DNA of 64,000 nucleotides from Methylopila sp. M107. Lineage in GTDB: Bacteria; Pseudomonadota; Alphaproteobacteria; Rhizobiales; Methylopilaceae. Shown here piece after piece: positions 1 to 64,000 of this stretch (position 1 is its first letter; every line of letters starts with the position of its first letter). The stretch is taken from assembly GCF_000384475.1 (NCBI RefSeq), contig NZ_ARWB01000001.1:2150176-2214175 (forward strand), written 5' to 3'. Position numbers and translations under genes: made by a program. The notes beneath the pieces are model-generated. The model had not been told where the DNA came from, did not search any database, and worked only from the letters and a program-made list of their open reading frames with translations.

Positions 1-62
1 ACCAGCGTCTCGCCGGTCGCGTCCGACACGAGATGGAAATGGAAGCTCGAACGCGGCGACAT
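1..62 (-). CDS. ppsR: PEP synthase / PPDK regulatory protein, N-terminal fragment
   Basis: Only the first 20 or so codons lie in the window; the gene runs off the left edge. Reverse-strand reading from an ATG at base 62 contains SSFHFHLVSDATGETL, the highly characteristic N-terminus of DUF299 kinase/pyrophosphorylases, which phosphorylate and dephosphorylate pyruvate-phosphate dikinase or PEP synthase. No strong ribosome site is visible. It is divergent from hemE with about 340 bases between them, the arrangement that flanks the chromosome origin in Caulobacter and relatives. The family call is firm for so short a piece; which dikinase it controls cannot be told. Confidence 0.8.
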   Translation of the reverse strand, partial: MSPRSSFHFHLVSDATGETL

Positions 63-398
63 TTTCGAACGTTCCGGCTGGGGACGGCGAGGGGTCGAAC
101 TGTCGACGACGCTGGGGACAGCTGTGGATGACGTCCGGGCCAAAGCCCGAAGCGCGCCGCACTGTCGCCGAGCCGGCGATTTTCATCAACAGGCCGATCG
201 TCCGGGACGGGCGCAGCCGGCCTGCCGGAACAATGGTGAATGAATCGTTAAGACCCCAGCGGCGTCACAGGTCTTAACGATTGGTAAACGAGAGCGGGCG
301 TGTGGACGGCTTGTGGACGGTCTGGAACGTCTGTAATCCGCACCCCTAGAAGAAGAAGCAGAAGAGTCTTTTCTAGATTCTTTGAAGGGAGGCCATCC
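63..398. other. Candidate chromosome replication origin (oriC) between ppsR and hemE
   Basis: This non-coding gap lies between divergent ppsR and hemE, the conserved position of the origin in several Alphaproteobacteria. It holds a DnaA-box-like TGTGGATGA at 123-131, two weaker TGTGGACGG copies at 301-309 and 312-320, a perfect 13-bp inverted repeat at 243-282, a CtrA-like TTAA-N7-TAAAC at 274-289, and a purine-rich relatively AT-rich stretch at about 346-390 just before hemE. No consensus TTATCCACA box was seen, so the call rests mainly on gene context plus the regulatory motifs. It must also contain the hemE and ppsR promoters. Confidence 0.5.
243..282. promoter_or_regulatory. Perfect 13-bp inverted repeat with overlapping CtrA-like motif
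   Basis: AATCGTTAAGACC at 243-255 is exactly reverse-complementary to GGTCTTAACGATT at 270-282, with a 14-base spacer. The right arm supplies the first half of TTAACGATTGGTAAAC (274-289), close to the CtrA consensus TTAA-N7-TTAAC. In Caulobacter CtrA represses replication by binding sites of this kind in the origin. Binding here is inference. Confidence 0.45.
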
Positions 399-1469
399 GT
401 GCCCGAGACTGTGGCCGAACGCCTGAGGTCGAAGGCCGGCGCCGACGCGCCGAAGCTCATCCGCGTGCTCTCCGGCGAGACGATCTGGCCGCCTCCCATC
501 TGGCTGATGCGGCAGGCGGGACGCTATCTCCCGGAGTATCGCGCGCTCAGAGCCAAAGCCGGCGGCTTCCTCGATCTCTGCTACACGCCGGAATTGGCGA
601 CCGAGGTCACGCTGCAGCCGATCAGGCGCTTCGACCTCGACGCCGCCATTCTGTTCTCCGACATCCTCGTCGTGCCGCATGCGCTTGGCCAGGAGGTGCG
701 CTTCGTCGAAGGCGAAGGCCCCCGGCTCGATCCGCTGCAGGACCGCGCGGCCTTCTCGCGGCTGAAGGACGCCATCGACCTCGATTTCCTCGGCCCGGTC
801 TACGAGACCGTGTCCCGGGTCCGGGCGGAGCTTGCGAAGTCGAAGGCGCTGATCGGCTTTTGCGGCGCGCCCTATACGGTCGCGACCTACATGGTCGGCG
901 GTCGCGGCGGCGAGGAGCAGGCGCCCGCGCGGCTGATGGCCTATCGCGACCCGGACGGGTTCCAGGATCTGATCGACCGGCTGGTCGACGCCTCCGCGGC
1001 GCACCTCGTCGCGCAGCTAAAGGCGGGCGCCGACGCGGTGCAAATCTTCGACAGCTGGAGCGGGGATCTTCCGCCGAAGGAGTTCGCGCGCTGGTCGACC
1101 GATCCGATCGCGCGGCTGTGCGGGAAGGTGCGGGACGAGGTCCCTGGAGCGAAGATCATCGCCTTTGCGCGCGGCGCCGGATCGAAGCTCGCGGATTTCG
1201 CGGGCGTGGTCCCGGCCGACGGTTTTGGGCTCGCGACGTCGGAAGATCTCTATGCGGCGCGCTCGGCGGTCTATTCGTGCCGGGCGCTGCAGGGGTCGGT
1301 CGATCCGATCGCGCTGGTCGCGGGCGGCGAGGCGCTCGACCGGGCCGTGGACGGCGTTCTGCAGGCGCTGGGGCGCAATCCGCTGATCCTCAACCTCGGC
1401 CATGGGGTGAGACAGGAAACGCCGCCAGAGCACGTCGCGCAGCTCGTGGCGCGGGTACGGGCGGAGTGA
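399..1469 (+). CDS. hemE: Uroporphyrinogen decarboxylase
   Basis: Cytosolic enzyme that decarboxylates the four acetate side chains of uroporphyrinogen III to give coproporphyrinogen III in heme and tetrapyrrole synthesis. The family signatures PPIWLMRQAGRYLPEYR near the N-terminus and GFCGAPYTVATYMVGG in the middle are intact. A GTG at 399 is chosen because GAAGGGAGG stands just upstream and the resulting 356-residue protein fits the family; the frame stays open upstream but in non-coding-looking sequence. It is followed by hemJ, a later step of the same pathway, after a palindromic repeat. Confidence 0.96.
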   Translation: MPETVAERLRSKAGADAPKLIRVLSGETIWPPPIWLMRQAGRYLPEYRALRAKAGGFLDLCYTPELATEVTLQPIRRFDLDAAILFSDILVVPHALGQEVRFVEGEGPRLDPLQDRAAFSRLKDAIDLDFLGPVYETVSRVRAELAKSKALIGFCGAPYTVATYMVGGRGGEEQAPARLMAYRDPDGFQDLIDRLVDASAAHLVAQLKAGADAVQIFDSWSGDLPPKEFARWSTDPIARLCGKVRDEVPGAKIIAFARGAGSKLADFAGVVPADGFGLATSEDLYAARSAVYSCRALQGSVDPIALVAGGEALDRAVDGVLQALGRNPLILNLGHGVRQETPPEHVAQLVARVRAE

Positions 1470-1477
1470 GGAGCGGT

Positions 1478-1581
1478 GTCATCCCGGACGACGCGTCAGC
1501 GTCGATCCGGGATCGTTCTCAGGCGCGAACCGCCATTTTCTGAAGACGATCCCGGCTCGCGCTTCGCTTGGCCGGGATGAC
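1478..1581. repeat. Intergenic palindromic repeat, family A (hemE-hemJ)
   Basis: Outer arms GTCATCCCGG (1478-1487) and CCGGGATGAC (1572-1581) are exact reverse complements enclosing inner CCGGGATCG/CGATCCCGG arms. Related elements recur at 3572, 5192, 9369 and 15092. It could fold as a long hairpin in the hemE-hemJ transcript. Confidence 0.8.
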
Positions 1582-1590
1582 GGGTTTGCC

Positions 1591-2019
1591 ATGGACCTCT
1601 ACCTCTGGATCAAGGCCCTGCACGTCGTCGCGGTCATTTCCTGGATGGCCGCGATGCTCTATCTGCCGCGGCTGTTCGTCTATCACGCCGCCGAAACGCC
1701 CGGTTCCGCGACCTCGGAGACCTTCAAGGTCATGGAGCGGCGCCTGCTGAAGGCGATCATGACGCCCGCCATCATCGTCGCTTGGGTCGCCGGGATCTTC
1801 CTGATCTGGAAGGGCGGATGGATCTCGTCCGGCTGGCTGCACGCCAAGCTCGCGGCCGTCGTCGCGCTCTCCGGCGCGCATGGCTACCTTGCGGCGCGCG
1901 TCCGCGACTTCGCGGCGGACCGCAATACGAAGCCGCAGCGATTCTATCGGATACTGAACGAGGTCCCGACGCTCCTGATGCTCGTCATCGTCGTCCTCGT
2001 GATCGTCAAACCGTTCTGA
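1591..2019 (+). CDS. hemJ: Protoporphyrinogen IX oxidase HemJ (UPF0093 family)
   Basis: A 142-residue integral membrane protein starting MDLYLWIKALHVVAVISWMA, with four hydrophobic segments (about residues 5-30, 55-75, 80-100 and 120-142). The conserved His in KALHV and the GWLHAKL segment match HemJ, the heme-dependent protoporphyrinogen oxidase used by most Alphaproteobacteria in place of HemG or HemY. It lies downstream of hemE, consistent with a shared pathway. The ATG at 1591 gives the usual family length. Confidence 0.93.
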   Translation: MDLYLWIKALHVVAVISWMAAMLYLPRLFVYHAAETPGSATSETFKVMERRLLKAIMTPAIIVAWVAGIFLIWKGGWISSGWLHAKLAAVVALSGAHGYLAARVRDFAADRNTKPQRFYRILNEVPTLLMLVIVVLVIVKPF

Positions 2020-2297
2020 TCGGCTGAATTCCGCGTGAATCGGCGCCCGCCAGACTTGTGGGCGCAGGGTTCTGCCGGTATGTACGTGAACATTGGAGTC
2101 GGACAGACGCGTCCGCGCTCGTCTTCGGCCGAAAGCCGCTTCAGGCGATCGGTCCCGCGGTTCGTCCCGACCAGTCTCCCCGACAAGGGCGCACCCAGCG
2201 CCCGAAGAGCTGCGTTCGGCGACCTCTCCTCTCCCGGCTACCAATCCCCGCCATCTGCCGACGCTCCAGAAGCGTCAAATTCCTCAAAAGGCTTGTA
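2020..2297 (+). promoter_or_regulatory. rho leader region, pyrimidine-rich
   Basis: This is a 278-base gap between hemJ and rho. Its last 80 bases (about 2218-2285) are C- and T-rich and poor in G runs, for example CCTCTCCTCTCCCGG and CCAATCCCCGCCATCTGCC. Such sequence is what Rho binds (rut-like). Rho represses its own gene through leader termination in enteric bacteria; a similar role here is inference. Confidence 0.35.
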
Positions 2298-3563
<1,266 letters not shown>

Positions 3564-3571
3564 TCTCCGTT

Positions 3572-3696
3572 CTTGTCCCGGCCTTGAGCCGGGACCCAGA
3601 ACCCAGAACCTCATCGACCTCACGAAGAGGCGTCGACGGCGGTGAACGCCATACAAACCCGGCGCGTCTGGGTCCCGGCTCTTCGGCCGGGACAAG
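3572..3696. repeat. Intergenic palindromic repeat, family A (after rho)
   Basis: CTTGTCCCGGCCTTGAGCCG at the left end and CGGCTCTTCGGCCGGGACAAG-type sequence at the right end form two nested inverted repeats around a central unique stretch. The left arm is nearly identical to the repeat at 5192. It may act as the transcript end for rho. Confidence 0.75.
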
Positions 3697-3727
3697 AGGC
3701 GAGGCGCTTGCCCGGACCCACCGCTTC

Positions 3728-4540
3728 ATGCACCCAATGCGCGCCATGACGGGTCGGCGTTTACTCATCGCGGTTCTCGGGACGCTCGTCGTCCTCTGCG
3801 CGGCCGCGCTCCCCGGCCGCGCGCAATTCACCTTCCCGGCCTTCACCAACTACGTCGTCGACCAGGCGAACGTCATTCCGCCAGCGGACGAGCAGGCGCT
3901 GATCGCCAAGCTCAAAGCGTTCCAGGAGCGCTCGGGCAAGCAGCTTGCGGTCGCGACGGTGACGTCGCTCGAGGGAACCTCGGTCGAGGACTACGGCAAC
4001 CGCTTGTTCCGTGAGTGGAAGCTCGGCGACAAGGACCGCAATGACGGGGCGCTGATCCTGATCGCGCCGAACGAGCGCAAGGTGCGCATCGAGGTCGGCT
4101 ACGGGCTCGAGGGCGACCTGACCGACGCGGTATCGCGCCTCATCATCGAGAACGCCATCCTGCCCCGCTTCAAGGCCGGCGACATTCCGGGCGGGATCTC
4201 GCGCGGCGCCGACGACGTCATGGCGGTGTTTTCCGGCCAGGCCGAGGACTACCAGAAGCGCGCCGCGCTCAACGACAAGATCGAGGAACAGACGCCGCTG
4301 ATCGTGACGGTGTTCATGATCTGCTTCTGGATCCTGTTCATCTACATCATGTGGCGGGCGCTCAGGCAGTCGGCGTCAGGCGCAGGAAATTCGCGCCGGC
4401 GGCACGGGCCGTGGATCATCGGCGGCCCGAGCTCCGGAGGGTTCGGCGGCGGCGGCTGGTCCGGGGGCGGCGGAGGAGGCGGTTTCGGCGGCGGGGGCGG
4501 CGGCTCCTCAGGCGGCGGAGGCGCGTCGGGCGGATGGTGA
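3728..4540 (+). CDS. TPM-domain (YgcG-type) membrane protein with glycine-rich tail
   Basis: A 270-residue exported protein: N-terminal signal peptide (LLIAVLGTLVVLCAAALPGRA), a TPM domain (about residues 40-165, with VVDQANVIPPADEQALIAKL and DKDRNDGALILIAPNERKVR), one transmembrane segment near residue 200 (TVFMICFWILFIYIMW) and a C-terminal run of Gly and Ser. TPM proteins sit at the inner membrane facing the periplasm; their role is poorly known (photosystem repair in plants). Met codons at 3728, 3737 and 3746 are all possible starts, none with a clear ribosome site. The next TPM gene overlaps it by 7 bases, suggesting coupled translation. Confidence 0.88.
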   Translation: MHPMRAMTGRRLLIAVLGTLVVLCAAALPGRAQFTFPAFTNYVVDQANVIPPADEQALIAKLKAFQERSGKQLAVATVTSLEGTSVEDYGNRLFREWKLGDKDRNDGALILIAPNERKVRIEVGYGLEGDLTDAVSRLIIENAILPRFKAGDIPGGISRGADDVMAVFSGQAEDYQKRAALNDKIEEQTPLIVTVFMICFWILFIYIMWRALRQSASGAGNSRRRHGPWIIGGPSSGGFGGGGWSGGGGGGGFGGGGGGSSGGGGASGGW

Positions 4541-5190
4541 GAAACGCTGACGGATCGAGCCTCAGGCCCGGCTGCCACATCCTCTCGGAGGAGGACCGCG
4601 CGCGGATCGCCGGCGCCATCGGCCAGGCCGAGGCCGCGACCGCGGGCGAGATCGTCGTGGTGATCGAGACCGACCCTTGCGAGGAGACCGACGCCACGAT
4701 CGCGTTGGTCGCGGCGGGGTTCATCGCGATCTTCTCGGCCGGGCCGCTGTTCTACACGAGCCTCGCGCCACACTGGATCGTGGTCATCCAGGCGGCGGTC
4801 TTCGCCGGTCTGGCGGCGCTCGCAGCCTCCTCGCGTGTCCGCCGCGCGCTGAGGATCGACCGGCTGCCGTCGCGCGCGGCGCATGACGCGGCGCTCCGCA
4901 CGTTCGAAGAGCTGAAGCTCGAGCGCACCCGCGAACGCACCGCCGTGTTGATCCATGTCGCGGTCGCGGACCGCCACGTCGAGGTGATCGCCGACGAGGG
5001 CGTGCACGAGGCGGTCGCGCCTGAGAGCTGGCGCGACGCCGTCCGCGACATCGTTTCGGCCGCCGGTCAGGACCGCCTGGTCGACGGAATCGTCGCCGCG
5101 GTCGGGCGATGCGGCGCGGCGCTCGCGGACGTCCTGCCGCCGGAGCCTGGACTCGGCGACGAACTCCCAAACGAGCCGGTTATCCGCTGA
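4534..5190 (+). CDS. Second TPM-domain membrane protein
   Basis: A 218-residue protein whose ATG overlaps the stop region of the preceding TPM gene. A TPM-like start (ILSEEDRARIAGAIGQAEAATAGEIVVVIE) is followed by two hydrophobic segments (about residues 55-75 and 80-100) and a second globular part with TAVLIHVAVADRHVEVIADEGVHE. It lacks a signal peptide and glycine tail, as is usual for the second member of such TPM pairs. In many relatives the pair sits in an operon with lemA; here a lemA gene lies 38 kb away. Confidence 0.82.
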   Translation: MVRNADGSSLRPGCHILSEEDRARIAGAIGQAEAATAGEIVVVIETDPCEETDATIALVAAGFIAIFSAGPLFYTSLAPHWIVVIQAAVFAGLAALAASSRVRRALRIDRLPSRAAHDAALRTFEELKLERTRERTAVLIHVAVADRHVEVIADEGVHEAVAPESWRDAVRDIVSAAGQDRLVDGIVAAVGRCGAALADVLPPEPGLGDELPNEPVIR

Positions 5191-5191
5191 T

Positions 5192-5340
5192 CTTGTCCCG
5201 GCCTTGAGCCGGGACCCGGAATCTAGAGCCGTCATCCCGGCCGTCAGGGCCGGGATCCAGAATCACAGTCGTCTCCGCTACGTTCTGAGACGTTTGTGCG
5301 TCTGGATTCCGGCCTTCCGCTTCGCTGCAGCCGGAATGAC
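5192..5340. repeat. Compound intergenic palindromic repeat, family A
   Basis: Three hairpin-forming units stand in a row: CTTGTCCCGGCCTTGAGCCG, GTCATCCCGGCCGTCAGGGC and the closing GCAGCCGGAATGAC. It separates the rightward TPM genes from the leftward enoyl-CoA hydratase, so it could act as a two-way transcript end. Confidence 0.75.
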
Positions 5341-5381
5341 GGCGAGACTATTTCTGGTTGGGCCGCGCTCCCGAAACCGAG

Positions 5382-6164
5382 CTACCTGTTCGTAAAGCTC
5401 GGCTTCCGCTTTTCCAGGAACGCCGCCATACCTTCCTTCTGGTCCTCGGTCGCGAACAGGGACTGGAAGATGCGCTTCTCGAAGCGCACGCCCTCCGTGA
5501 GCCCTGCTTCCTGCGCGACGTCGACCGCTTCCTTCGCCGCGAACACCGCCGCGCGTGAGAACGACGCGATCTTGGCCGCGGCGGAAAGCGCCTCGTCGAG
5601 CAGCTTGTCGGCGGGAACGACCCGCGAGACGAGGCCGGAGCGCTCGGCTTCCTCGGCGTCCATCATCCGGCCGGTCAGGATCAGGTCCATCGCCTTGGCC
5701 TTGCCGACGGCGCGCGTCAGTCGCTGGGTGCCGCCGAACCCCGGAATGATGCCGAGCGTGATCTCCGGCTGGCCGAACTTTGCGGTATCGGAGGCGATGA
5801 TCAGGTCGCACATCTGCGCAAGCTCCGCGCCGCCGCCGAGCGCATAGCCCGAGACCGCCGCGATGCGGGGCTTTCGGCAGGCCGTGACGCTCGTCCACGC
5901 GCCGCCGAGATCGGCGAGATAGACGTCCGTGAAGCCCTTCTGAGCCATCTCGTTCAGGTCGGCGCCGGCCGCAAAGGCCTTTTCGCTTCCCGTGATGACC
6001 ACCGCGCCGACGCCGTCGTCCGCCTCGAAGGCCTGCAGCGCCTGGCCGAGCTCGCCGATCAGCTGCGCGTTCAGCGCGTTCAGCTGCTTCGGGCGGTTGA
6101 GCGTGACGAGGCCGACGGCTGCGCGGGTCTCGACGAGGAGGGTTTCGTAAGCGGCGTGGGTCAT
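5382..6164 (-). CDS. Enoyl-CoA hydratase (crotonase family)
   Basis: A 260-residue crotonase-fold enzyme that hydrates trans-2-enoyl-CoA to 3-hydroxyacyl-CoA in beta-oxidation. The oxyanion-hole region and both catalytic glutamates are present: [19 protein letters not shown] (first Glu) and [20 protein letters not shown] (second Glu). The start is the ATG at 6164 ([20 protein letters not shown]) with GAGG upstream; the longer open frame before it looks non-coding. It stands alone, with no thiolase or dehydrogenase beside it, so its acyl-CoA substrate is not indicated. Confidence 0.93.
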
Positions 6165-6347
6165 TGGGCCTCGTGGTTGTCGCCCCGTCCGGGCGAAGCG
6201 CCGAGCGAGGGCGGCGACCACGATAGCAGTTCGGCGAAGATCATCGAATGAAACCTGCCGCGACGAGGCGTTCGAGCCGCCGGCGGCGCTGCGCCGCTCC
6301 GGACTTCAGATCGGTAAAGAGCGCGGGGGGTCGATCACTCCGCTCTG

Positions 6348-6384
6348 CGAAAAAGAAAGGCCGGCCGCTGGCGCGGCCGGCCTT
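6348..6384 (-). terminator. Rho-independent terminator of the VSGYF-type secreted protein gene
   Basis: Arms AAGGCCGGCCGC (6357-6368) and GCGGCCGGCCTT (6373-6384) pair perfectly over a 4-base loop. Read leftward, the hairpin is followed by TTTCTTTTTC, a classic intrinsic terminator for the leftward gene ending at 6404. The bases from 6165 to 6347 hold nothing else recognisable. Confidence 0.85.
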
Positions 6385-6403
6385 CCGCATTTATGGGGCC
6401 GGA

Positions 6404-7228
6404 TCAACGCCCGCAGGAAACCGTCACGAAGAAGTCGTTGTCGATCGACGCGCCGGCGCCATCCGTGATGCGGACGAAGACGCCGTTGGGATTGCCGGAC
6501 CGCCGCGTGACGCCGGTCACTCGGGGGGTGGCTCCGCCGATGCCGCCTTCGCCAGCCGTCACCTGGAAGAAACATTCGGTGATGTCGCGGGTGAAGCCGA
6601 CCTCATAGGTGCCGGTCGACAACCGGTTGGTCGCGGCGGCGCTCAGCCCTTCGGCGCGGGTGACGGCGCCGGTGGAGCCGACGATCGAGGCGGAATAGAT
6701 GGCCGGCGAGTAATATCCGCTGACGTCGCCGATGACCCTGGTGGCGGCGGTAGCGACAAAGATCGACAATCTGCCGGCGGAGTTAAGCCCGACATTCGCG
6801 AAGCCCGTCGAGTTGGCGCCCGATCGATAGCTCACGACTGTCGTGCCCGGAACCACCGCGCCCTGGGCGTAGGCCCGGAAAAACCCGAACCCTGTCGGGC
6901 TGACGGCGGACAGGTTTATGCTCACCGCCGTCGCATAGGTGGGGATGCCGCAACCGCCCGCCGGTCCGCCCTGCGCGACGAGGCTGCCGCTTCCCGAGAC
7001 TTGGAAATTCAAGGTCTGACCGGCCGCGACCGCCGCCGGCGTGTTGAACGCCCGGCACGGCTGAATCGCCGTGAAGAGCTGGGTGGCGCTCGCGGTCGTG
7101 ACCAGCGACGGGCTCACCGCCGCTGACTTGCCGGATGAAGCATTGAGGTTGCTCTCGGCGCTCTGGGCGGGCGAGACCACGAAGCCAATAACCACGGCGG
7201 CGCAGAGCATCGAAATGTGCATACGCAT
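6404..7228 (-). CDS. Secreted protein with VSGYF-type beta domain, function unknown
   Basis: A 274-residue protein with a signal peptide ([18 protein letters not shown]) and GGGAGGACA just before the ATG at 7228. Residues about 50-170 resemble a domain repeated in many actinobacterial secreted proteins: an opening [12 protein letters not shown], a central [22 protein letters not shown] and a closing [12 protein letters not shown]. The C-terminal 100 residues ([20 protein letters not shown] to FVTVSCGR) are a separate beta-rich part with two Cys. The protein is poor in charged residues, as exported surface proteins often are. The gene is single, with its own terminator. The domain resemblance is from memory of the family pattern; no activity is inferred. 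Confidence 0.7.
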
Positions 7229-7340
7229 GTTGTGTCCTCCCGTTATGCGGGGGCCACCATTTTCCTCTCTGATGGATTGCGCATCGGGAAAACTACCTAA
7301 CTTGCGCGTTTTATATCTCGGCGACGTCGTACTTGTCCGG

Positions 7341-8222
7341 CTATCTTTGGCATTCCGGGCAAAAGAAGGTACTCCGCCCCATCTGCACTATCCGCCTCAC
7401 CAAGCCGTGGCAGCCGGGCGTCGGGCAGGGCTCGTCCTCGCGGTCGTAGACCCGGAAGGAATGCTGGAAGTAGCCGAGCGCGCCGTCCGCATGGGCGAAG
7501 TCCCGCAGGGTCGAGCCGCCGGCCGCGATGGCGGCCTCCAGCGTCTCGCGGATCGCCGGCGCCAGGGCCGCGGCGCGCCTCGTCGGCCCGCCGGACTTGG
7601 CGGCGATCGTGCCGGCGGGCCGCGTCGGCGACAGTTTTGCGCGATGCAGCGCCTCGCAGACATAGATGTTGCCGAGCCCTGCGATCAGCCGTTGGTCGAG
7701 CAGCGCGGCTTTCAGGCTGGTCTGTTTGCCCCGAAACAGCCTTGCGACGAGCGCGGCGTCGAGTTCGTTGCCGAGCGGCTCGACGCCGATATGCCGGAAC
7801 AGCGGGTGCGCCTCGAGGCCGGAGCGCGGGATCAGCGCCATGAAGCCGAAACGGCGGGGGTCGTTATACGTGATGGTCGCTCCGCCCGAGAGCGCGAACA
7901 GGACGTGGTCGTGCGCCGCCGCCTTCGAACGCGGATGATGGAACGCGCCGGGCGCGGTCTCCGCCTCAGGCAGCTCCACCCGGAACGAGCCCGACATGCC
8001 GAGATGCATCACGAGCGTCTCACCGTCGTCGAGGTCGACCAGCAGATACTTCGCCCTCCGCCCCAGCGAGACGATTTCGCGGCCGGTCAGGCGTTCGGCG
8101 AAGCGTTCGGGGAACGGAAAACGCAGGTCGGGCCGGCGCGCCTCGACCTTTTCGAGGCGCCGTCCCTCCATGACGGGCGCGAGGCCACGGCGAACGGTCT
8201 CGACTTCGGGAAGTTCGGGCAT
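7341..8222 (-). CDS. mutM: Formamidopyrimidine-DNA glycosylase
   Basis: Base-excision repair enzyme removing 8-oxoguanine and ring-opened purines, with AP-lyase activity. The protein (293 residues) begins [13 protein letters not shown] after Met, supplying the catalytic Pro and Glu; [11 protein letters not shown] holds the conserved Lys. The C-terminal zinc finger [13 protein letters not shown]...CPEC with its Arg is intact. The ATG at 8222 is required because Pro must be residue 2; nine in-frame codons upstream are not used. It is divergent from ubiE, as in many relatives. Confidence 0.97.
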
Positions 8223-8238
8223 GAAGCGCAGACCTCGT

Positions 8239-8259
8239 GTCCCGGTCATGCGCCGGGAC
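8239..8259. repeat. Short hairpin of repeat family A
   Basis: GTCCCGG and CCGGGAC arms around TCATGCG match single arms of the family A repeats elsewhere in the window. It lies in the mutM-ubiE divergent gap (8223-8492), where I see no other distinct motif. Confidence 0.5.
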
Positions 8260-8492
8260 CAATAGGCGCCAAGTCGCCACAGAGGCGGAGGGCGCTCGCC
8301 GTCGTTATGTCGGCGCTTGCGCGCCTCGGCTCAAGCCCGCCGCAAGCGCAAAGCCCCGGGACGACGAACTGGTCCAACGCGCCAGGCTGCGCGAGGCGCT
8401 CGACTTCGGCCGGGCGGAGTCGCCGCCGGCCTAGCGTCGCTGCGGCGCGCCATGTACGGTCCGCCCGCCCCGACGCCGGACCTCAAGCCCGC

Positions 8493-9257
8493 ATGCCCGA
8501 GACCTTCGACAACACGGCCCATTTCGGCTTCGCGGACGCCGCGCCCGGCGAAAAGCAGGTTCTGGTCGACGACGTCTTCCACAAGGTCGCCTCGCGCTAC
8601 GACCTGATGAACGACCTGATGTCGGGCGGCCTGCACCGCGCGTGGAAGTCCGCGATGGTGACGGCGGTCGGCGCGCCGAAGACCGCCCGCCCCTTCAGAT
8701 TGCTCGACGTCGCGGGCGGCACCGGCGACATCGCGTTCCGCACGCTCGCGCGGGGCGGCGAGGGCGTGTCGGTGGTCGCCTTCGACATCAACGGCGCGAT
8801 GCTCGACGTCGGCCGCAGGCGGGCGGTCGAGAAGAAGGTCTCCGACCGCACCGAATTCGTGCAGGGCAACGCCGAGGCCCTCCCCTTTCCCGACAAGTCG
8901 TTCGACGCGGTCACGATCGCGTTCGGCATCCGCAACGTGCCGCGCGTCGACGTCGCGCTCTCCGAGATGCGCCGGGTGCTGAAGACCGGCGGACGGGCGC
9001 TGGTGCTGGAGTTCTCCAAGGTCGACGTGCCGGTCCTCGACCGCGTCTACGACGTTTTCTCGTTCAATGTGATCCCGCGGCTCGGCCAGATGGTCGCGGG
9101 CGACGCGGAGAGCTATCGCTACCTCGTCGAGTCCATCCGACGCTTTCCGGACGCCGAAACCTTTGCGGACATGATGCGGGACGCAGGACTCGAACAGGTC
9201 GAGGCGACGCCGATGACCGGCGGCGTCGCGGCGCTGCATTCGGGTTTCCGGATTTGA
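8493..9257 (+). CDS. ubiE: Ubiquinone/menaquinone C-methyltransferase UbiE
   Basis: SAM-dependent C-methyltransferase of ubiquinone (and, where present, menaquinone) synthesis. The 254-residue protein shows the family block [28 protein letters not shown] motif [17 protein letters not shown], and the later signature [20 protein letters not shown]. The ATG at 8493 gives [13 protein letters not shown], the usual start; long open frame upstream is unrelated. ubiB follows on the same strand after about 300 bases that include a family A repeat. Confidence 0.97.
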
Positions 9258-9368
9258 GACTTTCGCCCCCCGATATGGATCGCGGATCTCCGCGCTTATG
9301 TCCTGGCTCAGAGCACGTCGGCGCGAACTTTGACCGACTTCCCGCTGCGGCGAGCATCCAACTCCGCC

Positions 9369-9459
9369 GTCATGCCCGCCTTCGCGGGCATCCACGACTT
9401 CGACGGTGCGCTCTACGATCTCAGGAAGTTGTGGATACCCGGCTGCCGCCGGGCATGAC
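9369..9459. repeat. Intergenic palindromic repeat (ubiE-ubiB)
   Basis: GTCATGCCCGCCTTCGCGGG at 9369 is mirrored by CCGCCGGGCATGAC ending at 9459, giving two hairpins in a GTCATGCCCG variant of family A. The remaining bases of the 9258-9555 gap show nothing distinct. Confidence 0.75.
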
Positions 9460-9555
9460 GGCGAAAGCGGCGCGTCCTCGATACCTTGCGTTTGCGCCGA
9501 TATGGCTCGAGCCGCGAAATGGCGGCTCCCTTTCCTCCGCCTCGTGCGCCGCTCC

Positions 9556-11130
9556 ATGTCGCTGCTAGCCCTTCTCCCGAACCTCGCCCGGCTCGGCCGC
9601 GCCGGCTTCGTGATGGCGCGCGAGGGCGCGCTTCGGCTCGCCGACCCGATCGAGCTGCCGCCCTCGGTCCGCGCGCTGATCCGGATCGGGCGGCTGTTCG
9701 AGAAGCGCTCCGCCAAGGACGGCGCCGAGGGCCTCGCGCGCGCGCTGCAGCAGCTCGGGCCGTCCTATGTGAAGCTCGGCCAGTTCCTCGCAACCCGGCC
9801 GGACGTCGTCGGGCTCGAGGTCGCGCATGACCTCGAACGGCTGCACGACAGGGTCGAACCGTTTCCGCAGGACGTGGCTGAGGCGGCCGTGGCCGAGGCG
9901 CTCGGCGCGCCAGTCTCGGAGCGTTTCCTCGTGTTCGGCCCGGCGGTCGCCGCCGCCTCGATCGCCCAGGTGCATCGCGCGACGATCAGGACCGTCGACG
10001 GGTTCGAGCGCGACGTCGCCGTCAAGGTGCTGCGTCCGGGCGTGGCGCGGAGGTTCCAGCGCGACCTGAGGGCCTTCTTCGGGGTCGCGCGCTGGGTCGA
10101 CAAGCATGTGCCGAAGGCGAGGCGCCTCAAGCCCGTCGAGGTGGTGGACACGCTCGCGCGCTCGGTCTCCATCGAGATGGACCTTCGGCTCGAAGCGGCG
10201 GCGCTCTCCGAGATCGCCGAAAACACCGCGGCGGATCCCGGCTTCCGCGTACCGTCGATCGACTGGGAGCGCACCGCGCGTGGCGTGCTTACGCTCGACT
10301 GGGTCGACGGGGTCAAACTCGCCGACCACGAGGCGCTGGCCGCCGCCGGCCACGACCTGCCGGCGCTCGGCCGCCACCTGATGCAGACCTTCCTGCGCCA
10401 TGCGATGCGCGACGGCTTCTTCCACGCCGACATGCATCCCGGGAACCTGTTCGTCGACGCCGCGGGCGCGATCGTCGCGGTCGACTTCGGCATCACTGGA
10501 CGGCTCGGCAAGAAGGAGCGGCGGTTCCTCGCCGAAATCCTGCACGGCTTCATCGTCCGCGACTACAGGCGCATCGCGGAGGTGCATTTCGAGGCCGGCT
10601 ACGTGCCGCCGGACGAGTCTGTGGAAGAGTTCGCGCGGGCGCTTCGCGCGATCGGCGAGCCGATCCACTCGCGCACCGCCGACCAGATCTCAATGGCGAA
10701 GCTGCTCACGCTGCTGTTCGAGGTGACCGAGCTGTTCCGGATGCAGACGCGTCCCGAACTTCTGATGTTGCAGAAGACCATGGTGGTGGTCGAGGGCGTC
10801 GCCCGCTCGCTCGACCCGAAGCTCGACATGTGGCGCACCGCGGAGCCTGTGGTGCGGGAGTGGATCGAGCGCAATCTCGGGCCGATCGGCATCGCCGAGA
10901 CCGCCAATGACGAGGTGCGCAAACTGGTGCTCGGCGTCTCGCGCCTGCCAGAGCTTCTGCTGCGCGTCGAGCGGACCTCGATCGAGATGGAGGAGGTCGT
11001 GCGCGGCGGCCTCAGCTATTCCGAAGACAGCATTCGCGAGATCGTGAAGGGCGTGCAGCGCGCGACGATCATCGGGTCGCTGGCGCTGGGCGTCGTGGCG
11101 GCCGTGCTGGTGGCGATCGTGCTGTGGTGA
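9556..11130 (+). CDS. ubiB: UbiB/ABC1-family kinase-like protein for ubiquinone biosynthesis
   Basis: A 524-residue membrane-anchored atypical kinase/ATPase needed for ubiquinone synthesis and thought to extract lipid intermediates. Visible motifs: the KxGQ motif in YVKLGQFLATRPD, the alanine-rich nucleotide loop PAVAAASIAQVHRA, VAVKVLRPG with the ATP-binding Lys, FFHADMHPGNLFVD (catalytic loop) and IVAVDFGITGRLG (DFG-like). The C-terminus ends in a transmembrane segment (IIGSLALGVVAAVLVAIVLW). The start at 9556 (MSLLALLPNLARLGRAGFVM) matches the family; an earlier in-frame Met at 9502 is possible. Confidence 0.95.
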   Translation: MSLLALLPNLARLGRAGFVMAREGALRLADPIELPPSVRALIRIGRLFEKRSAKDGAEGLARALQQLGPSYVKLGQFLATRPDVVGLEVAHDLERLHDRVEPFPQDVAEAAVAEALGAPVSERFLVFGPAVAAASIAQVHRATIRTVDGFERDVAVKVLRPGVARRFQRDLRAFFGVARWVDKHVPKARRLKPVEVVDTLARSVSIEMDLRLEAAALSEIAENTAADPGFRVPSIDWERTARGVLTLDWVDGVKLADHEALAAAGHDLPALGRHLMQTFLRHAMRDGFFHADMHPGNLFVDAAGAIVAVDFGITGRLGKKERRFLAEILHGFIVRDYRRIAEVHFEAGYVPPDESVEEFARALRAIGEPIHSRTADQISMAKLLTLLFEVTELFRMQTRPELLMLQKTMVVVEGVARSLDPKLDMWRTAEPVVREWIERNLGPIGIAETANDEVRKLVLGVSRLPELLLRVERTSIEMEEVVRGGLSYSEDSIREIVKGVQRATIIGSLALGVVAAVLVAIVLW

Positions 11131-11136
11131 GGCTAT

Positions 11137-11157
11137 ATTGATTGCATTGCAATCAAT
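11137..11157. promoter_or_regulatory. Perfect palindromic operator of the toxin-antitoxin pair
   Basis: ATTGATTGCA and TGCAATCAAT form a 10-bp-arm palindrome around a single T, ending 12 bases before the antitoxin ATG. FitA/VapB-type antitoxins dimerise through a ribbon-helix-helix and bind such inverted repeats to repress their own operon. The role is inferred from position and symmetry. Confidence 0.65.
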
Positions 11158-11169
11158 CCGGGTGTCGCA

Positions 11170-11418
11170 ATGGCGAGTCTGACCGTGCGGCGGATCGACG
11201 AGCGCGTGAAGGCGAAATTGAAAGAGCGCGCGGCCAGGAACGGTCGGCCGCTCGAAGCCGAACTGCGCTCGGTGCTGACCGCCCTGGCCGAAGCTGAGCC
11301 TGCAGATCGTCGCAACATGGCTGAACGCATTCGCGCGCGGGTCGAGCCGCTGGGCGGCGCTGAACTTGAGCCATTCCCCCGGATTTCGATTCCTGCGCCG
11401 CGCGCCTTCGAGGAATGA
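11170..11418 (+). CDS. FitA-like ribbon-helix-helix antitoxin
   Basis: An 82-residue protein beginning MASLTVRRIDERVKAKLKER, the ribbon-helix-helix signature of FitA/VapB-type antitoxins; the acidic and proline-containing C-terminus (LEPFPRISIPAPRAFEE) would bind and block the toxin. Its stop codon overlaps the toxin's ATG (ATGA), the usual coupling. It is expected to neutralise the PIN-domain toxin and repress the operon through the palindrome just upstream. The pair sits between ubiB and coaBC, both core genes. Confidence 0.88.
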   Translation: MASLTVRRIDERVKAKLKERAARNGRPLEAELRSVLTALAEAEPADRRNMAERIRARVEPLGGAELEPFPRISIPAPRAFEE

Positions 11419-11843
11419 TCATCGTCGACACCAACGTCCTCTCCGAAGCGATGAGGCCGCGGCCTGCGCCGGAGGTGATGGCTTGGCTCGCCGGGCAGGA
11501 TCCAGACCGGCTCTTCACAACCGCGATCACTGGCGCAGAGATTCGCTACGGGATCCTGACCATGCCCGAGGGCAAGAAGCGGACGGCTCTCGAGCATGTG
11601 GCGGACGCGATTCTGCGCCGCGACTTCGCCGGACGCGTGCTGCCGTTCGACGAGAGCGCGGCCCTGCAATACGCCCAGCTCGCCGCCCGGCCAGAAGCCG
11701 CGAAAGACGACGCTTCGGTCTTCGATGCTATGATCGGCGCCATCGCCATCGCGAACAGCGCGCCTGTGGCGACCCGAAACGTGCGGCACTTTCTGCCGTT
11801 CGGCCTCGTCGTCATCAACCCCTGGGATCACCCCGCCCCGTGA
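11415..11843 (+). CDS. FitB/VapC-type PIN-domain toxin
   Basis: A 142-residue PIN-domain ribonuclease. The acidic residues that bind the metal are in place: the first Asp in MIIVDTNVLSE, Glu in TGAEIRYGI, Asp in ASVFDAMIGAIAIA, and the later region VATRNVRHFLPFGLVVINPW. Such toxins cleave RNA to stop growth when the antitoxin is degraded. Translation is coupled to the antitoxin by an ATGA overlap, and the next gene, coaBC, starts inside its stop codon, so the module is built into the transcription unit of an essential gene. Confidence 0.9.
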   Translation: MIIVDTNVLSEAMRPRPAPEVMAWLAGQDPDRLFTTAITGAEIRYGILTMPEGKKRTALEHVADAILRRDFAGRVLPFDESAALQYAQLAARPEAAKDDASVFDAMIGAIAIANSAPVATRNVRHFLPFGLVVINPWDHPAP

Positions 11844-13045
11844 CCGCGCGAAGAATCCTCCTCGTCATCGGCGGCGGCATCGCGGCGTACAAGTCGCTTG
11901 ATCTGATCCGGCGGCTGAAGGAGCGCGGCTTTTCCGTGCGCGCGATCCTGACGGCCGGCGGGGCCGAGTTCGTGACCCCGCTTTCGGTCGCGACGCTCAC
12001 CGGCGAGCGCTGCTTCCGGGAGCTGTTCGACCTCACCGACGAGCATGACGTCGGCCACATCAGGCTCGCGCGCGACGCCGATCTCGTCGTGGTCGCGCCT
12101 GCGACCGCCGACCTCCTCGCCAAGTTGGCGAACGGGCTCGCCAACGACCTCGCCTCGACGGCGCTGCTCGCGACCACGGCGCCGATCCTCGCGGCCCCGG
12201 CCATGAACCCGACCATGTGGGCCAACGCGGCGACGCGGCGCAACGTCGAGCGGCTCAAGGCCGACGGCGTCGCGTTCGTCGGCCCCGCGACCGGCCTGAT
12301 GGCCGAGCGCGGCGAAAGCGGGCTTGGCCGCATGAGCGAGCCGCTCGACATCGTCGCCGCCGTCGAGGCGCGGCTCGGCGCCGGCGCATCCGGCCCGCTC
12401 GCCGGCAAGCGGGTGCTCGTCACCTCCGGCCCGACGCACGAGCCGATCGATCCCGTTAGAGTGCTGGCCAACCGGTCGTCCGGCCGGCAGGGCCACGCCA
12501 TCGCCGAAGCCGCCGCGCGCGCCGGGGCGGCGGTGACGCTCATATCCGGACCGGTCGTGATCCCCGACCCCGCCGGCGTCACGATCGTCCGCGTCGAGAC
12601 GGCGCGCGAGATGCTTCTCGCAGTCGAGGCGGCGCTGCCGGCCGACATCGGCGTGTTCGCGGCCGCGGTGGCCGACTGGCGCACCGAAGGCGCGCCCCAG
12701 AAGATCAAGAAGGGCGCGGGCGGCCCTCCGTCGCTCGCGCTGGTCGAAAACCCAGACATTCTCGCGACCGTCGCGCGCCGCGCCGACCGTCCCGGTCTCC
12801 TGGTTGGGTTCGCGGCCGAAACCGAGAATGTGGTGGAGCACGCTAAGGCCAAGCTGGCGCGCAAGGGCTGCGACCTCATCGTCGCGAACGACGTTTCGCC
12901 CGAGAGCGGCGTGATGGGAGGCGACGCCAATACCGTCCATCTAGTAACGGAAGACGGTGTTGAATCCTGGCCGCCGATGAGCAAGGCGGACGTCGCCGAG
13001 ACGCTGGTGGCGCGTTTTGCGGCGCTTCATGGACTGAAAAAGTGA
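11840..13045 (+). CDS. coaBC: Bifunctional phosphopantothenoylcysteine decarboxylase / phosphopantothenate-cysteine ligase
   Basis: Two-domain CoA biosynthesis enzyme of 401 residues. The N-terminal FMN-dependent decarboxylase part shows [16 protein letters not shown] and APAMNPTMW; the C-terminal CTP-dependent ligase part begins near residue 190 with [20 protein letters not shown] and has [15 protein letters not shown] and FAAAVADWR...KIKK. The GTG at 11840 overlaps the toxin stop and gives the normal length. The decarboxylase loop reads [11 protein letters not shown], without the Cys found there in E. coli; this appears to be a variant seen in other alphaproteobacteria (from memory). dut overlaps its end. 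Confidence 0.95.
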
Positions 13046-13494
13046 GCGTCCGACTAAAGATTTTGCGTCTGCCCCACTCGCTTGGGTTGCCGATTCCGGG
13101 CTATGAAAGCGCTGCGGCTGCAGGCATGGACCTTCGCGCCGCGCCGCCGCCGGAGGTTCCGATTGTGATACCTCCGGGAGGGCGAGCCCTTGTCCCGACA
13201 GGGTTATCGCTCCAATTTCCCTCGGGGTTCGAGGCGCAAATCCGGCCGCGGTCGGGCCTTGCGCTGCGGTGCGGCGTTACCGTCTTGAATTCGCCCGGAA
13301 CGATTGATGCGGACTATCGTGGCGAGGTCAAAGTCATTTTGGTCAATTTTGGCGACGAGCCGTTCGTCGTCGAGCGCGGCGCGCGGATCGCTCAGCTCGT
13401 CATGGCGGCGGTCGCGCATGCGACGGTGGTCGAGACCGACACTCTCGACGGCAGCGAAAGAGGCGAGGGCGGGTTCGGCTCCACGGGCGTCTAG
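13042..13494 (+). CDS. dut: Deoxyuridine 5'-triphosphate nucleotidohydrolase (dUTPase)
   Basis: A 150-residue trimeric dUTPase that hydrolyses dUTP to dUMP, keeping uracil out of DNA and feeding dTMP synthesis. All five family motifs are visible, including [46 protein letters not shown] and the C-terminal GEGGFGSTG. It starts with a GTG that overlaps the coaBC stop by 4 bases, so the two are translated together, an arrangement common near alphaproteobacterial origins. Codon use is a little less GC-rich than in coaBC. Confidence 0.96.
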
Positions 13495-13512
13495 AGCCGC
13501 GGGGTGCACGCC

Positions 13513-13980
13513 ATGAACCTGCTTCCCCGTCGCGGACTGCTCGCAGTCGCCGCTGTGGTCGACATCGCGTATCACGCGCGCCCGACCCCTATCTCCGCCA
13601 AGACGCTCGCCGCGCGCCACGGATTGCGGCCGCGTCATCTCGAGACCCTTCTGCAGGTTCTGGTGCGGGCCGGAATACTGAAGGGCGTGCGCGGTCCGCG
13701 CGGCGGCTACGAACTCGCGCGCGAACGTCGCCGCATCTCGATCGCCGACATCGTGCTGGCGGCGCTCGGCCAGAACGGCGAGGGCAAGCCGGACGCCGAC
13801 GATGATGCGGACGACGAGGACTCCTCCCTCATCGGAGAGGTCGTCACCCCGATGATCTCCTCGGCCTCCAGGAGCTTTCTCGAACGGCTCGACGAAATCA
13901 CCGTCGACGAGCTCTGCCGGGAGGCGGAACGCCGCGCCGTGTTCGACGACAAGCGGCCGGTTCACGATTTTACAATCTAG
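13513..13980 (+). CDS. Rrf2-family transcriptional regulator next to cysK
   Basis: A 155-residue winged-helix protein: the Rrf2 core LLAVAAVVDIAYHARPTPIS, ARHGLRPRHLETLLQVLVRAG and GVRGPRGGYELARERRRIS is clear. The only Cys (in VDELCREAERR) argues against an Fe-S cluster of the IscR or NsrR kind. The position directly before cysK recalls CymR, an Rrf2 protein that controls cysteine metabolism together with CysK in Firmicutes; the parallel is inference. The ATG at 13513 is preferred to a GTG at 13504. A highly acidic insert (DADDDADDEDSS) is present after the HTH. Confidence 0.85.
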   Translation: MNLLPRRGLLAVAAVVDIAYHARPTPISAKTLAARHGLRPRHLETLLQVLVRAGILKGVRGPRGGYELARERRRISIADIVLAALGQNGEGKPDADDDADDEDSSLIGEVVTPMISSASRSFLERLDEITVDELCREAERRAVFDDKRPVHDFTI

Positions 13981-14096
13981 ATACGTAATTTATTGGAATT
14001 ATCGACACCACCCGGTGTCTTTGTTAGCGTCGCGGACGAATTCAGTCAGAGCGCCGCCGCCGCCGACAAGCCGCGCCGCAACCGGAGGTCTCGATC
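13981..14096 (+). promoter_or_regulatory. cysK promoter region with small hairpin
   Basis: This 116-base gap is AT-rich at its start (TACGTAATTTATTGGAATTA) and contains GACACC-ACCC-GGTGTC (14004-14019) followed by TTTGTT, which could end the rrf2 transcript. AATT-TATTGG-AATT at 13987-14000 is a possible regulator site. GGAGG-like GGAGGTC lies before the cysK ATG. Confidence 0.4.
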
Positions 14097-15083
14097 ATGA
14101 GCCAGCCCGCCGCCAAGCCCGCCGAAGCCCCCGCTCATGTTCCCGGCCGCGGGCGCATCTACGACAGCGTGACGGACACGATCGGCGACACGCCTTTGGT
14201 GCGCCTCGACCGGCTTGCCGCCCACAAGGGCGTCAAGGGCCGGCTGCTCGCCAAGCTCGAATTCTTCAACCCGATATCGAGCGTCAAGGACCGCATCGGC
14301 GTCGCGATGATCGACGCGCTGGAGCGCGACGGCATACTGAAGCCGGACAGCGTGCTGATCGAGCCGACCTCCGGCAACACCGGCATCGCGCTCGCCTTCG
14401 TGGCCGCCGCGCGCGGCTATCGTCTGATCCTCGTGATGCCCGAGACCATGTCGATCGAGCGCCGCAAGATGCTGGCGCTGCTCGGCGCGGAACTCGTGCT
14501 CACCGAAGGCGCGAAGGGCATGAAGGGCGCGGTCGCGCGCGCCCAGGAGCTCGTCAAGGAGATTCCGAACGCGATCGTGCCGCAGCAGTTCGAAAACCCG
14601 GCGAACCCCGAAATCCACCGCCGCACCACGGCTGAGGAGATCTGGAACGACACGGACGGCGGCGTCGACTACGTCGTCTCCGGCGTCGGCACCGGCGGCA
14701 CCATCACGGGCGTCGGGCAGGTGCTGAAGCCGCGCAAGGCCTCGGTCAAGATCGTCGCGGTCGAGCCCGAGGACTCCCCGATCCTGTCCGGCGGCCAGCC
14801 CGGCCCGCACAAGATCCAGGGCATCGGGGCCGGGTTCATTCCGGGCATCCTCGATCGCGCGGTGATCGACGAGGTCATCACCGTCGGCAACCAGACGGCG
14901 TTCGAGACCGCGCGTCTGATCGCCCGGCTCGAGGGCGTGCCGGTCGGCATCTCGTCCGGCGCGGCGGTCGCGGCCGGCATCGAGATCGCGGGACGGCCGG
15001 AGGCGGCCGGCAAGAACATCGTGATCATCATCCCGAGCTTCGCGGAACGGTATCTCTCGACCGCGCTGTTCGAGGGGCTTTGA
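14097..15083 (+). CDS. cysK: Cysteine synthase (O-acetylserine sulfhydrylase)
   Basis: PLP enzyme making cysteine from O-acetylserine and sulfide. The PLP lysine is in [13 protein letters not shown], the substrate loop in [20 protein letters not shown], and the phosphate-binding glycine loop in [18 protein letters not shown]. The 328-residue length is normal, with a short extra N-terminal Ala/Pro stretch. The ATG at 14097 has GGAGGTC upstream. It follows an Rrf2 regulator that may control it. No serine acetyltransferase gene is nearby. Confidence 0.96.
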
Positions 15084-15091
15084 CCGCAACC

Positions 15092-15197
15092 GTCATCCCG
15101 GACGCGGCCGAAAGGTCGCGAGCCGGGATCGTCCGCCGGTAAACTGCGCCTGATCCTGAGGGCGATCCCGGCTCTCGCTGCGCTCCGAGGGGATGAC
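15092..15197. repeat. Intergenic palindromic repeat, family A (after cysK)
   Basis: GTCATCCCGGACGCGGCCG at the left and GAGGGGATGAC at the right are near-mirror arms, with inner GGGATCG/CGATCCC arms. It lies between convergent cysK and the metallo-beta-lactamase-fold gene. Confidence 0.75.
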
Positions 15198-15202
15198 GCC
15201 GG

Positions 15203-16285
15203 TCATGCGGCGGGCGCCCTGCCCTCCCAGGCCTCGCCCGGCCTGAGCGCCCTGAACCTCTCCGGCGCCAAGCCCTTCGCCGCGAGGCTTGCGGCAAGCT
15301 GCTCGACCGGCGCGTCGATGCCCTCCGCGGTCAGGCGGAAGACGCCCCAGTGGCAGCCGATCGCGGCCTCCGCGCCCAACAGCCCGAACGCCTCCACGGC
15401 TTCTTCCGCGTTCATGTGCTGGTCCTTCATGAACCAGCGCGGCTCATAGGCGCCGATCGGCAGGATGGCGAGCCGGAATGGTCCGTGGTCCTTGGCCGCG
15501 TTCCGGAAGGTCGCGCCCCCGACGAGCGCCGTGTCGCCCGCGAAATAGAGCTTTCCGGCCGGTCCGAGATCGAGCGCATAGGCGCACCAGAGCGCCTTGC
15601 GCCGGTCCGTCGCGCCGCGGGCCGACCAGTGATAGGCGGGCAGCGGATGCGCGGCGACGTCGCCTGAAAGCGGAACCCGCGCGCCCCAGTCATAGGCCTC
15701 GGTCCGGATCGAGGCGTCGTGCGCCTTGATAATCGCGTCGTTGCCGAGCGGGACGATCACGCGCGGGGCGTCGCGGGCGGCGAGGCGGGACAGCGTCGCG
15801 ACGTCGAGATGGTCGTAGTGATTGTGCGAGATCAGCACGACGTCGATCTCCGGCAGGTCGTCGAACGCGATTCCCGGCGGGGTCACGCGCTTCGGTCCGG
15901 CGAAAGACACCGGCGAACAGCGCTCCGACCAGACCGGGTCGGTCAGGATGTTGAGGCCCGCCGCCTGGATAAGATGGCTCGCATGGCCGATCGCCGTGAC
16001 CCGAAGCCCCCTGCCCTCGATCCGCGCGGGCGGAACCGCTGGCTCGGCGAGCGGGCGGCTTTCCGGCCAGGGCGTCTTCTCCGAAAACCAGACGCCGCGC
16101 CACAGATCGCCAAAGCTCTTCGACCAGAGATGCTCCGGATTGAAGAAGCGGACGCCGTCGAAATGATCGGTCACGGGTCCAGAATAATAGGGATTCCGGG
16201 ACTTCGACCAGTTCCACCATGCCGGGCCGGCGAGCCCGGCGAGGCCGGCCGGGATCAGCAGCCGCAGAAGCCCGCGCCGGGTCAT
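15203..16285 (-). CDS. Metallo-beta-lactamase-fold hydrolase (NAPE-PLD-like), membrane-anchored
   Basis: A 360-residue protein with an N-terminal Arg-rich, hydrophobic anchor or signal ([20 protein letters not shown]) and a metallo-beta-lactamase fold. The metal motif is SHNHYDHLD, preceded by IGHASHLIQ and followed by [10 protein letters not shown] and CHWGVFRLT, matching the NAPE-phospholipase D/UlaG-like branch whose substrates vary. [18 protein letters not shown] at the N-terminus is typical of that branch. Its ATG overlaps the stop of the upstream YaiI-family gene (ATGA), so both are co-translated. Substrate unknown. Confidence 0.85.
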
Positions 16286-16779
16286 GCGCCGGCCGGCCGT
16301 TCGGCGGTTTCGGCGAGCGCGCGCTTGGCGCGCGTCACGGCGTGCTCGAGCTCCTGCAGGAAGCGCGAGCGGTCCTTCGGCGCGAACGGGCGCGGCCCCC
16401 CGGTGATCTCGCCGACCTCGCGCAGATGGCTCATCAGCTCGCGGCTCGCGAGCGCGGCCCCGATGGTCTGGGACGTGAAGGGTCTTCCGGTGGTCCCGAT
16501 CACCGCCGCGCCTTTTTCGAGGCTGCGGGCGGCGAGCGGAATGTCGGCGGTGACGACGACGTCGTGCGCGCCGACATGCTCGGCGATCCAGTCGTCGGCG
16601 ACGTCGGGGCCGTCGGGCACGACCTGCAGGCGGATCGAGGCCTCGCGCGGAACCGCGATGAAGCGGTTCGCGACCAGCGTGACGTTCAGCCCGTGGCGGG
16701 CCGCGACCCGGTAGATCTCGTCCTTGACGGGGCAGGCGTCGGCGTCGACGAACAGGTGGGGATTGGCTTGGTCTGGCAA
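16282..16779 (-). CDS. YaiI/YqxD family protein (UPF0178, DUF188)
   Basis: A protein of about 165 residues with the family core [36 protein letters not shown] and the conserved [18 protein letters not shown] and [18 protein letters not shown]. The PIN-like acidic pattern suggests a nuclease-type fold, but function is unknown. No ATG is suitably placed in frame; the TTG at 16779 gives a protein of family length and GGAAAGAG lies upstream. A GTG further upstream is the alternative. The stop overlaps the start of the metallo-beta-lactamase-fold gene. Confidence 0.82.
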
Positions 16780-17043
16780 GGTGGGGGCGCGGCTCTTTCC
16801 ATGAGGCGTTCGGCGAACGCAGCGATCGGCGCCCACAATGGCGCGACCGGAGCCCCGGCGCGAGACGAAAACGACCGGCCGTGAGCCGGCGTCAAGCGCG
16901 GATTGCGCGCGCAGACATTGACTTTCCAAGGGTTTGTCACGATCTTGGGGCGGACTTCCGGCGCACAGACGCCGATGCGGTCTCCCTCGTGCTCGAAGCG
17001 CGGGGTTTTTCGCGTTTCGCCGGCAGTCGCCCTATCGTCGTCC

Positions 17044-17060
17044 AGAGGAGTTTCGCCATT
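17044..17060 (+). promoter_or_regulatory. Strong ribosome site and AUU start of infC
   Basis: AGAGGAG (17044-17050) is followed after seven bases by ATT at 17058. IF3 genes use AUU so that IF3, which rejects non-standard start codons, represses its own translation. The arrangement is the same as in enteric infC. Confidence 0.8.
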
Positions 17061-17597
17061 CGTCGTCCCATGAGGCCCGTCGGGCCGGTCCAGAAGGATG
17101 GACCGCGCGTCAACAAGGAGATCCGCGTACTCGAAGTCCAGCTCATCGACGCCGATGGGCACAATCTTGGGCCGACCAAGATCAACGACGCGCTGCAGGC
17201 CGCCGAGGACGCCGCGCTGGATCTCGTCGAGATCGCGCCGAACTCCGTGCCGCCCGTCTGCAAGCTGCTCGACTATGGCAAATACAAGTACCAGAACCAG
17301 AAGAAAGCCGCCGAGGCGCGCAAGAACCAGAAGATCGTCGAAGTCAAAGAGATCAAGATGCGTCCCAACATCGACGATCACGACTACGACGTGAAGATGA
17401 AGGCGATGCGCCGGTTCTTCGACGAGGGCGACAAGGTCAAGGTGACGCTGAGATTCCGCGGCCGCGAGATGGCGCATCAGGATCTCGGGCTGAAGCTGCT
17501 CGTGAAGGTGCGTGAAGAGGTCGCATTGCTCGCGAAGGTTGAAAGCGATCCGTCGCTCGAGGGCCGCCAGATGACGATGGTGCTCGCGCCACGTTGA
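17058..17597 (+). CDS. infC: Translation initiation factor IF-3
   Basis: Binds the 30S subunit, prevents premature 50S joining and checks start codon and initiator tRNA. With the ATT start the protein is 179 residues, [15 protein letters not shown] onward, matching family length and the MRRP start common in this group. The N-domain motif [15 protein letters not shown] and [19 protein letters not shown] is followed by the Lys-rich linker [15 protein letters not shown] and the C-domain [19 protein letters not shown]. The usual partners rpmI and rplT do not follow; a response regulator does. The bases from 16780 to 17043 hold the infC leader with no other gene. Confidence 0.95.
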
Positions 17598-17767
17598 CGC
17601 GAGCCGCCGTCCTTCAAATTAACGATCATTTTCAATAGCTTCCGACAAATCCCCCCGGTCTGTCGCTTTCGATTGATCAGCGCTGAAACTCGGTATAAGT
17701 GCTACGATTGGTCGCGGCCTGATGGCTGCGGCCGCGTTCATGCCGTGAGTCGGCGGGGAGAGTGTGT

Positions 17768-18355
17768 ATGCAGGCCAATCCCGACCCGCTGTCAGGAGCT
17801 GTCTCATCGGATGAACCGGCTGGCGCCGAGGCCGGCGACAGCAGCCTGCTGATCGTCGACGACGACCGCGCCTTTGTGCAGCGGCTCGGCCGGGCCATGG
17901 AGGCCCGCGGCTACGCCGTGACGGTCGCGGAGTCCGTCCGCGACGGTCTCGAAGCCGTCGAGAAGGTCGCGCCGGCCTTCGCCGTGGTCGACATGCGGCT
18001 CGGCGACGGCTCCGGCCTCGACGTGATCTCGGCCCTGAAGGCGAAGCGCCCCAATGCGCGCGGCATTGTGCTCACCGGCTACGGCAACATCGCGACCGCA
18101 GTGACGGCCGTGAAGCTCGGCGCGGTCGACTATCTGGCGAAGCCCGCCGACGCGGACGAGATCCACAACGCGCTGGTCGCGGGCGAGAAGAAGCCCGAGC
18201 CGCCGGAAAACCCGATGTCGGCGGACCGCGTGCGCTGGGAGCACATCCAGCGAGTCTACGAGCTGTGCGGCCGCAACGTGTCAGAAACCGCGCGTCGGCT
18301 CAGCATGCACCGGCGCACGTTGCAGCGGATCCTGGCGAAGCGCGCCCCGCGCTGA
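17768..18355 (+). CDS. regA: RegA/ActR/PrrA-type redox response regulator
   Basis: A 195-residue two-component regulator. The receiver domain has the acidic pocket LLIVDDDRAF, phospho-acceptor Asp near residue 75 (FAVVDMRLGDGSGL) and conserved Lys in DYLAKPADADEI. The C-terminal Fis-type helix-turn-helix (GRNVSETARRLSMHRRTLQRIL) is the near-invariant RegA/ActR/PrrA signature. In relatives it controls redox-dependent genes such as those for carbon fixation, nitrogen fixation and respiration. GGGGAG lies before the ATG. The partner kinase (regB/actS) normally adjacent is absent from this window. Confidence 0.92.
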   Translation: MQANPDPLSGAVSSDEPAGAEAGDSSLLIVDDDRAFVQRLGRAMEARGYAVTVAESVRDGLEAVEKVAPAFAVVDMRLGDGSGLDVISALKAKRPNARGIVLTGYGNIATAVTAVKLGAVDYLAKPADADEIHNALVAGEKKPEPPENPMSADRVRWEHIQRVYELCGRNVSETARRLSMHRRTLQRILAKRAPR

Positions 18356-18420
18356 GGCGCTCCTAGGAACTCGGCGTCATCCTGGCTGAACGATCGGACC
18401 GACGGACGATCCCTCGATCG

Positions 18421-19125
18421 TCAGTCGTCGTTCGGCGCGTTGCGGCGCCGCCGCCGTTCGGCGTCGCGCTGGGCCTTCGCGGCTTCCTGCTCGCGCTGGG
18501 CGCCGGATTTCTCGGGTTGCGCCTCGTCAGCGTCGGCGGCGCCGTCGTCCGCCGATGGCTCCGAGGGCTCCGGCGTCGCGAACGGCTCCGCCTCGCCATT
18601 CTTGTCGGTTTCGTCCTCGTCGTCTCCTGAAAGACCCGCGCCTTCAGGCCGTGCGAACAGTCTGTATTCCTGCTCGCGCTCGTCGAGCGTGAGCTTCAGG
18701 GCGGACGGCTCGATCGTCGACACCAGCCACCCGTCGACCTGGTCGCCGAGCCGCAGCTGCTCGACGGTCTCCTCGCCCTCCTTCGCCACGAAAGCGACAG
18801 CGCCGTCGGGACCCTCGACGATGCCGGCGAGCTTCAGCGTCGGAGGTTCGGGCGGGGGCGCCTCGGCGGGCGGCGGGGGAGGCGGCGCTTCCGCGACGAC
18901 CGGGGGCGGCGGCGGCGGCGGCCGCGTCCGCGACGGCGTGAAAAGCGGCGCGTCGCGGAAGGCGTCGAGCGTCGCTTTGTCGAAAGCCGCGAGCGGGTTG
19001 AGCGCGAGAGCGTCGGTCGCCTTCGCGTCGACCTCGGTCGACGACGGCTCCTGCGAAAGGCCCGGGCTAGGGGCGAGAAATCCGATGGCCAGGATCGCGC
19101 CGAGGGTCGGAATCGCGCGTCTCAT
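18421..19125 (-). CDS. Type II secretion GspC/GspN-like periplasmic HR-domain protein
   Basis: A 234-residue exported protein with signal peptide (LGAILAIGFLAPSPGLSQ), a proline-rich linker (PPPPPPPVVAEAPPPPPP) and a homology region (TLKLAGIVEGPDGAVAFVAK to LRLGDQVDGWLVSTIEP) like that of GspC and of the short GspN proteins of alphaproteobacterial systems. The C-terminal 70 residues are acidic, then Arg-rich (DAERRRRRNAPNDD). In GspC the homology region links the inner-membrane platform to the secretin. No separate full-length gspC exists here, so this protein probably takes its place. The stop overlap with gspM indicates an operon. Confidence 0.75.
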   Translation of the reverse strand: MRRAIPTLGAILAIGFLAPSPGLSQEPSSTEVDAKATDALALNPLAAFDKATLDAFRDAPLFTPSRTRPPPPPPPVVAEAPPPPPPAEAPPPEPPTLKLAGIVEGPDGAVAFVAKEGEETVEQLRLGDQVDGWLVSTIEPSALKLTLDEREQEYRLFARPEGAGLSGDDEDETDKNGEAEPFATPEPSEPSADDGAADADEAQPEKSGAQREQEAAKAQRDAERRRRRNAPNDD

Positions 19126-19682
19126 GCCGGCAGCTTCCGATGGCCGCGCACCACCAGCCCCACCCGGAGCGTCGGGTCGGCCGGGTTCTCGTCGCCGGCC
19201 GAATCCAGCCTGCGGGTTTCCAGCCGCTCGATCGTCAGCAGGGGCAGGCGGGTCTCCAGCGCATAGAGCACGTCGATGAGGGCGTCGTTGCGGGCGTCGA
19301 AGGTGACGCGCAGCTCGACGCGGCCGTCGTCCGGCGCGTCGCGGTCGGCCGCTCCGCCGGGCTCCTGCGTCTCGATCAGCCGGGCGTCCGCGCCGGCCAC
19401 GACGTCGACCAGAATGGTCTGCAGCTCCGCCCGCGCGAGTTCCGCGCCGTCGCCCTTGAGATAGACCGCGGCGGCGTCGCGCGCGGCGGCCGCCCGGTCG
19501 CCGAGCCGCTCCACCCGCCGTTCGAGCGCGCCGACGGTGCGCGCCTGCTGGTCGGCGAGGGCGCCGGTCTCGTTCGCCTGAAGCAGCGTTACGGCCGAGA
19601 ACGCGATCGCCGCGAGCGGGATCGCGACCGCGAACGCGCCGGTCGCGACCCGGCGGACGTTGGACGGGGCGGCGGCGCTCAA
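19122..19682 (-). CDS. gspM: Type II secretion system protein M
   Basis: A 186-residue inner-membrane protein: short cytosolic N-terminus, one transmembrane segment (VATGAFAVAIPLAAIAFSAV), a coiled-coil stretch (QQARTVGALERRVERLGDRA), then a ferredoxin-like periplasmic part ending RVGLVVRGHRKLPA. Architecture and position between gspL and the gspN-like gene identify GspM, which with GspL anchors the GspE ATPase. Four-base overlaps link it to both neighbours. Confidence 0.82.
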   Translation of the reverse strand: MSAAAPSNVRRVATGAFAVAIPLAAIAFSAVTLLQANETGALADQQARTVGALERRVERLGDRAAAARDAAAVYLKGDGAELARAELQTILVDVVAGADARLIETQEPGGAADRDAPDDGRVELRVTFDARNDALIDVLYALETRLPLLTIERLETRRLDSAGDENPADPTLRVGLVVRGHRKLPA

Positions 19683-20710
19683 AGCCCTGCTCCCGTGGGC
19701 TGACCGGGCGCTTTCGCCGGCTCGGGCCGGGTGCGCTGGCTCAAGATTTCGAACAGATCGCGTCCGTCCGGGCTGCGGGTCACGGGGGCCGCGAACCGCG
19801 TCTCCCGCATCAGCCCGCTCGCTTCAAGCCGCGCGATCAGCGCCGGGGCCGCGCCGGACGCGCCCGCGAGGCGGATGCGGCTGTCGTCGATCTCGAGATC
19901 GCGCAGCGACGTGTCCTTCGGGATGGCGCGCGCGAGCCGGTCGACCAGCGTCATCATGGCGTCGTCCGGCCGCTTCGCCGCGATCAGCGCCGCCTCACGG
20001 GAGCCCGCGCCCGCGCCGACCGCCGCTTGCAGCGCGCGCCGGGCCGTGGCGGAGCGCGCCTCGATCGCCGCGAGCCTTTCGTTCGCGGAATAGTTCGTCC
20101 AGAGCGCCAGCCCTAGCAGCGGCAGCGTGATCAGAGCCGCGATCGCGGCGACGCGGCCGACGAGCCGCCGCGCCCTCGCCTGCACGCGATCCTTTTCGCC
20201 GCGCCACAGGTCGATCGAGAGCGGCCGGTCGATCGGTTCCGCGGCGCTGCCGAGCGCGGTCGGCTCGATCCCGGCCGCCTTCGCCTTGGCGAGCCAGCCA
20301 TCCGCGATCTCGCGCGAGGTCGCGGCGAACGCCACCTCCAGCTCGCCCGCGGCCGTCTCGCCCGAGACGCGATAGCCGTAGAGCGCGCGGTCGAGCGACC
20401 AGGGCACGAGCTTTTCGGCCCGGTGCTCGACGATCGGCCCAAGGTATTCGCGCCCCGCGCCCGGCAGGGTGAGGTCGCGGGTCAGCACGACGTTCGCAGG
20501 CAGGCGCAGCTCGACGACGGCGGCGTCGCGCTTCTTCGCCTTCGCGTCGAGGCGCTTCGGCTCGCCGGTTCCTTGCGCCTCGTAGAGCGCGAGCGCGTCG
20601 CCCTCGACGACCGCGACAAGCCGACCGCGCGCGCCCGCCTTTTCCGCGATCGGCGTCGCAAGCGCGACGAGATCGTCGACCGCCGTCCTCCACGCCCCCG
20701 TCAGCGACAC
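19679..20710 (-). CDS. gspL: Type II secretion system protein L
   Basis: A 343-residue inner-membrane platform protein. The cytosolic actin-like part (about residues 1-190, with VVELRLPANVVLTRDLTLP and AEKLVPWSLDRALYGYRV) binds GspE; one transmembrane segment (VAAIAALITLPLLGLALW) precedes a periplasmic ferredoxin-like domain (KRPDDAMMTLVDRLARAIP onward). PWSLDRALYGYR is a typical GspL/PilN-type motif. The stop overlaps gspM, and gspE lies 76 bases upstream on the same strand. Confidence 0.85.
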   Translation of the reverse strand: MSLTGAWRTAVDDLVALATPIAEKAGARGRLVAVVEGDALALYEAQGTGEPKRLDAKAKKRDAAVVELRLPANVVLTRDLTLPGAGREYLGPIVEHRAEKLVPWSLDRALYGYRVSGETAAGELEVAFAATSREIADGWLAKAKAAGIEPTALGSAAEPIDRPLSIDLWRGEKDRVQARARRLVGRVAAIAALITLPLLGLALWTNYSANERLAAIEARSATARRALQAAVGAGAGSREAALIAAKRPDDAMMTLVDRLARAIPKDTSLRDLEIDDSRIRLAGASGAAPALIARLEASGLMRETRFAAPVTRSPDGRDLFEILSQRTRPEPAKAPGQPTGAGL

Positions 20711-20786
20711 GTAACCCGATGCTCCTCATGCGTCGCGCGCGAGGGTATCGGCCTCCCGCGCCCGGTCAATCGCCGTTTCGAAGTCT

Positions 20787-22466
20787 TCAGCCCGCCGCGC
20801 GCAGCACTTCCGCGACGGTCGTCATGGCCCGGCCCGCCTTGGCGAGGCCGTCCTCCAGCATGGTGGTCAGCCCTGACTTGCGCGCGCAGGCGAGCAGCAA
20901 GGTCGGGTCCGGCCGCTCGCGGATCAGCTGGCGCAGTTCGTCGTCGACGCGCATCGCTTCGAACACGCCGATTCGCCCGCGATAGCCGGTCTGTCCGCAG
21001 GCCGCGCAGCCCTTCGCCGAGTGGAAGCGGGACGTCGGGTCGAGCCTGAAGCCGCGATCCTGCGCGAGTTTGCGGGCGGCCTCGTCCTCATGCGGATCGG
21101 GCGCCTTGCAGCGTTCGCAGAGCCGGCGGACGAGCCGCTGGCCGAGCACGCCCCGGAGCGAAGCCGCGACGAGGTAGGGCTCGACGCCCATGTCGGCGAG
21201 GCGCACCACCGCATCGGTCGCGGAGTTCGTGTGCAGCGTCGTCAGCACCAGATGGCCCGTAAGCGCCGCCTGCGCGCCGACCGCGGCTGTTTCCTGGTCG
21301 CGCATCTCGCCGACCATGATGATGTCCGGGTCGTGCCGCAGGAAGGAGCGGAGCGCGTTCGCGAAATTCAGCCCGATGGCCGGCTTGATCTGGGTCTGGT
21401 GGATGCCCGGCAGCTGGTACTCGATCGGGTCCTCGACCGTGACGATCTTGCGCGCCGGATCGTTCAGCAGCTGCATCGCCGTCGCGAGCGTCGTGGTCTT
21501 GCCGGAGCCCGTGGGGCCCGTGACGATGACGATGCCGTGGGGCTCCGCGAGCAGCTCCTTGAAGACGCGAAGGTCGCGGCCAGCGAGCCCGATGCGCTCG
21601 AATTCGAGCAGCCGCGAATCCTTCAAGAGGATTCGCAGCACGGCGGTCTCGCCATACATGGTCGGCATGGTGGCGACGCGCAGGTCCGCCTCGACGCGCC
21701 CGATGAACACGTTGGCGCGCCCGTCCTGCGGCAACCGCCGCTCCGCGATGTCGAGGCTCGCCAGAATCTTCACGCGCGACAGCACCGCGGGGGCGAGATG
21801 CTTCGGGGCGACCGTTTCGGTGCGGAGCTGGCCGTCGACGCGCAGGCGCACGCGTAGCTCGTCGCGGCCGGTCTCGATGTGGATGTCGGTCGCGCCGAGG
21901 TCGATCGCGCGCTCCATCAGCTGGTCGACGAGCCGCACCACCGGCGCGCCGCGCGCCAGATCCTTCAGCGCCTCGACGGTGTCCTCGGTCTGGCCGGTCG
22001 GCGCGTCGGTCGGCGAGCGCCGCGCGGCGTCGGGCGCGGCCTGCTCGAACAGCAGGTCGATCTCCTCGAACGACACGACCACGAGCTGCGGCGTCAGCCC
22101 GAGCGCGAGCCGGACGGCGTCGAGCCCGTCCTTCGCGGCGGGGTCCGCCACCGCGAGCGCCACCGCGCCCTGAATTTCGAACGGATAGGCGAAGGCCTCG
22201 CGCAGGAATCCCCGCGACAGGCCCTCCAGCCGCGCCGGGGCGGAGGCGACGTCGGAAAAGCTCATGCGCGGCAATGCGTGGAGCGCCGCAAGCGCGTCCG
22301 CGAGATCGGAGGCCGGCACCGCGCCGGCGCGCCACAGCGCCTCGGCTTCGCCCGCGCCGTCATGCGCCTGCGGCTGGGCGCGCTCCGCGAGCGGCGCGTC
22401 GAGCGTGACGCCGAGCCGGGTGAGATGGCCGGCGAGGCTCGATGCGTTCGGCAGGGGTGCGTTCAT
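20787..22466 (-). CDS. gspE: Type II secretion ATPase GspE
   Basis: A 559-residue hexameric ATPase that powers pseudopilus assembly at the inner membrane. The N-terminal GspE domain is followed by the catalytic part: Walker A GPTGSGKTTTLATAM near residue 316, the Asp box VTVEDPIEYQLPGI, Walker B DIIMVGEMRDQETA and the His box VLTTLHTNSATDAVVRL. The tetra-cysteine zinc motif is complete (CERCKAPD and CAACGQTGYRGR). It is transcribed leftward with gspL, gspM and the gspN-like gene. The gap 22467-22525 has no further gene. Confidence 0.95.
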   Translation of the reverse strand: MNAPLPNASSLAGHLTRLGVTLDAPLAERAQPQAHDGAGEAEALWRAGAVPASDLADALAALHALPRMSFSDVASAPARLEGLSRGFLREAFAYPFEIQGAVALAVADPAAKDGLDAVRLALGLTPQLVVVSFEEIDLLFEQAAPDAARRSPTDAPTGQTEDTVEALKDLARGAPVVRLVDQLMERAIDLGATDIHIETGRDELRVRLRVDGQLRTETVAPKHLAPAVLSRVKILASLDIAERRLPQDGRANVFIGRVEADLRVATMPTMYGETAVLRILLKDSRLLEFERIGLAGRDLRVFKELLAEPHGIVIVTGPTGSGKTTTLATAMQLLNDPARKIVTVEDPIEYQLPGIHQTQIKPAIGLNFANALRSFLRHDPDIIMVGEMRDQETAAVGAQAALTGHLVLTTLHTNSATDAVVRLADMGVEPYLVAASLRGVLGQRLVRRLCERCKAPDPHEDEAARKLAQDRGFRLDPTSRFHSAKGCAACGQTGYRGRIGVFEAMRVDDELRQLIRERPDPTLLLACARKSGLTTMLEDGLAKAGRAMTTVAEVLRAAG

Positions 22467-22525
22467 CTGCGAGAGATCGGCTCCAGCTGAGGGCGGCGAT
22501 CATAACGCCGAAGGGGGTTCCCACA

Positions 22526-22561
22526 AAATGAACGCGCGCCGGCGTCCCCCGCCGGCGCGCG
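22526..22561 (-). terminator. Intrinsic terminator of the GlcG/HbpS-type gene
   Basis: CGCGCGCCGGCG (22533-22544) and CGCCGGCGCGCG (22550-22561) pair perfectly over TCCCC. Leftward, the hairpin is followed by TTCATTTTG. It ends the leftward transcript just before gspE. Confidence 0.75.
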
Positions 22562-22572
22562 TCCGGTCGTCG

Positions 22573-23289
22573 TCAGTCGCCCGCGACGCCCTGCGTTCCG
22601 GCGTCGTTCGGACAGTGCGGATGGCCGTTGACGTCGCCGAACGTCAGGAAGTCGAGCGCGAACGGCGCCGGCGCGAGCTTCAGCTTGATCCGCGTGCGCC
22701 AGGCGGTCGAATGGTCCGCGCAGGCGGTGTCGCCGGACAGGCCGAGGCCGCCGACCGGGACCGTGCCCTTGTACAGCCCGAGGCCGCCGCCGAACGTGAT
22801 GGTGCCGCCGAGCCGCTTGCCGAGCATGGGGTCCTTGTCGGTGCCGTACTTGCCGAGCCCGCCGTCATAGATCGCGGAGGCGTCGAGCGGGTTGCCGAAG
22901 GCGAGGCCGAACAGCGGGTTGCCGCCGCTCGGGCTGCCCTGCACCCACGGATAGAGCGAGGCTGTGGCGACGGGCGCGCCGTCGAGCGACAGGCCGTTCG
23001 CCGTAAAGGCCTTGGCGGCCGCGATCTGGCGGCTGAGCAGCCACTGGCTGTCGGCCTTCTTGCCCGAATACGCCACCGCGCAGATGGAGCCGGACCGGTC
23101 GACCACCACGCCCCAATAGTTGTTGTTGAGCCCGGTCGTGTCCTCCTCGGCGGCCTTGACCAGCGCCTTCTTGAGGTCCGCCCCGGAGACCGGGCACTCG
23201 GCCGCGCGCGACGGGGCCGCGGTCGTGATGCAGAAAACGCCGACGAGCGCCGCGAAGGCGAACGTCCATCCTGTCGATTTGATGCGCAT
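22573..23289 (-). CDS. Secreted GlcG/HbpS-family (heme-binding type) protein
   Basis: A 238-residue exported protein with a signal peptide (FAFAALVGVFCITTAAPSRA). The core matches the GlcG/HbpS (DUF336) fold: VVVDRSGSICAVAYSGKKAD, LLSRQIAAAKAFTANGLSLD and a closing GGTITFGGGLGLYKG...PVGGLGLSGDTACADHS. Some members bind heme. It has more than the usual C-terminal length, with two extra Cys pairs. It is placed inside the type II secretion locus, between gspE and gspD, with its own terminator, which makes it a candidate secretion cargo; heme binding is only a family-level possibility. Confidence 0.8.
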   Translation of the reverse strand: MRIKSTGWTFAFAALVGVFCITTAAPSRAAECPVSGADLKKALVKAAEEDTTGLNNNYWGVVVDRSGSICAVAYSGKKADSQWLLSRQIAAAKAFTANGLSLDGAPVATASLYPWVQGSPSGGNPLFGLAFGNPLDASAIYDGGLGKYGTDKDPMLGKRLGGTITFGGGLGLYKGTVPVGGLGLSGDTACADHSTAWRTRIKLKLAPAPFALDFLTFGDVNGHPHCPNDAGTQGVAGD

Positions 23290-23487
23290 TGATGTCCCCT
23301 CGTTGTATCGGCGCCGGATCGGGCGTCGGACCCGCGGCGTCGATCGTTTCTGCTGCTGGCGTAGATGCGGAAAGCCAATTTGCGTCCGTCGCGACGGACC
23401 AACGGAAGGACGGACGGAAAGTTATGGACTGTCAATAAACAAGCCAAAATATATTTGGCCATTTAAGTGATCGTGCGAATGATGTCG

Positions 23488-23503
23488 TACGAAGTACTAC
23501 GTA
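23488..23503. promoter_or_regulatory. Near-perfect 16-bp palindrome in the gspD upstream gap
   Basis: TACGAAGTACTACGTA is symmetric except for one base pair around AGTACT. It lies about 200 bases upstream of the GlcG/HbpS-type gene start, in a region of falling GC content; it may be a regulator site for that gene. No ORF in this part of the gap looks coding. Confidence 0.3.
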
Positions 23504-23743
23504 TACTGCGCGAAAGCGGCCGGTCGTCGCCGCGCTCCCCTCATTGCCGGGCGTGGCGCCGAAACCTCAACCTGCGGACTTTGTCCGGCTGTCGCGGCCG
23601 CCGGAATCGCAGCCTTCCGATCGTGTGCGGTGTATCGCCCCGCTCGCGCTGCGCAGCGAGATGTGAGGTCGCATGGTGGCGCGCATCATCTGTGTAAACG
23701 CGCAGTGCGGTGCAATACAGCGAGGGATGGCAGTGACCATAAC

Positions 23744-23863
23744 TTAAACTTTTATTAAATTACATTATAGTATGATTGAAAATTGGTTAAACAGTAGTCT
23801 TTGAGGTTTAGTTTCAGTGTATAAATGACGGAAGTATAACGGAATTAGGTTTGCGTTAACCAT
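23744..23863 (+). promoter_or_regulatory. AT-rich gsp promoter region with CtrA-type sites
   Basis: In a markedly AT-rich stretch upstream of gspD, TTAA-ACTTTTA-TTAA at 23744-23758 is an exact TTAA-N7-TTAA CtrA consensus, and TTAACCAT at 23856-23863 is a CtrA half-site. The DNA between (23760-23850) contains several TATA-like runs. The rest of the 23290-23961 gap has no gene. Control of secretion by CtrA is inference from these motifs. Confidence 0.45.
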
Positions 23864-23961
23864 GCTTGTGTTTGGAGGTCTCGTTTGACTTTTCGCGAGA
23901 GCGCGCCTCCAATGCCTGTTCGGGGCCGGGGGAAGGCTCCGTTCGATCGGGGTTCATTGCG

Positions 23962-26247
23962 ATGAAAGCGGCTCGTATCCTGAGCGTGGGCGTCTGTCTC
24001 GCCGCCCTTGCCGCTTGCGCGACCGAGGAGGCGTCGGGTCCGCGCCCCTCCATCGTCAATACCGGGCTGTTCTCGGACGTCTCCGCCAAGAAGGGCCGCA
24101 GCGACACCGGACGCGACGGCGCGCTGGCGATCTCCGTGCCCAATTCGGCGGAAGGCTCGTCCTTCACGGGGGCCCTCGACGCCGCCAGCGAGCCGGGCGC
24201 GATCAAGCGGGTCGCCTTCGTGAACGAGGCGGACGAGGGCGCGGCCCCGGCCGTTCCAAGCGGCGGCGCCAACTACCGCCTCAACTTTGAAAACGCCGAC
24301 ATCCGCCAGGTCGTCCAGGCCGTGCTCGGCGAGTCCCTGAAGCTCAACTACACGATGACCGAGGACGTCTCCGGCAAGGTGACGATCGCCTCGCCGCGCG
24401 CGCTGACGGCTCAGGAACTGCTCGCCGCGCTTGAATCCTCGTTGAACGCCAACGGCTTTTCGATGACGAAGGCGTCCGGCGGCTACCGCATCGCGCCGAC
24501 GTCGGTCGGCGGCGGCGTGGTCGACACGCCGTTCGCGACCCAGCCGAGCTACGGCGTCTCGGTGGTGCCGTTGCGTCACGTCTCGGCCGCCACCATGGGC
24601 AAGCTTGTCGCGGGCTTCGTGACCGAGAACGACGGCCTGAGGGTCGACGCCGCGCGCAACGCCATGGTGGTCAAAGGGCCCGGCCAAAAGCGCCAGGAGG
24701 CGGTCGACGCCATCATGTCGTTCGACGCCGACTGGATGCAGAACCAGGCGGTCGGCGTCTACGAGGTGCGCCGCGCGCAGCCGGAAGCCGTGGTGACCGA
24801 GCTGAACCGCGTGTTCGACAGCGAGATGCGCTCCGGCTCGGCCGGCGGGGTGATCCAGTTCAAGCCGATCGGGCGCCTGCGCGCCGTCATGGTGGTGAGC
24901 AAGAACCCGGCGCTGCTCAAGCGCGCCGAGACCTGGATCCGCCGTCTCGACCGCGACACCGCGAGCGGCGCGGAAAACGTGTTCGTCTACAAAGCGCGCT
25001 ATCGCGACGCCAAGGAACTCGCGCGCATCGTCGGCCAGCTGTTCCGGGCCGGCGGCGACAGCGCCGCGATCGCGGCCAAGACCAACCCGAACGCGACCCC
25101 CGCCGCGACGCCGACCGGCATCGGCGAAAACAGCAGCACGCCGAGCTCGGGCTCCGGCTCGAACCCGGGGCAGGGCTCTTCGTTCGGACGCTCGTCCGGC
25201 CAGCCCCAGCAGAACTCCCAACAGCAGTCGGCGTTCAACAATCCGAACTTCGACGCGCAGTCGCAGGGCGAAGGCGCCGGCGCAGAACAGGGCGGCAGCG
25301 GCGACTCGGTCGACCTCACCACGCAGGCGGCGCAGCAGAAGTCGAGCGTGCTCGTCAGCGCGGATCCCGCGAACAACGCGGTCGTGGTCTACGCCGACGG
25401 CTACACCTATCAGAAGATTCTCGCGGCGCTCCGCCAGCTCGACAGCGCGCCGCTGCAGGTCGCGATCCAGGCGACGATCGCCGAAGTGACCCTGAACGAC
25501 CGGATGAAGCAGGGCGTCCAGTACTTCGTGCAGTCAGGCGGCCTCGGCCTCGGCAAGGACAACGGCTCGTTCGGCCTGCTGGACGTCAGCAAGAAAGCGC
25601 TTGGCAAGGCGATGCCGGGCTTCAGCGTCCTGCTCGGCTCGAGCTCGTCGCCCGACGTCGTGATCTCGGCGCTCGACCAGGTCACCGACGTGGAGATCCT
25701 GTCCTCGCCGCAGCTCGTCGTCGCCGAAAACCAGCCGGCCAACTTCCAGGTCGGCGACGAAGTGCCGGTGCAGACCCAGTCCGCGACCAGCCAGCTTACC
25801 GGCATCACCAACTCGGTCGAGTACAAGGACACCGGCGTCATCCTGAACGTCACCCCGCGGATCGGCACCAACGACGCGGTGACGATGCAGATCGAGCAGG
25901 AAATCTCAGCCGTCGCGGGCGCCGCCAACTCGCTTACGCCTACGATCTCCAAGCGCCGCGTCGCGAGCAACATCTCGGTCACGAGCGGCCAGACCGTCCT
26001 GCTCGCAGGACTCATCAGCAAGCGCGACGACCGTGGCAAGAGCGGCATTCCGGTGCTGGGCGACCTGCCGGGCGTCGGCGGCCTGTTCTCGACGCGCTCG
26101 CACACCAAGGACCGCACCGAGCTCGTCGTGTTCATCCGTCCGGTGGTGATCCGCTCGGGCGAGGACGCCTCCTCGGTCGCGAACGAGTTCCGCTCTCGCC
26201 TCCTGGTCAACAATGGCGGCTCGATCCGGACCAACTACACCAAGTAA
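23962..26247 (+). CDS. gspD: Type II secretion secretin GspD
   Basis: Outer-membrane channel subunit of 761 residues. The N-terminus is a lipoprotein signal (LSVGVCLAALAAC, lipobox LAAC), so the secretin can reach the outer membrane without a pilotin; no gspS was seen. Then come domains N0 (RLNFENADIRQVVQAVLGES), N1 to N3, with a long Ser/Gln/Asn-rich loop inside N3 (about residues 370-455), and the secretin core (DVEILSSPQLVVAENQPANF, SVEYKDTGVILNVTPRIG, VLLAGLISKRDD, GVGGLFSTRS). The ATG at 23962 is chosen for the signal peptide; the open frame extends 32 codons upstream. Confidence 0.95.
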   Translation: MKAARILSVGVCLAALAACATEEASGPRPSIVNTGLFSDVSAKKGRSDTGRDGALAISVPNSAEGSSFTGALDAASEPGAIKRVAFVNEADEGAAPAVPSGGANYRLNFENADIRQVVQAVLGESLKLNYTMTEDVSGKVTIASPRALTAQELLAALESSLNANGFSMTKASGGYRIAPTSVGGGVVDTPFATQPSYGVSVVPLRHVSAATMGKLVAGFVTENDGLRVDAARNAMVVKGPGQKRQEAVDAIMSFDADWMQNQAVGVYEVRRAQPEAVVTELNRVFDSEMRSGSAGGVIQFKPIGRLRAVMVVSKNPALLKRAETWIRRLDRDTASGAENVFVYKARYRDAKELARIVGQLFRAGGDSAAIAAKTNPNATPAATPTGIGENSSTPSSGSGSNPGQGSSFGRSSGQPQQNSQQQSAFNNPNFDAQSQGEGAGAEQGGSGDSVDLTTQAAQQKSSVLVSADPANNAVVVYADGYTYQKILAALRQLDSAPLQVAIQATIAEVTLNDRMKQGVQYFVQSGGLGLGKDNGSFGLLDVSKKALGKAMPGFSVLLGSSSSPDVVISALDQVTDVEILSSPQLVVAENQPANFQVGDEVPVQTQSATSQLTGITNSVEYKDTGVILNVTPRIGTNDAVTMQIEQEISAVAGAANSLTPTISKRRVASNISVTSGQTVLLAGLISKRDDRGKSGIPVLGDLPGVGGLFSTRSHTKDRTELVVFIRPVVIRSGEDASSVANEFRSRLLVNNGGSIRTNYTK

Positions 26248-26818
26248 GCCGGTCGAGGTCGCCATCCGGTCCGTGTCACGCGAGACGGCGCTCGAGGCGG
26301 GCGCCTTCGCGGCGGCCGTCGCCGCCTCGGCGCTGATCGCGCTCAAACCGGGGGCCGGCGACGTGCTCGCCCCGGTCGCGCTTGCGCTCGTGGTCGGCTG
26401 GATCGTCTGGAGCGACGTGAAGAGCTTCATCATCCCGGACGGCGCCGCGGCGGCGCTCGGCGCGCTCGCGCTCGGCGTCCGGCTCGCCGCCGACGGCCTG
26501 ACGCCGGCCTCCGCGCTGTTCGCGCTCGGCGGCGGGCTCGCCTGCGGGGCGGCGCTGTGGGCGGTGCGCGAGATCTATTACCGCGCGCGGGGCCATGACG
26601 GTCTCGGCTTCGGCGACGTCAAGCTCGCGGCGGCCGCCGGCGTCCTGATCGGACCGGCGGGGTTCGCTGTCGCGCTGCTCGCCGCCTCGCTCGCCGGGCT
26701 CGCGATCGCGGGCCTGCGCGGCGGCGCCTTGCGGACCGAAAAGCTGCCGCTCGGCGCCCTGCTCGCGCCCGCGGCGCTCGGCGTCTGGGCGCTGGGTCTC
26801 GACGGGCTCACAGGCTAG
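26213..26818 (+). CDS. gspO: Prepilin peptidase, A24 family, peptidase domain only
   Basis: A 201-residue polytopic membrane protein with both catalytic aspartates of A24 aspartic prepilin peptidases: VWSDVKSFIIPD and GLGFGDVKLAAAAGV. It lacks the N-terminal domain with the CxxC pairs that carries N-methyltransferase activity in full-length GspO/PilD, so it may only cleave. It should process the four or five pseudopilins encoded just downstream. The ATG at 26213 overlaps gspD by 35 bases; a GTG at 26273 is the alternative start. Confidence 0.85.
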   Translation: MAARSGPTTPSKPVEVAIRSVSRETALEAGAFAAAVAASALIALKPGAGDVLAPVALALVVGWIVWSDVKSFIIPDGAAAALGALALGVRLAADGLTPASALFALGGGLACGAALWAVREIYYRARGHDGLGFGDVKLAAAAGVLIGPAGFAVALLAASLAGLAIAGLRGGALRTEKLPLGALLAPAALGVWALGLDGLTG

Positions 26819-26826
26819 ACTTCGCC

Positions 26827-28038
26827 ATGGCCAATTTCGAGTACCGGGCGATCAACCCGGCTGGCAAGATGGTCGCGGGCGCCATGGAGGGCGGCTCGCG
26901 CGCCGAAGTGCTGGCCGAACTCGACCGCGCCGGCTTCACGCCGATCTCGGCGTCGGAGACCGACGGCCGCCAGAAACGCACCTGGCGCGACCAGCTGACC
27001 CCGGAGCCGAGCCCCGAGCACGTCACGGGCTTCACGCTCGACCTCGCCATGCTGCTCGAGGGCGGCGTGCCGCTCAACGAGGCGCTGCTGATCCTCACCC
27101 AGATGGAAAGCCGCCGCTGGCTCGTGAAACTGATCGAGGCGCTCCATGTGGAGATTTCCGGCGGCAAGAGCTTCAGTCAGGCGCTGGCGCTGCACCCTCG
27201 GCTGTTCCCGCCGGTCTATGTCCAGACGGTGGCGGTCGCCGAACAGGCCGGACGGCTGCAGCAGGCCCTCCTCGACATCGCGCAGGAGCGCCAGCGCAAC
27301 GAGCGGCTGAAGAAGTCGTTCGTCGCGGCGGTCGCCTATCCGGCGTTCCTGGTGGTCGCGGCGCTCGGCGTGATGTCCTTCGTGCTGCTGTTCGTCATCC
27401 CGCAGTTCGAGGGCGCGCTGCAGGGGTTCCGCTCGAAACTCTCGCCCTCGACGACCTTCGTGTTCGACCTCTCGAAGAGCTTCCGCGAGAACATCGACCT
27501 GATCGTCATGTCCTGCGCGGGCGTCCTCGCGCTCTTTCTGGCGATTAGCCGGTTCGGCCGGGGCGGCAACCTGTTCGTGCGGACCTTCGCGCGGCTGCCG
27601 CTGACTGGAACGCTGCTGCGCCACGAGCTCACCGTCACCTTCTGCCGCACGCTCTCGATCCTGCTCGCGAACGGCGTGCCGATCACCAACGCGCTGCGCC
27701 TGATCCGCGACATCGTCCGCGTGCCCTCGGCCGCCGCCGAGATCGACGGCGCGATCGCGGACGTGCGGCAAGGCGCACGGCTCTCCGACGCGCTGTCGCG
27801 CCGCGCCCTTCTTCCGTCGCATGTCACGCAGATGCTGCGCGTCGGCGAGGAGTCCGGACGGCTCGCCGACTCCGCGTCCCGGATCGCGGGATTTTACGAG
27901 GCGAAGCTCGAGGCGAGCCTCAAGCGGCTTGTGGCGGTCGTCGGTCCGGTGTTGATGATCGGCGTGGCGCTGCTGATCGCCTGGCTGATCGTCTCGGTGA
28001 TGACGGCGTTGACGAGCATCAACGACCTGCTGGTTTGA
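26827..28038 (+). CDS. gspF: Type II secretion inner-membrane protein GspF
   Basis: A 403-residue polytopic platform protein with two repeated GspF domains (about residues 65-190 and 265-390). Motifs: MANFEYRAINPAGKMVAGAM at the start, EGGVPLNEALLILTQ, VAYPAFLVVAALGVMSFVLL, and in the second half LANGVPITNALRLIRD and MLRVGEESGRLADS. Membrane segments lie near 170-195, 220-240 and 370-395. It connects the GspE motor to the pseudopilus. It starts 9 bases after gspO. Confidence 0.95.
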   Translation: MANFEYRAINPAGKMVAGAMEGGSRAEVLAELDRAGFTPISASETDGRQKRTWRDQLTPEPSPEHVTGFTLDLAMLLEGGVPLNEALLILTQMESRRWLVKLIEALHVEISGGKSFSQALALHPRLFPPVYVQTVAVAEQAGRLQQALLDIAQERQRNERLKKSFVAAVAYPAFLVVAALGVMSFVLLFVIPQFEGALQGFRSKLSPSTTFVFDLSKSFRENIDLIVMSCAGVLALFLAISRFGRGGNLFVRTFARLPLTGTLLRHELTVTFCRTLSILLANGVPITNALRLIRDIVRVPSAAAEIDGAIADVRQGARLSDALSRRALLPSHVTQMLRVGEESGRLADSASRIAGFYEAKLEASLKRLVAVVGPVLMIGVALLIAWLIVSVMTALTSINDLLV

Positions 28039-28052
28039 GTCGGGGCTTTGGC

Positions 28053-28523
28053 ATGACGACGACGGACAACAACAAGAACAACAACAGGCGGGCTTCCGGA
28101 CTGCGGGCGCCGCGCGACGCCAAAGGCGGCTTCACGCTGGTCGAGCTGCTGGTGGTGCTCGTCATCCTCAGCCTCGTGATGGGCCTCGTCGGCCCGCGCG
28201 TGCTGAGCTACCTGTCGAGCTCGCGCGAGCGCGCGGCGAAGCTGCAGCTGCAGTCGTTCTCGGCAGCCCTCGACCTCTACTTCCTCGACATGGGTCGCTA
28301 TCCGACGACGTCGGAGGGCCTGCAGGCGCTGGTCAAGGCGCCGCCCGGGCAGGACAAGTGGTCCGGGCCTTATGTCCAGCAGGGCCAGATCCCGGCCGAT
28401 CCGTGGGGATTCCCGTACGAATACAGGACGCCGGGACGCACCAAGGCCTATGCGATCACCTCGCTCGGCTCTGACGGTCGACGCGGGGGCGAAAATGACG
28501 CCGCCGACATCGTCAACGACTGA
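28053..28523 (+). CDS. gspG: Major pseudopilin GspG
   Basis: A 156-residue major pseudopilin. A long basic leader (MTTTDNNKNNNRRASG...RDAKGG) precedes the cleavage site G-FTLVELLVVLVILS, with Glu at +5 of the mature protein. The body has the GspG signature LYFLDMGRYPTTSEGLQAL, WSGPYVQQGQIPADPWGFPY and the C-terminal Ca-binding loop ITSLGSDGRRGGENDAADI. The ATG at 28053 has GGGG upstream; a TTG overlapping gspF is possible. The leader is longer than usual. Confidence 0.95.
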   Translation: MTTTDNNKNNNRRASGLRAPRDAKGGFTLVELLVVLVILSLVMGLVGPRVLSYLSSSRERAAKLQLQSFSAALDLYFLDMGRYPTTSEGLQALVKAPPGQDKWSGPYVQQGQIPADPWGFPYEYRTPGRTKAYAITSLGSDGRRGGENDAADIVND

Positions 28524-28965
28524 GCGTCGCGGAGCGAACGCCCGGAGCGGCTTCGCGCTCATCGAGGTGATGCTGGCGCTCGCGCTGATGGCGCTGCTCG
28601 CCGCGCTCGCCTTGCCGAAGGCGCGGCCATTCGATGGCGGCGCGGCGCTGCGCGCCAAGGCCTATGAGGTCGCGGCGCTGCTGCGCGCCGACCGCGACGC
28701 CGCCCGCAGCGGTTTCCGGGAGGTCGCGACGGTGGTCGATTTCGACCGGCGCCGGGTCGCCTCCGGCTCCAGGGCCGCGACGGTCTTCATGCCGGACGGC
28801 GTCTCGATGCGGCTCAAGGCCGACATGTTCGCCGGCTTCCGCTTCTTCCCCGACGGCCGCTCGAGCGGCGGCGAACTCGCGCTCGGCGCCGGTCGGCGCG
28901 GCTTGGTGCTCAGGGTCGATCGGCTGACCTCGGCGGTCGAGATCCGGGCTGGATCGTCGCAATGA
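28495..28965 (+). CDS. gspH: Minor pseudopilin GspH
   Basis: A 156-residue minor pseudopilin with the leader-cleavage sequence RSG-FALIEVMLALALMALL and a beta-rich body (EVAALLRADRDAARSGFREV, VFMPDGVSMRLKADMFAGF, RFFPDGRSSGGELALGAG) typical of GspH. Its ATG overlaps the end of gspG by 29 bases with GGGGG just upstream. The next gene, gspI, begins inside its stop codon. Confidence 0.88.
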   Translation: MTPPTSSTTERRGANARSGFALIEVMLALALMALLAALALPKARPFDGGAALRAKAYEVAALLRADRDAARSGFREVATVVDFDRRRVASGSRAATVFMPDGVSMRLKADMFAGFRFFPDGRSSGGELALGAGRRGLVLRVDRLTSAVEIRAGSSQ

Positions 28966-29441
28966 GCCGGCGGCGCGCCCGCGGCGGCCGCCGCGCCGGC
29001 TTCACGCTGATCGAGACGCTGGTCGCGCTGATCGTCTTCGCCGTGGTCGCCGTAGTGGCGCAGCGCGGCATCGTGACGGCAAGGCTCGGTCTCGACCGCG
29101 CCCGCTCGGTGGTCGCGGCCGAGCAGGTCGCCCGGTCGATCGTCGAGACCGAGCTCGGACGGCTCGCGCCGGAACCGGGCGAAGTCTCCGGCGAGACCGA
29201 CGGCCTCGCCTGGACGGTGACGGCGGAGCCGCTGCCGCTTCCCCTGCCGCCCGCGCCGCCGCCGAAGCGCCGCCGCCAGGGGGCCGCGCAGGACCCGCAG
29301 GACGTTCCGGCCCCGGGCCAGCGGGCCGCGCCCGAGCCCGATCTGAAATGGCGGCTGCTGCGGGTCGTGGTCACTGTCGCGAACGGCCGAGGCCGGCCGT
29401 TCGTCGTCGAGACCGTCCAGGTGGCGAGGGACAAGTCGTGA
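28962..29441 (+). CDS. gspI: Minor pseudopilin GspI
   Basis: A 159-residue minor pseudopilin: leader MSRRRARGGRRAG, then FTLIETLVALIVFAVVAVVA. The body includes ARSVVAAEQVARSIVETELG and a proline-rich insert (PLPLPLPPAPPPKRRR) before the final strands LLRVVVTVANGRGRPFVVET. It is coupled to gspH and gspJ by overlapping stops and starts. GspI starts the pseudopilus tip complex with J and K. Confidence 0.88.
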   Translation: MSRRRARGGRRAGFTLIETLVALIVFAVVAVVAQRGIVTARLGLDRARSVVAAEQVARSIVETELGRLAPEPGEVSGETDGLAWTVTAEPLPLPLPPAPPPKRRRQGAAQDPQDVPAPGQRAAPEPDLKWRLLRVVVTVANGRGRPFVVETVQVARDKS

Positions 29442-30313
29442 CCCGGCGTGGGCGCGGCATGCGTGGGCGCGCCGGCTTCCTGCTCGTCGAGGCGCTGGCC
29501 GCGCTCGCGCTCGGAGCCCTCATCCTGGTCGCGCTCCTGTCGCTCACAGGCCTCCTCAGGCGCTCGGCGGACCGCGCTGCCTACGGCGTGGAAACGATGG
29601 AGACGTCGCAGCGGACCGTCGAGGCGGTCGCGCGGGAGCTTCGCCGGGCGACCCGCCAGCGCTGGGCTGCGCCGCCTCCGTCGGCGGCCGCCTCGAAGCG
29701 CGTCGGCGCCCGCTCCGCCGGGGCGAACGCGCAAACCCCGCCGCCGCCAGTGGCCGAGACCGAGCAGGGCGACGCCGCCGCTCCGGACGGCGCCGAAGCC
29801 GGAAACACGCCCAAGGCGCCGCCGCGGCCCTTCGTGTTCTCGGGCTCGCCCGACCGCGTGACCTTCGTGCTCGCGCCGCGGCAACCAAGCGGCCTGCGCG
29901 CGCCGGTCTTCGTCGCGTGGCAGTTCGAGGAGAGCGGCGCGACCCTGCGCGCCGAAGCGCCGCTGCCGCCGGACGCGCTCGGCCCCGACAGCATCCAGCT
30001 CGGCGCCGTCGAGCGCGTCGATCCGGGCCCGGAACGGCTGCGCTTCGCCTATTTTGAGCGCGGTCCGAGCGGAGCCGAAACCATTCTCGACACATGGGTC
30101 GAGCCCCTGAAGATGCCGGCCGCGATCCGCATCGACCGGCTGGAGCCGGGGACCGGGCGGACGATCGGCTCGCTGCGCGTGCCGCTGCTGATCGACGCCG
30201 AGCCGGCCTGCGCCGGGCGGAACGGCGTTTGCAGCCGCTACGACGCCGGCTCCAGCGGCGGCGCACGGTCGCGGGACGGAGCGGCGCTGCCGGATCAGGG
30301 GGAGCCGCAATGA
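29438..30313 (+). CDS. gspJ: Minor pseudopilin GspJ
   Basis: A 291-residue minor pseudopilin beginning with a GTG that overlaps the gspI stop. The leader VTRRGRGMRGRAG precedes FLLVEALAALALGALILVAL. ETMETSQRTVEAVARELRRA is the conserved helix region; a low-complexity Pro/Ala insert follows, then the beta domain (FVFSGSPDRVTFVLAPRQPS). It is longer than most GspJ proteins because of that insert. gspK starts within its last codons. Confidence 0.87.
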   Translation: MTRRGRGMRGRAGFLLVEALAALALGALILVALLSLTGLLRRSADRAAYGVETMETSQRTVEAVARELRRATRQRWAAPPPSAAASKRVGARSAGANAQTPPPPVAETEQGDAAAPDGAEAGNTPKAPPRPFVFSGSPDRVTFVLAPRQPSGLRAPVFVAWQFEESGATLRAEAPLPPDALGPDSIQLGAVERVDPGPERLRFAYFERGPSGAETILDTWVEPLKMPAAIRIDRLEPGTGRTIGSLRVPLLIDAEPACAGRNGVCSRYDAGSSGGARSRDGAALPDQGEPQ

Positions 30314-31197
30314 GGCGCGGCGGCCGGCGGGGTTTCGTGCTGATCTCGGTGCTCGGCGCGTTGATCGTGCTGACGAGCCTCGTGGCCGCGGTCGCCTATC
30401 TGGTCCGCGTCGCCGCGACCGGCGCGGCGGCGACGCGCGCCGAACTCGTGATGGACGCGCTGACCCGGTCGGGCTTCCAGATCGCCGGCTACGAGCTGTT
30501 CGAGCTGAAGCGCACGGCGGCCGCGATGAACGGCCAGCAGATCCGCCTCAATGACGGCGTGGTCACCCTGTTCGTCGTTTCCGAAGGCGGCAAGATCGAC
30601 CTTAACGCCGCCTCGCCCGAGACTCTCGCGGCGGCCTGGACCTCGATCGGCGCGCCGGGCCTGACGCCCGTTCAGTTCGCCGCGCGGGTCCGGGATTTTC
30701 GCGATCCCGATTCCGAGACCGACGCGAAAGGCGGCGCCGAGGCCACGCAATACGCCGCCGATGGCTCCGGAAAGGCGCCCTCGAACGCGCCGTTCGAGCA
30801 GGTCGACCAGATCCAGAACGTGCTGGGCGTCCCGCCCGCAGCGGCGCGCGCCCTCGCGCCGCTGCTGACCGTCCACAATCCAGGCGGCAAGATCTCCGTC
30901 TTCGACGCGCCGCCGGCGGTCGTGAGGGCGATGCCCGGCGGCGTCGGACTTCTGGACAAGATCGCGGCGCTGCGCGCGCGGCCGCCGGTCGAGGGCGAAA
31001 GCGACGAGGCGGCCGCCAAGGCCGGGGCGGAGGCGCTGGGCGAGTCCGCGAAACTCTTCGGCTTCGAGCGGACGGCGCAAGCCTACACGGTGCGGGTCGA
31101 GGCCGCACGCGGCGGCGTGCGCCGCTCGGCGGCCGCGATCCTCACCCGCGCCCGCAGCGGCGACGCGCTCTATTTCGTGACCGACCTGATCGACTGA
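30310..31197 (+). CDS. gspK: Minor pseudopilin GspK
   Basis: A 295-residue pseudopilus-tip protein. The leader MRRGGRRG precedes FVLISVLGALIVLTSLVAAV; like other GspK proteins it lacks Glu at +5 of the mature protein. EGGKIDLNAASPETLAAAW and the helix-hairpin-helix-like DQIQNVLGVPPAAARALAPL are family hallmarks. ATG overlaps the gspJ stop. It ends the rightward gsp operon; ku follows 69 bases later on the same strand. Confidence 0.9.
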   Translation: MRRGGRRGFVLISVLGALIVLTSLVAAVAYLVRVAATGAAATRAELVMDALTRSGFQIAGYELFELKRTAAAMNGQQIRLNDGVVTLFVVSEGGKIDLNAASPETLAAAWTSIGAPGLTPVQFAARVRDFRDPDSETDAKGGAEATQYAADGSGKAPSNAPFEQVDQIQNVLGVPPAAARALAPLLTVHNPGGKISVFDAPPAVVRAMPGGVGLLDKIAALRARPPVEGESDEAAAKAGAEALGESAKLFGFERTAQAYTVRVEAARGGVRRSAAAILTRARSGDALYFVTDLID

Positions 31198-31266
31198 CGC
31201 GCCCGCGCCGGAACCGAGGCGGGGTCTCGCCGGTTCTCGATCGAGACAAGCAGGCGAGCGTCGGAC

Positions 31267-32070
31267 ATGGCCGTGAGGGCGTTCTGGAAGGGCTATCTGA
31301 AGCTGTCGCTCGTGACCTGCCCGGTCTCGATGACGCCGGCCACCTCGGAAAGCGAACGGGTCCGCTTTCACACGCTGAACCGGGCGACCGGCAACCGCAT
31401 CGTCAGCGAATATGTCGACGGCGTCACGGGCGAGCCGGTCGAGCGCGACGACGAGGTCAAGGGCTATGAGCGCGGCGAGAACGACCACGTCATGCTCGAG
31501 GACGACGAACTCGACGCCGTCGCGCTCGACACGACCCACACGATCGACATCGAGATGTTCGCGCCACGCGATAGCGTCGGCTGGATTTGGTACGACAAGC
31601 CGCATTACCTCGTGCCGAACGACAAGGTCGGCGAAGAGGCGTTTACCGTCATAAGGGAGGCGATGGCCGCCACCGACGTGATCGGGATCTCGCGGCTCGT
31701 TCTGTACCGGCGCGAGCGGGCGGTCGCGCTCGAGCCGCGCGGCAAGGGCATCGTGCTCTGGACGCTGCGCTATGGCGACGAGGTTCGCGACCCGAAGGAC
31801 TATTTCGGCGACCTCGGCGACGACGGCCAGGACCCGGCGCTGATGAAGCTCGTGACCTCGCTGATCGACGAGCGCACGAAGCCCTGGTCGGCCGACATGG
31901 TGGACGATCCGGTGCAGGCGCGGCTGCTCGAGCTGATCAAGTCGAAGAAGAAGGGCGCCAAGAAAGTCGCGAAGCCGAAGGCCGAAGAGCCGCCGCAGTC
32001 CGGCAACGTCATCAACATCATGGACGCGCTGCGCAAGAGCCTCGCGGCCTCCAAGACGAAGTCGAAATAG
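31267..32070 (+). CDS. ku: Non-homologous end joining protein Ku (copy 1)
   Basis: A 267-residue Ku homodimer subunit that binds DNA double-strand ends and recruits LigD. The beta-barrel core is clear: FWKGYLKLSLVTCPVSM, RFHTLNRATGNRIVSEYVD, VKGYERGENDHVMLEDDEL and the later YDKPHYLVPNDK. The C-terminus carries a Lys-rich tail (KSKKKGAKKVAKPKAEE). It converges on ligD, with only 3 bases between the stops, and is about 40 percent like copy 2 by eye; the two may form different dimers. Confidence 0.93.
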   Translation: MAVRAFWKGYLKLSLVTCPVSMTPATSESERVRFHTLNRATGNRIVSEYVDGVTGEPVERDDEVKGYERGENDHVMLEDDELDAVALDTTHTIDIEMFAPRDSVGWIWYDKPHYLVPNDKVGEEAFTVIREAMAATDVIGISRLVLYRRERAVALEPRGKGIVLWTLRYGDEVRDPKDYFGDLGDDGQDPALMKLVTSLIDERTKPWSADMVDDPVQARLLELIKSKKKGAKKVAKPKAEEPPQSGNVINIMDALRKSLAASKTKSK

Positions 32071-32073
32071 GCT

Positions 32074-34635
32074 TTATCCGCCGCGCTTGCGTTTCGGCTC
32101 CTTGGGGATCGGCGCGGCGGCGGCACGAAACCCCTCCCACGGGTCCGACGTCAGCGAGGCGAGCCGCGCCGGCATGTTTCCAACCGTGAAGGAGGCCGGG
32201 CCGATGTCCGGCCCGAGCTCCTCCCAGGCGACCGGCGCGGAGACCGCGGCGCCGGGCCGGGCGCGCGTCGAATAGGGCGCAACCGCCGTCGCGCCCCGCC
32301 CGTTACGCAGATAGTCGATGAGGATCTTGCCGCCCCGCTTCGCCTTGGTGACGACCGCGACGTAGCGTGCGGGATCTTCCGCCGCCATCCGGTCCGCGAT
32401 CGCCTTGCAGAACGCCTTGGCGTCCGGCCATTCGACGCCGGGCTTGATCGGCGCGACGACATGCAGGCCCTTGCCGCCGGATGTCTTCACGAAGGCCGCG
32501 AGCCCCGCCGCCTCGAGCCGCGACTTGACCTCCCGCGCGGCCTCGATGATCGCGGCCCAGCCGACGCCCTCGCCGGGGTCGAGGTCCATGATGATCATGT
32601 CGGGCGTCTCGAGCGCCTTGCTGGACGAGCCCCAGGGGTGGATCTCAAGCACGCCGCCCTGGACGAGCCCGAGCAGCCCCTCGCGGCTGTCGATCGTCAG
32701 CAGCGCCTCACCGTCCTTCGGGTCCGAAAACTGCCCGATGTTGCGGTTCATGCCCTTCCAGTCGTGCTTCTGGAAGAAGCACTGCTTCGCGACGCCGCCG
32801 GGGCAACGCAGCAGCGAGAGAGGACGGCCGACGACGAAGGGCGCGATCTTCGGCCAGACCTCCATGTAGTACTCGGCGAGGCCCTGCTTGGTGACGCCGG
32901 CGTCCGGCCAGTAGACGCGTTCCGGATGGGTGAGCTTGACGCCGAGCGTGCCCGCCTTGGGCGCTTTCCCGGCGGGCGCCGCCTCGCGCACGACCTCCGC
33001 GGCCGGCTTGTCCTCGCGCAGACCGCGGAAGGACGCGTGGCGCAGGTGATGGTCCCCGGTCCAGGCGCGGAACTCAACCTCGGCGACGAGCTCGGGCCTG
33101 ACGTAGCGCACCCCGCGCGCCTCGGCCGCCTGAAGCTTCTCCGCAAAGGGCGAGCGCCGCGTCTCCAGCGCCTTGAGCCTGCCGTAGAGGTCGCGCGCGA
33201 CCTTCGCCGAAAACCCCGTGCCGACGCGGCCGACATGGTCGAGCCGCCCGTCCTCATGGACGCCGAGCACGAGCGACCCGATCGCGTCGGACGCGGCGGT
33301 GGAGGCCACGTAGCCGCCGATGACGAACTCCTGCCGCTGCGCGCATTTCGACTTGATCCAGCCGCGCCCGCGCCCCGACGCATAAGGCGCGTCGCGGCGT
33401 TTAGAAACCACGCCCTCAAGGCTCAGCCGGCAGGCGTGCTCCAGCACGACGCCGCCGTCATCCTCGAAATGGTCGCTGAGGCGGATCATGGGGTCGGCGT
33501 CCGCGACCAGCCCGGCCAGCGCCGCCTTGCGCGCATCGAGCGCGCAGGGCCTCAGGTCGTAGCCGTCGAGGTGCAGCAGGTCGAAGACGTAGAACACGAA
33601 CCCGTCCGTCCGGCCTTCGCTGAGCGCCTCCTGCAGGGCGGAAAAATCCGGCGCGCCGGCTGCGTTCTCGACCACGAGCTCGCCGTCGATTAGGGCGTCG
33701 CGCGCGGGCAGGGCCTTGAGCGCCGCCGCGAGCGGCGCGCCGAAGCGGTCCGTCCAGTCCAGCCCGCTGCGGGTGAGCAGCCTGACCTCGCCGTGCTCGA
33801 TGCGGGCGATCAGCCGGTAGCCGTCGAACTTGATCTCATGGATCCAGTTCGGCCCCGACGGCGCCTTGGGCGCGAGCGTCGCGAGCGCCGGGGCGACGAA
33901 GTCCGGCAGCGCGGCCGCCTTGGCCTTGGGGAGCTCGGCGCGGTCCTTGTCCGCGACGGTCTTCGCCCGACCCGCGCTCGTCACGGCCGCTTTCGTGGAC
34001 GCCGCCTTGACCTTTGGGGAGGGCTTCGTCTTCCCGATCCTGCCGGTCTTCGACGACCAGCCGGGCCGCTCGCCGGCGGTCTCCTCGACCAGCCGCCCCG
34101 TCTTCACCGATTCCGGCCGCTCCTTGAGGATGTCGGGATCGGCCGCGCCGCGCGCTGCGTCGTCGTCGCCCTTGATCAGCAGCCAGTTGTCGCGCGTTTC
34201 GCCGCGCTTTCCCGCCATCCGGACCAGGTGCCAGCGGCCGGTCAGCTTCTCGCCGAACAGCTCGAATTCGAGGTGCCCCTTCTTGAAGCCCCGCGCCGCG
34301 TCGCCGATCGGCGACCAGCGCCCGCGATCCCACAGCGCGACCGTTCCGCCGCCATATTCGCCCTTCGGAATCGTGCCCTCGAAGGTCCCGTATTCGATCG
34401 GGTGGTCTTCTGTCTGGACCGCGAGGCGCTTTTCCCCGGGCACGAGGCTCGGCCCCTTGGTGACCGCCCAGCTCTTCAGCACGCCGTCCATCTCGAGCCG
34501 GAGGTCGTAGTGCAGCCTTCGCGCGTCGTGCTTCTGGATCAAGTAGCCGTCGCCTTGCCCGAGCGCGGAGTCGTCGCCCGCGGGCTCGGACGTCTTGTTG
34601 AAGTCGCGCTTGCGCCGGTAGACGTCGAGCGCCAT
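32074..34635 (-). CDS. ligD: Multidomain DNA ligase D
   Basis: NHEJ enzyme of 853 residues with three domains in the order phosphoesterase, ligase, polymerase. Residues about 1-165: 3'-phosphoesterase (QKHDARRLHYDLRLEMDGVL, with metal His and Asp). A basic linker follows. Residues about 240-540: ATP-dependent ligase, with the nucleotidyl Lys in HEIKFDGYRL near 269. Residues about 560-853: primase-type polymerase, with the catalytic pair in IIMDLDPGEGVGW near 683 and KTSGGKGLHVVAPI. The ATG at 34635 follows ku copy 2 by 4 bases, so they form an operon. Confidence 0.96.
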   Translation of the reverse strand: MALDVYRRKRDFNKTSEPAGDDSALGQGDGYLIQKHDARRLHYDLRLEMDGVLKSWAVTKGPSLVPGEKRLAVQTEDHPIEYGTFEGTIPKGEYGGGTVALWDRGRWSPIGDAARGFKKGHLEFELFGEKLTGRWHLVRMAGKRGETRDNWLLIKGDDDAARGAADPDILKERPESVKTGRLVEETAGERPGWSSKTGRIGKTKPSPKVKAASTKAAVTSAGRAKTVADKDRAELPKAKAAALPDFVAPALATLAPKAPSGPNWIHEIKFDGYRLIARIEHGEVRLLTRSGLDWTDRFGAPLAAALKALPARDALIDGELVVENAAGAPDFSALQEALSEGRTDGFVFYVFDLLHLDGYDLRPCALDARKAALAGLVADADPMIRLSDHFEDDGGVVLEHACRLSLEGVVSKRRDAPYASGRGRGWIKSKCAQRQEFVIGGYVASTAASDAIGSLVLGVHEDGRLDHVGRVGTGFSAKVARDLYGRLKALETRRSPFAEKLQAAEARGVRYVRPELVAEVEFRAWTGDHHLRHASFRGLREDKPAAEVVREAAPAGKAPKAGTLGVKLTHPERVYWPDAGVTKQGLAEYYMEVWPKIAPFVVGRPLSLLRCPGGVAKQCFFQKHDWKGMNRNIGQFSDPKDGEALLTIDSREGLLGLVQGGVLEIHPWGSSSKALETPDMIIMDLDPGEGVGWAAIIEAAREVKSRLEAAGLAAFVKTSGGKGLHVVAPIKPGVEWPDAKAFCKAIADRMAAEDPARYVAVVTKAKRGGKILIDYLRNGRGATAVAPYSTRARPGAAVSAPVAWEELGPDIGPASFTVGNMPARLASLTSDPWEGFRAAAAPIPKEPKRKRGG

Positions 34636-34639
34636 CGGC

Positions 34640-35518
34640 TCAGCCCGCCTTGCGCCGCTCGGCGGTCTTGCGCGCCGGCGCCTTCTTTGGCGCGGACGCC
34701 CTGGTTTTGGGTTTCTTGGTTTCGGCTGTCTTGGACGTAGCCCCGCCCATGCCGGCGCTCTGGCGCAGCGCCTCCATCAGGTCGACGGACTTTGCCGGCG
34801 CCTTGGGCTTCCGCGGCGTGATTTTGCGCCCCTCGACCTTCGCCTTCACGAGCTCGGCGAGCGCCGCCTCGTAGCGGTCGTCAAAATCGGCCGGGTCGAA
34901 CGAGCCGCGCTTGGTGTCGATGATGTGCTTTGCGAGGTCCATCATCTCGCCTTGGATCTTGGGCTTTGCGAGACCGCTGAACGCATCCGTGGACGAGCGC
35001 ACCTCGTAGTCGAAGTTCAGCGTGGTCCCGATGAGGCCCGCGCCATGCGGACGGATGAGCACCGTGCGTTCGCGCCTGAACAGGACGGTCCGGGCGAGCG
35101 CCGCGACCTTCTTCTCGCGCATCCCCTCGCGGATCAGCCCGAACGCCTCGACGGCGGAGGCGTCGGCGGGGGCGAGGTAGTAGGGCTTGTCGAAATAGAC
35201 GTCGTCGATGTCGTCGCAGGCGATGAAACTGTCGATCTCGAGCGTCTTGTCGCTGTCGGGCACGGCCGCCGCGACCTCGTCGGGCTCCAGCGTGACGTAT
35301 TCGCCGGACGAGACTTCGTAGCCCTTCACCTGGTCGTCGTGCTCGACCGGCTCGCCTGTTTCCGAATCGACGTATCGCCGCCGGACCCGGTTGCCGGTCT
35401 CGCGGTTCAGCGTGTGGAAGGCGATGCGGTCCGACGTCGAGGCGGCGGTGTAGAGCGCGATCGGGCAGGCGACCTCGCCGACTTTCAGAAAACCCTTCCA
35501 GTTCGCGCGTGGGGCCAC
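34640..35518 (-). CDS. ku: Non-homologous end joining protein Ku (copy 2)
   Basis: A 292-residue Ku protein. ANWKGFLKVGEVACPIALY, IAFHTLNRETGNRVRRRYVD, VKGYEVSSGEYVTLEPDEV and YFDKPYYLAPAD are the family core; the tail is Lys/Ala-rich (KKPKTRASAPKKAPARKT), like DNA-binding C-termini of other bacterial Ku proteins. The GTG at 35518 is chosen because a full AGGAGG stands nine bases upstream. The gene directly precedes ligD in the same transcript. The 160 bases upstream (35519-35679) should hold its promoter. Confidence 0.94.
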   Translation of the reverse strand: MAPRANWKGFLKVGEVACPIALYTAASTSDRIAFHTLNRETGNRVRRRYVDSETGEPVEHDDQVKGYEVSSGEYVTLEPDEVAAAVPDSDKTLEIDSFIACDDIDDVYFDKPYYLAPADASAVEAFGLIREGMREKKVAALARTVLFRRERTVLIRPHGAGLIGTTLNFDYEVRSSTDAFSGLAKPKIQGEMMDLAKHIIDTKRGSFDPADFDDRYEAALAELVKAKVEGRKITPRKPKAPAKSVDLMEALRQSAGMGGATSKTAETKKPKTRASAPKKAPARKTAERRKAG

Positions 35519-35679
35519 GTTGGTTCGCCTCCTGCTGACGACGTCAAACGCCGCGCGCGGAAGCCCGGTTCCGACTCGAAATTCAGAGGGTTGCGCAGAT
35601 CGCGCATTCGGGCGGAGCGCGTGTCGGAAACAGTCGGCGGGCATTTGCGCCCGCCGATCGATCCAAGTTCGTCAGGCCG

Positions 35680-36114
35680 TCATTGGGAGCCGCACATGCT
35701 GCCGCCAGAGTTCATACAGCCCGACCGATCTGTCGCTGCTTGATCGTAGCTGCGGCCGCTCGACTGCCCGCTGCCGCTGCTTCCGCTGCCGCCCAACAGC
35801 AGTGCGCCGATCGCAAGATACCGACGGGTCTGCTGACTCCGCGCTTCGGCGGCCCGCCGCGCCGCCGCGTCCTCCCGGGCGCGCTGTTTCGGCGTCAGCG
35901 CGGCCCGCCGTTCCGCCTCGCGCCGCAGCGCGACGCGCCTTCTCTCGGCCGCGCTCGCCTGCTAGGCGCCGCGGACGAAATTCCCGGCGAAGCTCCGTGC
36001 GATGTCGGCGTTCCGGCCGCCGCCTCGCGGGAAGAAACTCCCGAGATCAATGCTCTGCGCTTCCGCGGCGGCGACGCCGCAGAACATGAATACGCCTGCA
36101 AGAAGAATGCGCAT
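35680..36114 (-). pseudogene. Small exported-protein gene interrupted by an in-frame TAG
   Basis: From an ATG at 36114 (GGGGGTGG upstream) the leftward frame encodes a signal peptide (MRILLAGVFMFCGVAAAEAQ) and reads to a TAG at 35962-35964, 50 residues. The same frame then stays open for 93 more codons with strong GC3 bias (ASAAERRRVALRREAERRAA, a hydrophobic YLAIGALLLGG, then a Gly/Ser tail) to TGA at 35680. The TAG is followed by CAG, and CAG-to-TAG is a single transition. This looks like one 144-codon gene broken by a nonsense change; suppression or a sequencing error are alternatives. The product is not recognised. Confidence 0.6.
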
Positions 36115-36471
36115 GCCACCCCCTCTGATTGCGGACGTCGCCGCGGGAACAAGGTTTCTGCGTATGGGTAGGACGGATGCACGCGAGGTCTCGCCTCTCT
36201 GCAATCCGAGGGCGAGTTTTCGCCACTTTGCAGCCGTATTCAAGCGCTGCTCGGGGGAAAATTTTCGACCGAACACAACGGTGCGCAATTCTTCCCGCGA
36301 CGGCATGCGCGCTCTGCGGGCAGATCACTGTCGCGGTCCTCGCCCACGGGGCGCTGGGGCGGCTGGCTGGACGTCGATACGAGATTTCCGATCGACTTCC
36401 CGCGGGTTCGCGCGCATGACGCGGAACGCGCGCCAGTCCGAAGCCGTTTCGGCCTCCAAGTTCTCCGTCCC
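36115..36471. other. Intergenic region without a recognisable gene
   Basis: This 357-base divergent gap lies between the interrupted small gene and the TIGR02587-type membrane gene. Short open frames cross it, but none has a ribosome site, a credible start or family resemblance. It should carry two promoters, which I could not pinpoint. Confidence 0.5.
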
Positions 36472-37332
36472 ATGCCGGCGTCCCCGATGGCCACGACCAG
36501 CCGCAATCCCGATCTGATGTTTCTCGTCGGGCTCGGCCGGGCGATCGGCGGCGCGGTCGTGTTTGCGCTTCCGGTGCTGATGACCATGGAGATGTGGTCG
36601 CTCGGGGCCAGCATGGACCGGACGCGACTCGCGCTGCTGGTCGTCGCGATCGTGCCGCTGCTCGTCGGGCTGTCGCACTATATCGGCTTCGAGGAGACCG
36701 AGACCTGGGTCGACGACCTCCGCGACGCCTTCGTGGCGATCGCGGTCGGCTTCGTGACCTCGTCAATCGTTCTGTCGCTGTTCGGGCTGATCGGCCCCCA
36801 CCTGTCCTTCGACGAGGTGATGGGCGCGATCGTGGTCCAGACCGTGCCGGCGAGCTTCGGGGCCGTCATCGCGCAGGGCCAGCTCGGCCAGTCCGACAAG
36901 GCCGACGAGGGCCGCAACAGGCGCGCGGGGTATCCCGGCACGCTGCTGTTTCTCACGAGCGGCGCGGTGTTCCTGTCGTTCAACATCGCGCCGACCGAGG
37001 AGATCGACTTCATCTCGGCCTCGATGACGCCCTGGCACGTGATCGCGCTCATTCTTGTCTCGCTCGCCGCGATGCATGCGATCGTCTATGCGGTCGGGTT
37101 CGAGGGCCAGGACGCCACCAGACCGGAGAACTACCGGTTCTTCCGCGTGTTCCTGCACAACAGCCTCGCGGGCTACGCGATCGCGCTGCTCGTCTCGGCC
37201 GCCACGCTCTGGATCTTCGGTCGGCTGGACGATCTCGGCGGATCGGCCGCGCTCCGCCTTGTCATCGTGCTCGGGTTCCCGGCCTCGATCGGCGCCGCCT
37301 TCGCAAGGCTCATCGTCGGAGGACAAAGCTGA
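36472..37332 (+). CDS. TIGR02587-type integral membrane protein
   Basis: A 286-residue protein with seven or eight hydrophobic segments, starting near NPDLMFLVGLGRAIGGAVVF. The HYIGFEETETWVDDLRDAFVA and MTPWHVIALILVSLAAMHA segments fit the TIGR02587 family of membrane proteins, whose function is unknown. The ATG at 36472 or one at 36487 could be the start; neither has a good ribosome site. The stop shares a base with the following ATG, so the pair is co-translated. Confidence 0.7.
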   Translation: MPASPMATTSRNPDLMFLVGLGRAIGGAVVFALPVLMTMEMWSLGASMDRTRLALLVVAIVPLLVGLSHYIGFEETETWVDDLRDAFVAIAVGFVTSSIVLSLFGLIGPHLSFDEVMGAIVVQTVPASFGAVIAQGQLGQSDKADEGRNRRAGYPGTLLFLTSGAVFLSFNIAPTEEIDFISASMTPWHVIALILVSLAAMHAIVYAVGFEGQDATRPENYRFFRVFLHNSLAGYAIALLVSAATLWIFGRLDDLGGSAALRLVIVLGFPASIGAAFARLIVGGQS

Positions 37333-37760
37333 TGGCGACGCCGAAACCCGGGACCACGAAGCCGCGGCCGGCCAGATCGAGGGCGCAGGAAACCGGCCGG
37401 CTCGAATGGATCGTCGGCGCGCTCGGCGCGCTGATCACGGTCGCGGTGCTCGGCGTTCTGACCCATGAGGCGTTGACCGATCACGAGGGCGCGCCGGTGC
37501 TGATCGCCCGCATCCTCGACGTCACGCCGACCGAAGGCGGCTTCGTGGTGCGGTTCCGGACCGAGAACCGCGGCCCGTCGACGGCGGCCGAGGTGGTCGT
37601 GGCCGCCACGCTGAAGGACGGCGAGACGGTCCTGGAGCAGGCGCAGACGACGCTCGACTACGTCGCCCGCAAATCGAGCCGCGACGCCGGCGTGATCCTG
37701 AAGCGCGACCCCGCGAGCGGAACGCTCGCGCTCGCCGCGACGGGCTTCCGCAAGCCGTAG
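37332..37760 (+). CDS. TIGR02588-type conserved membrane-anchored protein
   Basis: A 142-residue protein with a basic N-terminus, a single transmembrane segment (WIVGALGALITVAVLGVLTH) and a beta-sandwich-like outer part (FVVRFRTENRGPSTAAEVVV) that resembles a CARDB-type fold. It matches the small partner usually found behind TIGR02587 proteins. Function unknown. The one-base overlap with the upstream stop points to a two-gene operon. Confidence 0.68.
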   Translation: MATPKPGTTKPRPARSRAQETGRLEWIVGALGALITVAVLGVLTHEALTDHEGAPVLIARILDVTPTEGGFVVRFRTENRGPSTAAEVVVAATLKDGETVLEQAQTTLDYVARKSSRDAGVILKRDPASGTLALAATGFRKP

Positions 37761-37849
37761 CGCATCCGATCAGACGGAAGCGCTAAGCTCGCGACTTCGC
37801 CTTCCCCGCTGACGGGAGATGGGTCCCCCGTCCGTCGCGCTCTCGCGCG

Positions 37850-39532
37850 TCAGGCGCCGGCTTCCAGCAGGCGGCGGGCGATGACATGCGCCTGGATCTC
37901 GGCCGCGCCCTCGAAGATGTTGAGGATGCGGCTGTCGCAGAGCACGCGGGAGATCTGGTACTCGAGCGCAAAACCGTTGCCGCCGTGGATCTGCAGCGCA
38001 TTGTCGGCGGCGGCCCATGCGACGCGGGCCGCGAGCAGCTTCGCCATGCCGGCCTCAAGGTCGCAGCGTATGTCCTGGTCCTTCTCGCGCGCCGCGAAGT
38101 AGGTGATCTGGCGGGCGATCTGCACCTCGACCGCCATCATGGCGATTTTGTCGGCGACGCGCGGGAAGTCGGCGAGCGGCTTCTTGAACTGGATGCGCTC
38201 TTCGGCGTAGCGCAGGCCGATGTCGAGCGCCGATTGCGCGACGCCGACGGCGCGCGCCGCCGTCTGAATGCGCGCGCTCTCAAACGTCTTCATCAGCTGC
38301 TTGAAGCCCTGGCCCTCAACGCCGCCGAGCAGGTTCTCGGTCGGGACCTCGAAGCCGTCGAAGCCGATCTCGTATTCCTTCATGCCGCGATAGCCGAGAA
38401 CCTCGATCTCGCCGCCGGACATGCCCTTGGCGGGGAACGGGTCCTCATCCGTGCCGCGCGGCTTTTCGGCCAGCAGCATCGACAGTCCACGGTGGCCGGG
38501 CTCGTTCGGGTCGGTGCGGACCAGCACGGTCATGAGGTCGGCGCGGACCGGATGGGTGATCCAGGTCTTCGCGCCGGAGACCTTGTAGGTCCCGCCGTCG
38601 CGCACCGCGCGCGTCTTCAAGGACGCAAGGTCCGAGCCAGTGTTCGGCTCGGTAAACACGGCGGTCGGCAGGATCGAGCCGTCTGCGAGCTTCGGCAGGA
38701 ACTTCGCCTTCTGCTCCTCGGTGCCGCCGCCCATGATGAGCTCGGCCGCGATTTCGGAACGGGTTCCGAGCGAGCCGACGCCGATGTAAGCGCGGCTGAG
38801 CTCCTCGGAGACCACGCACATCGCCTCCTTGCCCATGCCGAGGCCGCCGAACTCTTCCGGGATCGTCAGGCCGAACACGCCGAGTTCCGACAGCTTCTGG
38901 ATGGTTTCGAGCGGGATGTAGCTGTTGGCCTGGTGCCAGGCGTGCGCGTAGGGCGCGACCTCGTCCTCGGCGAAGCGGCGCATCTCGTCGCGGAACTGGA
39001 TCAGCGTATCGTCGAGCGCAGGGTCGCCGAAGCCGAAGCGGCCGTCGGTCTTGCGGATCAGCGCGACGAGTTCGGCGCGGGCTTCCGGCGTGCCGCCGTC
39101 GGCGATCAGCTCGGCCGCGGCTTCGCCCAGAATTTCGGCAGGACGGGCGGGCTTGAGGCCAAGGTCCGACGCGCGGACGATCTCGCCCTGGTTCATCGGC
39201 ACGCCGCCGATCAGCTGCGCAAGGTACTCGGCCGCGCCGACGCGCAGGATCGCCTCCTCGATCGCGCCGTAGCGGTCCTCCGCCGCAAGCCGCTCGCCCC
39301 AGTGGGAGAGCTCGCGCAGCGCCATGCGATAGGTCGCGAACCAGGCGAGGCCGTGGCCGGCGCGCTGCTCGCGGTCGAGCGCCGCGGCGTCGACCTTGCC
39401 GTCCTTGACGACCTTGGCGCGCACCGCCGCAGTCGCCTCGGAGAGCAGGGTGTCGAGGGCTGGCAGCACGGCCTGAAGGCGGGCGGCCGGCGTCTCGGAG
39501 GAGGCGGCGGCTGCGGGCTGGGCGGCGGTCAT
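37850..39532 (-). CDS. mcd: Acyl-CoA dehydrogenase, probable (2S)-methylsuccinyl-CoA dehydrogenase
   Basis: A 560-residue FAD enzyme. Residues about 1-165 form an extra N-terminal helical region (ARLQAVLPALDTLLSEATAA to VPMNQGEIVRASDLGL), and a full acyl-CoA dehydrogenase follows (EEFGGLGMGKEAMCVVSEEL, TEPNTGSDLASLKTRAV, GMKEYEIGFDGFEVPTENL, IHGGNGFALEYQISRVLCDS). This long form is characteristic of Mcd, which oxidises methylsuccinyl-CoA to mesaconyl-CoA in the ethylmalonyl-CoA pathway. The ATG at 39532 has GGAG upstream. No other gene of the pathway is adjacent. A generic long acyl-CoA dehydrogenase is the alternative. Confidence 0.8.
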   Translation of the reverse strand: MTAAQPAAAASSETPAARLQAVLPALDTLLSEATAAVRAKVVKDGKVDAAALDREQRAGHGLAWFATYRMALRELSHWGERLAAEDRYGAIEEAILRVGAAEYLAQLIGGVPMNQGEIVRASDLGLKPARPAEILGEAAAELIADGGTPEARAELVALIRKTDGRFGFGDPALDDTLIQFRDEMRRFAEDEVAPYAHAWHQANSYIPLETIQKLSELGVFGLTIPEEFGGLGMGKEAMCVVSEELSRAYIGVGSLGTRSEIAAELIMGGGTEEQKAKFLPKLADGSILPTAVFTEPNTGSDLASLKTRAVRDGGTYKVSGAKTWITHPVRADLMTVLVRTDPNEPGHRGLSMLLAEKPRGTDEDPFPAKGMSGGEIEVLGYRGMKEYEIGFDGFEVPTENLLGGVEGQGFKQLMKTFESARIQTAARAVGVAQSALDIGLRYAEERIQFKKPLADFPRVADKIAMMAVEVQIARQITYFAAREKDQDIRCDLEAGMAKLLAARVAWAAADNALQIHGGNGFALEYQISRVLCDSRILNIFEGAAEIQAHVIARRLLEAGA

Positions 39533-39594
39533 GAGGTCGTCTCCGGAAATGGCGCGGCCGGCCACGACCCTCTACCGGCAATGGAATTACCGGT

Positions 39595-40545
39595 TCAGGC
39601 TGACCGACTTGGCGTCTTCGCTCCATCCTCGCCATCGGGCGTCGTCGCCGCAATGCATCCTTCGGCGGACGCCGGCGGCGGCGCTGACCCGTTGGCGAGG
39701 GCCACCCCGACGGCTGCAAGCGCCATGCCGCCGAGCTGAATTGGGCTCATTGTCTCGCCGAACAGCAGGTAGGCCTGCACGGCCGCGACCGGCGGCACGA
39801 GGTAGATCAGCGCGGCCACGCGCGACACCTCGCCGCGCTCGATCATGGCGAGCATCAGCAAGATCGCGACGACCGAGAGCACCACGACCGACCAGGCGAG
39901 GGTCGCGAAGGTTTCCGGCGTCGGGTCGAACCGCCATTCGCCGACGAGCGCCACCACCGGTACGGTGACGATCAGCGCGCCGACATACTGGCCGATGGCG
40001 AGGGTGCGCGGGTCGGCGCCGGCGAGCGAGCGCTTCTGGTGCAGCGTCGCTGCCGTTACCGCCACCATGGCGAGCACGTTGACCGAGATCGGCAGCCACA
40101 GCGCCGAGAGCGCGCCCGCGCTCGCAAGCTTCGGCGCGACCACCAGCGCGACTCCCGCGAAACCCACCGCGATGCCGAGCCAGCGCCGCGGGCTCAGCCG
40201 CTCGCCGACCAGGGGACCTGCGGCGAGCGCCGTGAACAGCGGCTGCAGCGCAGCGATCAGCGCCGAAATCCCGGCAGGCACGCCATGCGCGATCGCCCAC
40301 CACACGCCGCCGAGATAGACGCCATGCAGCAGCGCGCCGTTGACGCCGGAATGCAGCCAGTCCCGACCGTTCGCCGGCCACCGCGCGCCGAGCAGCGCCG
40401 CGAGCGGGGCCAGAACCGCCAGCGCCGCGACGTAGCGCGCGGAGAGGAAGGCGAGGGGATCGGCGTGCGGGGCGGCGTATTTCGCGACGATCCAGCCTGT
40501 CGACCAGATCAGCACGAAGATCGCGGGGGTCAGGCGGACGAGCAT
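39595..40545 (-). CDS. EamA-family drug/metabolite transporter
   Basis: A 316-residue inner-membrane protein with ten hydrophobic segments in two EamA halves. The start MLVRLTPAIFVLIWSTGWIVAKYAAPHADP and PAGISALIAALQPLFTALAA, with LIYLVPPVAAVQAYLLFGE in the second half, are typical of RhaT/EamA exporters. Substrate cannot be told. The ATG at 40545 gives the normal family start; a longer frame begins at 40602. It is divergent from yihY-type gene at 40720 and may be co-transcribed with mcd. Confidence 0.9.
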   Translation of the reverse strand: MLVRLTPAIFVLIWSTGWIVAKYAAPHADPLAFLSARYVAALAVLAPLAALLGARWPANGRDWLHSGVNGALLHGVYLGGVWWAIAHGVPAGISALIAALQPLFTALAAGPLVGERLSPRRWLGIAVGFAGVALVVAPKLASAGALSALWLPISVNVLAMVAVTAATLHQKRSLAGADPRTLAIGQYVGALIVTVPVVALVGEWRFDPTPETFATLAWSVVVLSVVAILLMLAMIERGEVSRVAALIYLVPPVAAVQAYLLFGETMSPIQLGGMALAAVGVALANGSAPPPASAEGCIAATTPDGEDGAKTPSRSA

Positions 40546-40719
40546 GGAGCGCGGTTTCCGGCGGGGGGCGATCCTAGTCGGCCCAAACCGCGCCGACCGC
40601 AAACGAGAATGCGTGATGGCCGCTTCACCGAAAGCGATCGGCGTGACAGAGCCGGCGCCTCAAACTTGCGCGACGCGTGGGACTCCACGCACGCCATCAT
40701 CGCGCTACCTTTTCGCCAC

Positions 40720-41646
40720 ATGATCTCGCGCCCCCGTGATTTCGTCCGGAAACTGATGCCCATCACCTGGGACGTGCTGCGCCGCTTCGAGGCGCATTAC
40801 GGCTGGGCGATCGCGGCCCATGTCGCGATGTCGGGCCTGCTCGCGATCTTCCCGTTCCTGATTTTCGTCACCGCGCTCGCGGCGTTTCTGGGCGCCGGCG
40901 ACGCGTCGGCTTCCGTGGTGCGGCTGATCTTCGACACCTGGCCGCCAGGCGTCGCGGGACCGCTCGCGGGGGAGGTCGACAAGGTGCTGACGACGCCGCG
41001 CGGCGGGGTTCTGACGGTCGGCGTGCTGCTGACGCTCTGGGTCACCTCGTCGGCGGTGGAATCGCTCCGCATCGCACTCGGCCGCGCCTATGACAGCCCG
41101 ACCTCGAAGCCGGTCTGGCTGTCTCGGCTTCAGAGCATGTGGTTCGTGGTGCTGGGCGCGCTCGGGCTGGTCGCGGTGGCGGTGCTGATCGTGCTGTGGC
41201 CGATCATGTGGAAGCTCGCGCTGTCGTGGCTGCCTGCGCAGGTGTCCGTCCAGCTCGCCGCGTTCGAGCTCGTCAGCGACGTGCTGCGCTACCTGCTGAC
41301 CGTCGTGGTGCTGGCGGCGGCGCTCACCGCCGCGCATCTCTGGCTGCCGGGCGGCCGGCGATCGATCCGTTCCGTCATGCCCGGCGTGGTGTTCACCATC
41401 GTGGTGTGGCTCCTCGGCGCGACGCTGTTCTCCGTCTACCTGTCGCGCTTCGCCGACTACGCCTCGACCTATGCGGGGCTCGCGGGCGTGATGACCGCGA
41501 TCGTGTTCCTGAACGCGAGCGCGGCGCTGTTCATCCTTGGCGCCGAGATCAACGCCGCGGTGGCGGAACGCAGCAAAGCCAAGGCCAGGGCGCTCGCCGA
41601 GGATTCGCTCGCGCATATGCGCGGCGCCGAACCGAACCCGGCCTGA
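40720..41646 (+). CDS. YihY/BrkB-family inner-membrane protein
   Basis: A 308-residue protein with six transmembrane segments. Family features: MAIAAHVAMSGLLAIFPFLIF-type first segment, GVLTVGVLLTLWVTSSAVESLRIALGRAY, and the late LPGGRRSIRSVMPGVVFT and YASTYAGLAGVMTAIVFL. Earlier names (ribonuclease BN) are no longer accepted; function is unknown. The ATG at 40720 is the first reasonable start; the open frame upstream is non-coding in character. Confidence 0.9.
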   Translation: MISRPRDFVRKLMPITWDVLRRFEAHYGWAIAAHVAMSGLLAIFPFLIFVTALAAFLGAGDASASVVRLIFDTWPPGVAGPLAGEVDKVLTTPRGGVLTVGVLLTLWVTSSAVESLRIALGRAYDSPTSKPVWLSRLQSMWFVVLGALGLVAVAVLIVLWPIMWKLALSWLPAQVSVQLAAFELVSDVLRYLLTVVVLAAALTAAHLWLPGGRRSIRSVMPGVVFTIVVWLLGATLFSVYLSRFADYASTYAGLAGVMTAIVFLNASAALFILGAEINAAVAERSKAKARALAEDSLAHMRGAEPNPA

Positions 41647-41788
41647 GCCACCGTCGCAAAATTGCGCGCAATTCTTTTTGCGCCGCGTCTCCCGCGGCGG
41701 GGCTTCGCGCCCTATTTCGCGACTGCCGCGGCTCGCGGGACGTTTCGCTTCCCGCCGCCAGCTCACCGAATTCTCAAGGAGAAGAACC

Positions 41789-42211
41789 ATGAAGCGCATC
41801 GGAAGCGCCGTCTGGAAGGGCTCGATCAAGGAAGGCGGGGGCACGGTTTCGACCGAAAGCGGCGCGCTCGACGCGTTGCCCTATTCGTTCTCCAAGCGTT
41901 TCGGCGACGAGAAGGGCACCAATCCGGAAGAGCTGATCGGCGCCGCGCACGCCTCGTGCTTTTCGATGGCGCTGTCGCTGATGCTCGGCCAGGAAGGTTT
42001 TACGCCCGACGAGCTGAGCGCGACCTCGGCGGTCTCGATCGAGCAGAAGGACGGCGGCTTCACCATCACCACCATCGACCTCAAGGTCGTGGGCAAGGTG
42101 CCGGGCATTGACGAGGCCAAGTTCACCGAGATCGCGACCAAGGCCAAGGAAGGCTGCCCGGTCTCCAAGGTGCTGAACGCCAAGATCAATTTCGAAGCGT
42201 CGCTGGCGTAA
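41789..42211 (+). CDS. osmC: OsmC/Ohr-family peroxiredoxin
   Basis: A 140-residue peroxidase with the two catalytic Cys of the family: HASCFSMALSLML and AKEGCPVSKVLNA. MKRIGSAVWKGSIKEGGGTV and the conserved YSFSKRFGDEKGTNPEELIGAAHA place it in the OsmC subgroup, which reduces organic hydroperoxides and is often induced by osmotic or stationary-phase stress. AAGGAGAAGAACC before the ATG at 41789 is a strong ribosome site. Confidence 0.93.
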   Translation: MKRIGSAVWKGSIKEGGGTVSTESGALDALPYSFSKRFGDEKGTNPEELIGAAHASCFSMALSLMLGQEGFTPDELSATSAVSIEQKDGGFTITTIDLKVVGKVPGIDEAKFTEIATKAKEGCPVSKVLNAKINFEASLA

Positions 42212-42226
42212 GCCGGATCGACTCTT

Positions 42227-42387
42227 GATCCTCCTCCGTGCGCAGCACGGGGGAGGGGGGCCGCGAAGCGGTGGAGGGGGCACGGCGTAGAGCGAGGCGT
42301 CTAGGTCAGTATCTCATCTTGAAGCGCGCCCCCTCCACCATGCTTCGCATGGTCCCCCTCCCCCGCGCAAAGGCGCGGAGGAGGAAC
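42227..42387. repeat. 160-bp intergenic palindromic repeat, family B, copy 1
   Basis: It runs from GATCCTCCTCCGTGCGCAGC to GCGCGGAGGAGGAAC, with inner arms GGTGGAGGGGGC and GCCCCCTCCACC and the mini-hairpin ATGCTTCGCAT. Other copies are at 57486, 59711 and 63804. It separates convergent osmC and the lytic transglycosylase gene. Confidence 0.85.
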
Positions 42388-42416
42388 CGAGACCGGCGCG
42401 GGCGAACGCGCAAATA

Positions 42417-43169
42417 TTACCCCCGCCGCGCGATCCTGATCTTCGTCCGCCGCTCGATCCGCGCTTCCAGCGCCCTGATCCGGGCTTCGTGGCGCGACCA
42501 GAAGCGGGCGTTGTCTTTGGCCGTGTGTTTTCCCGGGCGCCAGCCAAGGTAGGGGCCCGCATACTTCACCCGCTCGGCCGCGGCGCTGAGCGGCTTTTCG
42601 CCCGGCAGGTCGTGGATCGCGACGACCTCCGGCGCTACGCCGTCGGCGAGCGGCGAGCCGAGCCCCGCAAGATAGCGCTTGGCGCGCAGGCAATATTGCG
42701 CCGAGAGCGGCGACATGACCTCCGCGCCATGGCCGGCGCGGTATTTCATCAGGGCGCGGCAGAGGTCGCCGCCGGCGAGCTTCCAGGCGCCGGCGAGATA
42801 GCGCACCGCGAAGCGCGCATTGGTTTCCGGATCGAACAGGCCGAGCGCGCCGCCGTCATGGCCGAGCATTTCCGCGGTCGCGGGGCGGATCTGCATCAGC
42901 CCGATCTCGCCGACGCCGCCGACGGCCGATGGCGAAAACCCGCTCTCGATGAAGGCGACCGCCTCGGCGACTTCCGGCGGCAGGCCGCGCGCCTCGGCGG
43001 CGCGGCGGACGATGGCGACATAGGCCGCGCGGTCCGACGGGCTTTTGGGCGCGGCGAGCGCCGGGGCGGGGGAGGGCGGCGAGACAGGCGACGCCGTCTC
43101 CGCGCCGGCCGCCGACGCGACGCAGGCGACGCCGAGCGCCGCTGCAAGCATCGAGAAAAGTCGCCTCAT
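42417..43169 (-). CDS. Lytic transglycosylase (SLT domain)
   Basis: A 250-residue exported murein-cleaving enzyme with signal peptide (MRRLFSMLAAALGVACVASA). The catalytic Glu is in VAEAVAFIESGFSPSAVG near residue 71, with GEIGLMQIRPATAEML, NARFAVRYLAGAW and ALMKYRAGHG completing the SLT fold. The C-terminal 80 residues are basic (RFWSRHEARIRALEARIERR). Such enzymes cut the glycan chain to 1,6-anhydroMurNAc during growth or when secretion machines are built. It stands alone. Confidence 0.9.
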   Translation of the reverse strand: MRRLFSMLAAALGVACVASAAGAETASPVSPPSPAPALAAPKSPSDRAAYVAIVRRAAEARGLPPEVAEAVAFIESGFSPSAVGGVGEIGLMQIRPATAEMLGHDGGALGLFDPETNARFAVRYLAGAWKLAGGDLCRALMKYRAGHGAEVMSPLSAQYCLRAKRYLAGLGSPLADGVAPEVVAIHDLPGEKPLSAAAERVKYAGPYLGWRPGKHTAKDNARFWSRHEARIRALEARIERRTKIRIARRG

Positions 43170-43294
43170 GCGCCGCCTCCGGACCGGACCGGTCTTAGAC
43201 TAACGCTTAAAACTGAACGAGCCTCTCACGAATTGCGGCCATCGGCTCCGCCGGAAGCGGCGAGGCCGGAATTGCGCGTCCGGCGCTTGGCGCC

Positions 43295-43918
43295 TCAGAA
43301 CGTGACCTTCGGCGGCGCCTGATTCTCCTGCGCGCTCTCGAAGGTCGCGAGCGGCTTGGCCTCGGGATAGAACCAGGAGGCGATCCAGCGGCCCGGAATG
43401 GTGCGCAGCTCGGTATTGTAGGCCTGGACCGCGCCGATGTAGTCGCGCCGCGCCACCGCGATGCGGTTCTCGGTGCCCTCGAGCTGGGACTGCAGCGCGA
43501 GGAAGTTCGCGTTCGACTTCAGGTCCGGATAGTTTTCGGACACCGCGAGCAGGCGCCCGAGCGCGCCCGAAAGCTGCTGCTGCGCCTCCTGGAACTTCTT
43601 CACCGCCTCCGGGTCGGTGAGTTTCGAGGCGTCGATCGTGACCTTGGTGGCGTTGGCGCGCGCCTCGACGACTTCGGTCAGCACCTTCTCCTCCTGCCGG
43701 GCGAAGCCCTTCACGGTCTCGACGAGGTTCGGGATCAGGTCGGCGCGACGCTGATATTGGTTCTGAACCTCCGACCAGCGCGCTTTGGCGGCTTCCTCGA
43801 GCGTCGGGACGCGGTTGATCGCGCCGCAACCGGCGAGCGAAAGCGTCGCGACGAGCAGCGCGCCGAGCGCAAGAAGCCGGCGGAACGGCGCGGAAAGAGC
43901 CAAGGTCATGAAACGCAT
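43295..43918 (-). CDS. lemA: LemA family lipoprotein
   Basis: A 207-residue protein with a lipobox signal (LLALGALLVATLSLAGC), then the LemA helical domain: VQNQYQRRADLIPNLVETVK, a conserved coiled coil (VVEARANATKVTIDASKL), AVSENYPDLKSNANFLALQ and ENRIAVARRDYIGAVQAYN. The C-terminus WFYPEAKPLATFE is typical. Met codons at 43918 and 43909 are both possible. Its usual operon partners, TPM-domain proteins, are at the left end of the window. Confidence 0.93.
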   Translation of the reverse strand: MRFMTLALSAPFRRLLALGALLVATLSLAGCGAINRVPTLEEAAKARWSEVQNQYQRRADLIPNLVETVKGFARQEEKVLTEVVEARANATKVTIDASKLTDPEAVKKFQEAQQQLSGALGRLLAVSENYPDLKSNANFLALQSQLEGTENRIAVARRDYIGAVQAYNTELRTIPGRWIASWFYPEAKPLATFESAQENQAPPKVTF

Positions 43919-44008
43919 CCCCGTAACGGGCGCCGGGGCGCCCCAAGTCCGCTCAAGGGTCGATCGCTCGGGCCGATTGTCAAGCGGCTAGCGCCCGGTC
44001 GGACCGGT

Positions 44009-44023
44009 GAACCGTCCATGAAC
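44009..44023 (+). promoter_or_regulatory. SOS (LexA)-type box upstream of small RNA 1
   Basis: GAAC-CGTCCAT-GAAC is an exact alphaproteobacterial LexA operator (GAAC-N7-GAAC, equal to GTTC-N7-GTTC on the other strand). It sits about 45 bases before the proposed -10 element. An identical arrangement occurs 200 bases downstream. Binding is inference. Confidence 0.5.
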
Positions 44024-44062
44024 GCCGCGGCCATGATGCGTTCAGCGAGCCGTCGCTAGGGT

Positions 44063-44178
44063 CGGTCCTGTTCGAGGGACAAGTCCCCGCCCGAAAGGCG
44101 CCGGTTCGGATTCCCGCCCCTCTCCGCCCCGGATCCTCGAACGCCGCCCGGCCATTGGGAAATGGCCGGGCGTTTTCG
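44063..44178 (+). ncRNA. Putative small RNA 1 of a tandem pair, with intrinsic terminator
   Basis: No ORF covers this segment. A -10-like GCTAGGGT stands at 44055-44062. The body contains TTCGAGG (44071) pairing with CCTCGAA (44135), a hairpin CGCCCGAAAGGCG, and an unpaired C-rich stretch GATTCCCGCCCCTCTCCGC that could contact Shine-Dalgarno regions. It ends in a perfect 12-bp terminator stem (44145-44156 with 44161-44172) followed by TTTT. A second copy starts exactly 200 bases later. The pair recalls tandem rhizobial regulators such as AbcR1/2, but family membership is not shown. Confidence 0.65.
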
Positions 44179-44208
44179 TGTTCAGGCCCTGGCAGGGCCA
44201 TTTCCGGT

Positions 44209-44223
44209 GAACCGGAAATGAAC
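44209..44223 (+). promoter_or_regulatory. SOS (LexA)-type box upstream of small RNA 2
   Basis: GAAC-CGGAAAT-GAAC keeps the exact GAAC-N7-GAAC form although three of the seven spacer bases differ from the first copy. It also lies in a perfect hairpin (CATTTCCGG-TGAA-CCGGAAATG), so another regulator is conceivable. Confidence 0.5.
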
Positions 44224-44262
44224 CGCGCTGCCATCCGTCGTTCAGGGCGGGGCCGCTAACGT

Positions 44263-44378
44263 CCCCCCAACTTCGAGGCTTCATCCCCCGCCCGAAAGGC
44301 GCCGGCTCGGATTCCCGCCCCTCTCCGCTCCGGAGACCTCGAATTTCGCCCGGCCGCTGGGGAGCGGCCGGGCGAGTT
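44263..44378 (+). ncRNA. Putative small RNA 2 of a tandem pair, with intrinsic terminator
   Basis: A paralogue of the preceding small RNA. The core CCCGCCCGAAAGGCGCCGG and GGATTCCCGCCCCTCTCCGC are conserved, as are the distant pairing arms TTCGAGG (44272) and CCTCGAA (44337). The -10-like GCTAACGT is at 44255-44262. The terminator stem (44347-44358 with 44363-44374) is perfect but its T tract is weaker (AGTTCGTT). Base changes between the copies in the terminator are compensatory (CCATT/AATGG versus CCGCT/AGCGG), which supports a real RNA structure. Confidence 0.65.
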
Positions 44379-44396
44379 CGTTGGGTTCCAACGAAC
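44376..44396. terminator. 9-bp inverted repeat at the end of the AT-rich island
   Basis: GTTCGTTGG-GTT-CCAACGAAC pairs perfectly. It lies directly between small RNA 2 and the stop of the leftward membrane-protein gene, so it could end either transcript. No clear T run follows on the left. Confidence 0.45.
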
Positions 44397-44403
44397 AGTC
44401 CAA

Positions 44404-45525
44404 CTATCGTGACCCGTCTCCAAACTGCGTCTTAGATGACGCCTGAGGCGTATCTCCTGAATTTACTTTCCATACGGAAACAATCGGCCCAGCAAGTGGT
44501 ATCAAAACACTAAGAACACTCAAGCTAAATTTCTTCGTGTACGCTCTGTCGGACATGTCCCGATATAGAGCATCATACTTTGTCAACTGAGACAATTCTT
44601 TATCCGTCAGGCTGGTAATGCGCCTAGAATAGTTAAGATTTTCATTTTCTATTTCGATTAGTAAACTCTCGACCGACCGGCGTTTGGCCTCATCGAGATA
44701 TCTCTGATTTTCCAAGAAAGCCGCTGCACCGACCACAAGTGAGAAGAAGCTTGCTGTAGGCACAACGAACAGAACAAACGATCTCAGTTCATAGAATAAA
44801 AATGGGATAGTTATTATTGAAATTGCAATTCCAAGCCAGAAAAGCAAAAAGCACATCCCAATATCAGACATTCTGATTAATATAGATTTGTTCTTATCCA
44901 TAACATTTATAATCTGAGCCTGATTGTTTCGGATTTCACGAGAGAATATTGTATAGAATAGGGAGACGTAAGTCGCTCTTGCCGCAAGGTAGTAAAGAAA
45001 ATAGAATCCAACGCTCCAGAAAAATATCTGCGTATATGATGCATGCAAGTCACGGGCTATCGCGACGACTGAGCCAAGCCAAGCGAGCCCCGCGCTGAAG
45101 AGGGCTACCATCGAAACGCGGCGGGCGGGATAGCGGTCTGCCAGCGTTGTGCTGATTCTCTCCATCGAGACTGTGTTCAGTCTTGGAAGTATTGCGCTCT
45201 CGATGATTGAAAGAACTTTATTTGAGCATATGCGCGCTGTTGTTGCTGCAAACATAATGTAAGCGGCGGCCCACGCAGAAAGTTTAAGAATTTGAAGATT
45301 TGGATCTTTTACAAAGAAATAAAGAAATACACAGAAAATAAGGAAATAAACACTTCCATCGAGTACCCCAGAAACGTACGGGTTCTCAATTTTTATGTTG
45401 AATTTCAGGAACTCGGGCCATGCTCCGAGAGAGTCGCCTAAAAGTCGATCAACTTGTATTCGTAGCTGCTCTGTGACCGCGTGGGACGAATGTTCGTCTA
45501 TACTTCGATCAGTGTTCTTGATCAT
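44404..45525 (-). CDS. AT-rich multi-pass membrane protein, function unknown
   Basis: A protein of about 373 residues in DNA far richer in A+T than its surroundings, with frequent AAA, ATA and TTA codons, so probably acquired by transfer. It has six or seven transmembrane segments: VYFLIFCVFLYFFVKD, AAYIMFAATTA, VALFSAGLAWLGSVVAIA, FFWSVGFYFLYYLAARA, MCFLLFWLGIAISIITIPF and FVLFVVPTASFFSLVVGAAA. A charged helical cytosolic stretch (LDEAKRRSVESLLIEIENEN) precedes a last hydrophobic segment. I recognise no family. The ATG at 45525 overlaps the upstream small gene by 17 bases; starts at 45537 or 45555 are possible. Confidence 0.6.
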   Translation of the reverse strand: MIKNTDRSIDEHSSHAVTEQLRIQVDRLLGDSLGAWPEFLKFNIKIENPYVSGVLDGSVYFLIFCVFLYFFVKDPNLQILKLSAWAAAYIMFAATTARICSNKVLSIIESAILPRLNTVSMERISTTLADRYPARRVSMVALFSAGLAWLGSVVAIARDLHASYTQIFFWSVGFYFLYYLAARATYVSLFYTIFSREIRNNQAQIINVMDKNKSILIRMSDIGMCFLLFWLGIAISIITIPFLFYELRSFVLFVVPTASFFSLVVGAAAFLENQRYLDEAKRRSVESLLIEIENENLNYSRRITSLTDKELSQLTKYDALYRDMSDRAYTKKFSLSVLSVLIPLAGPIVSVWKVNSGDTPQASSKTQFGDGSR

Positions 45526-45751
45526 TTGTAGGGTCATCCCGCTTCGGTGGGACATAAATATTCGCGAGTATCAGAAGCTTTCTGTCGTCTCCCTTCTCAT
45601 AGGAAACGAGAGTGTCCGGCGCTAATTTGAACCGTTCAATGAGTTCCACTATATGGCTTGCATGATCGGGAGTCAGGTTTTGAGAAATGCGTTGACGTCG
45701 GAGGGCTTTGCGGCCCTCACCGACCATGCGCGCCTGCCGTCGCGGTTCCAT
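45509..45751 (-). CDS. Small hypothetical protein paired with the AT-rich membrane protein
   Basis: An 80-residue protein: basic N-terminus (MEPRRQARMVGEGRKALRRQ) and then a mixed alpha/beta part (HASHIVELIERFKLAPDTLV, KLLILANIYVPPKRDD). Its last codons overlap the start of the membrane-protein gene, indicating coupled expression. Only the second half has the AT-rich codon use of the island, so the true start could be internal (Met at 45727). No family recognised, no signal peptide, so probably cytosolic. Confidence 0.45.
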   Translation of the reverse strand: MEPRRQARMVGEGRKALRRQRISQNLTPDHASHIVELIERFKLAPDTLVSYEKGDDRKLLILANIYVPPKRDDPTNDQEH

Positions 45752-45856
45752 GCGCGCCTCGCGGCCACCGCGAGCCGACTTCGGGGCTGACGTCGACGCG
45801 GATCAGACGCTCCGCGAACCGTCCCTCCCGACCACGCCGAAAGTTAGAGGCGAACC

Positions 45857-47284
45857 ATGAGCGCCGCTGCCAATTCTACCTCCGCTCCCAAGACCCTGTA
45901 CGACAAGATCTTCGACGACCATGTCGTCGACCGTCAGCCGGACGGCTCCGTGCTGCTCTATATCGACCGCCACCTCGTCCACGAGGTGACGAGCCCGCAG
46001 GCCTTCGAGGGCCTGCGCATGACGGGCCGAAAAGTTCGCGCGCCAGAAAAGACGCTCGCGGTCGTCGACCACAACGTGCCGACGTCGGATCGCTCGCTGC
46101 CGAACCCGGACCCCGAAAGCGCCGCCCAGATCGCGGCGCTCGCCGAGAACACGAAGGAATTCGGCGTTCAGTACTATGACGAGTTCGACCGTCGGCAGGG
46201 CATCGTCCATGTCGTCGGCCCCGAGCAGGGTTTTACCCTGCCCGGCACCACGATCGTCTGCGGCGACAGCCACACGTCGACGCATGGCGCGTTCGGGGCG
46301 CTGGCGCACGGCATCGGCACGTCGGAGGTCGAGCACGTGCTCGCGACTCAGACGCTGATCCAGCAAAAAGCGAAGAACATGCAGATCGTCGTCGACGGTC
46401 AGCTGCCCGAGGGCGTCGGCGCAAAGGACGTGATCCTCGCCATCATCGGCGAGATCGGCACCGCCGGCGGCACCGGCTACGTGATGGAATACGCCGGCGA
46501 GGCGATCCGTTCGCTCTCGATGGAAGGCCGCATGACGGTCTGCAACATGTCGATCGAGGGCGGCGCCCGCGCCGGCATGATCGCGCCGGACCACAAGGCC
46601 TACGACTTCCTCGAGGGCCGCCCCATGGCTCCAAAGGGCGCGGATTGGGACGCGGCGCGCCGCTATTGGGACACGCTGGTCTCCGACGAGGGCGCGCATT
46701 TCGACCGGATCGTCCGGCTCGACGGCGCGAACCTCCCGCCGATCGTCTCCTGGGGAACGAGCCCGCAGGACGTCGTCTCGGTGACGGGCCTGGTGCCGGA
46801 CCCGGAGGACGCGACGGACGAGGGCAAGAAGGCCGCGATCAAGCGCGCGCTCGCCTATATGGGTCTCACCGCCGGCTCGAAGATCACCGACATCGCGCTC
46901 GACCGCGTGTTCATCGGCTCCTGCACCAATGGGCGGATCGAGGACCTGCGCGCCGCCGCCAAGGTGATCGAGGGCAAGACCGTCAACGCCAACGTCAACG
47001 CCATGGTGGTTCCGGGCTCCGGCCTCGTGAAGGCACAGGCGGAGGCGGAAGGCCTCGACAAGATCTTCGTGGCGGCCGGTTTCGACTGGCGCGAGCCCGG
47101 CTGCTCCATGTGCCTCGCCATGAACCCCGACAAGCTCGCGCCGGAAGAGCGCTGCGCCTCGACCTCGAACCGCAATTTCGAGGGCCGGCAGGGATTCCGG
47201 GGCCGCACGCACCTGGTCTCGCCCGTGATGGCGGCGGCGGCGGCGATCGCCGGCAGGTTCGTCGACATCCGGGAATGGCGGTGA
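45857..47284 (+). CDS. leuC: 3-isopropylmalate dehydratase large subunit
   Basis: Fe-S aconitase-family subunit (475 residues) that with LeuD isomerises 2-isopropylmalate to 3-isopropylmalate in leucine synthesis. The three cluster Cys are in [13 protein letters not shown] and [13 protein letters not shown], with [20 protein letters not shown] and [20 protein letters not shown] in the first domain. The ATG at 45857 has GAGGCGAACC upstream. leuD does not follow in this window; a GNAT gene overlaps the 3' end. Confidence 0.97.
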
Positions 47285-47751
47285 ACGAAACCGGCGGGGG
47301 CCTCGTCCTCCGCCGTCTCGGTCCCGACGACGCGGAGCCGCTCGCGGCTCTGGTCGCGCTATACGCGGGCGCGCTGCTCGGCCGCGCGCCGGAAACGCCG
47401 AACCCCGCTTACGTCAAAAGGCTGCTGGCCGAGCCGGTGGTCGAGATCGCAGGCGCCGACCTCGACGGGCGCCTCGTCGGGTTCGCGCTCTATTACGACC
47501 TGCCGGAAGCGATCTCGGGCCGGCGCGCGGGCCAGCTCGACGATCTGTTCGTGCTGCCGGAAGCGCGCGGACGCGGCGTCGCGCAAAGCCTGATCGCGCG
47601 CGTCGTCAACGAAGGAAAAGCGCGTGGGTGGATACACCTACGCTGGATGGTTCCCGATGGGAGCCCCGCCGGCGCGCTCTACGACCGGATCGCCGAACGG
47701 GCGCCGTGGCGCAACTACGTGGTCCGGATCGACCAGACCATGAAGTGGTGA
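47275..47751 (+). CDS. GNAT-family N-acetyltransferase (after leuC)
   Basis: A 158-residue acetyltransferase: [20 protein letters not shown] opens the fold, [21 protein letters not shown] is the acetyl-CoA-binding motif A, and [22 protein letters not shown] the end. It resembles small diamine- or amino-acid-acetylating GNAT enzymes; substrate unknown. Its ATG overlaps the leuC stop by 10 bases; a GTG six bases later is the alternative. Confidence 0.85.
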
Positions 47752-47796
47752 AAACGCGAGGACGCCCGGACCTTGCGGTCCGGGCGTCGCGTTTCA
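47752..47796. terminator. Two-way intrinsic terminator
   Basis: GACGCCCGGACC-TTGC-GGTCCGGGCGTC (47761-47788) is a perfect stem, flanked by AAAACGCGA on the left and GCGTTTC on the right. It separates the converging acetyltransferase and small basic protein genes and can serve both. Confidence 0.8.
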
Positions 47797-47818
47797 GATC
47801 CGGCGGTCCAGGCTGGCC

Positions 47819-48112
47819 TTAGCGGCCAATATAGATGCCCGGCCCGTTGTCGCGGCGCTCCACATAGCGCTCGCGGCGGTCGTCTCGACGTTCGACATAC
47901 CGGTCCCGGCTGTCGTCGCGATAGGACCGGCGATTGTCGTCGCAGACCCGTTCGCGTGTCACGACGGTCTTGTTGGCCTTGACCACGCGCTTCTCGACCA
48001 TGCGGCAATCGCCGCGATCGCCGCCGCCGATGACGACGGACTGGGCGTTGGCCGGAACTGCGAGCGCGCTGAGACCGAGCGCGACGGCGGCGGAAAGCAT
48101 CAGGGGTTTCAT
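47819..48112 (-). CDS. Small exported basic protein, unknown function
   Basis: A 97-residue protein with signal peptide (MLSAAVALGLSALAVPANAQ) and a mature part of about 74 residues rich in Arg, Asp and Tyr with the repeated YVERRDDRRER/YVERRDNGP unit. Two Cys (GDCRMVEKR and RERVCDDNR) could form a disulfide. CAGGAG lies before the ATG at 48112. Such small periplasmic proteins are common in Hyphomicrobiales, without known role. Confidence 0.75.
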   Translation of the reverse strand: MKPLMLSAAVALGLSALAVPANAQSVVIGGGDRGDCRMVEKRVVKANKTVVTRERVCDDNRRSYRDDSRDRYVERRDDRRERYVERRDNGPGIYIGR

Positions 48113-48493
48113 CAAGAATCTCCTGGAGTTTGGACTGGCTTCGACGGTCACCGCCAAGACGGGGCGCACACGTCGGAAGCTCTCGGTTTCTCGGACGAAA
48201 CAACGCTCATGCGCCGATCGCGCAGACGAAGCGGTTCGCCGAAGTATGCCGCGGATAACAAGCGCCGTTGCCGGCGGTCGATCCACAAAACGCGGAACCA
48301 AATACGCATCACTGACGCGTTTTATGATGGATTAACGGCCGCGAACCGACATCGTTCCAAGATAAGTTGTATTGATCTATTGGTCACACGCTTACGCATC
48401 TTTCAATGGCGAGCGTCAGCCGGCCCCGCAAGACGCAAAAAACGGTGAAGTGGGAGCCTAAGATATTGAAGATACTCTTAAATCTGGGGGTCG
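48113..48493. other. Intergenic region without a recognisable gene
   Basis: This 381-base gap becomes AT-rich at 48330-48480. I see no ORF with a credible start, no convincing terminator, and only the likely promoter of the small basic protein gene near 48113-48200. Confidence 0.5.
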
Positions 48494-49000
48494 TCAGCGC
48501 CAGACATAAGCGAACTTTTCAAGCGTGACGTCGCCGAAATGCTCGACGCCTCGCGCCGCGAGCTTGCCCCCAAGCCGCGCATAGAAGCCGCAGGCGGGGT
48601 CGTTGCCGGCGAGCGACCACGCCGCGGCGCCGATCAGCCCGCGCCCGGCAAGCTCGCCGCGCGCCGCGCTGAACAGCCGCCGGCCAAGGCCGAGCCCTTG
48701 ATATTCGGGCTTCAAGTAAAGCTCGTAGACCTCGCCGCCGACCGCGAGCGTCGAGGCGCGGTTGCGGCCCGAAGACGCGTAACCGACCGTCTCGCCCGCG
48801 AACACCAGCAGGCTGACCCTGCTGCCGCGGCGGATCGCCCCCGACCACCATGAAGGGCCGCGCCGCTCGATCATGCGCTCGAGCTCGCGTCCGGGTATGA
48901 GGCCGCGATAGGCGTTGCGCCAGGCGGCGTCGTGAACGGCCGCGATCGACGCGGCGTCGTCCGCATTGGCAGGCCGAATATCGATCGAAACCGTGCTCAC
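48494..49000 (-). CDS. GNAT-family N-acetyltransferase
   Basis: A 168-residue acetyltransferase with [20 protein letters not shown] at the start, the motif A region [20 protein letters not shown], and [20 protein letters not shown] at the end. The overall pattern is that of RimI-like/YitI-type GNAT proteins; acceptor unknown. The GTG at 49000 is chosen to fit the domain start; an upstream in-frame Met at 49036 is possible. It is divergent from trmD. Confidence 0.82.
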
Positions 49001-49144
49001 ATCAGGAGAGTAAGCCCGGCCGGAGCGAACCGACAAGCACAGATCGCCAAGAAACGGCGCCGCCCGCGTTCACGTCCTGTGGACGCAAGCGCCAAGCGCG
49101 GGCAAGAGAGGCCGCGACACGGGCGCGAAAGGCGAAAAAGACCG

Positions 49145-49861
49145 ATGTGGCGCGCGACGGTTCTCACCCTCTATCCGGCGATGTTCCCGGGTCCGCTCGG
49201 CCACGCGCTGGCGGGGAGGGCGCTGGGTCAGGCCTGGTCGATCGAGGCGCGCGACATCCGCGCGCATGCGTCCGACCGGCACGGCACGGTCGACGACACG
49301 CCGGCCGGCGGCGGGCCCGGCATGGTCCTGCGGGCCGACGTCCTGGCCGCCGCAATCGACGCCGTCGCGGACGACCGGCCCCGCCTCCTCATGACGCCGC
49401 GCGGAACGCCGCTGACCCAGGCGCGCGTGCGCGGCCTTGCGGCCGGCCCCGGCGTGACGCTGGTCTGCGGACGGTTCGAGGGCGTCGACGAGCGCGTGAT
49501 CCTGAGCCGCGGCCTCGAGGAGGTTTCGGTCGGCGACGTGGTGCTGTCGGGCGGGGAGGCGGCCGCGACGCTGCTGCTTGACGCCTGCGTCCGTCTGCTG
49601 CCGGGCGTCATGGGCGACGCTGCGTCCGGCGACATTGAAAGCTTCGAGCAGCCGCTGATCGAACATGCGCACTACACGAAGCCGCGCGATTTCGAGGGTC
49701 TTTCCATTCCGGCCGAGCTTCTCGGCGGCGACCACAAGGCGGTCGCGCGCTGGCGAAAACGGGGGTCGCTCGCGGCGACGCGCGCCCGCCGGCCCGACCT
49801 CTGGGCGAAATATGTCGCATCCTTGCGCGGGGGCGTCGACAAATCGCGGGAAAGCGAGTAG
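49145..49861 (+). CDS. trmD: tRNA (guanine-37-N1)-methyltransferase
   Basis: SPOUT-fold dimer that methylates G37 next to the anticodon, preventing frameshifts. The 238-residue protein has [30 protein letters not shown] and [14 protein letters not shown], which together make the deep trefoil knot that binds SAM. The start at 49145 ([15 protein letters not shown]) is normal. rplS follows 76 bases later as in the usual rpsP-rimM-trmD-rplS operon, but rpsP and rimM are not upstream. Confidence 0.96.
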
Positions 49862-49937
49862 GAGACGCCCCGATCACGAGATTCACCGAAACTTCTCGTG
49901 CGCCCCGCGCCATGCGGGAGACGCGGAGACCAAGCAT

Positions 49938-50369
49938 ATGAACATTATCGAACAGCTCGACCGCGAGCAGATGGACGCCGTCATCGCCAAGCGCGAGATC
50001 CCGGATTTCGCCCCCGGCGACACCGTGACGGTCAACGTCAAGGTCAAGGAAGGCGAGCGCGTCCGCGTGCAGGCCTATGAGGGCGTTGTCATCGCCCGCA
50101 ACGGCGGCGGCGTGAACCAGAGCTTCACCGTCCGCAAGATCTCCTATGGCGAAGGCGTGGAGCGCGTGTTCCCGCTGTTCTCGCCGCTGATCGACAGCGT
50201 CAAGCTCGTGCGCCGCGGCAAGGTCCGTCGCGCCAAGCTCTATTACCTGCGCGATCGCCGCGGCAAGTCGGCCCGCATCGTCGAGAAGCAGGACCGCAGC
50301 CAGAAGGCCGCCAAGGCCGCTCAGGCGAAGGCTCCGGCCGCCGCGAAGGCCCCCGCCGCCGCGCAGTGA
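49938..50369 (+). CDS. rplS: 50S ribosomal protein L19
   Basis: A 143-residue ribosomal protein lying at the 30S-50S interface. [52 protein letters not shown] and the C-terminal [15 protein letters not shown] are all family hallmarks. An Ala/Lys/Pro extension ([18 protein letters not shown]) makes it longer than the 115-residue enteric protein, which is usual in alphaproteobacteria. Confidence 0.98.
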
Positions 50370-50399
50370 ATTTTTGGGCTCCGGCCCGTCGACTGAATT

Positions 50400-50441
50400 G
50401 AGAAACGGCGCGAACCTCGGTTCGCGCCGTTTCTCGTTGTC
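50400..50441 (+). terminator. Strong hairpin terminator after rplS
   Basis: GAGAAACGGCGCGAACC (50400-50416) and GGTTCGCGCCGTTTCTC (50419-50435) pair over 17 bp, followed by GTTGT. It ends the trmD-rplS transcript. Confidence 0.8.
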
Positions 50442-50559
50442 GCGCGATGGCCGTCATTCATGGCGATGGGCCGGGGCCCCGAGGCGCCGGTTTCGTCAAC
50501 TGCAGAAATCGTCGAGTTTCTGGACGCTGGAGCCTGAACCTTGACGGTGCCGGAGCGCG

Positions 50560-51027
50560 TCAGCCGACCCGATCCGGCGGACCGTCCGGCCGCGGCTCGG
50601 AGACCTCGGCCAACCCCGCCCGCCGTCCCGCGATCAGCCAGTGCACCAATCCGCCGACGAGCCCTGCGGCGATGACCTGCGGGGTCGTGAACACCGGCCC
50701 CTCGAAGCTGGACGGCGCGAGCGACCAGGGCAGCAGCGCGGAGCCTGCGCCGGCCGCGGCGTAAAAGATCCACGAGCGCAGCGAAAACATCTCGCCGATC
50801 AGCACCGCGACGATCGCGGGCGCGCCCATCAGCGGCGCGAACAGCAGCGCGACGGTCGCGGCGTTGATGGTGAGGTCGTAGCCGAGGATCGCGATCTCCT
50901 CGGGAAACAGCTGCGTGTCCGAAAGCCCGCCCGTCGCCATGGCGGCGACCGTGGCGAAGGCCGCGATCACGCCGCAGACGAAACCGACAGGCGCGATCAG
51001 GATCCGGGCTGCGAGACGTGCCAGCAT
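50560..51027 (-). CDS. Small integral membrane protein, unknown function
   Basis: A 155-residue protein with four predicted transmembrane segments (ILIAPVGFVCGVIAAFATVAA, LTINAATVALLFAPLMGAPA, WIFYAAAGAGSALLPW and TTPQVIAAGLVGGLVHWLI). I recognise no named family; similar short proteins are common in Hyphomicrobiales. The ATG at 51027 is preferred to a GTG at 51042. It lies 45 bases downstream of rlmN on the same strand and may share its transcript. Confidence 0.7.
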   Translation of the reverse strand: MLARLAARILIAPVGFVCGVIAAFATVAAMATGGLSDTQLFPEEIAILGYDLTINAATVALLFAPLMGAPAIVAVLIGEMFSLRSWIFYAAAGAGSALLPWSLAPSSFEGPVFTTPQVIAAGLVGGLVHWLIAGRRAGLAEVSEPRPDGPPDRVG

Positions 51028-51072
51028 GGGTTCAGAACGCACCCGGCCGCGCGGAGTTCACCCTTGCGGCGA

Positions 51073-52287
51073 TCACTCCGCGGCCTCCAGAGCCTCCCGC
51101 TCCTTCGCGCGGAGCCGCTTGGTCTCGGATTTCAGCTGCCCGCAGGCCGCCGCGATGTCGCGTCCGCGCGGCGTGCGCACCGGGCTCGCATAGCCCGCCC
51201 GGAACACGATCTCGGAGAATTTCTCGATCGTGTCCCAGTCCGAGCACTCATATGGGCTGCCGGGCCAGGGATTGAACGGGATCAGATTGATCTTGGCCGG
51301 AAGGCCCGCCAGCAGCCGAACCAGCTCGCGGGCCTCCGCGGGGCTGTCGTTCACGCCCTTCAGCATGACGTATTCGAAGGTGATGCGCCGCGCGTTCGAG
51401 GCGCCCGGATAGTCGCGGCAGGCCTGCAGAAGCTCCTTGATGGGGAACTTCTTGTTGATCGGGACGAGCTCGTTGCGAAGGTCGTCGCGCACCGCATGCA
51501 GCGAGATCGCGAGCTGCGCGCCGGTCTCCTGCCCAAGCCGCCGCATCTCCGGCACTACGCCGGAGGTCGAGACCGTGATCCTGCGACGGCCGACGCCGAG
51601 GCCCTCGCCGTCCGCCATCACCTCGATCGCGTCGCGCACGGCGTCGAGATTGTAGAGCGGCTCGCCCATGCCCATGAAGACGATGTTGGTGACGAACCGC
51701 CCGCCGTCGCCCAAGACAACCGCGCCCTCCGGCGCCGCGCCGCCCGTCCAGTCGCCGAGCCGGTCGCGCGCCACGATGAGCTGCGCGACGATCTCGGCGG
51801 CGGTCAGGTTGCGCACCAGCACCTGCGTGCCGGTGTGGCAGAAGGTGCAGGTCAGCGTGCAGCCGACCTGGGAGGAGACGCAGAGCGTGCCGCGGCCTTC
51901 CTCGGGGATGTACACGGCCTCGACCTCGGCCGGACGGACGCGCGGTCCCTGCGCGGGCAGGCGCAGCAGCCATTTGCGGGTGCCGTCGACCGAGATCTGC
52001 TCGGTGACGATCTCGGGCCGCTCCAACGTGAAGTGCTCGCCGAGCGCCGCGCGCAAATCCTTCGAGACGTTGGTCATCGCGTCGAACGAGGCGGCGCCGC
52101 GATTGTGGAGCCAGTGGTTGAGCTGGGCCGAGCGCATTTTCAGCTGCCGCTCCGGCACGCCGACCTCAGCCAGCGCCTCGGCGAGCCGCGCGCGCGTCAG
52201 GCCGACGAGCGACGGCTTCGCGGGCGCGGGATGCGTCGCGGCGGGCACAATCGGGGTTCGGTCGAATGAGATGTCGAGCGCGGTCAT
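51073..52287 (-). CDS. rlmN: Dual-specificity 23S rRNA/tRNA adenine-C2 methyltransferase RlmN
   Basis: Radical-SAM enzyme that methylates A2503 of 23S rRNA and A37 of some tRNAs. The 404-residue protein has the CxxxCxxC cluster motif in [15 protein letters not shown] near residue 140, [46 protein letters not shown] and the C-terminal catalytic Cys in [12 protein letters not shown]. The ATG at 52287 gives [16 protein letters not shown], normal for the group. Confidence 0.96.
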
Positions 52288-52388
52288 AGTCGTTCTGAAA
52301 CTGGGGCGGCGGCCAGCAATGTCATGGGATTGCGGCCGCGACATAGCACGAAGCGGGCCTTTGCGCGATGGCCCCGGAACGCCGGGCC

Positions 52389-53483
52389 TCACACGTCCTC
52401 GTCGGTCGGCGGCGGCTCGGCGGGCTTCGCGGCGGTTGCGCCGATGAGGCGCGCCGCGACCGGCACGGCGAAGGACAGCGCCACGAACCGCGCCACATGG
52501 TGCGCGCCGACATAGGCCGGGTCGAGCCCGAGCATGAAGGCGGTCAGCATCATGGCTTCCAGCGCGCCCGGCGCGAAGGCCACGAACACTTGCGCCGCCG
52601 GTATCGCGAGCGCCCAGCCGACTGCGAGCGCGAAGCTGATCCCGATTGCGGCGGTGACGAAGAACGAGACGAGCGAGGCCTTCAGCAGCGACAGGATCAC
52701 GGAGGGTTTGAGCCCCGAGAAACGGGTCCCGATGACCGCGCCGAGCGCGACGAAGGCCGGCAGTGTCAGCCAGTCCGGCAGCCGGCCGACGATGACGCCT
52801 GAGGCGTGCAGCACGGCGCTTGCGAGGAACGCCCCGACCATCAAGCCGCCCGGAAACCTCAGGCGCTGGAAGATCAACGCGCCGGCGATCCCTGCGGCGA
52901 GGATCGCCGCCATCCCTGCCGCGGTCGCATGCGAGACAGCGGCGACAGGGCCGTGGTCGCCGGTCGAAACGATCGCGATCGGCGCGGCCATCGTCAGGAT
53001 GACGACCCGGATGATCTGCACGACCGCGACCTTGCTGATGTCGGCGTCGGTGGTCGACGCCATCACGAGCGTCGCGCTCAACGCGCCCGGCGGCGAGGCG
53101 TAGAACGCCGTCGTCCGGTCCCAGCCAAACCCCTTGCGCAGCACCAGATAGGACGACGCCGTCATCGCCGTGACGGCGACTGCGAGCGCGAGCATGCTGC
53201 CCGGCCAATGCCCGACCCCCGCCATGGTCTCGGGCGTCACCGCCGACCCCATCGCGGAGCCGAGCAGCACGAAGACGACGTCGCGCCAGCGCTTCGGAAA
53301 GGTCTTGAGCCGGCCCGCGATTGCGGCCGCGCTCGCCGCCGTCACGGCGCCGATCAGCGCCGGGGCGGGAAATCCGAGAAAGTGAAAGACGACGGCGCCG
53401 GCCGTCGCGATGGCGAGCGCCGGCGCGCCGGCGCGCAGGTCCGTCAGAACGCCGGACCAGAACGCGTTGGGAGTGGTGATCAT
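52389..53483 (-). CDS. AbrB-family (AbrB duplication) membrane transporter
   Basis: A 364-residue protein with about ten transmembrane segments in two repeats, starting near [48 protein letters not shown] and [20 protein letters not shown] are the repeated AbrB-type signature segments (once annotated as ammonia monooxygenase). E. coli AbrB affects aidB expression; the transported substrate is unknown. It follows a TetR gene by 53 bases on the same strand, so it is probably the regulated target. Confidence 0.85.
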
Positions 53484-53536
53484 CTGACGCCTAAATCGGG
53501 CCTCGCCGGCGCGCCGTCAAACGGAGATTTCGCCGG

Positions 53537-54193
53537 TCAGACCTGCTTGGACGCCAGAGCGTTCGGGCCGTATCCGGCCAGGAACAGGTCGACCGTCCGC
53601 CCGACCAGATAGGCGATCCGCTCCGCGCCGGGCGGCCTCTCGCCTCCGATCAGAACGGGCATCATCACCAGCGCGTGGCACATCGACAGGAACTGCGCCG
53701 CCGCGACCTCGACGTCCTCGATCGCGAGCTCTCCCTGCGCGACCTTGGCTTCGAGCCAGACCGACAGCCGCCTGATGCCGGACCGCGGGCCGGCGTCGAG
53801 GAACAGCTGGCCGATCTCCGGGCGCCGTTCGGCCGAGCCGATCACCATGCGCACCGTCGAGATGTGGCTCGCCTCCGTCATCGCCTCGATGAACGACAGG
53901 CCTAGCCGGCGCAGCACCTCGCGGACGTCGTGATTTTCAGCGTCGAGCTCGAACAGCCGCTCGGCGGTCAGCGCGCATTGCTGTCTCACCAGCGCGCCGA
54001 ACAGCTCTTCCTTGTTCTCGAAATAGACGTAGAGCGTGCCCTTGGAGACCGCTGCCGCGCGGGCGATCTCGCCCATGCTCGCGGCGTCGAAACCCTGCGC
54101 CAAAAACACGCTGCGGGCGCCGTCGATGATCTGCCGCCGTTTGGCGCTGTCGAGCGCGTCGTCGGCTTTGGGGCGGTCCAGGGTCGTCTGCAT
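53537..54193 (-). CDS. TetR/AcrR-family transcriptional regulator
   Basis: A 218-residue repressor with the N-terminal helix-turn-helix IIDGARSVFLAQGFDAASMG...KGTLYVYFENKEELFGAL. The C-terminal part (AERRPEIGQLFLDAGPRSGI, MMPVLIGGERPPGAERIA) matches the TetR_C subgroup with aromatic ligand pockets. The ATG at 54193 fits the domain; an open frame extends to 54349. A perfect palindrome about 100 bases upstream is its likely operator, and the AbrB-type transporter gene follows as a probable operon partner. Confidence 0.9.
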   Translation of the reverse strand: MQTTLDRPKADDALDSAKRRQIIDGARSVFLAQGFDAASMGEIARAAAVSKGTLYVYFENKEELFGALVRQQCALTAERLFELDAENHDVREVLRRLGLSFIEAMTEASHISTVRMVIGSAERRPEIGQLFLDAGPRSGIRRLSVWLEAKVAQGELAIEDVEVAAAQFLSMCHALVMMPVLIGGERPPGAERIAYLVGRTVDLFLAGYGPNALASKQV

Positions 54194-54295
54194 CTCGATC
54201 CAACTCGCCGACAGGGCGATCCTCGCCGAATCCTCAACCGATGCCCGGCGTCGGCATCCTATCGTTTCGCCTCGCGCCCGCGCTAGACCGCGGAG

Positions 54296-54314
54296 TGACC
54301 GAACCGTTCGGTCA
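54296..54314. promoter_or_regulatory. TetR-type operator palindrome
   Basis: TGACCGAA-CCG-TTCGGTCA is a perfect 8-bp-arm inverted repeat, flanked by TTGACC on the leftward strand that could serve as a -35 element. It lies in the divergent gap between the tetR-type gene and the L,D-transpeptidase gene, so it could control both. Confidence 0.6.
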
Positions 54315-54613
54315 ATATAGGCATGCTGCCGGCGCCCGTCGAGGGTCACGGAAGTTTGAGCCCTCGGACCCCGCGGCGGCGCGCCGGGATCGGCCGGACG
54401 CCGCCCGCTCCCTCAGTCTCCACGAATTCCAGATGAGTCTGCGCGGGCGTAGCCGGCGGCGACGCTTCGGCGTTGGCGAGACGCCGCGTCGTTCCTTGAG
54501 CAATCCGCGGCTCTCGATTGCACTTTGTTTACCGTGTTCGCGCCACTGTGCTCGCAGAGACAGGCCGGATGTGCGGCCTGCGCTCGGTGTTCTCGCGTCG
54601 AGGAGTGACCACG

Positions 54614-56035
54614 GTGGCGCGCAGCAAACTGGCGGCGGCGACGCTCGCGATGCTTTTTTCGACGGCGGGCGGGCTTCATGCGGAGCCGTTCGACCTGATC
54701 GAATCCCTGCTGAGCTCCGAACCGCGTCCGCACGATTCGAGGTCCGCGCCGCGCGACCGGGAAGACGTCGCGACGACAGGCGCGATCGAGCGCGATCCGC
54801 TGGACGCCCCCGTCGAGGCCGCGCCCGACCGGCGGGTCCCCGCGGCGCCGCGGGTCCGGCCTGCCGCGCCGAAGCCGGCGGCTGCTGCGGACCACGACTA
54901 TCCCGTCGACCTGCTGATCTCGCTCGCGAACGACGCAGTGTTCACCAAGGACCCGTTCCCGAAGGGCCAGCGCTCCGATCCGCGCATGATCAAGCTGCAG
55001 GTCATGCTCGACCGCAACAACGCCTCGCCCGGCGTGATCGACGGCATCCCGGGCGGCAATGTCGTCAAGGCGGTGCGGGCGTTCGAGGAAATGCGCGGCC
55101 ACGAGGTCGACGGCGTCATCGACGCAGCCCTTTGGGCCGAGCTCGAGGGCGGCTACGCCGAGCCTGCGCTCGTCTCCTATACGCTGACGCCCGAGGACGT
55201 CGCCGGCCCCTTCGTGCCGGAGATGCCGCACGACTACGCCGAGCAGGCGCAGCTCGGCGGCCTCAGCTATCGCGACGCCGCGGAAATGCTGGCCGAGCGC
55301 TTCCACATGGACGAGGCCTTCCTGCGCCGCCTCAACCCCGACGTCACCTTTGCGGAAGCCGGCGTCGACGTGGTGGTTGCGAATGTCGGCAAGCCGCTGA
55401 AGGCCCGGGTCGCGCACATCATCGCGGACAAGGAGCTCAAGCAGCTTCGGGGCTACGACGTCGCCGGAAAACTCATCGTCGCCTATCCGGCGACCATCGG
55501 CAGCTCCGACACGCCGTCGCCCACCGGCACGCACGCCGTGAAGGCGATCGCGATCAACCCGGACTACTGGTACCGACCGAAGGTCAACTTCGTGCAGGGC
55601 GCCAACACCAAGGCGCTGCGCCTGCCGCCGGGGCCGAACGGGCCGGTCGGCGCGACTTGGGTCGGGCTCGACAAGCCGACCTACGGGCTGCACGGCACGC
55701 CGGAGCCCTCAAAGATCGACAAGACCAACAGCCATGGCTGCGTGCGCCTGACCAACTGGGACGCGCGCGAACTCGCGGGACTGGTGGTCCCGGGCGTGCC
55801 GGTCGACTTCCGCGAGGCGCCGGGCGTGGTTCCCTACGAGGAGACGACGGAGCCGGTGGCGCCGATGGCGGAGGCCGACCCGGTCGCGCCGCGGCCCAAG
55901 AAGCCCGCCGTCTCGCCGCGACAGCTCGGCGCGCCCGAAGGGCCGCTCCGCGCGCCCGTCGAGGCGGCGCCGCAAGCGCTCGAGCCGCTGCCGCCGGCGC
56001 GCGAAGTACCTTACGCGCGCCAGAGCATGCGGTAA
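54614..56035 (+). CDS. L,D-transpeptidase (YkuD domain) with peptidoglycan-binding domain
   Basis: A 473-residue exported cell-wall enzyme. After the signal peptide (LAAATLAMLFSTAGGLHA) come a low-complexity region, a peptidoglycan-binding-like domain (IKLQVMLDRNNASPGVIDG to GHEVDGVIDAALW) and the YkuD domain with the catalytic YGLHGTP...NSHGCVRLTNWD, Cys near residue 376. The C-terminus is proline-rich. It makes 3-3 cross-links or attaches proteins to peptidoglycan. GAGGAG before the GTG at 54614 sets the start; an open frame begins at 54518. mnmE follows after 55 bases. Confidence 0.92.
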   Translation: MARSKLAAATLAMLFSTAGGLHAEPFDLIESLLSSEPRPHDSRSAPRDREDVATTGAIERDPLDAPVEAAPDRRVPAAPRVRPAAPKPAAAADHDYPVDLLISLANDAVFTKDPFPKGQRSDPRMIKLQVMLDRNNASPGVIDGIPGGNVVKAVRAFEEMRGHEVDGVIDAALWAELEGGYAEPALVSYTLTPEDVAGPFVPEMPHDYAEQAQLGGLSYRDAAEMLAERFHMDEAFLRRLNPDVTFAEAGVDVVVANVGKPLKARVAHIIADKELKQLRGYDVAGKLIVAYPATIGSSDTPSPTGTHAVKAIAINPDYWYRPKVNFVQGANTKALRLPPGPNGPVGATWVGLDKPTYGLHGTPEPSKIDKTNSHGCVRLTNWDARELAGLVVPGVPVDFREAPGVVPYEETTEPVAPMAEADPVAPRPKKPAVSPRQLGAPEGPLRAPVEAAPQALEPLPPAREVPYARQSMR

Positions 56036-56090
56036 GGATTAAGCGCCGGCCCGGCTCCCGCGCGTTCCCGCGGGACGCCCGTCGCGCCGC

Positions 56091-57464
56091 ATGACGGGAC
56101 GGATTTTGGCAAGCGGTTTCAACGCGTTCGACCCGCGGGACACGATCGCGGCGATCTCGACCGCGCCCGGGCGCGCCGCGATCGCTGTGCTGCGCGTCTC
56201 GGGATCTTCAGCGGCTGACGCGCTGATGGCGATCGCCGGCTCGCTCCCGAACCCCCGCCGCGCCGCGTTCCGCGCGTTCAAAAATCCGCGCGACGGCGCC
56301 CTGATCGACCGCGGGATCGCGCTCTGGTTTCCGGGCCCGAAAACGGTGACGGGCGAGGACGTCGCGGAGTTCCATGTGCATGGCGGGCGGGCGGTCGTGG
56401 CGGCGATCCTCGACGCCGCGCTCGGCGTTCCGGGGGTGCGGATGGCGGAGGCGGGCGAGTTCACCCGCCGCGCTTTCGTCGCCGGGCGAATGGATCTGGC
56501 GGAGGCGGAAGGGCTCGCGGACCTGCTCGCGGCGGAAACGGAAGTTCAGCGAAAACAGGCGCTTATCCAAAGCGAGGGCGGGCTTTCGGCGCTCATCGAA
56601 GGCTGGCGAGGACGCCTTGTCGGCGCGATGGCGCTGGTCGAGGCGGGCATCGATTTCTCCGACGAGGACGGCGTGCCCGCGCAGGTCCGCTCAGAGGCGA
56701 AACGAGAGGTCGAAGGCCTCGCCCGCGACATCGAGGCGGCGCTCGCCGACCGCCGCGCCGAGCGGTTGCGGAGCGGGTTCCAGGTCGCGATCCTGGGCCG
56801 TCCCAACGCCGGAAAATCGTCCCTGCTCAACGCCTTGGCGCGGCGCGACGTCGCCATCGTCACGGACGCCGCCGGCACCACCCGGGACGTGCTGGAGGTC
56901 CATCTCGACCTCGACGGCGTGCCTGTCACCATCGCCGACACCGCGGGCCTGCGCGAGGCCGTCGACCCCGCCGAGCGCGAGGGCGTGCGGCGCGCCGAGG
57001 CGCGCGCCGCCGTCGCCGACCTCGTTCTGTGGCTCGAGGACGCCCGCGCGCCCGACCCCGCCGGCCATGTGGCCCGCCATATGGCCGGGCGGCCGGACGG
57101 GCCGACCATCTGGCGCGTCGCGAGCAAGGCGGATCTTGGGGGTCCGGCATGGCCGGCCGGCCATAGCGTTTCGGCCATCACGGGCCACGGCCTCGACGGC
57201 CTCGTCGCTGCGCTCGCCGAGGCCGGCCGCGCCGCGATCGGCGGCGGCGAGACCGCCGGCTTCAGCCGCGCCCGTCACCGCGACGCGGCGGCTTCCGTCG
57301 CGGCCCTGCTCGGCGAGGCGCTCGGCGACTGGGACGCGCTTCCCGACGAACTGCTCGCCGAAACCTTGCGCGCCGCCGCGACCGAACTCGGACGCATCAC
57401 CGGGCGGATCGGCGTCGAGGACGTTTTGGGCGAGGTGTTTTCGTCGTTCTGCATCGGGAAGTGA
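56091..57464 (+). CDS. mnmE: tRNA uridine-5-carboxymethylaminomethyl synthesis GTPase
   Basis: GTPase that with MnmG modifies the wobble uridine of several tRNAs. The 457-residue protein has the N-terminal folate-binding domain (DTIAAISTAPGRAAIAVLRV and FPGPKTVTGEDVAEFHVHGG), a helical domain split by the G domain (G1 ILGRPNAGKSSLLNALA near 237, G3 IADTAGLREAVD), and the C-terminal FCIGK with the essential Cys. Its normal neighbour rho is 52 kb to the left, while its partner mnmG is 4 kb downstream beyond an unrelated block. Confidence 0.97.
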   Translation: MTGRILASGFNAFDPRDTIAAISTAPGRAAIAVLRVSGSSAADALMAIAGSLPNPRRAAFRAFKNPRDGALIDRGIALWFPGPKTVTGEDVAEFHVHGGRAVVAAILDAALGVPGVRMAEAGEFTRRAFVAGRMDLAEAEGLADLLAAETEVQRKQALIQSEGGLSALIEGWRGRLVGAMALVEAGIDFSDEDGVPAQVRSEAKREVEGLARDIEAALADRRAERLRSGFQVAILGRPNAGKSSLLNALARRDVAIVTDAAGTTRDVLEVHLDLDGVPVTIADTAGLREAVDPAEREGVRRAEARAAVADLVLWLEDARAPDPAGHVARHMAGRPDGPTIWRVASKADLGGPAWPAGHSVSAITGHGLDGLVAALAEAGRAAIGGGETAGFSRARHRDAAASVAALLGEALGDWDALPDELLAETLRAAATELGRITGRIGVEDVLGEVFSSFCIGK

Positions 57465-57485
57465 CGATCCTCCTACATGCCTCTT

Positions 57486-57648
57486 GATCCTCCTCCATGC
57501 GTCAGCATTGGGGAGGGGGACCGCCGGAGGCGGTGGAGGGGGCGGGCGTAGAACGCCTAAGTCTCGGTTCGAGACTCGTCCTGAAACGTCGCCCCCTCCA
57601 CCATGCGTTCCGCATGGTCCCCCTCCACCGCTTCGCGGAGGAGGATCC
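57486..57648. repeat. 160-bp intergenic palindromic repeat, family B, copy 2
   Basis: GATCCTCCTCCATGCGTCAG to CTTCGCGGAGGAGGATC, with inner GGTGGAGGGGGCG/CGCCCCCTCCACC arms and ATGCGTTCCGCAT hairpin. It lies between mnmE and the convergent amidase gene. Confidence 0.85.
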
Positions 57649-57681
57649 AGGGCGGGTCAGCTCTTCAAACGTCTTCGTCGC

Positions 57682-58974
57682 TCAATCCGGCGCCAGCTCC
57701 GCCGTCCTGTCGAGGACGTCCAGGACACGCGCGATTCTCGCGGCGACCAAAAGCAGATCGACGTCCCCGCCGGGGCGGCCGACGAGCTGCACGCCGAGCG
57801 GCAGACCGGACGGCGACAGTCCCACGGGCAGCGTGATCGCGGGGAAGCCGAGCGTGGTCCAGGGCGTGCAGAACCGCGCGTCGCCGGTGTGCTCCAACCC
57901 CCGCGGCGCCTCGCCCGGCGCCGGAACCGTCAGCACGGCGTCGAAACCCGCGATGGCGTCGGCGACGCTCGCGCGCAGCTGGCGCTGGACGCCCACCGCC
58001 TCGCGATAGGCGGCATCGGATGTCGCGAGCCCCGCCGTGACGAGCTCCGTCAGCACGGCGCTCATCAGGTCCGGGGATCGCTCGAATTCAGCTTCGAGCG
58101 ACCGCGCCGCCTCATAGGCGACCAGCGTGTCGGCGGCGCGCTGGAGCCTGTCGGGGAGGTTTGCGATCTCGACGGTCTCGACCGCGAAGCCGGCGTCCGC
58201 CAGCCGACGCCCGGCGCCGCGGAAGGCGTCGGCCTGCGCGGGACTGACGAGATCGTCGGGCGGCGTCAGCGCCGCGATCCTGAGCGGTCCCCCGGCGTCT
58301 CGCGGCGCATTGTCCAGGCCGGCGAGCAGCGGGAACGCGATAGCGATGTCCTCGACGCGTCGGGCGAACAGCCCGACATGGTCGAGCGAAGGGCTCAGCG
58401 CATGGACGCCGTCGCGCGGCAGCACGCCAAAACTCGGCTTGAAGCCGACGACGCCGCAGAACGCCGCCGGGCGGATGACCGATCCGAAGGTCTGCGTGCC
58501 GAGCGCGAGCGTCGCGATCCCGGCCGCGACCGCGGCGGCCGAGCCGCTCGACGAGCCGCCGGGCGTATGGTCGAGGTTCCACGGATTTCGGGTCGGCCCG
58601 GCGCGCCGCCAGGCGAATTCGGTCGTCACGGTCTTGCCCAGAACCGTCGCGCCCAGATCGCGCAGCCGGGCGACGATCTCCGCGTCCTTCTCCGGCCTGT
58701 GGCCGTCATAGATCGGCGAACCGTAGCCGGTCGGCATGTCGGCGGTGTCGATCAGGTCCTTGACCGCGACCGCGACGCCCGCCAGCGGGCCCGCCTCGCC
58801 TGCCTCGGGCGCGCGCTCCGGCAGGTGCGCGAAGGCGCTCAGCTTCGGCTCCAGGGCGGCCGCGCGCTCCCACAGCGGCGTGACCAGCGATTGCGGGTCG
58901 CGGCCATCCGTGATCGCGGCCCGGATCTCGACGATCGACGCCGCAGCCGCCGGTATGTGCGCGTGGTCTGGCAT
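57682..58974 (-). CDS. Amidase-signature family hydrolase
   Basis: A 430-residue enzyme with the Ser-cisSer-Lys triad of amidase-signature proteins: Lys in VAVAVKDLIDTADMPT, the Ser pair in HTPGGSSSGSAAAVAAGI, and TQTFGSVIRPAAFCGVVGFK around the second catalytic region. No GatB or GatC partner is near, and the sequence TLALGTQTFGSVIRPAAF is of the general amidase type rather than GatA, so the substrate is open. The ATG at 58974 fits the family. Between it and fecI (58975-59177) lies an AT-rich promoter region. Confidence 0.9.
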   Translation of the reverse strand: MPDHAHIPAAAASIVEIRAAITDGRDPQSLVTPLWERAAALEPKLSAFAHLPERAPEAGEAGPLAGVAVAVKDLIDTADMPTGYGSPIYDGHRPEKDAEIVARLRDLGATVLGKTVTTEFAWRRAGPTRNPWNLDHTPGGSSSGSAAAVAAGIATLALGTQTFGSVIRPAAFCGVVGFKPSFGVLPRDGVHALSPSLDHVGLFARRVEDIAIAFPLLAGLDNAPRDAGGPLRIAALTPPDDLVSPAQADAFRGAGRRLADAGFAVETVEIANLPDRLQRAADTLVAYEAARSLEAEFERSPDLMSAVLTELVTAGLATSDAAYREAVGVQRQLRASVADAIAGFDAVLTVPAPGEAPRGLEHTGDARFCTPWTTLGFPAITLPVGLSPSGLPLGVQLVGRPGGDVDLLLVAARIARVLDVLDRTAELAPD

Positions 58975-59177
58975 CGGGTCCCTTCGCTTTTCTGTCGGTC
59001 TACGGCGCTTGTGTTGCCGGCCTGCAAATTGGGTTGGGAAGAAGAGTTCTGTCGAGGAAGAAACACGCCAAGCTTAGAATGGCTATAAATGGTTGATATT
59101 GCTTAGTTTCCGCCATGCCGTCTGCTTGTCGAAGGCTCTGGTAGACGGTTGGAGCCTGTCGGGAGACGTGGGCCGCC

Positions 59178-59684
59178 ATGGCGGATTGGGACATCCAGGA
59201 CCTGTTTCGCAGGCACAATCGTGAACTCGGCTCGTTCGTGCGGCGCTATGTGTCATCGCCAGAGGTCGCGGCCGATCTCAGCCAGGACGCCTTCGTGCGC
59301 ATGCTCTGCGTCCGCGCCCCCGCGCCGATCCAAAACGCCGAGGCCTATCTCTACAGGATCGCGGTCAACCTTGCGCTCAACCATCTGCGGCGCGAGCGCA
59401 TCGTGAGCTTCTCGGCGGACGGCGGCGAGGCGATCGCCGGGATCGCGGACGACGCGCCTTCCGCCGAACGGGTGCTGCACGGAAGGCAGCTCGTCCGGAT
59501 CGTACAGGAGACGCTGGAGAGTTTTACGCCGGTCCAGCGCGAGGTGTTGGTGCTGTCGCGCGTCGAGGGCCGAACGCTCGACGAGATCGGCCGCCGCCTC
59601 GGCATGTCGCCCAAGACCGCGTTCGGCCAGCTGGTCCGGATGCTGACGCGCCTCCAGCATCGGCTCGACGAGGCGGGACGGTAG
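59178..59684 (+). CDS. FecI-like ECF sigma factor
   Basis: A 168-residue extracytoplasmic-function sigma factor. Region 2 (LFRRHNRELGSFVRRYVSSPEVAADLSQDAF) binds core and -10, and region 4 (FTPVQREVLVLSRVEGRTLDEIGRRLGMSPKTAF) reads -35. FecI proteins are switched on through FecR by a TonB receptor that senses an iron chelate. fecR lies downstream but separated by a family B repeat, and the receptor gene is broken, so the signalling line is probably dead or rewired. Confidence 0.9.
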   Translation: MADWDIQDLFRRHNRELGSFVRRYVSSPEVAADLSQDAFVRMLCVRAPAPIQNAEAYLYRIAVNLALNHLRRERIVSFSADGGEAIAGIADDAPSAERVLHGRQLVRIVQETLESFTPVQREVLVLSRVEGRTLDEIGRRLGMSPKTAFGQLVRMLTRLQHRLDEAGR

Positions 59685-59710
59685 GGCGCGGTTCGCATGG
59701 CGGCGCCCTG

Positions 59711-59870
59711 GATCCTCCTCCATGCGTCAGCATGGGGGAGGGGGACCGCCGAAGGCGGTGGAGGGGGTGGGCGTAGGGCGCTCCGTCTCTGACCAAGTCT
59801 TATCCTGAGCCGTCGCCCCCTCCACCATGCTCCGCATGGTCCCCCTCCCCCGCTTCGCGGAGGAGGAACC
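59711..59870. repeat. 160-bp intergenic palindromic repeat, family B, copy 3
   Basis: GATCCTCCTCCATGCGTCAG to CTTCGCGGAGGAGGAAC, sharing nearly all of copy 2. It is inserted between fecI and fecR, genes that normally overlap or are a few bases apart. Confidence 0.85.
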
Positions 59871-59959
59871 GCGGCGGCCGTTTTCGCCATGATCGACCCA
59901 GACGCAAAAACTCCGCCTGTTGTTTCAACCGAGAGAAAAACCCCCACGCGGCGTGTCAT

Positions 59960-60916
59960 GTGGTCGAACGGGAGGCGCGTGGTGTCAGGGTCGGACGACG
60001 GCGAGAAACTGCGGATCTTCGAGAGGCCGCGGCCCATTTCGCCGCGATGGCGGGCGGCGACGTCGCCAAGGCCGATCGCGAGGCGCTGACCGCGTGGCTG
60101 CTGGCCGATCCGCGCCACGCCGAAGCCTACGCCAATGTCGAGCAGCTGTGGGACGCGGCGGGCGACATCCCGGAGCTGAAAGAGCGCGGCGAGACGGCGG
60201 CGCGGCGGCTCACGCGCCGCGACCTGGGCAAGGGCGCCGGCGCCGCGCTCGTCGCCTTCGCGGGATGGCGCTATCTCGAGACCCATCCGTTCGCGGATCT
60301 GCGGACGGCCAAGGGCGCGCGCCGCACCAAGCGCCTCGCCGACGGATCGACCCTCGAGCTCTCCGCCGGCACCAGCCTGTCGATCGCGTTCGGCGGGGCC
60401 GAGCGGGCGGTCGAGCTCCATGACGGCGAGGCCTTCTTCACAGTGGCGCCGGACCCCGCCCGCCCCTTCGTGGTGCGCGCCGGCGCGAGCGAGATCCGCG
60501 CGCTCGGCGCCGCCTTCGACGTGAGGATCGACGGCGGCGAGGGCCGCGTCGCCGTGACCGAGCATGCGGTCGCGCTCCGAATGGGCGCGGCGCGGATCGA
60601 GATCGAGGCCGGCGAACAGGGGCTCTTCGGCGCGGGCGGTCTCGGGCCGGTCGGCCCCGCCGAGACGGCGCAGCTCTCCTGGCGCGAGGGGCGGCTGACC
60701 TTCGCGCGCGCCCCGCTCGGCACGGTCGTGGCGGAGGTCAACCGTTGGCGCGAGGGGCGCCTCGTGGTGCTCGACGGCGCGCTGGCGGCGCGGCCCGTCA
60801 CGCTGATCGTCGATCTGGCGCGGCTCGAGACGGTGCTGCCGCGGCTCGCGGAAGTCCTGCCGGTCCGCTTCGTCAGCGTGACGCCGTGGCTGACCTTCAT
60901 CCTCGCCTCCGGATAG
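59960..60916 (+). CDS. FecR-like anti-sigma / sigma regulator
   Basis: A membrane protein of up to 318 residues: cytosolic part with ADREALTAWLLADPRHAEAYANVEQLW (the DUF4880-type start of FecR), a central hydrophobic stretch (GKGAGAALVAFAGWRY) and the periplasmic FecR domain (RTKRLADGSTLELSAGTSLSIAF...). It would carry the iron-chelate signal from receptor to sigma factor. The N-terminus is doubtful: the GTG at 59960 gives an odd Arg-rich start, whereas a different frame from 59980 reads SGSDDGEKLRIFE before the conserved part, suggesting a frameshift near 60024. Confidence 0.75.
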   Translation: MVEREARGVRVGRRRETADLREAAAHFAAMAGGDVAKADREALTAWLLADPRHAEAYANVEQLWDAAGDIPELKERGETAARRLTRRDLGKGAGAALVAFAGWRYLETHPFADLRTAKGARRTKRLADGSTLELSAGTSLSIAFGGAERAVELHDGEAFFTVAPDPARPFVVRAGASEIRALGAAFDVRIDGGEGRVAVTEHAVALRMGAARIEIEAGEQGLFGAGGLGPVGPAETAQLSWREGRLTFARAPLGTVVAEVNRWREGRLVVLDGALAARPVTLIVDLARLETVLPRLAEVLPVRFVSVTPWLTFILASG

Positions 60917-61042
60917 CGTCCTCGCCGCTCGCGCACCTTTTTTCCGGACGCTTTTCGAGAAATCCGCGCGCGCCGGCTGTCTTGGACCACGAGGGCGCCG
61001 CGCCATGCGGGCGGGGTCGCCCCGGGTCGGGGGACTTCAGCT

Positions 61043-61591
61043 GTGACGTTTTCTTTCGCCGCCCGCGCTCGGCGTCATGCATCCATCGCGGTCGGGCTTT
61101 CGGCGCTCTGCGCCGCCATGGGCGCGGCGTCCGCGCAGGCGCAGGCGCGCCCTGAAGGCGGAGGCCCTGCGGCGCATCACGGCCGGCACCGGCGCGAGCT
61201 ACCGCTCGGCGCCGCTTCGAGCAGGGCTATGTCGACTACGTCTTCGAACACAGATTCAACGACGGTCGATCCCGCGGCATCAGGCGGCGCTCTGGGGTGA
61301 CTACCAGTTCTGGACCGAGCCGCTGGCGGTCTCGGGATCGGGGCCGGCGTTCGCTATGTCGGCTCGACGACGGACAGCTCGAACACGCTGCATGTGCCGG
61401 CCGTCACGCTGTTCGACGCGCGGCTGCAATACGACCTCGGCAAGGCCTCGCAGAAGCTCACGGGAGCGCTCGTCTCGGTCAATGTGAAGAATGTGTTCGA
61501 CAAGACCTATGTGAGCCAGTGCGACGGCGACACCTTCTGCACCTATGGCAACCGGCGGACCGTCGTGGCGAAGCTCAGCTATCGCTGGTGA
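61043..61591 (+). pseudogene. Remnant of a TonB-dependent (ferrichrome-type) receptor gene
   Basis: Pieces of a receptor of about 700 residues survive in 550 bases. A GTG at 61043 starts a signal peptide (HASIAVGLSALCAAMGAASA). A middle fragment in another frame reads GYVDYVFEHRFNDG near 61225, a plug/barrel segment of FhuA-like receptors. Then HQAALWGDYQFW and, after a frameshift near 61340, GIGAGVRYVGSTTDSSNTLH and the intact C-terminal barrel (VNVKNVFDKTYVSQCDGDTF...LSYRW) with the final aromatic residue. Most of the gene is deleted, so it cannot work as a receptor. Confidence 0.85.
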
Positions 61592-61653
61592 GCGGCGCGC
61601 TCTGTTTCACGTGAAACATTGCGCGGGCCGCGACGCGCGATTATTCACGCCGC

Positions 61654-63615
<1,962 letters not shown>

Positions 63616-63803
63616 GGGTGAGGGGCTTCACCGCCGAGAGTTCGTGGATTCGCGCGTCCCAAGCGGACCGGCTGTCGTCGGAGACGCTCGCGGCGCTCCC
63701 CCTCATCCTTACCTTCTCCCGCAAGCGGGAGAAGGGGGCGTCCGCGTCGCGCCTTGTTCGGTTAGGCCCATCCTCGCCTTCCGTTGGTGACGCGTCGCGC
63801 CTT

Positions 63804-63961
63804 GATCCTCCTCCGTGCGCAGCACGGGGGAGAGGGACCGCGAAGCGGTGGAGGGGGCGAGGCGTCGAGCGCCAGCGTATCAATTCGAGCCTTATCCTGA
63901 CGCGAGCCCCCTCCACCATGCTTCGCATGGTCCCCATGCCCCGCTGCGCGGAGGTGGATCC
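63804..63961. repeat. 160-bp intergenic palindromic repeat, family B, copy 4
   Basis: GATCCTCCTCCGTGCGCAGC to GCGCGGAGGTGGATCC, with GGTGGAGGGGGC and GCCCCCTCCACC arms and ATGCTTCGCAT. It is almost identical to copy 1 at 42227. The 38 bases after it run off the right edge. Confidence 0.85.
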
Positions 63962-64000
63962 AGAGGCGAACGCCGGCTTCAACCTGATCGGCCGCAGATG

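Follow-up and report, generated by a model that had tools for sequence, protein, structure and literature searches.

The window analysed here, a stretch of 64,000 nt from a source genome assembled as a single contig of 4.45 Mb, carries two paralogous candidate small-RNA genes in tandem whose boxes lie exactly 200 bp apart, and we consider it fairly probable that the pair represents sibling small RNAs switched on alongside an envelope regulon by a putative activator. Comparative sequence evidence strongly supports the reading of the pair as RNAs, and what emerges as a well-supported proposal is a structured small-RNA family, new but of a familiar kind, found so far in one genus. Genus is used here for the grouping of the search tool, which takes in Methylopila and Hansschlegelia records together with the window's genome; both genera are placed in the Methylopilaceae (Hyphomicrobiales). 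The two elements (44008-44181 and 44208-44383) align with each other end to end, with their longest identical runs in the RNA core, and are flanked by a LemA-family gene (43298-43918, minus strand) and by an ORF (44407-45555, minus strand) that has no Pfam match and looks by eye like a membrane protein. In the predicted fold, a stem (P1) encloses a small hairpin (P2) and a second hairpin (P3) with a near-invariant C-rich loop, and a terminator follows. The parts of the pair are the following.

44008..44044, plus strand: operator of copy 1, TGAAC-N6-TGAAC-N16-GTTCA (37 bp), no mismatches, including GAAC-N7-GAAC at 44009-44023
44057..44062, plus strand: -10-like element of copy 1, TAGGGT, 12 bp past the operator
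44062..44181, plus strand: candidate small RNA copy 1, covariance-model match (106.7 bits, E 1.9e-19 for the set searched), itself among the model-building sequences
44071..44077, plus strand: P1 5' arm of copy 1, TTCGAGG, partner CCTCGAA at 44135-44141
44113..44126, plus strand: C-rich core of copy 1, CCCGCCCCTCTCCG, mostly P3 hairpin loop, the least variable part of the family
44145..44176, plus strand: predicted intrinsic terminator of copy 1, stem (11 bp, with compensatory changes) and T run
44208..44244, plus strand: operator of copy 2, TGAAC-N6-TGAAC-N16-GTTCA, no mismatches, including GAAC-N7-GAAC at 44209-44223
44257..44262, plus strand: -10-like element of copy 2, TAACGT, 12 bp past the operator
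44263..44383, plus strand: candidate small RNA copy 2, covariance-model match (105.6 bits, E 3.2e-19), itself among the model-building sequences
44272..44278, plus strand: P1 5' arm of copy 2, TTCGAGG, partner CCTCGAA at 44337-44343
44314..44327, plus strand: C-rich core of copy 2, mostly P3 hairpin loop
44347..44374, plus strand: predicted intrinsic terminator stem of copy 2, with compensatory changes relative to copy 1

Transcription would start near 44068-44070 in copy 1 and near 44268-44270 in copy 2, and we infer an RNA of about 110 nt. A preliminary description of this DNA had already recognised two tandem paralogous small-RNA genes, each with an exact GAAC-N7-GAAC, a -10-like element at equal offset and long-range TTCGAGG/CCTCGAA arms. 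All of these are present in the sequence, and the RNA reading is now backed by a covariance model in relatives. Its overall interpretation is partly supported: the small-RNA genes and the conserved box are upheld, the assignment of that box to LexA is not.

Taken alone, the short box is weak evidence. GAAC-N7-GAAC occurs five times in the window where 2.08 occurrences are expected, a number reached in 5 of 100 shuffles, and 133 times in the whole genome as compared with 96 for the reversed control. The longer element that contains it is hard to put down to chance. TGAAC-N6-TGAAC-N16-GTTCA is found without mismatch twice in the window and not once as the reversed control and, when up to two mismatches are allowed, 150 times in 12 genus genomes versus twice for the control, counts that cover both strands and include dyad sites on each strand.

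Support for an RNA comes from the relatives of the pair. Forty candidates carrying the core pattern were collected from the own and related genomes, and the alignment was made from 33 of them after dropping seven in which neither the operator nor the remainder of the element was present (L019, L104, L105, L113, L126, L129 and L131). Unaided, RNAalifold recovered most of P3 and the terminator from this alignment, with changes on both sides of the pair in some copy for 12 of 18 pairs, and did not recover P1 and P2. Complementary runs of 7 bp or longer link the two P1 arm regions in 25 of the 33 copies, as compared with 321 of 1056 swapped combinations, although a few copies have their longest run elsewhere than at P1. 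When the four helices were imposed on the MAFFT alignment, 19 of the 31 pairs had both-sided changes (7/9 in P1, 0/4 in P2, 5/7 in P3 and 7/11 in the terminator), and on all five measures applied the real alignment exceeded every one of 500 shuffles. Paired cells amounted to 82.7% with the structure in place and to 47.7% at best when it was slid by 1-3 columns; the imposed structure was drawn from the same sequences, which favours it in this control. Since none of its four pairs changes on both sides in the MAFFT alignment, P2 rests on conservation more than on covariation. Fitting 53 matches to the model, three of them weak, gives an alignment biased in the model's favour; there, 29 of 31 pairs show both-sided change, including two of the four in P2. 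On these alignments P1, P3 and the terminator appear clearly to covary, and P2 weakly. Between the two copies of the window, the terminator stems differ in a compensatory way (CCAT/ATGG versus CCGC/GCGG), as the preliminary description had noted together with the conserved stems and C-rich core that the 33-copy alignment bears out. The single-copy folds are unremarkable for their composition (z -1.20 for copy 1 and -1.96 for copy 2); the evidence for structure is comparative. The least variable feature of the fold is the near-invariant CCCGCCCCUCUC, which is mostly unpaired in P3.

In a search of 397 genomes, a covariance model built from the family alignment (R1) identifies 50 strong copies with E values no higher than 5.2e-9; all 13 genus genomes have them, at 2-9 copies per genome. 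The source genome has four of these strong copies, the window pair, L003 and L066. A covariance analysis in relatives had been set beforehand as a test of the preliminary description, and box and stems are indeed kept in the genus genomes. Beyond the strong copies, R1 has a weak match in the genus genome G002 (E 3.8e-4) and a single marginal match in each of seven non-genus genomes among the 397 searched (E 0.0015-0.0099). Three of these seven loci were retrieved (L191-L193), of which two were matched again locally with E values up to 1e-4, and neither of these two has the operator. A more sensitive search within the 18 Methylopilaceae genomes gave 13 positive genomes, all of the genus, with a few extra weak matches in genus genomes and none in the five genomes of two other genera. 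The combination of exact operator and core pattern occurs in 15 stretches of named genomes, assigned to Methylopila, Hansschlegelia, a Chelatococcus-labelled genome and Amycolatopsis; the three Amycolatopsis matches look like chance, having neither the third element nor the fold. A search of the window against Rfam returned no match at gathering score, motif strings gave no match in the open-access literature searched, and the matches listed there included none on small RNAs of Methylopila or Hansschlegelia.

The operator precedes 41 of the 50 strong copies, which fall into two kinds. In 29 copies (kind A) it stands directly before the RNA, 53-57 nt ahead of the model start; in the other 12 (kind B) it lies upstream of the position of a small ORF, 171-242 nt from the model start. 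The pattern allowed up to four mismatches, of which one of the 41 sites has three and five have two. Seven of the nine copies without a box of their own have none within four mismatches in 330 nt, and the other two are second tandem copies; for L023, the second copy was scored as having a site of its own, with two mismatches. Other tandem pairs occur at L008 (G001) and L178 (G009), where the second family member has no operator of its own. One box that had first been found by pattern (G008:4978143) was later seen to lie ahead of a further, weaker copy (E 4.6e-8).

Kind A comprises the window pair and L003 in the source genome, and kind B L066 only. Downstream of the operator, nine of the 12 kind B copies have a small ORF of 55-62 codons with a hydrophobic stretch, as judged by eye; no such ORF was found in the remaining three. 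Eight of the nine ORF-bearing copies share the position of the stop codon, which falls 17 nt inside the RNA model, and there the last codons, mostly encoding PLGR or PLAR, form the P1 5' arm. In L066, which neighbours a gene that we take to be coaD, the stop codon lies at position 30, and the product of its small ORF has no Pfam match. Multiple copies restricted to one genus could also be expected of a dispersed repeat, mobile or REP-like and devoid of any regulatory RNA function. This explanation is extremely improbable in view of the compensatory change in P1, P3 and the terminator, the fixed offset of the -10-like element, and the similar small ORF ahead of nine of the 12 kind B copies.

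The spacing between operator and promoter is narrowly defined. Of the 29 direct copies, 21 have TAnnnT downstream of the operator at a distance of exactly 12 bp, and of the 12 kind B copies seven have it at exactly 11 bp; at any other offset from 0 to 29 it occurs in at most one site, as counted on the RNA copies only and not on protein genes. No recognisable -35 element is present in the promoter region, which suggests that an activator supplies the corresponding contact. ECF sigma factors offer a different solution, as their -35 elements often contain AAC: both copies have GAAC-N15-CGTT, in which GAAC would be the -35 and the CGTT of the third element the -10. This arrangement is quite improbable. 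Only 24 of the 41 sites have a C immediately before GTTCA, whereas GTTCA itself, the reverse complement of TGAAC, is near-constant (being, however, part of the collecting pattern); moreover, a sigma factor reading the promoter in this way would leave the first TGAAC without a role and the separate TAnnnT at a fixed downstream distance to be accounted for.

The preliminary description had regarded the boxes as LexA operators and the pair as a DNA-damage-induced small-RNA tandem. GAAC-N7-GAAC is the core of the alphaproteobacterial SOS box, it is exact in both copies, and the source genome encodes LexA. The genome also offers a standard of comparison in nine likely LexA sites, located at lexA, ssb/uvrA, a DNA-polymerase-alpha-type gene, yifB/comM (two sites), an RmuC-like gene and pdeM, with a double box at a further gene (the RmuC-like gene was assigned by eye, with no NCBIfam match for it or for the double-box gene). 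These nine were hand-picked, without recA, from 17 regions among the matches listed of the 133 occurrences, leaving out four sites on repeat stretches (L101, L104, L105 and L109) and six chance-like regions (L107 and L113-L117). The likely LexA sites, mostly GAACA-N6-GAACA, have an A after the first GAAC in seven of nine and after the second in eight of nine, and in none of them is the second GAAC preceded by T. The small-RNA boxes have a T before both GAAC halves and mostly G or C after them; in the 41 sites the second GAAC is preceded by T in 40 and followed by A in three, a contrast that is partly circular as the sites were collected with a pattern containing both Ts and GTTCA. A matrix of LexA flanks and spacer scores the window boxes at -14.5 and -13.5 and the nine LexA sites, each left out in turn, at -0.2 to 12.4 (the lowest value being that of the pdeM site), while the matrix of the family gives the window boxes 7.1 and 6.3 when they are themselves left out. 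In addition, the third element GTTCA and the fixed -10 distance are conserved, and the same operator recurs at genes of non-SOS type, not known to belong to the SOS response. With flanks and spacer so unlike those of the likely LexA sites, the LexA interpretation becomes very improbable; a response to DNA damage may come about by a route other than LexA. The four repeat-stretch sites left out above (near 86.4, 1387.6, 1439.1 and 2390.5 kb) are similar GAACATA-type boxes on an apparent repeated stretch, which suggests an SOS-type box on a repeated element.

The operator is shared with protein genes. Seven distinct sites (up to two mismatches) are present in the source genome, of which four serve the four RNA copies. 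The others lie before a histidine-phosphatase/YcjX operon, from which an Hpt-domain gene diverges, before an S49 peptidase gene, and before a small secreted-looking ORF without Pfam match (secretion was judged by eye throughout). At the first of these, near 580 kb (L065:1928-2302 and 2642-4638), the orphan Hpt-domain gene diverges from the histidine phosphatase/YcjX operon at one near-perfect dyad operator, and a phosphorelay link from the Hpt-domain gene to the regulator is possible. Like genes recur at the operator in the other genus genomes, where Gly/Tyr-rich secreted-looking proteins are encoded opposite the S49 peptidase and one site lies by an HtpG gene (L204). In other genera of the order, operator sites are found by genes for a curlin-repeat protein, an Hsp20 protein and small secreted-looking proteins. 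Among six genomes of other genera, the operator signal is clear in some (10 sites versus 2 for the reversed control in G018, 11 versus 3 in G019, 12 versus 1 in G022) and absent in others (0 versus 2 in G020), with 5 versus 1 in G021 and 7 versus 3 in G023. R1 finds no match at E 0.01 in any of these six genomes (G018-G023), and the occurrence of the operator in genomes without an R1 match suggests that it may predate its use by the RNAs.

In the proposed mechanism, a putative activator would bind the 37-bp operator 11-12 bp before TAnnnT and replace the -35 contact. The 11-bp period of the direct repeat makes an OmpR-type response regulator a candidate for this role. The same activator would act on the S49 peptidase gene, the histidine phosphatase/YcjX operon and the small secreted-looking proteins, and also on the small membrane-protein-like ORF that carries a member of the RNA family at its 3' end. 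The RNAs would pair by their C-rich loop with purine-rich ribosome-binding regions, lowering translation, and would constitute the RNA arm of an envelope-maintenance regulon; this anti-Shine-Dalgarno role is proposed by analogy, since C-rich loops are so described in other Rhizobiales small RNAs. The loop complement GAGGGGCGGG occurs 30 times genome-wide versus 27 times for the reversed control, some of the 30 being the antisense of RNA copies, and no targets are therefore proposed. Near-identical start regions of a 498-codon ORF at L209 and L210 (near 700.5 and 743.0 kb) have GAGGGGCGGG 4 nt before the ATG; a few other ORFs also have it right before the start codon, not beyond the control.

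Taken more broadly, chances seem evenly balanced that the operator, with its two direct TGAAC and inverted GTTCA, marks an undescribed envelope-maintenance regulon of Hyphomicrobiales. In one genus this regulon would have recruited 2-9 sibling small RNAs per genome by two routes, as stand-alone genes and as the 3' end of the mRNA of a small membrane protein whose last codons form the first helix. For Methylopilaceae, the analysis provides a testable small-RNA family and a well-defined operator that marks a set of envelope-type genes. The up to nine strong paralogues, apparently produced in two ways from one signal, also bear on the question of why bacteria multiply sibling small RNAs.

Several known small RNAs resemble the family in part. 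One of them is ar7 of Rhizobiaceae (Smr7C, RF02342), of roughly similar length, with CCCCCGCC and CCCCUCUCCG in the same order and a terminator at the end. The family might be a divergent branch of ar7 with the same targets: both window copies align weakly end to end with the Rfam model (17.1 and 16.0 bits, E 0.37 and 0.68), and the motifs CCCCCGCC and CCCCTCTCCG precede the terminator in the same order in the pair and in ar7. These scores are, however, far under the gathering score of 60, and R1 run over five of the 11 ar7 loci gives a single match up to E 5 (9.4 bits, E 3.3), which lies outside ar7. The Rfam structure consists of three separate hairpins with no enclosing P1, and none of the 11 ar7 loci carries the operator of the family (allowing 3 mismatches, between positions -200 and +60 nt relative to the start). 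Besides, ar7 has one match per genome in 11 of 297 genomes of the order. Such a descent is unlikely, and membership of the pair in ar7 was rejected. In the own genome the two best matches of the ar7 model lie away from the pair. Most of the 11 ar7 loci (L133-L143) have an upstream TGTTAC...TGTAA-like motif and a CCTTGAA stretch.

Rfam includes an AbcR family, and the absence of any Rfam match at gathering score in the window sets the pair apart from it. AbcR1 and AbcR2 are described as tandem similar small RNAs in an alphaproteobacterium (PMC3712013). The Rhizobiales RNAs SmelA075 and SmelA099 are presented as having conserved C-rich loops, described as anti-Shine-Dalgarno, on variable stems (PMC3927594). 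The family studied here differs in that it has one loop, different in sequence (CCCGCCCCUCUC), and in addition an enclosing stem and an operator common to its members. CcsR1-4 of Rhodobacter sphaeroides are reported as oxidative-stress-induced sibling small RNAs from the 3' UTR of the ccaF1 mRNA (PMC8625941). Kind B may resemble this arrangement, in that several siblings would come from 3' UTRs of mRNAs for small proteins: in nine of the 12 kind B copies the RNA is where a similar small ORF ends, which is not so for the window pair, and unlike CcsR1-4 most copies here stand alone with their own promoter-like element. The CcsR motif, CCUCCUCCC, occurs in none of the 53 aligned family matches.

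With regard to regulation, ChvR of Caulobacter, according to its description, is activated by ChvI under acid stress, mitomycin C or minimal medium, and the ChvI motif reported there is TTGC-N3-GCAA (PMC9731502). ChvR, set against the pair by description, would be alike in being a small RNA under an envelope two-component system, and the ChvI motif is unlike the operator found here. The CenR regulon of R. sphaeroides is reported to be marked by TGA-N8-TGA, a direct repeat with a period of 11 bp that in most cases precedes the -35 of envelope genes (PMC9275681). TGAAC-N6-TGAAC fits both this spacing and this period; in contrast, the half-sites listed in that source mostly begin T(G/C)(A/G)C rather than TGAAC, and the portion of it considered here describes no inverted third element (PMC9275681). 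At tolQ, a CenR target elsewhere, neither TGA-N8-TGA nor TGAAC-N6-TGAAC is present on either strand of the 1600 bases that open L236, a stretch made up of upstream flank plus 100 bases of the match; the locus has one TGAAC repeat with two mismatches. CenR may be considered a candidate regulator, which on these sequences fits in repeat spacing only. RSP_0847, a response regulator gene of R. sphaeroides, appears in one paper among the CenR-controlled genes, and a second paper locates SorX, a small RNA from a 3' UTR, on the mRNA of this gene, which connects, independently of the present data, a regulator of the CenR kind with small RNAs. If the proposed mechanism holds, the whole regulon would gain a shared repressive RNA arm, with a logic comparable to that of the enterobacterial sigma-E small RNAs.
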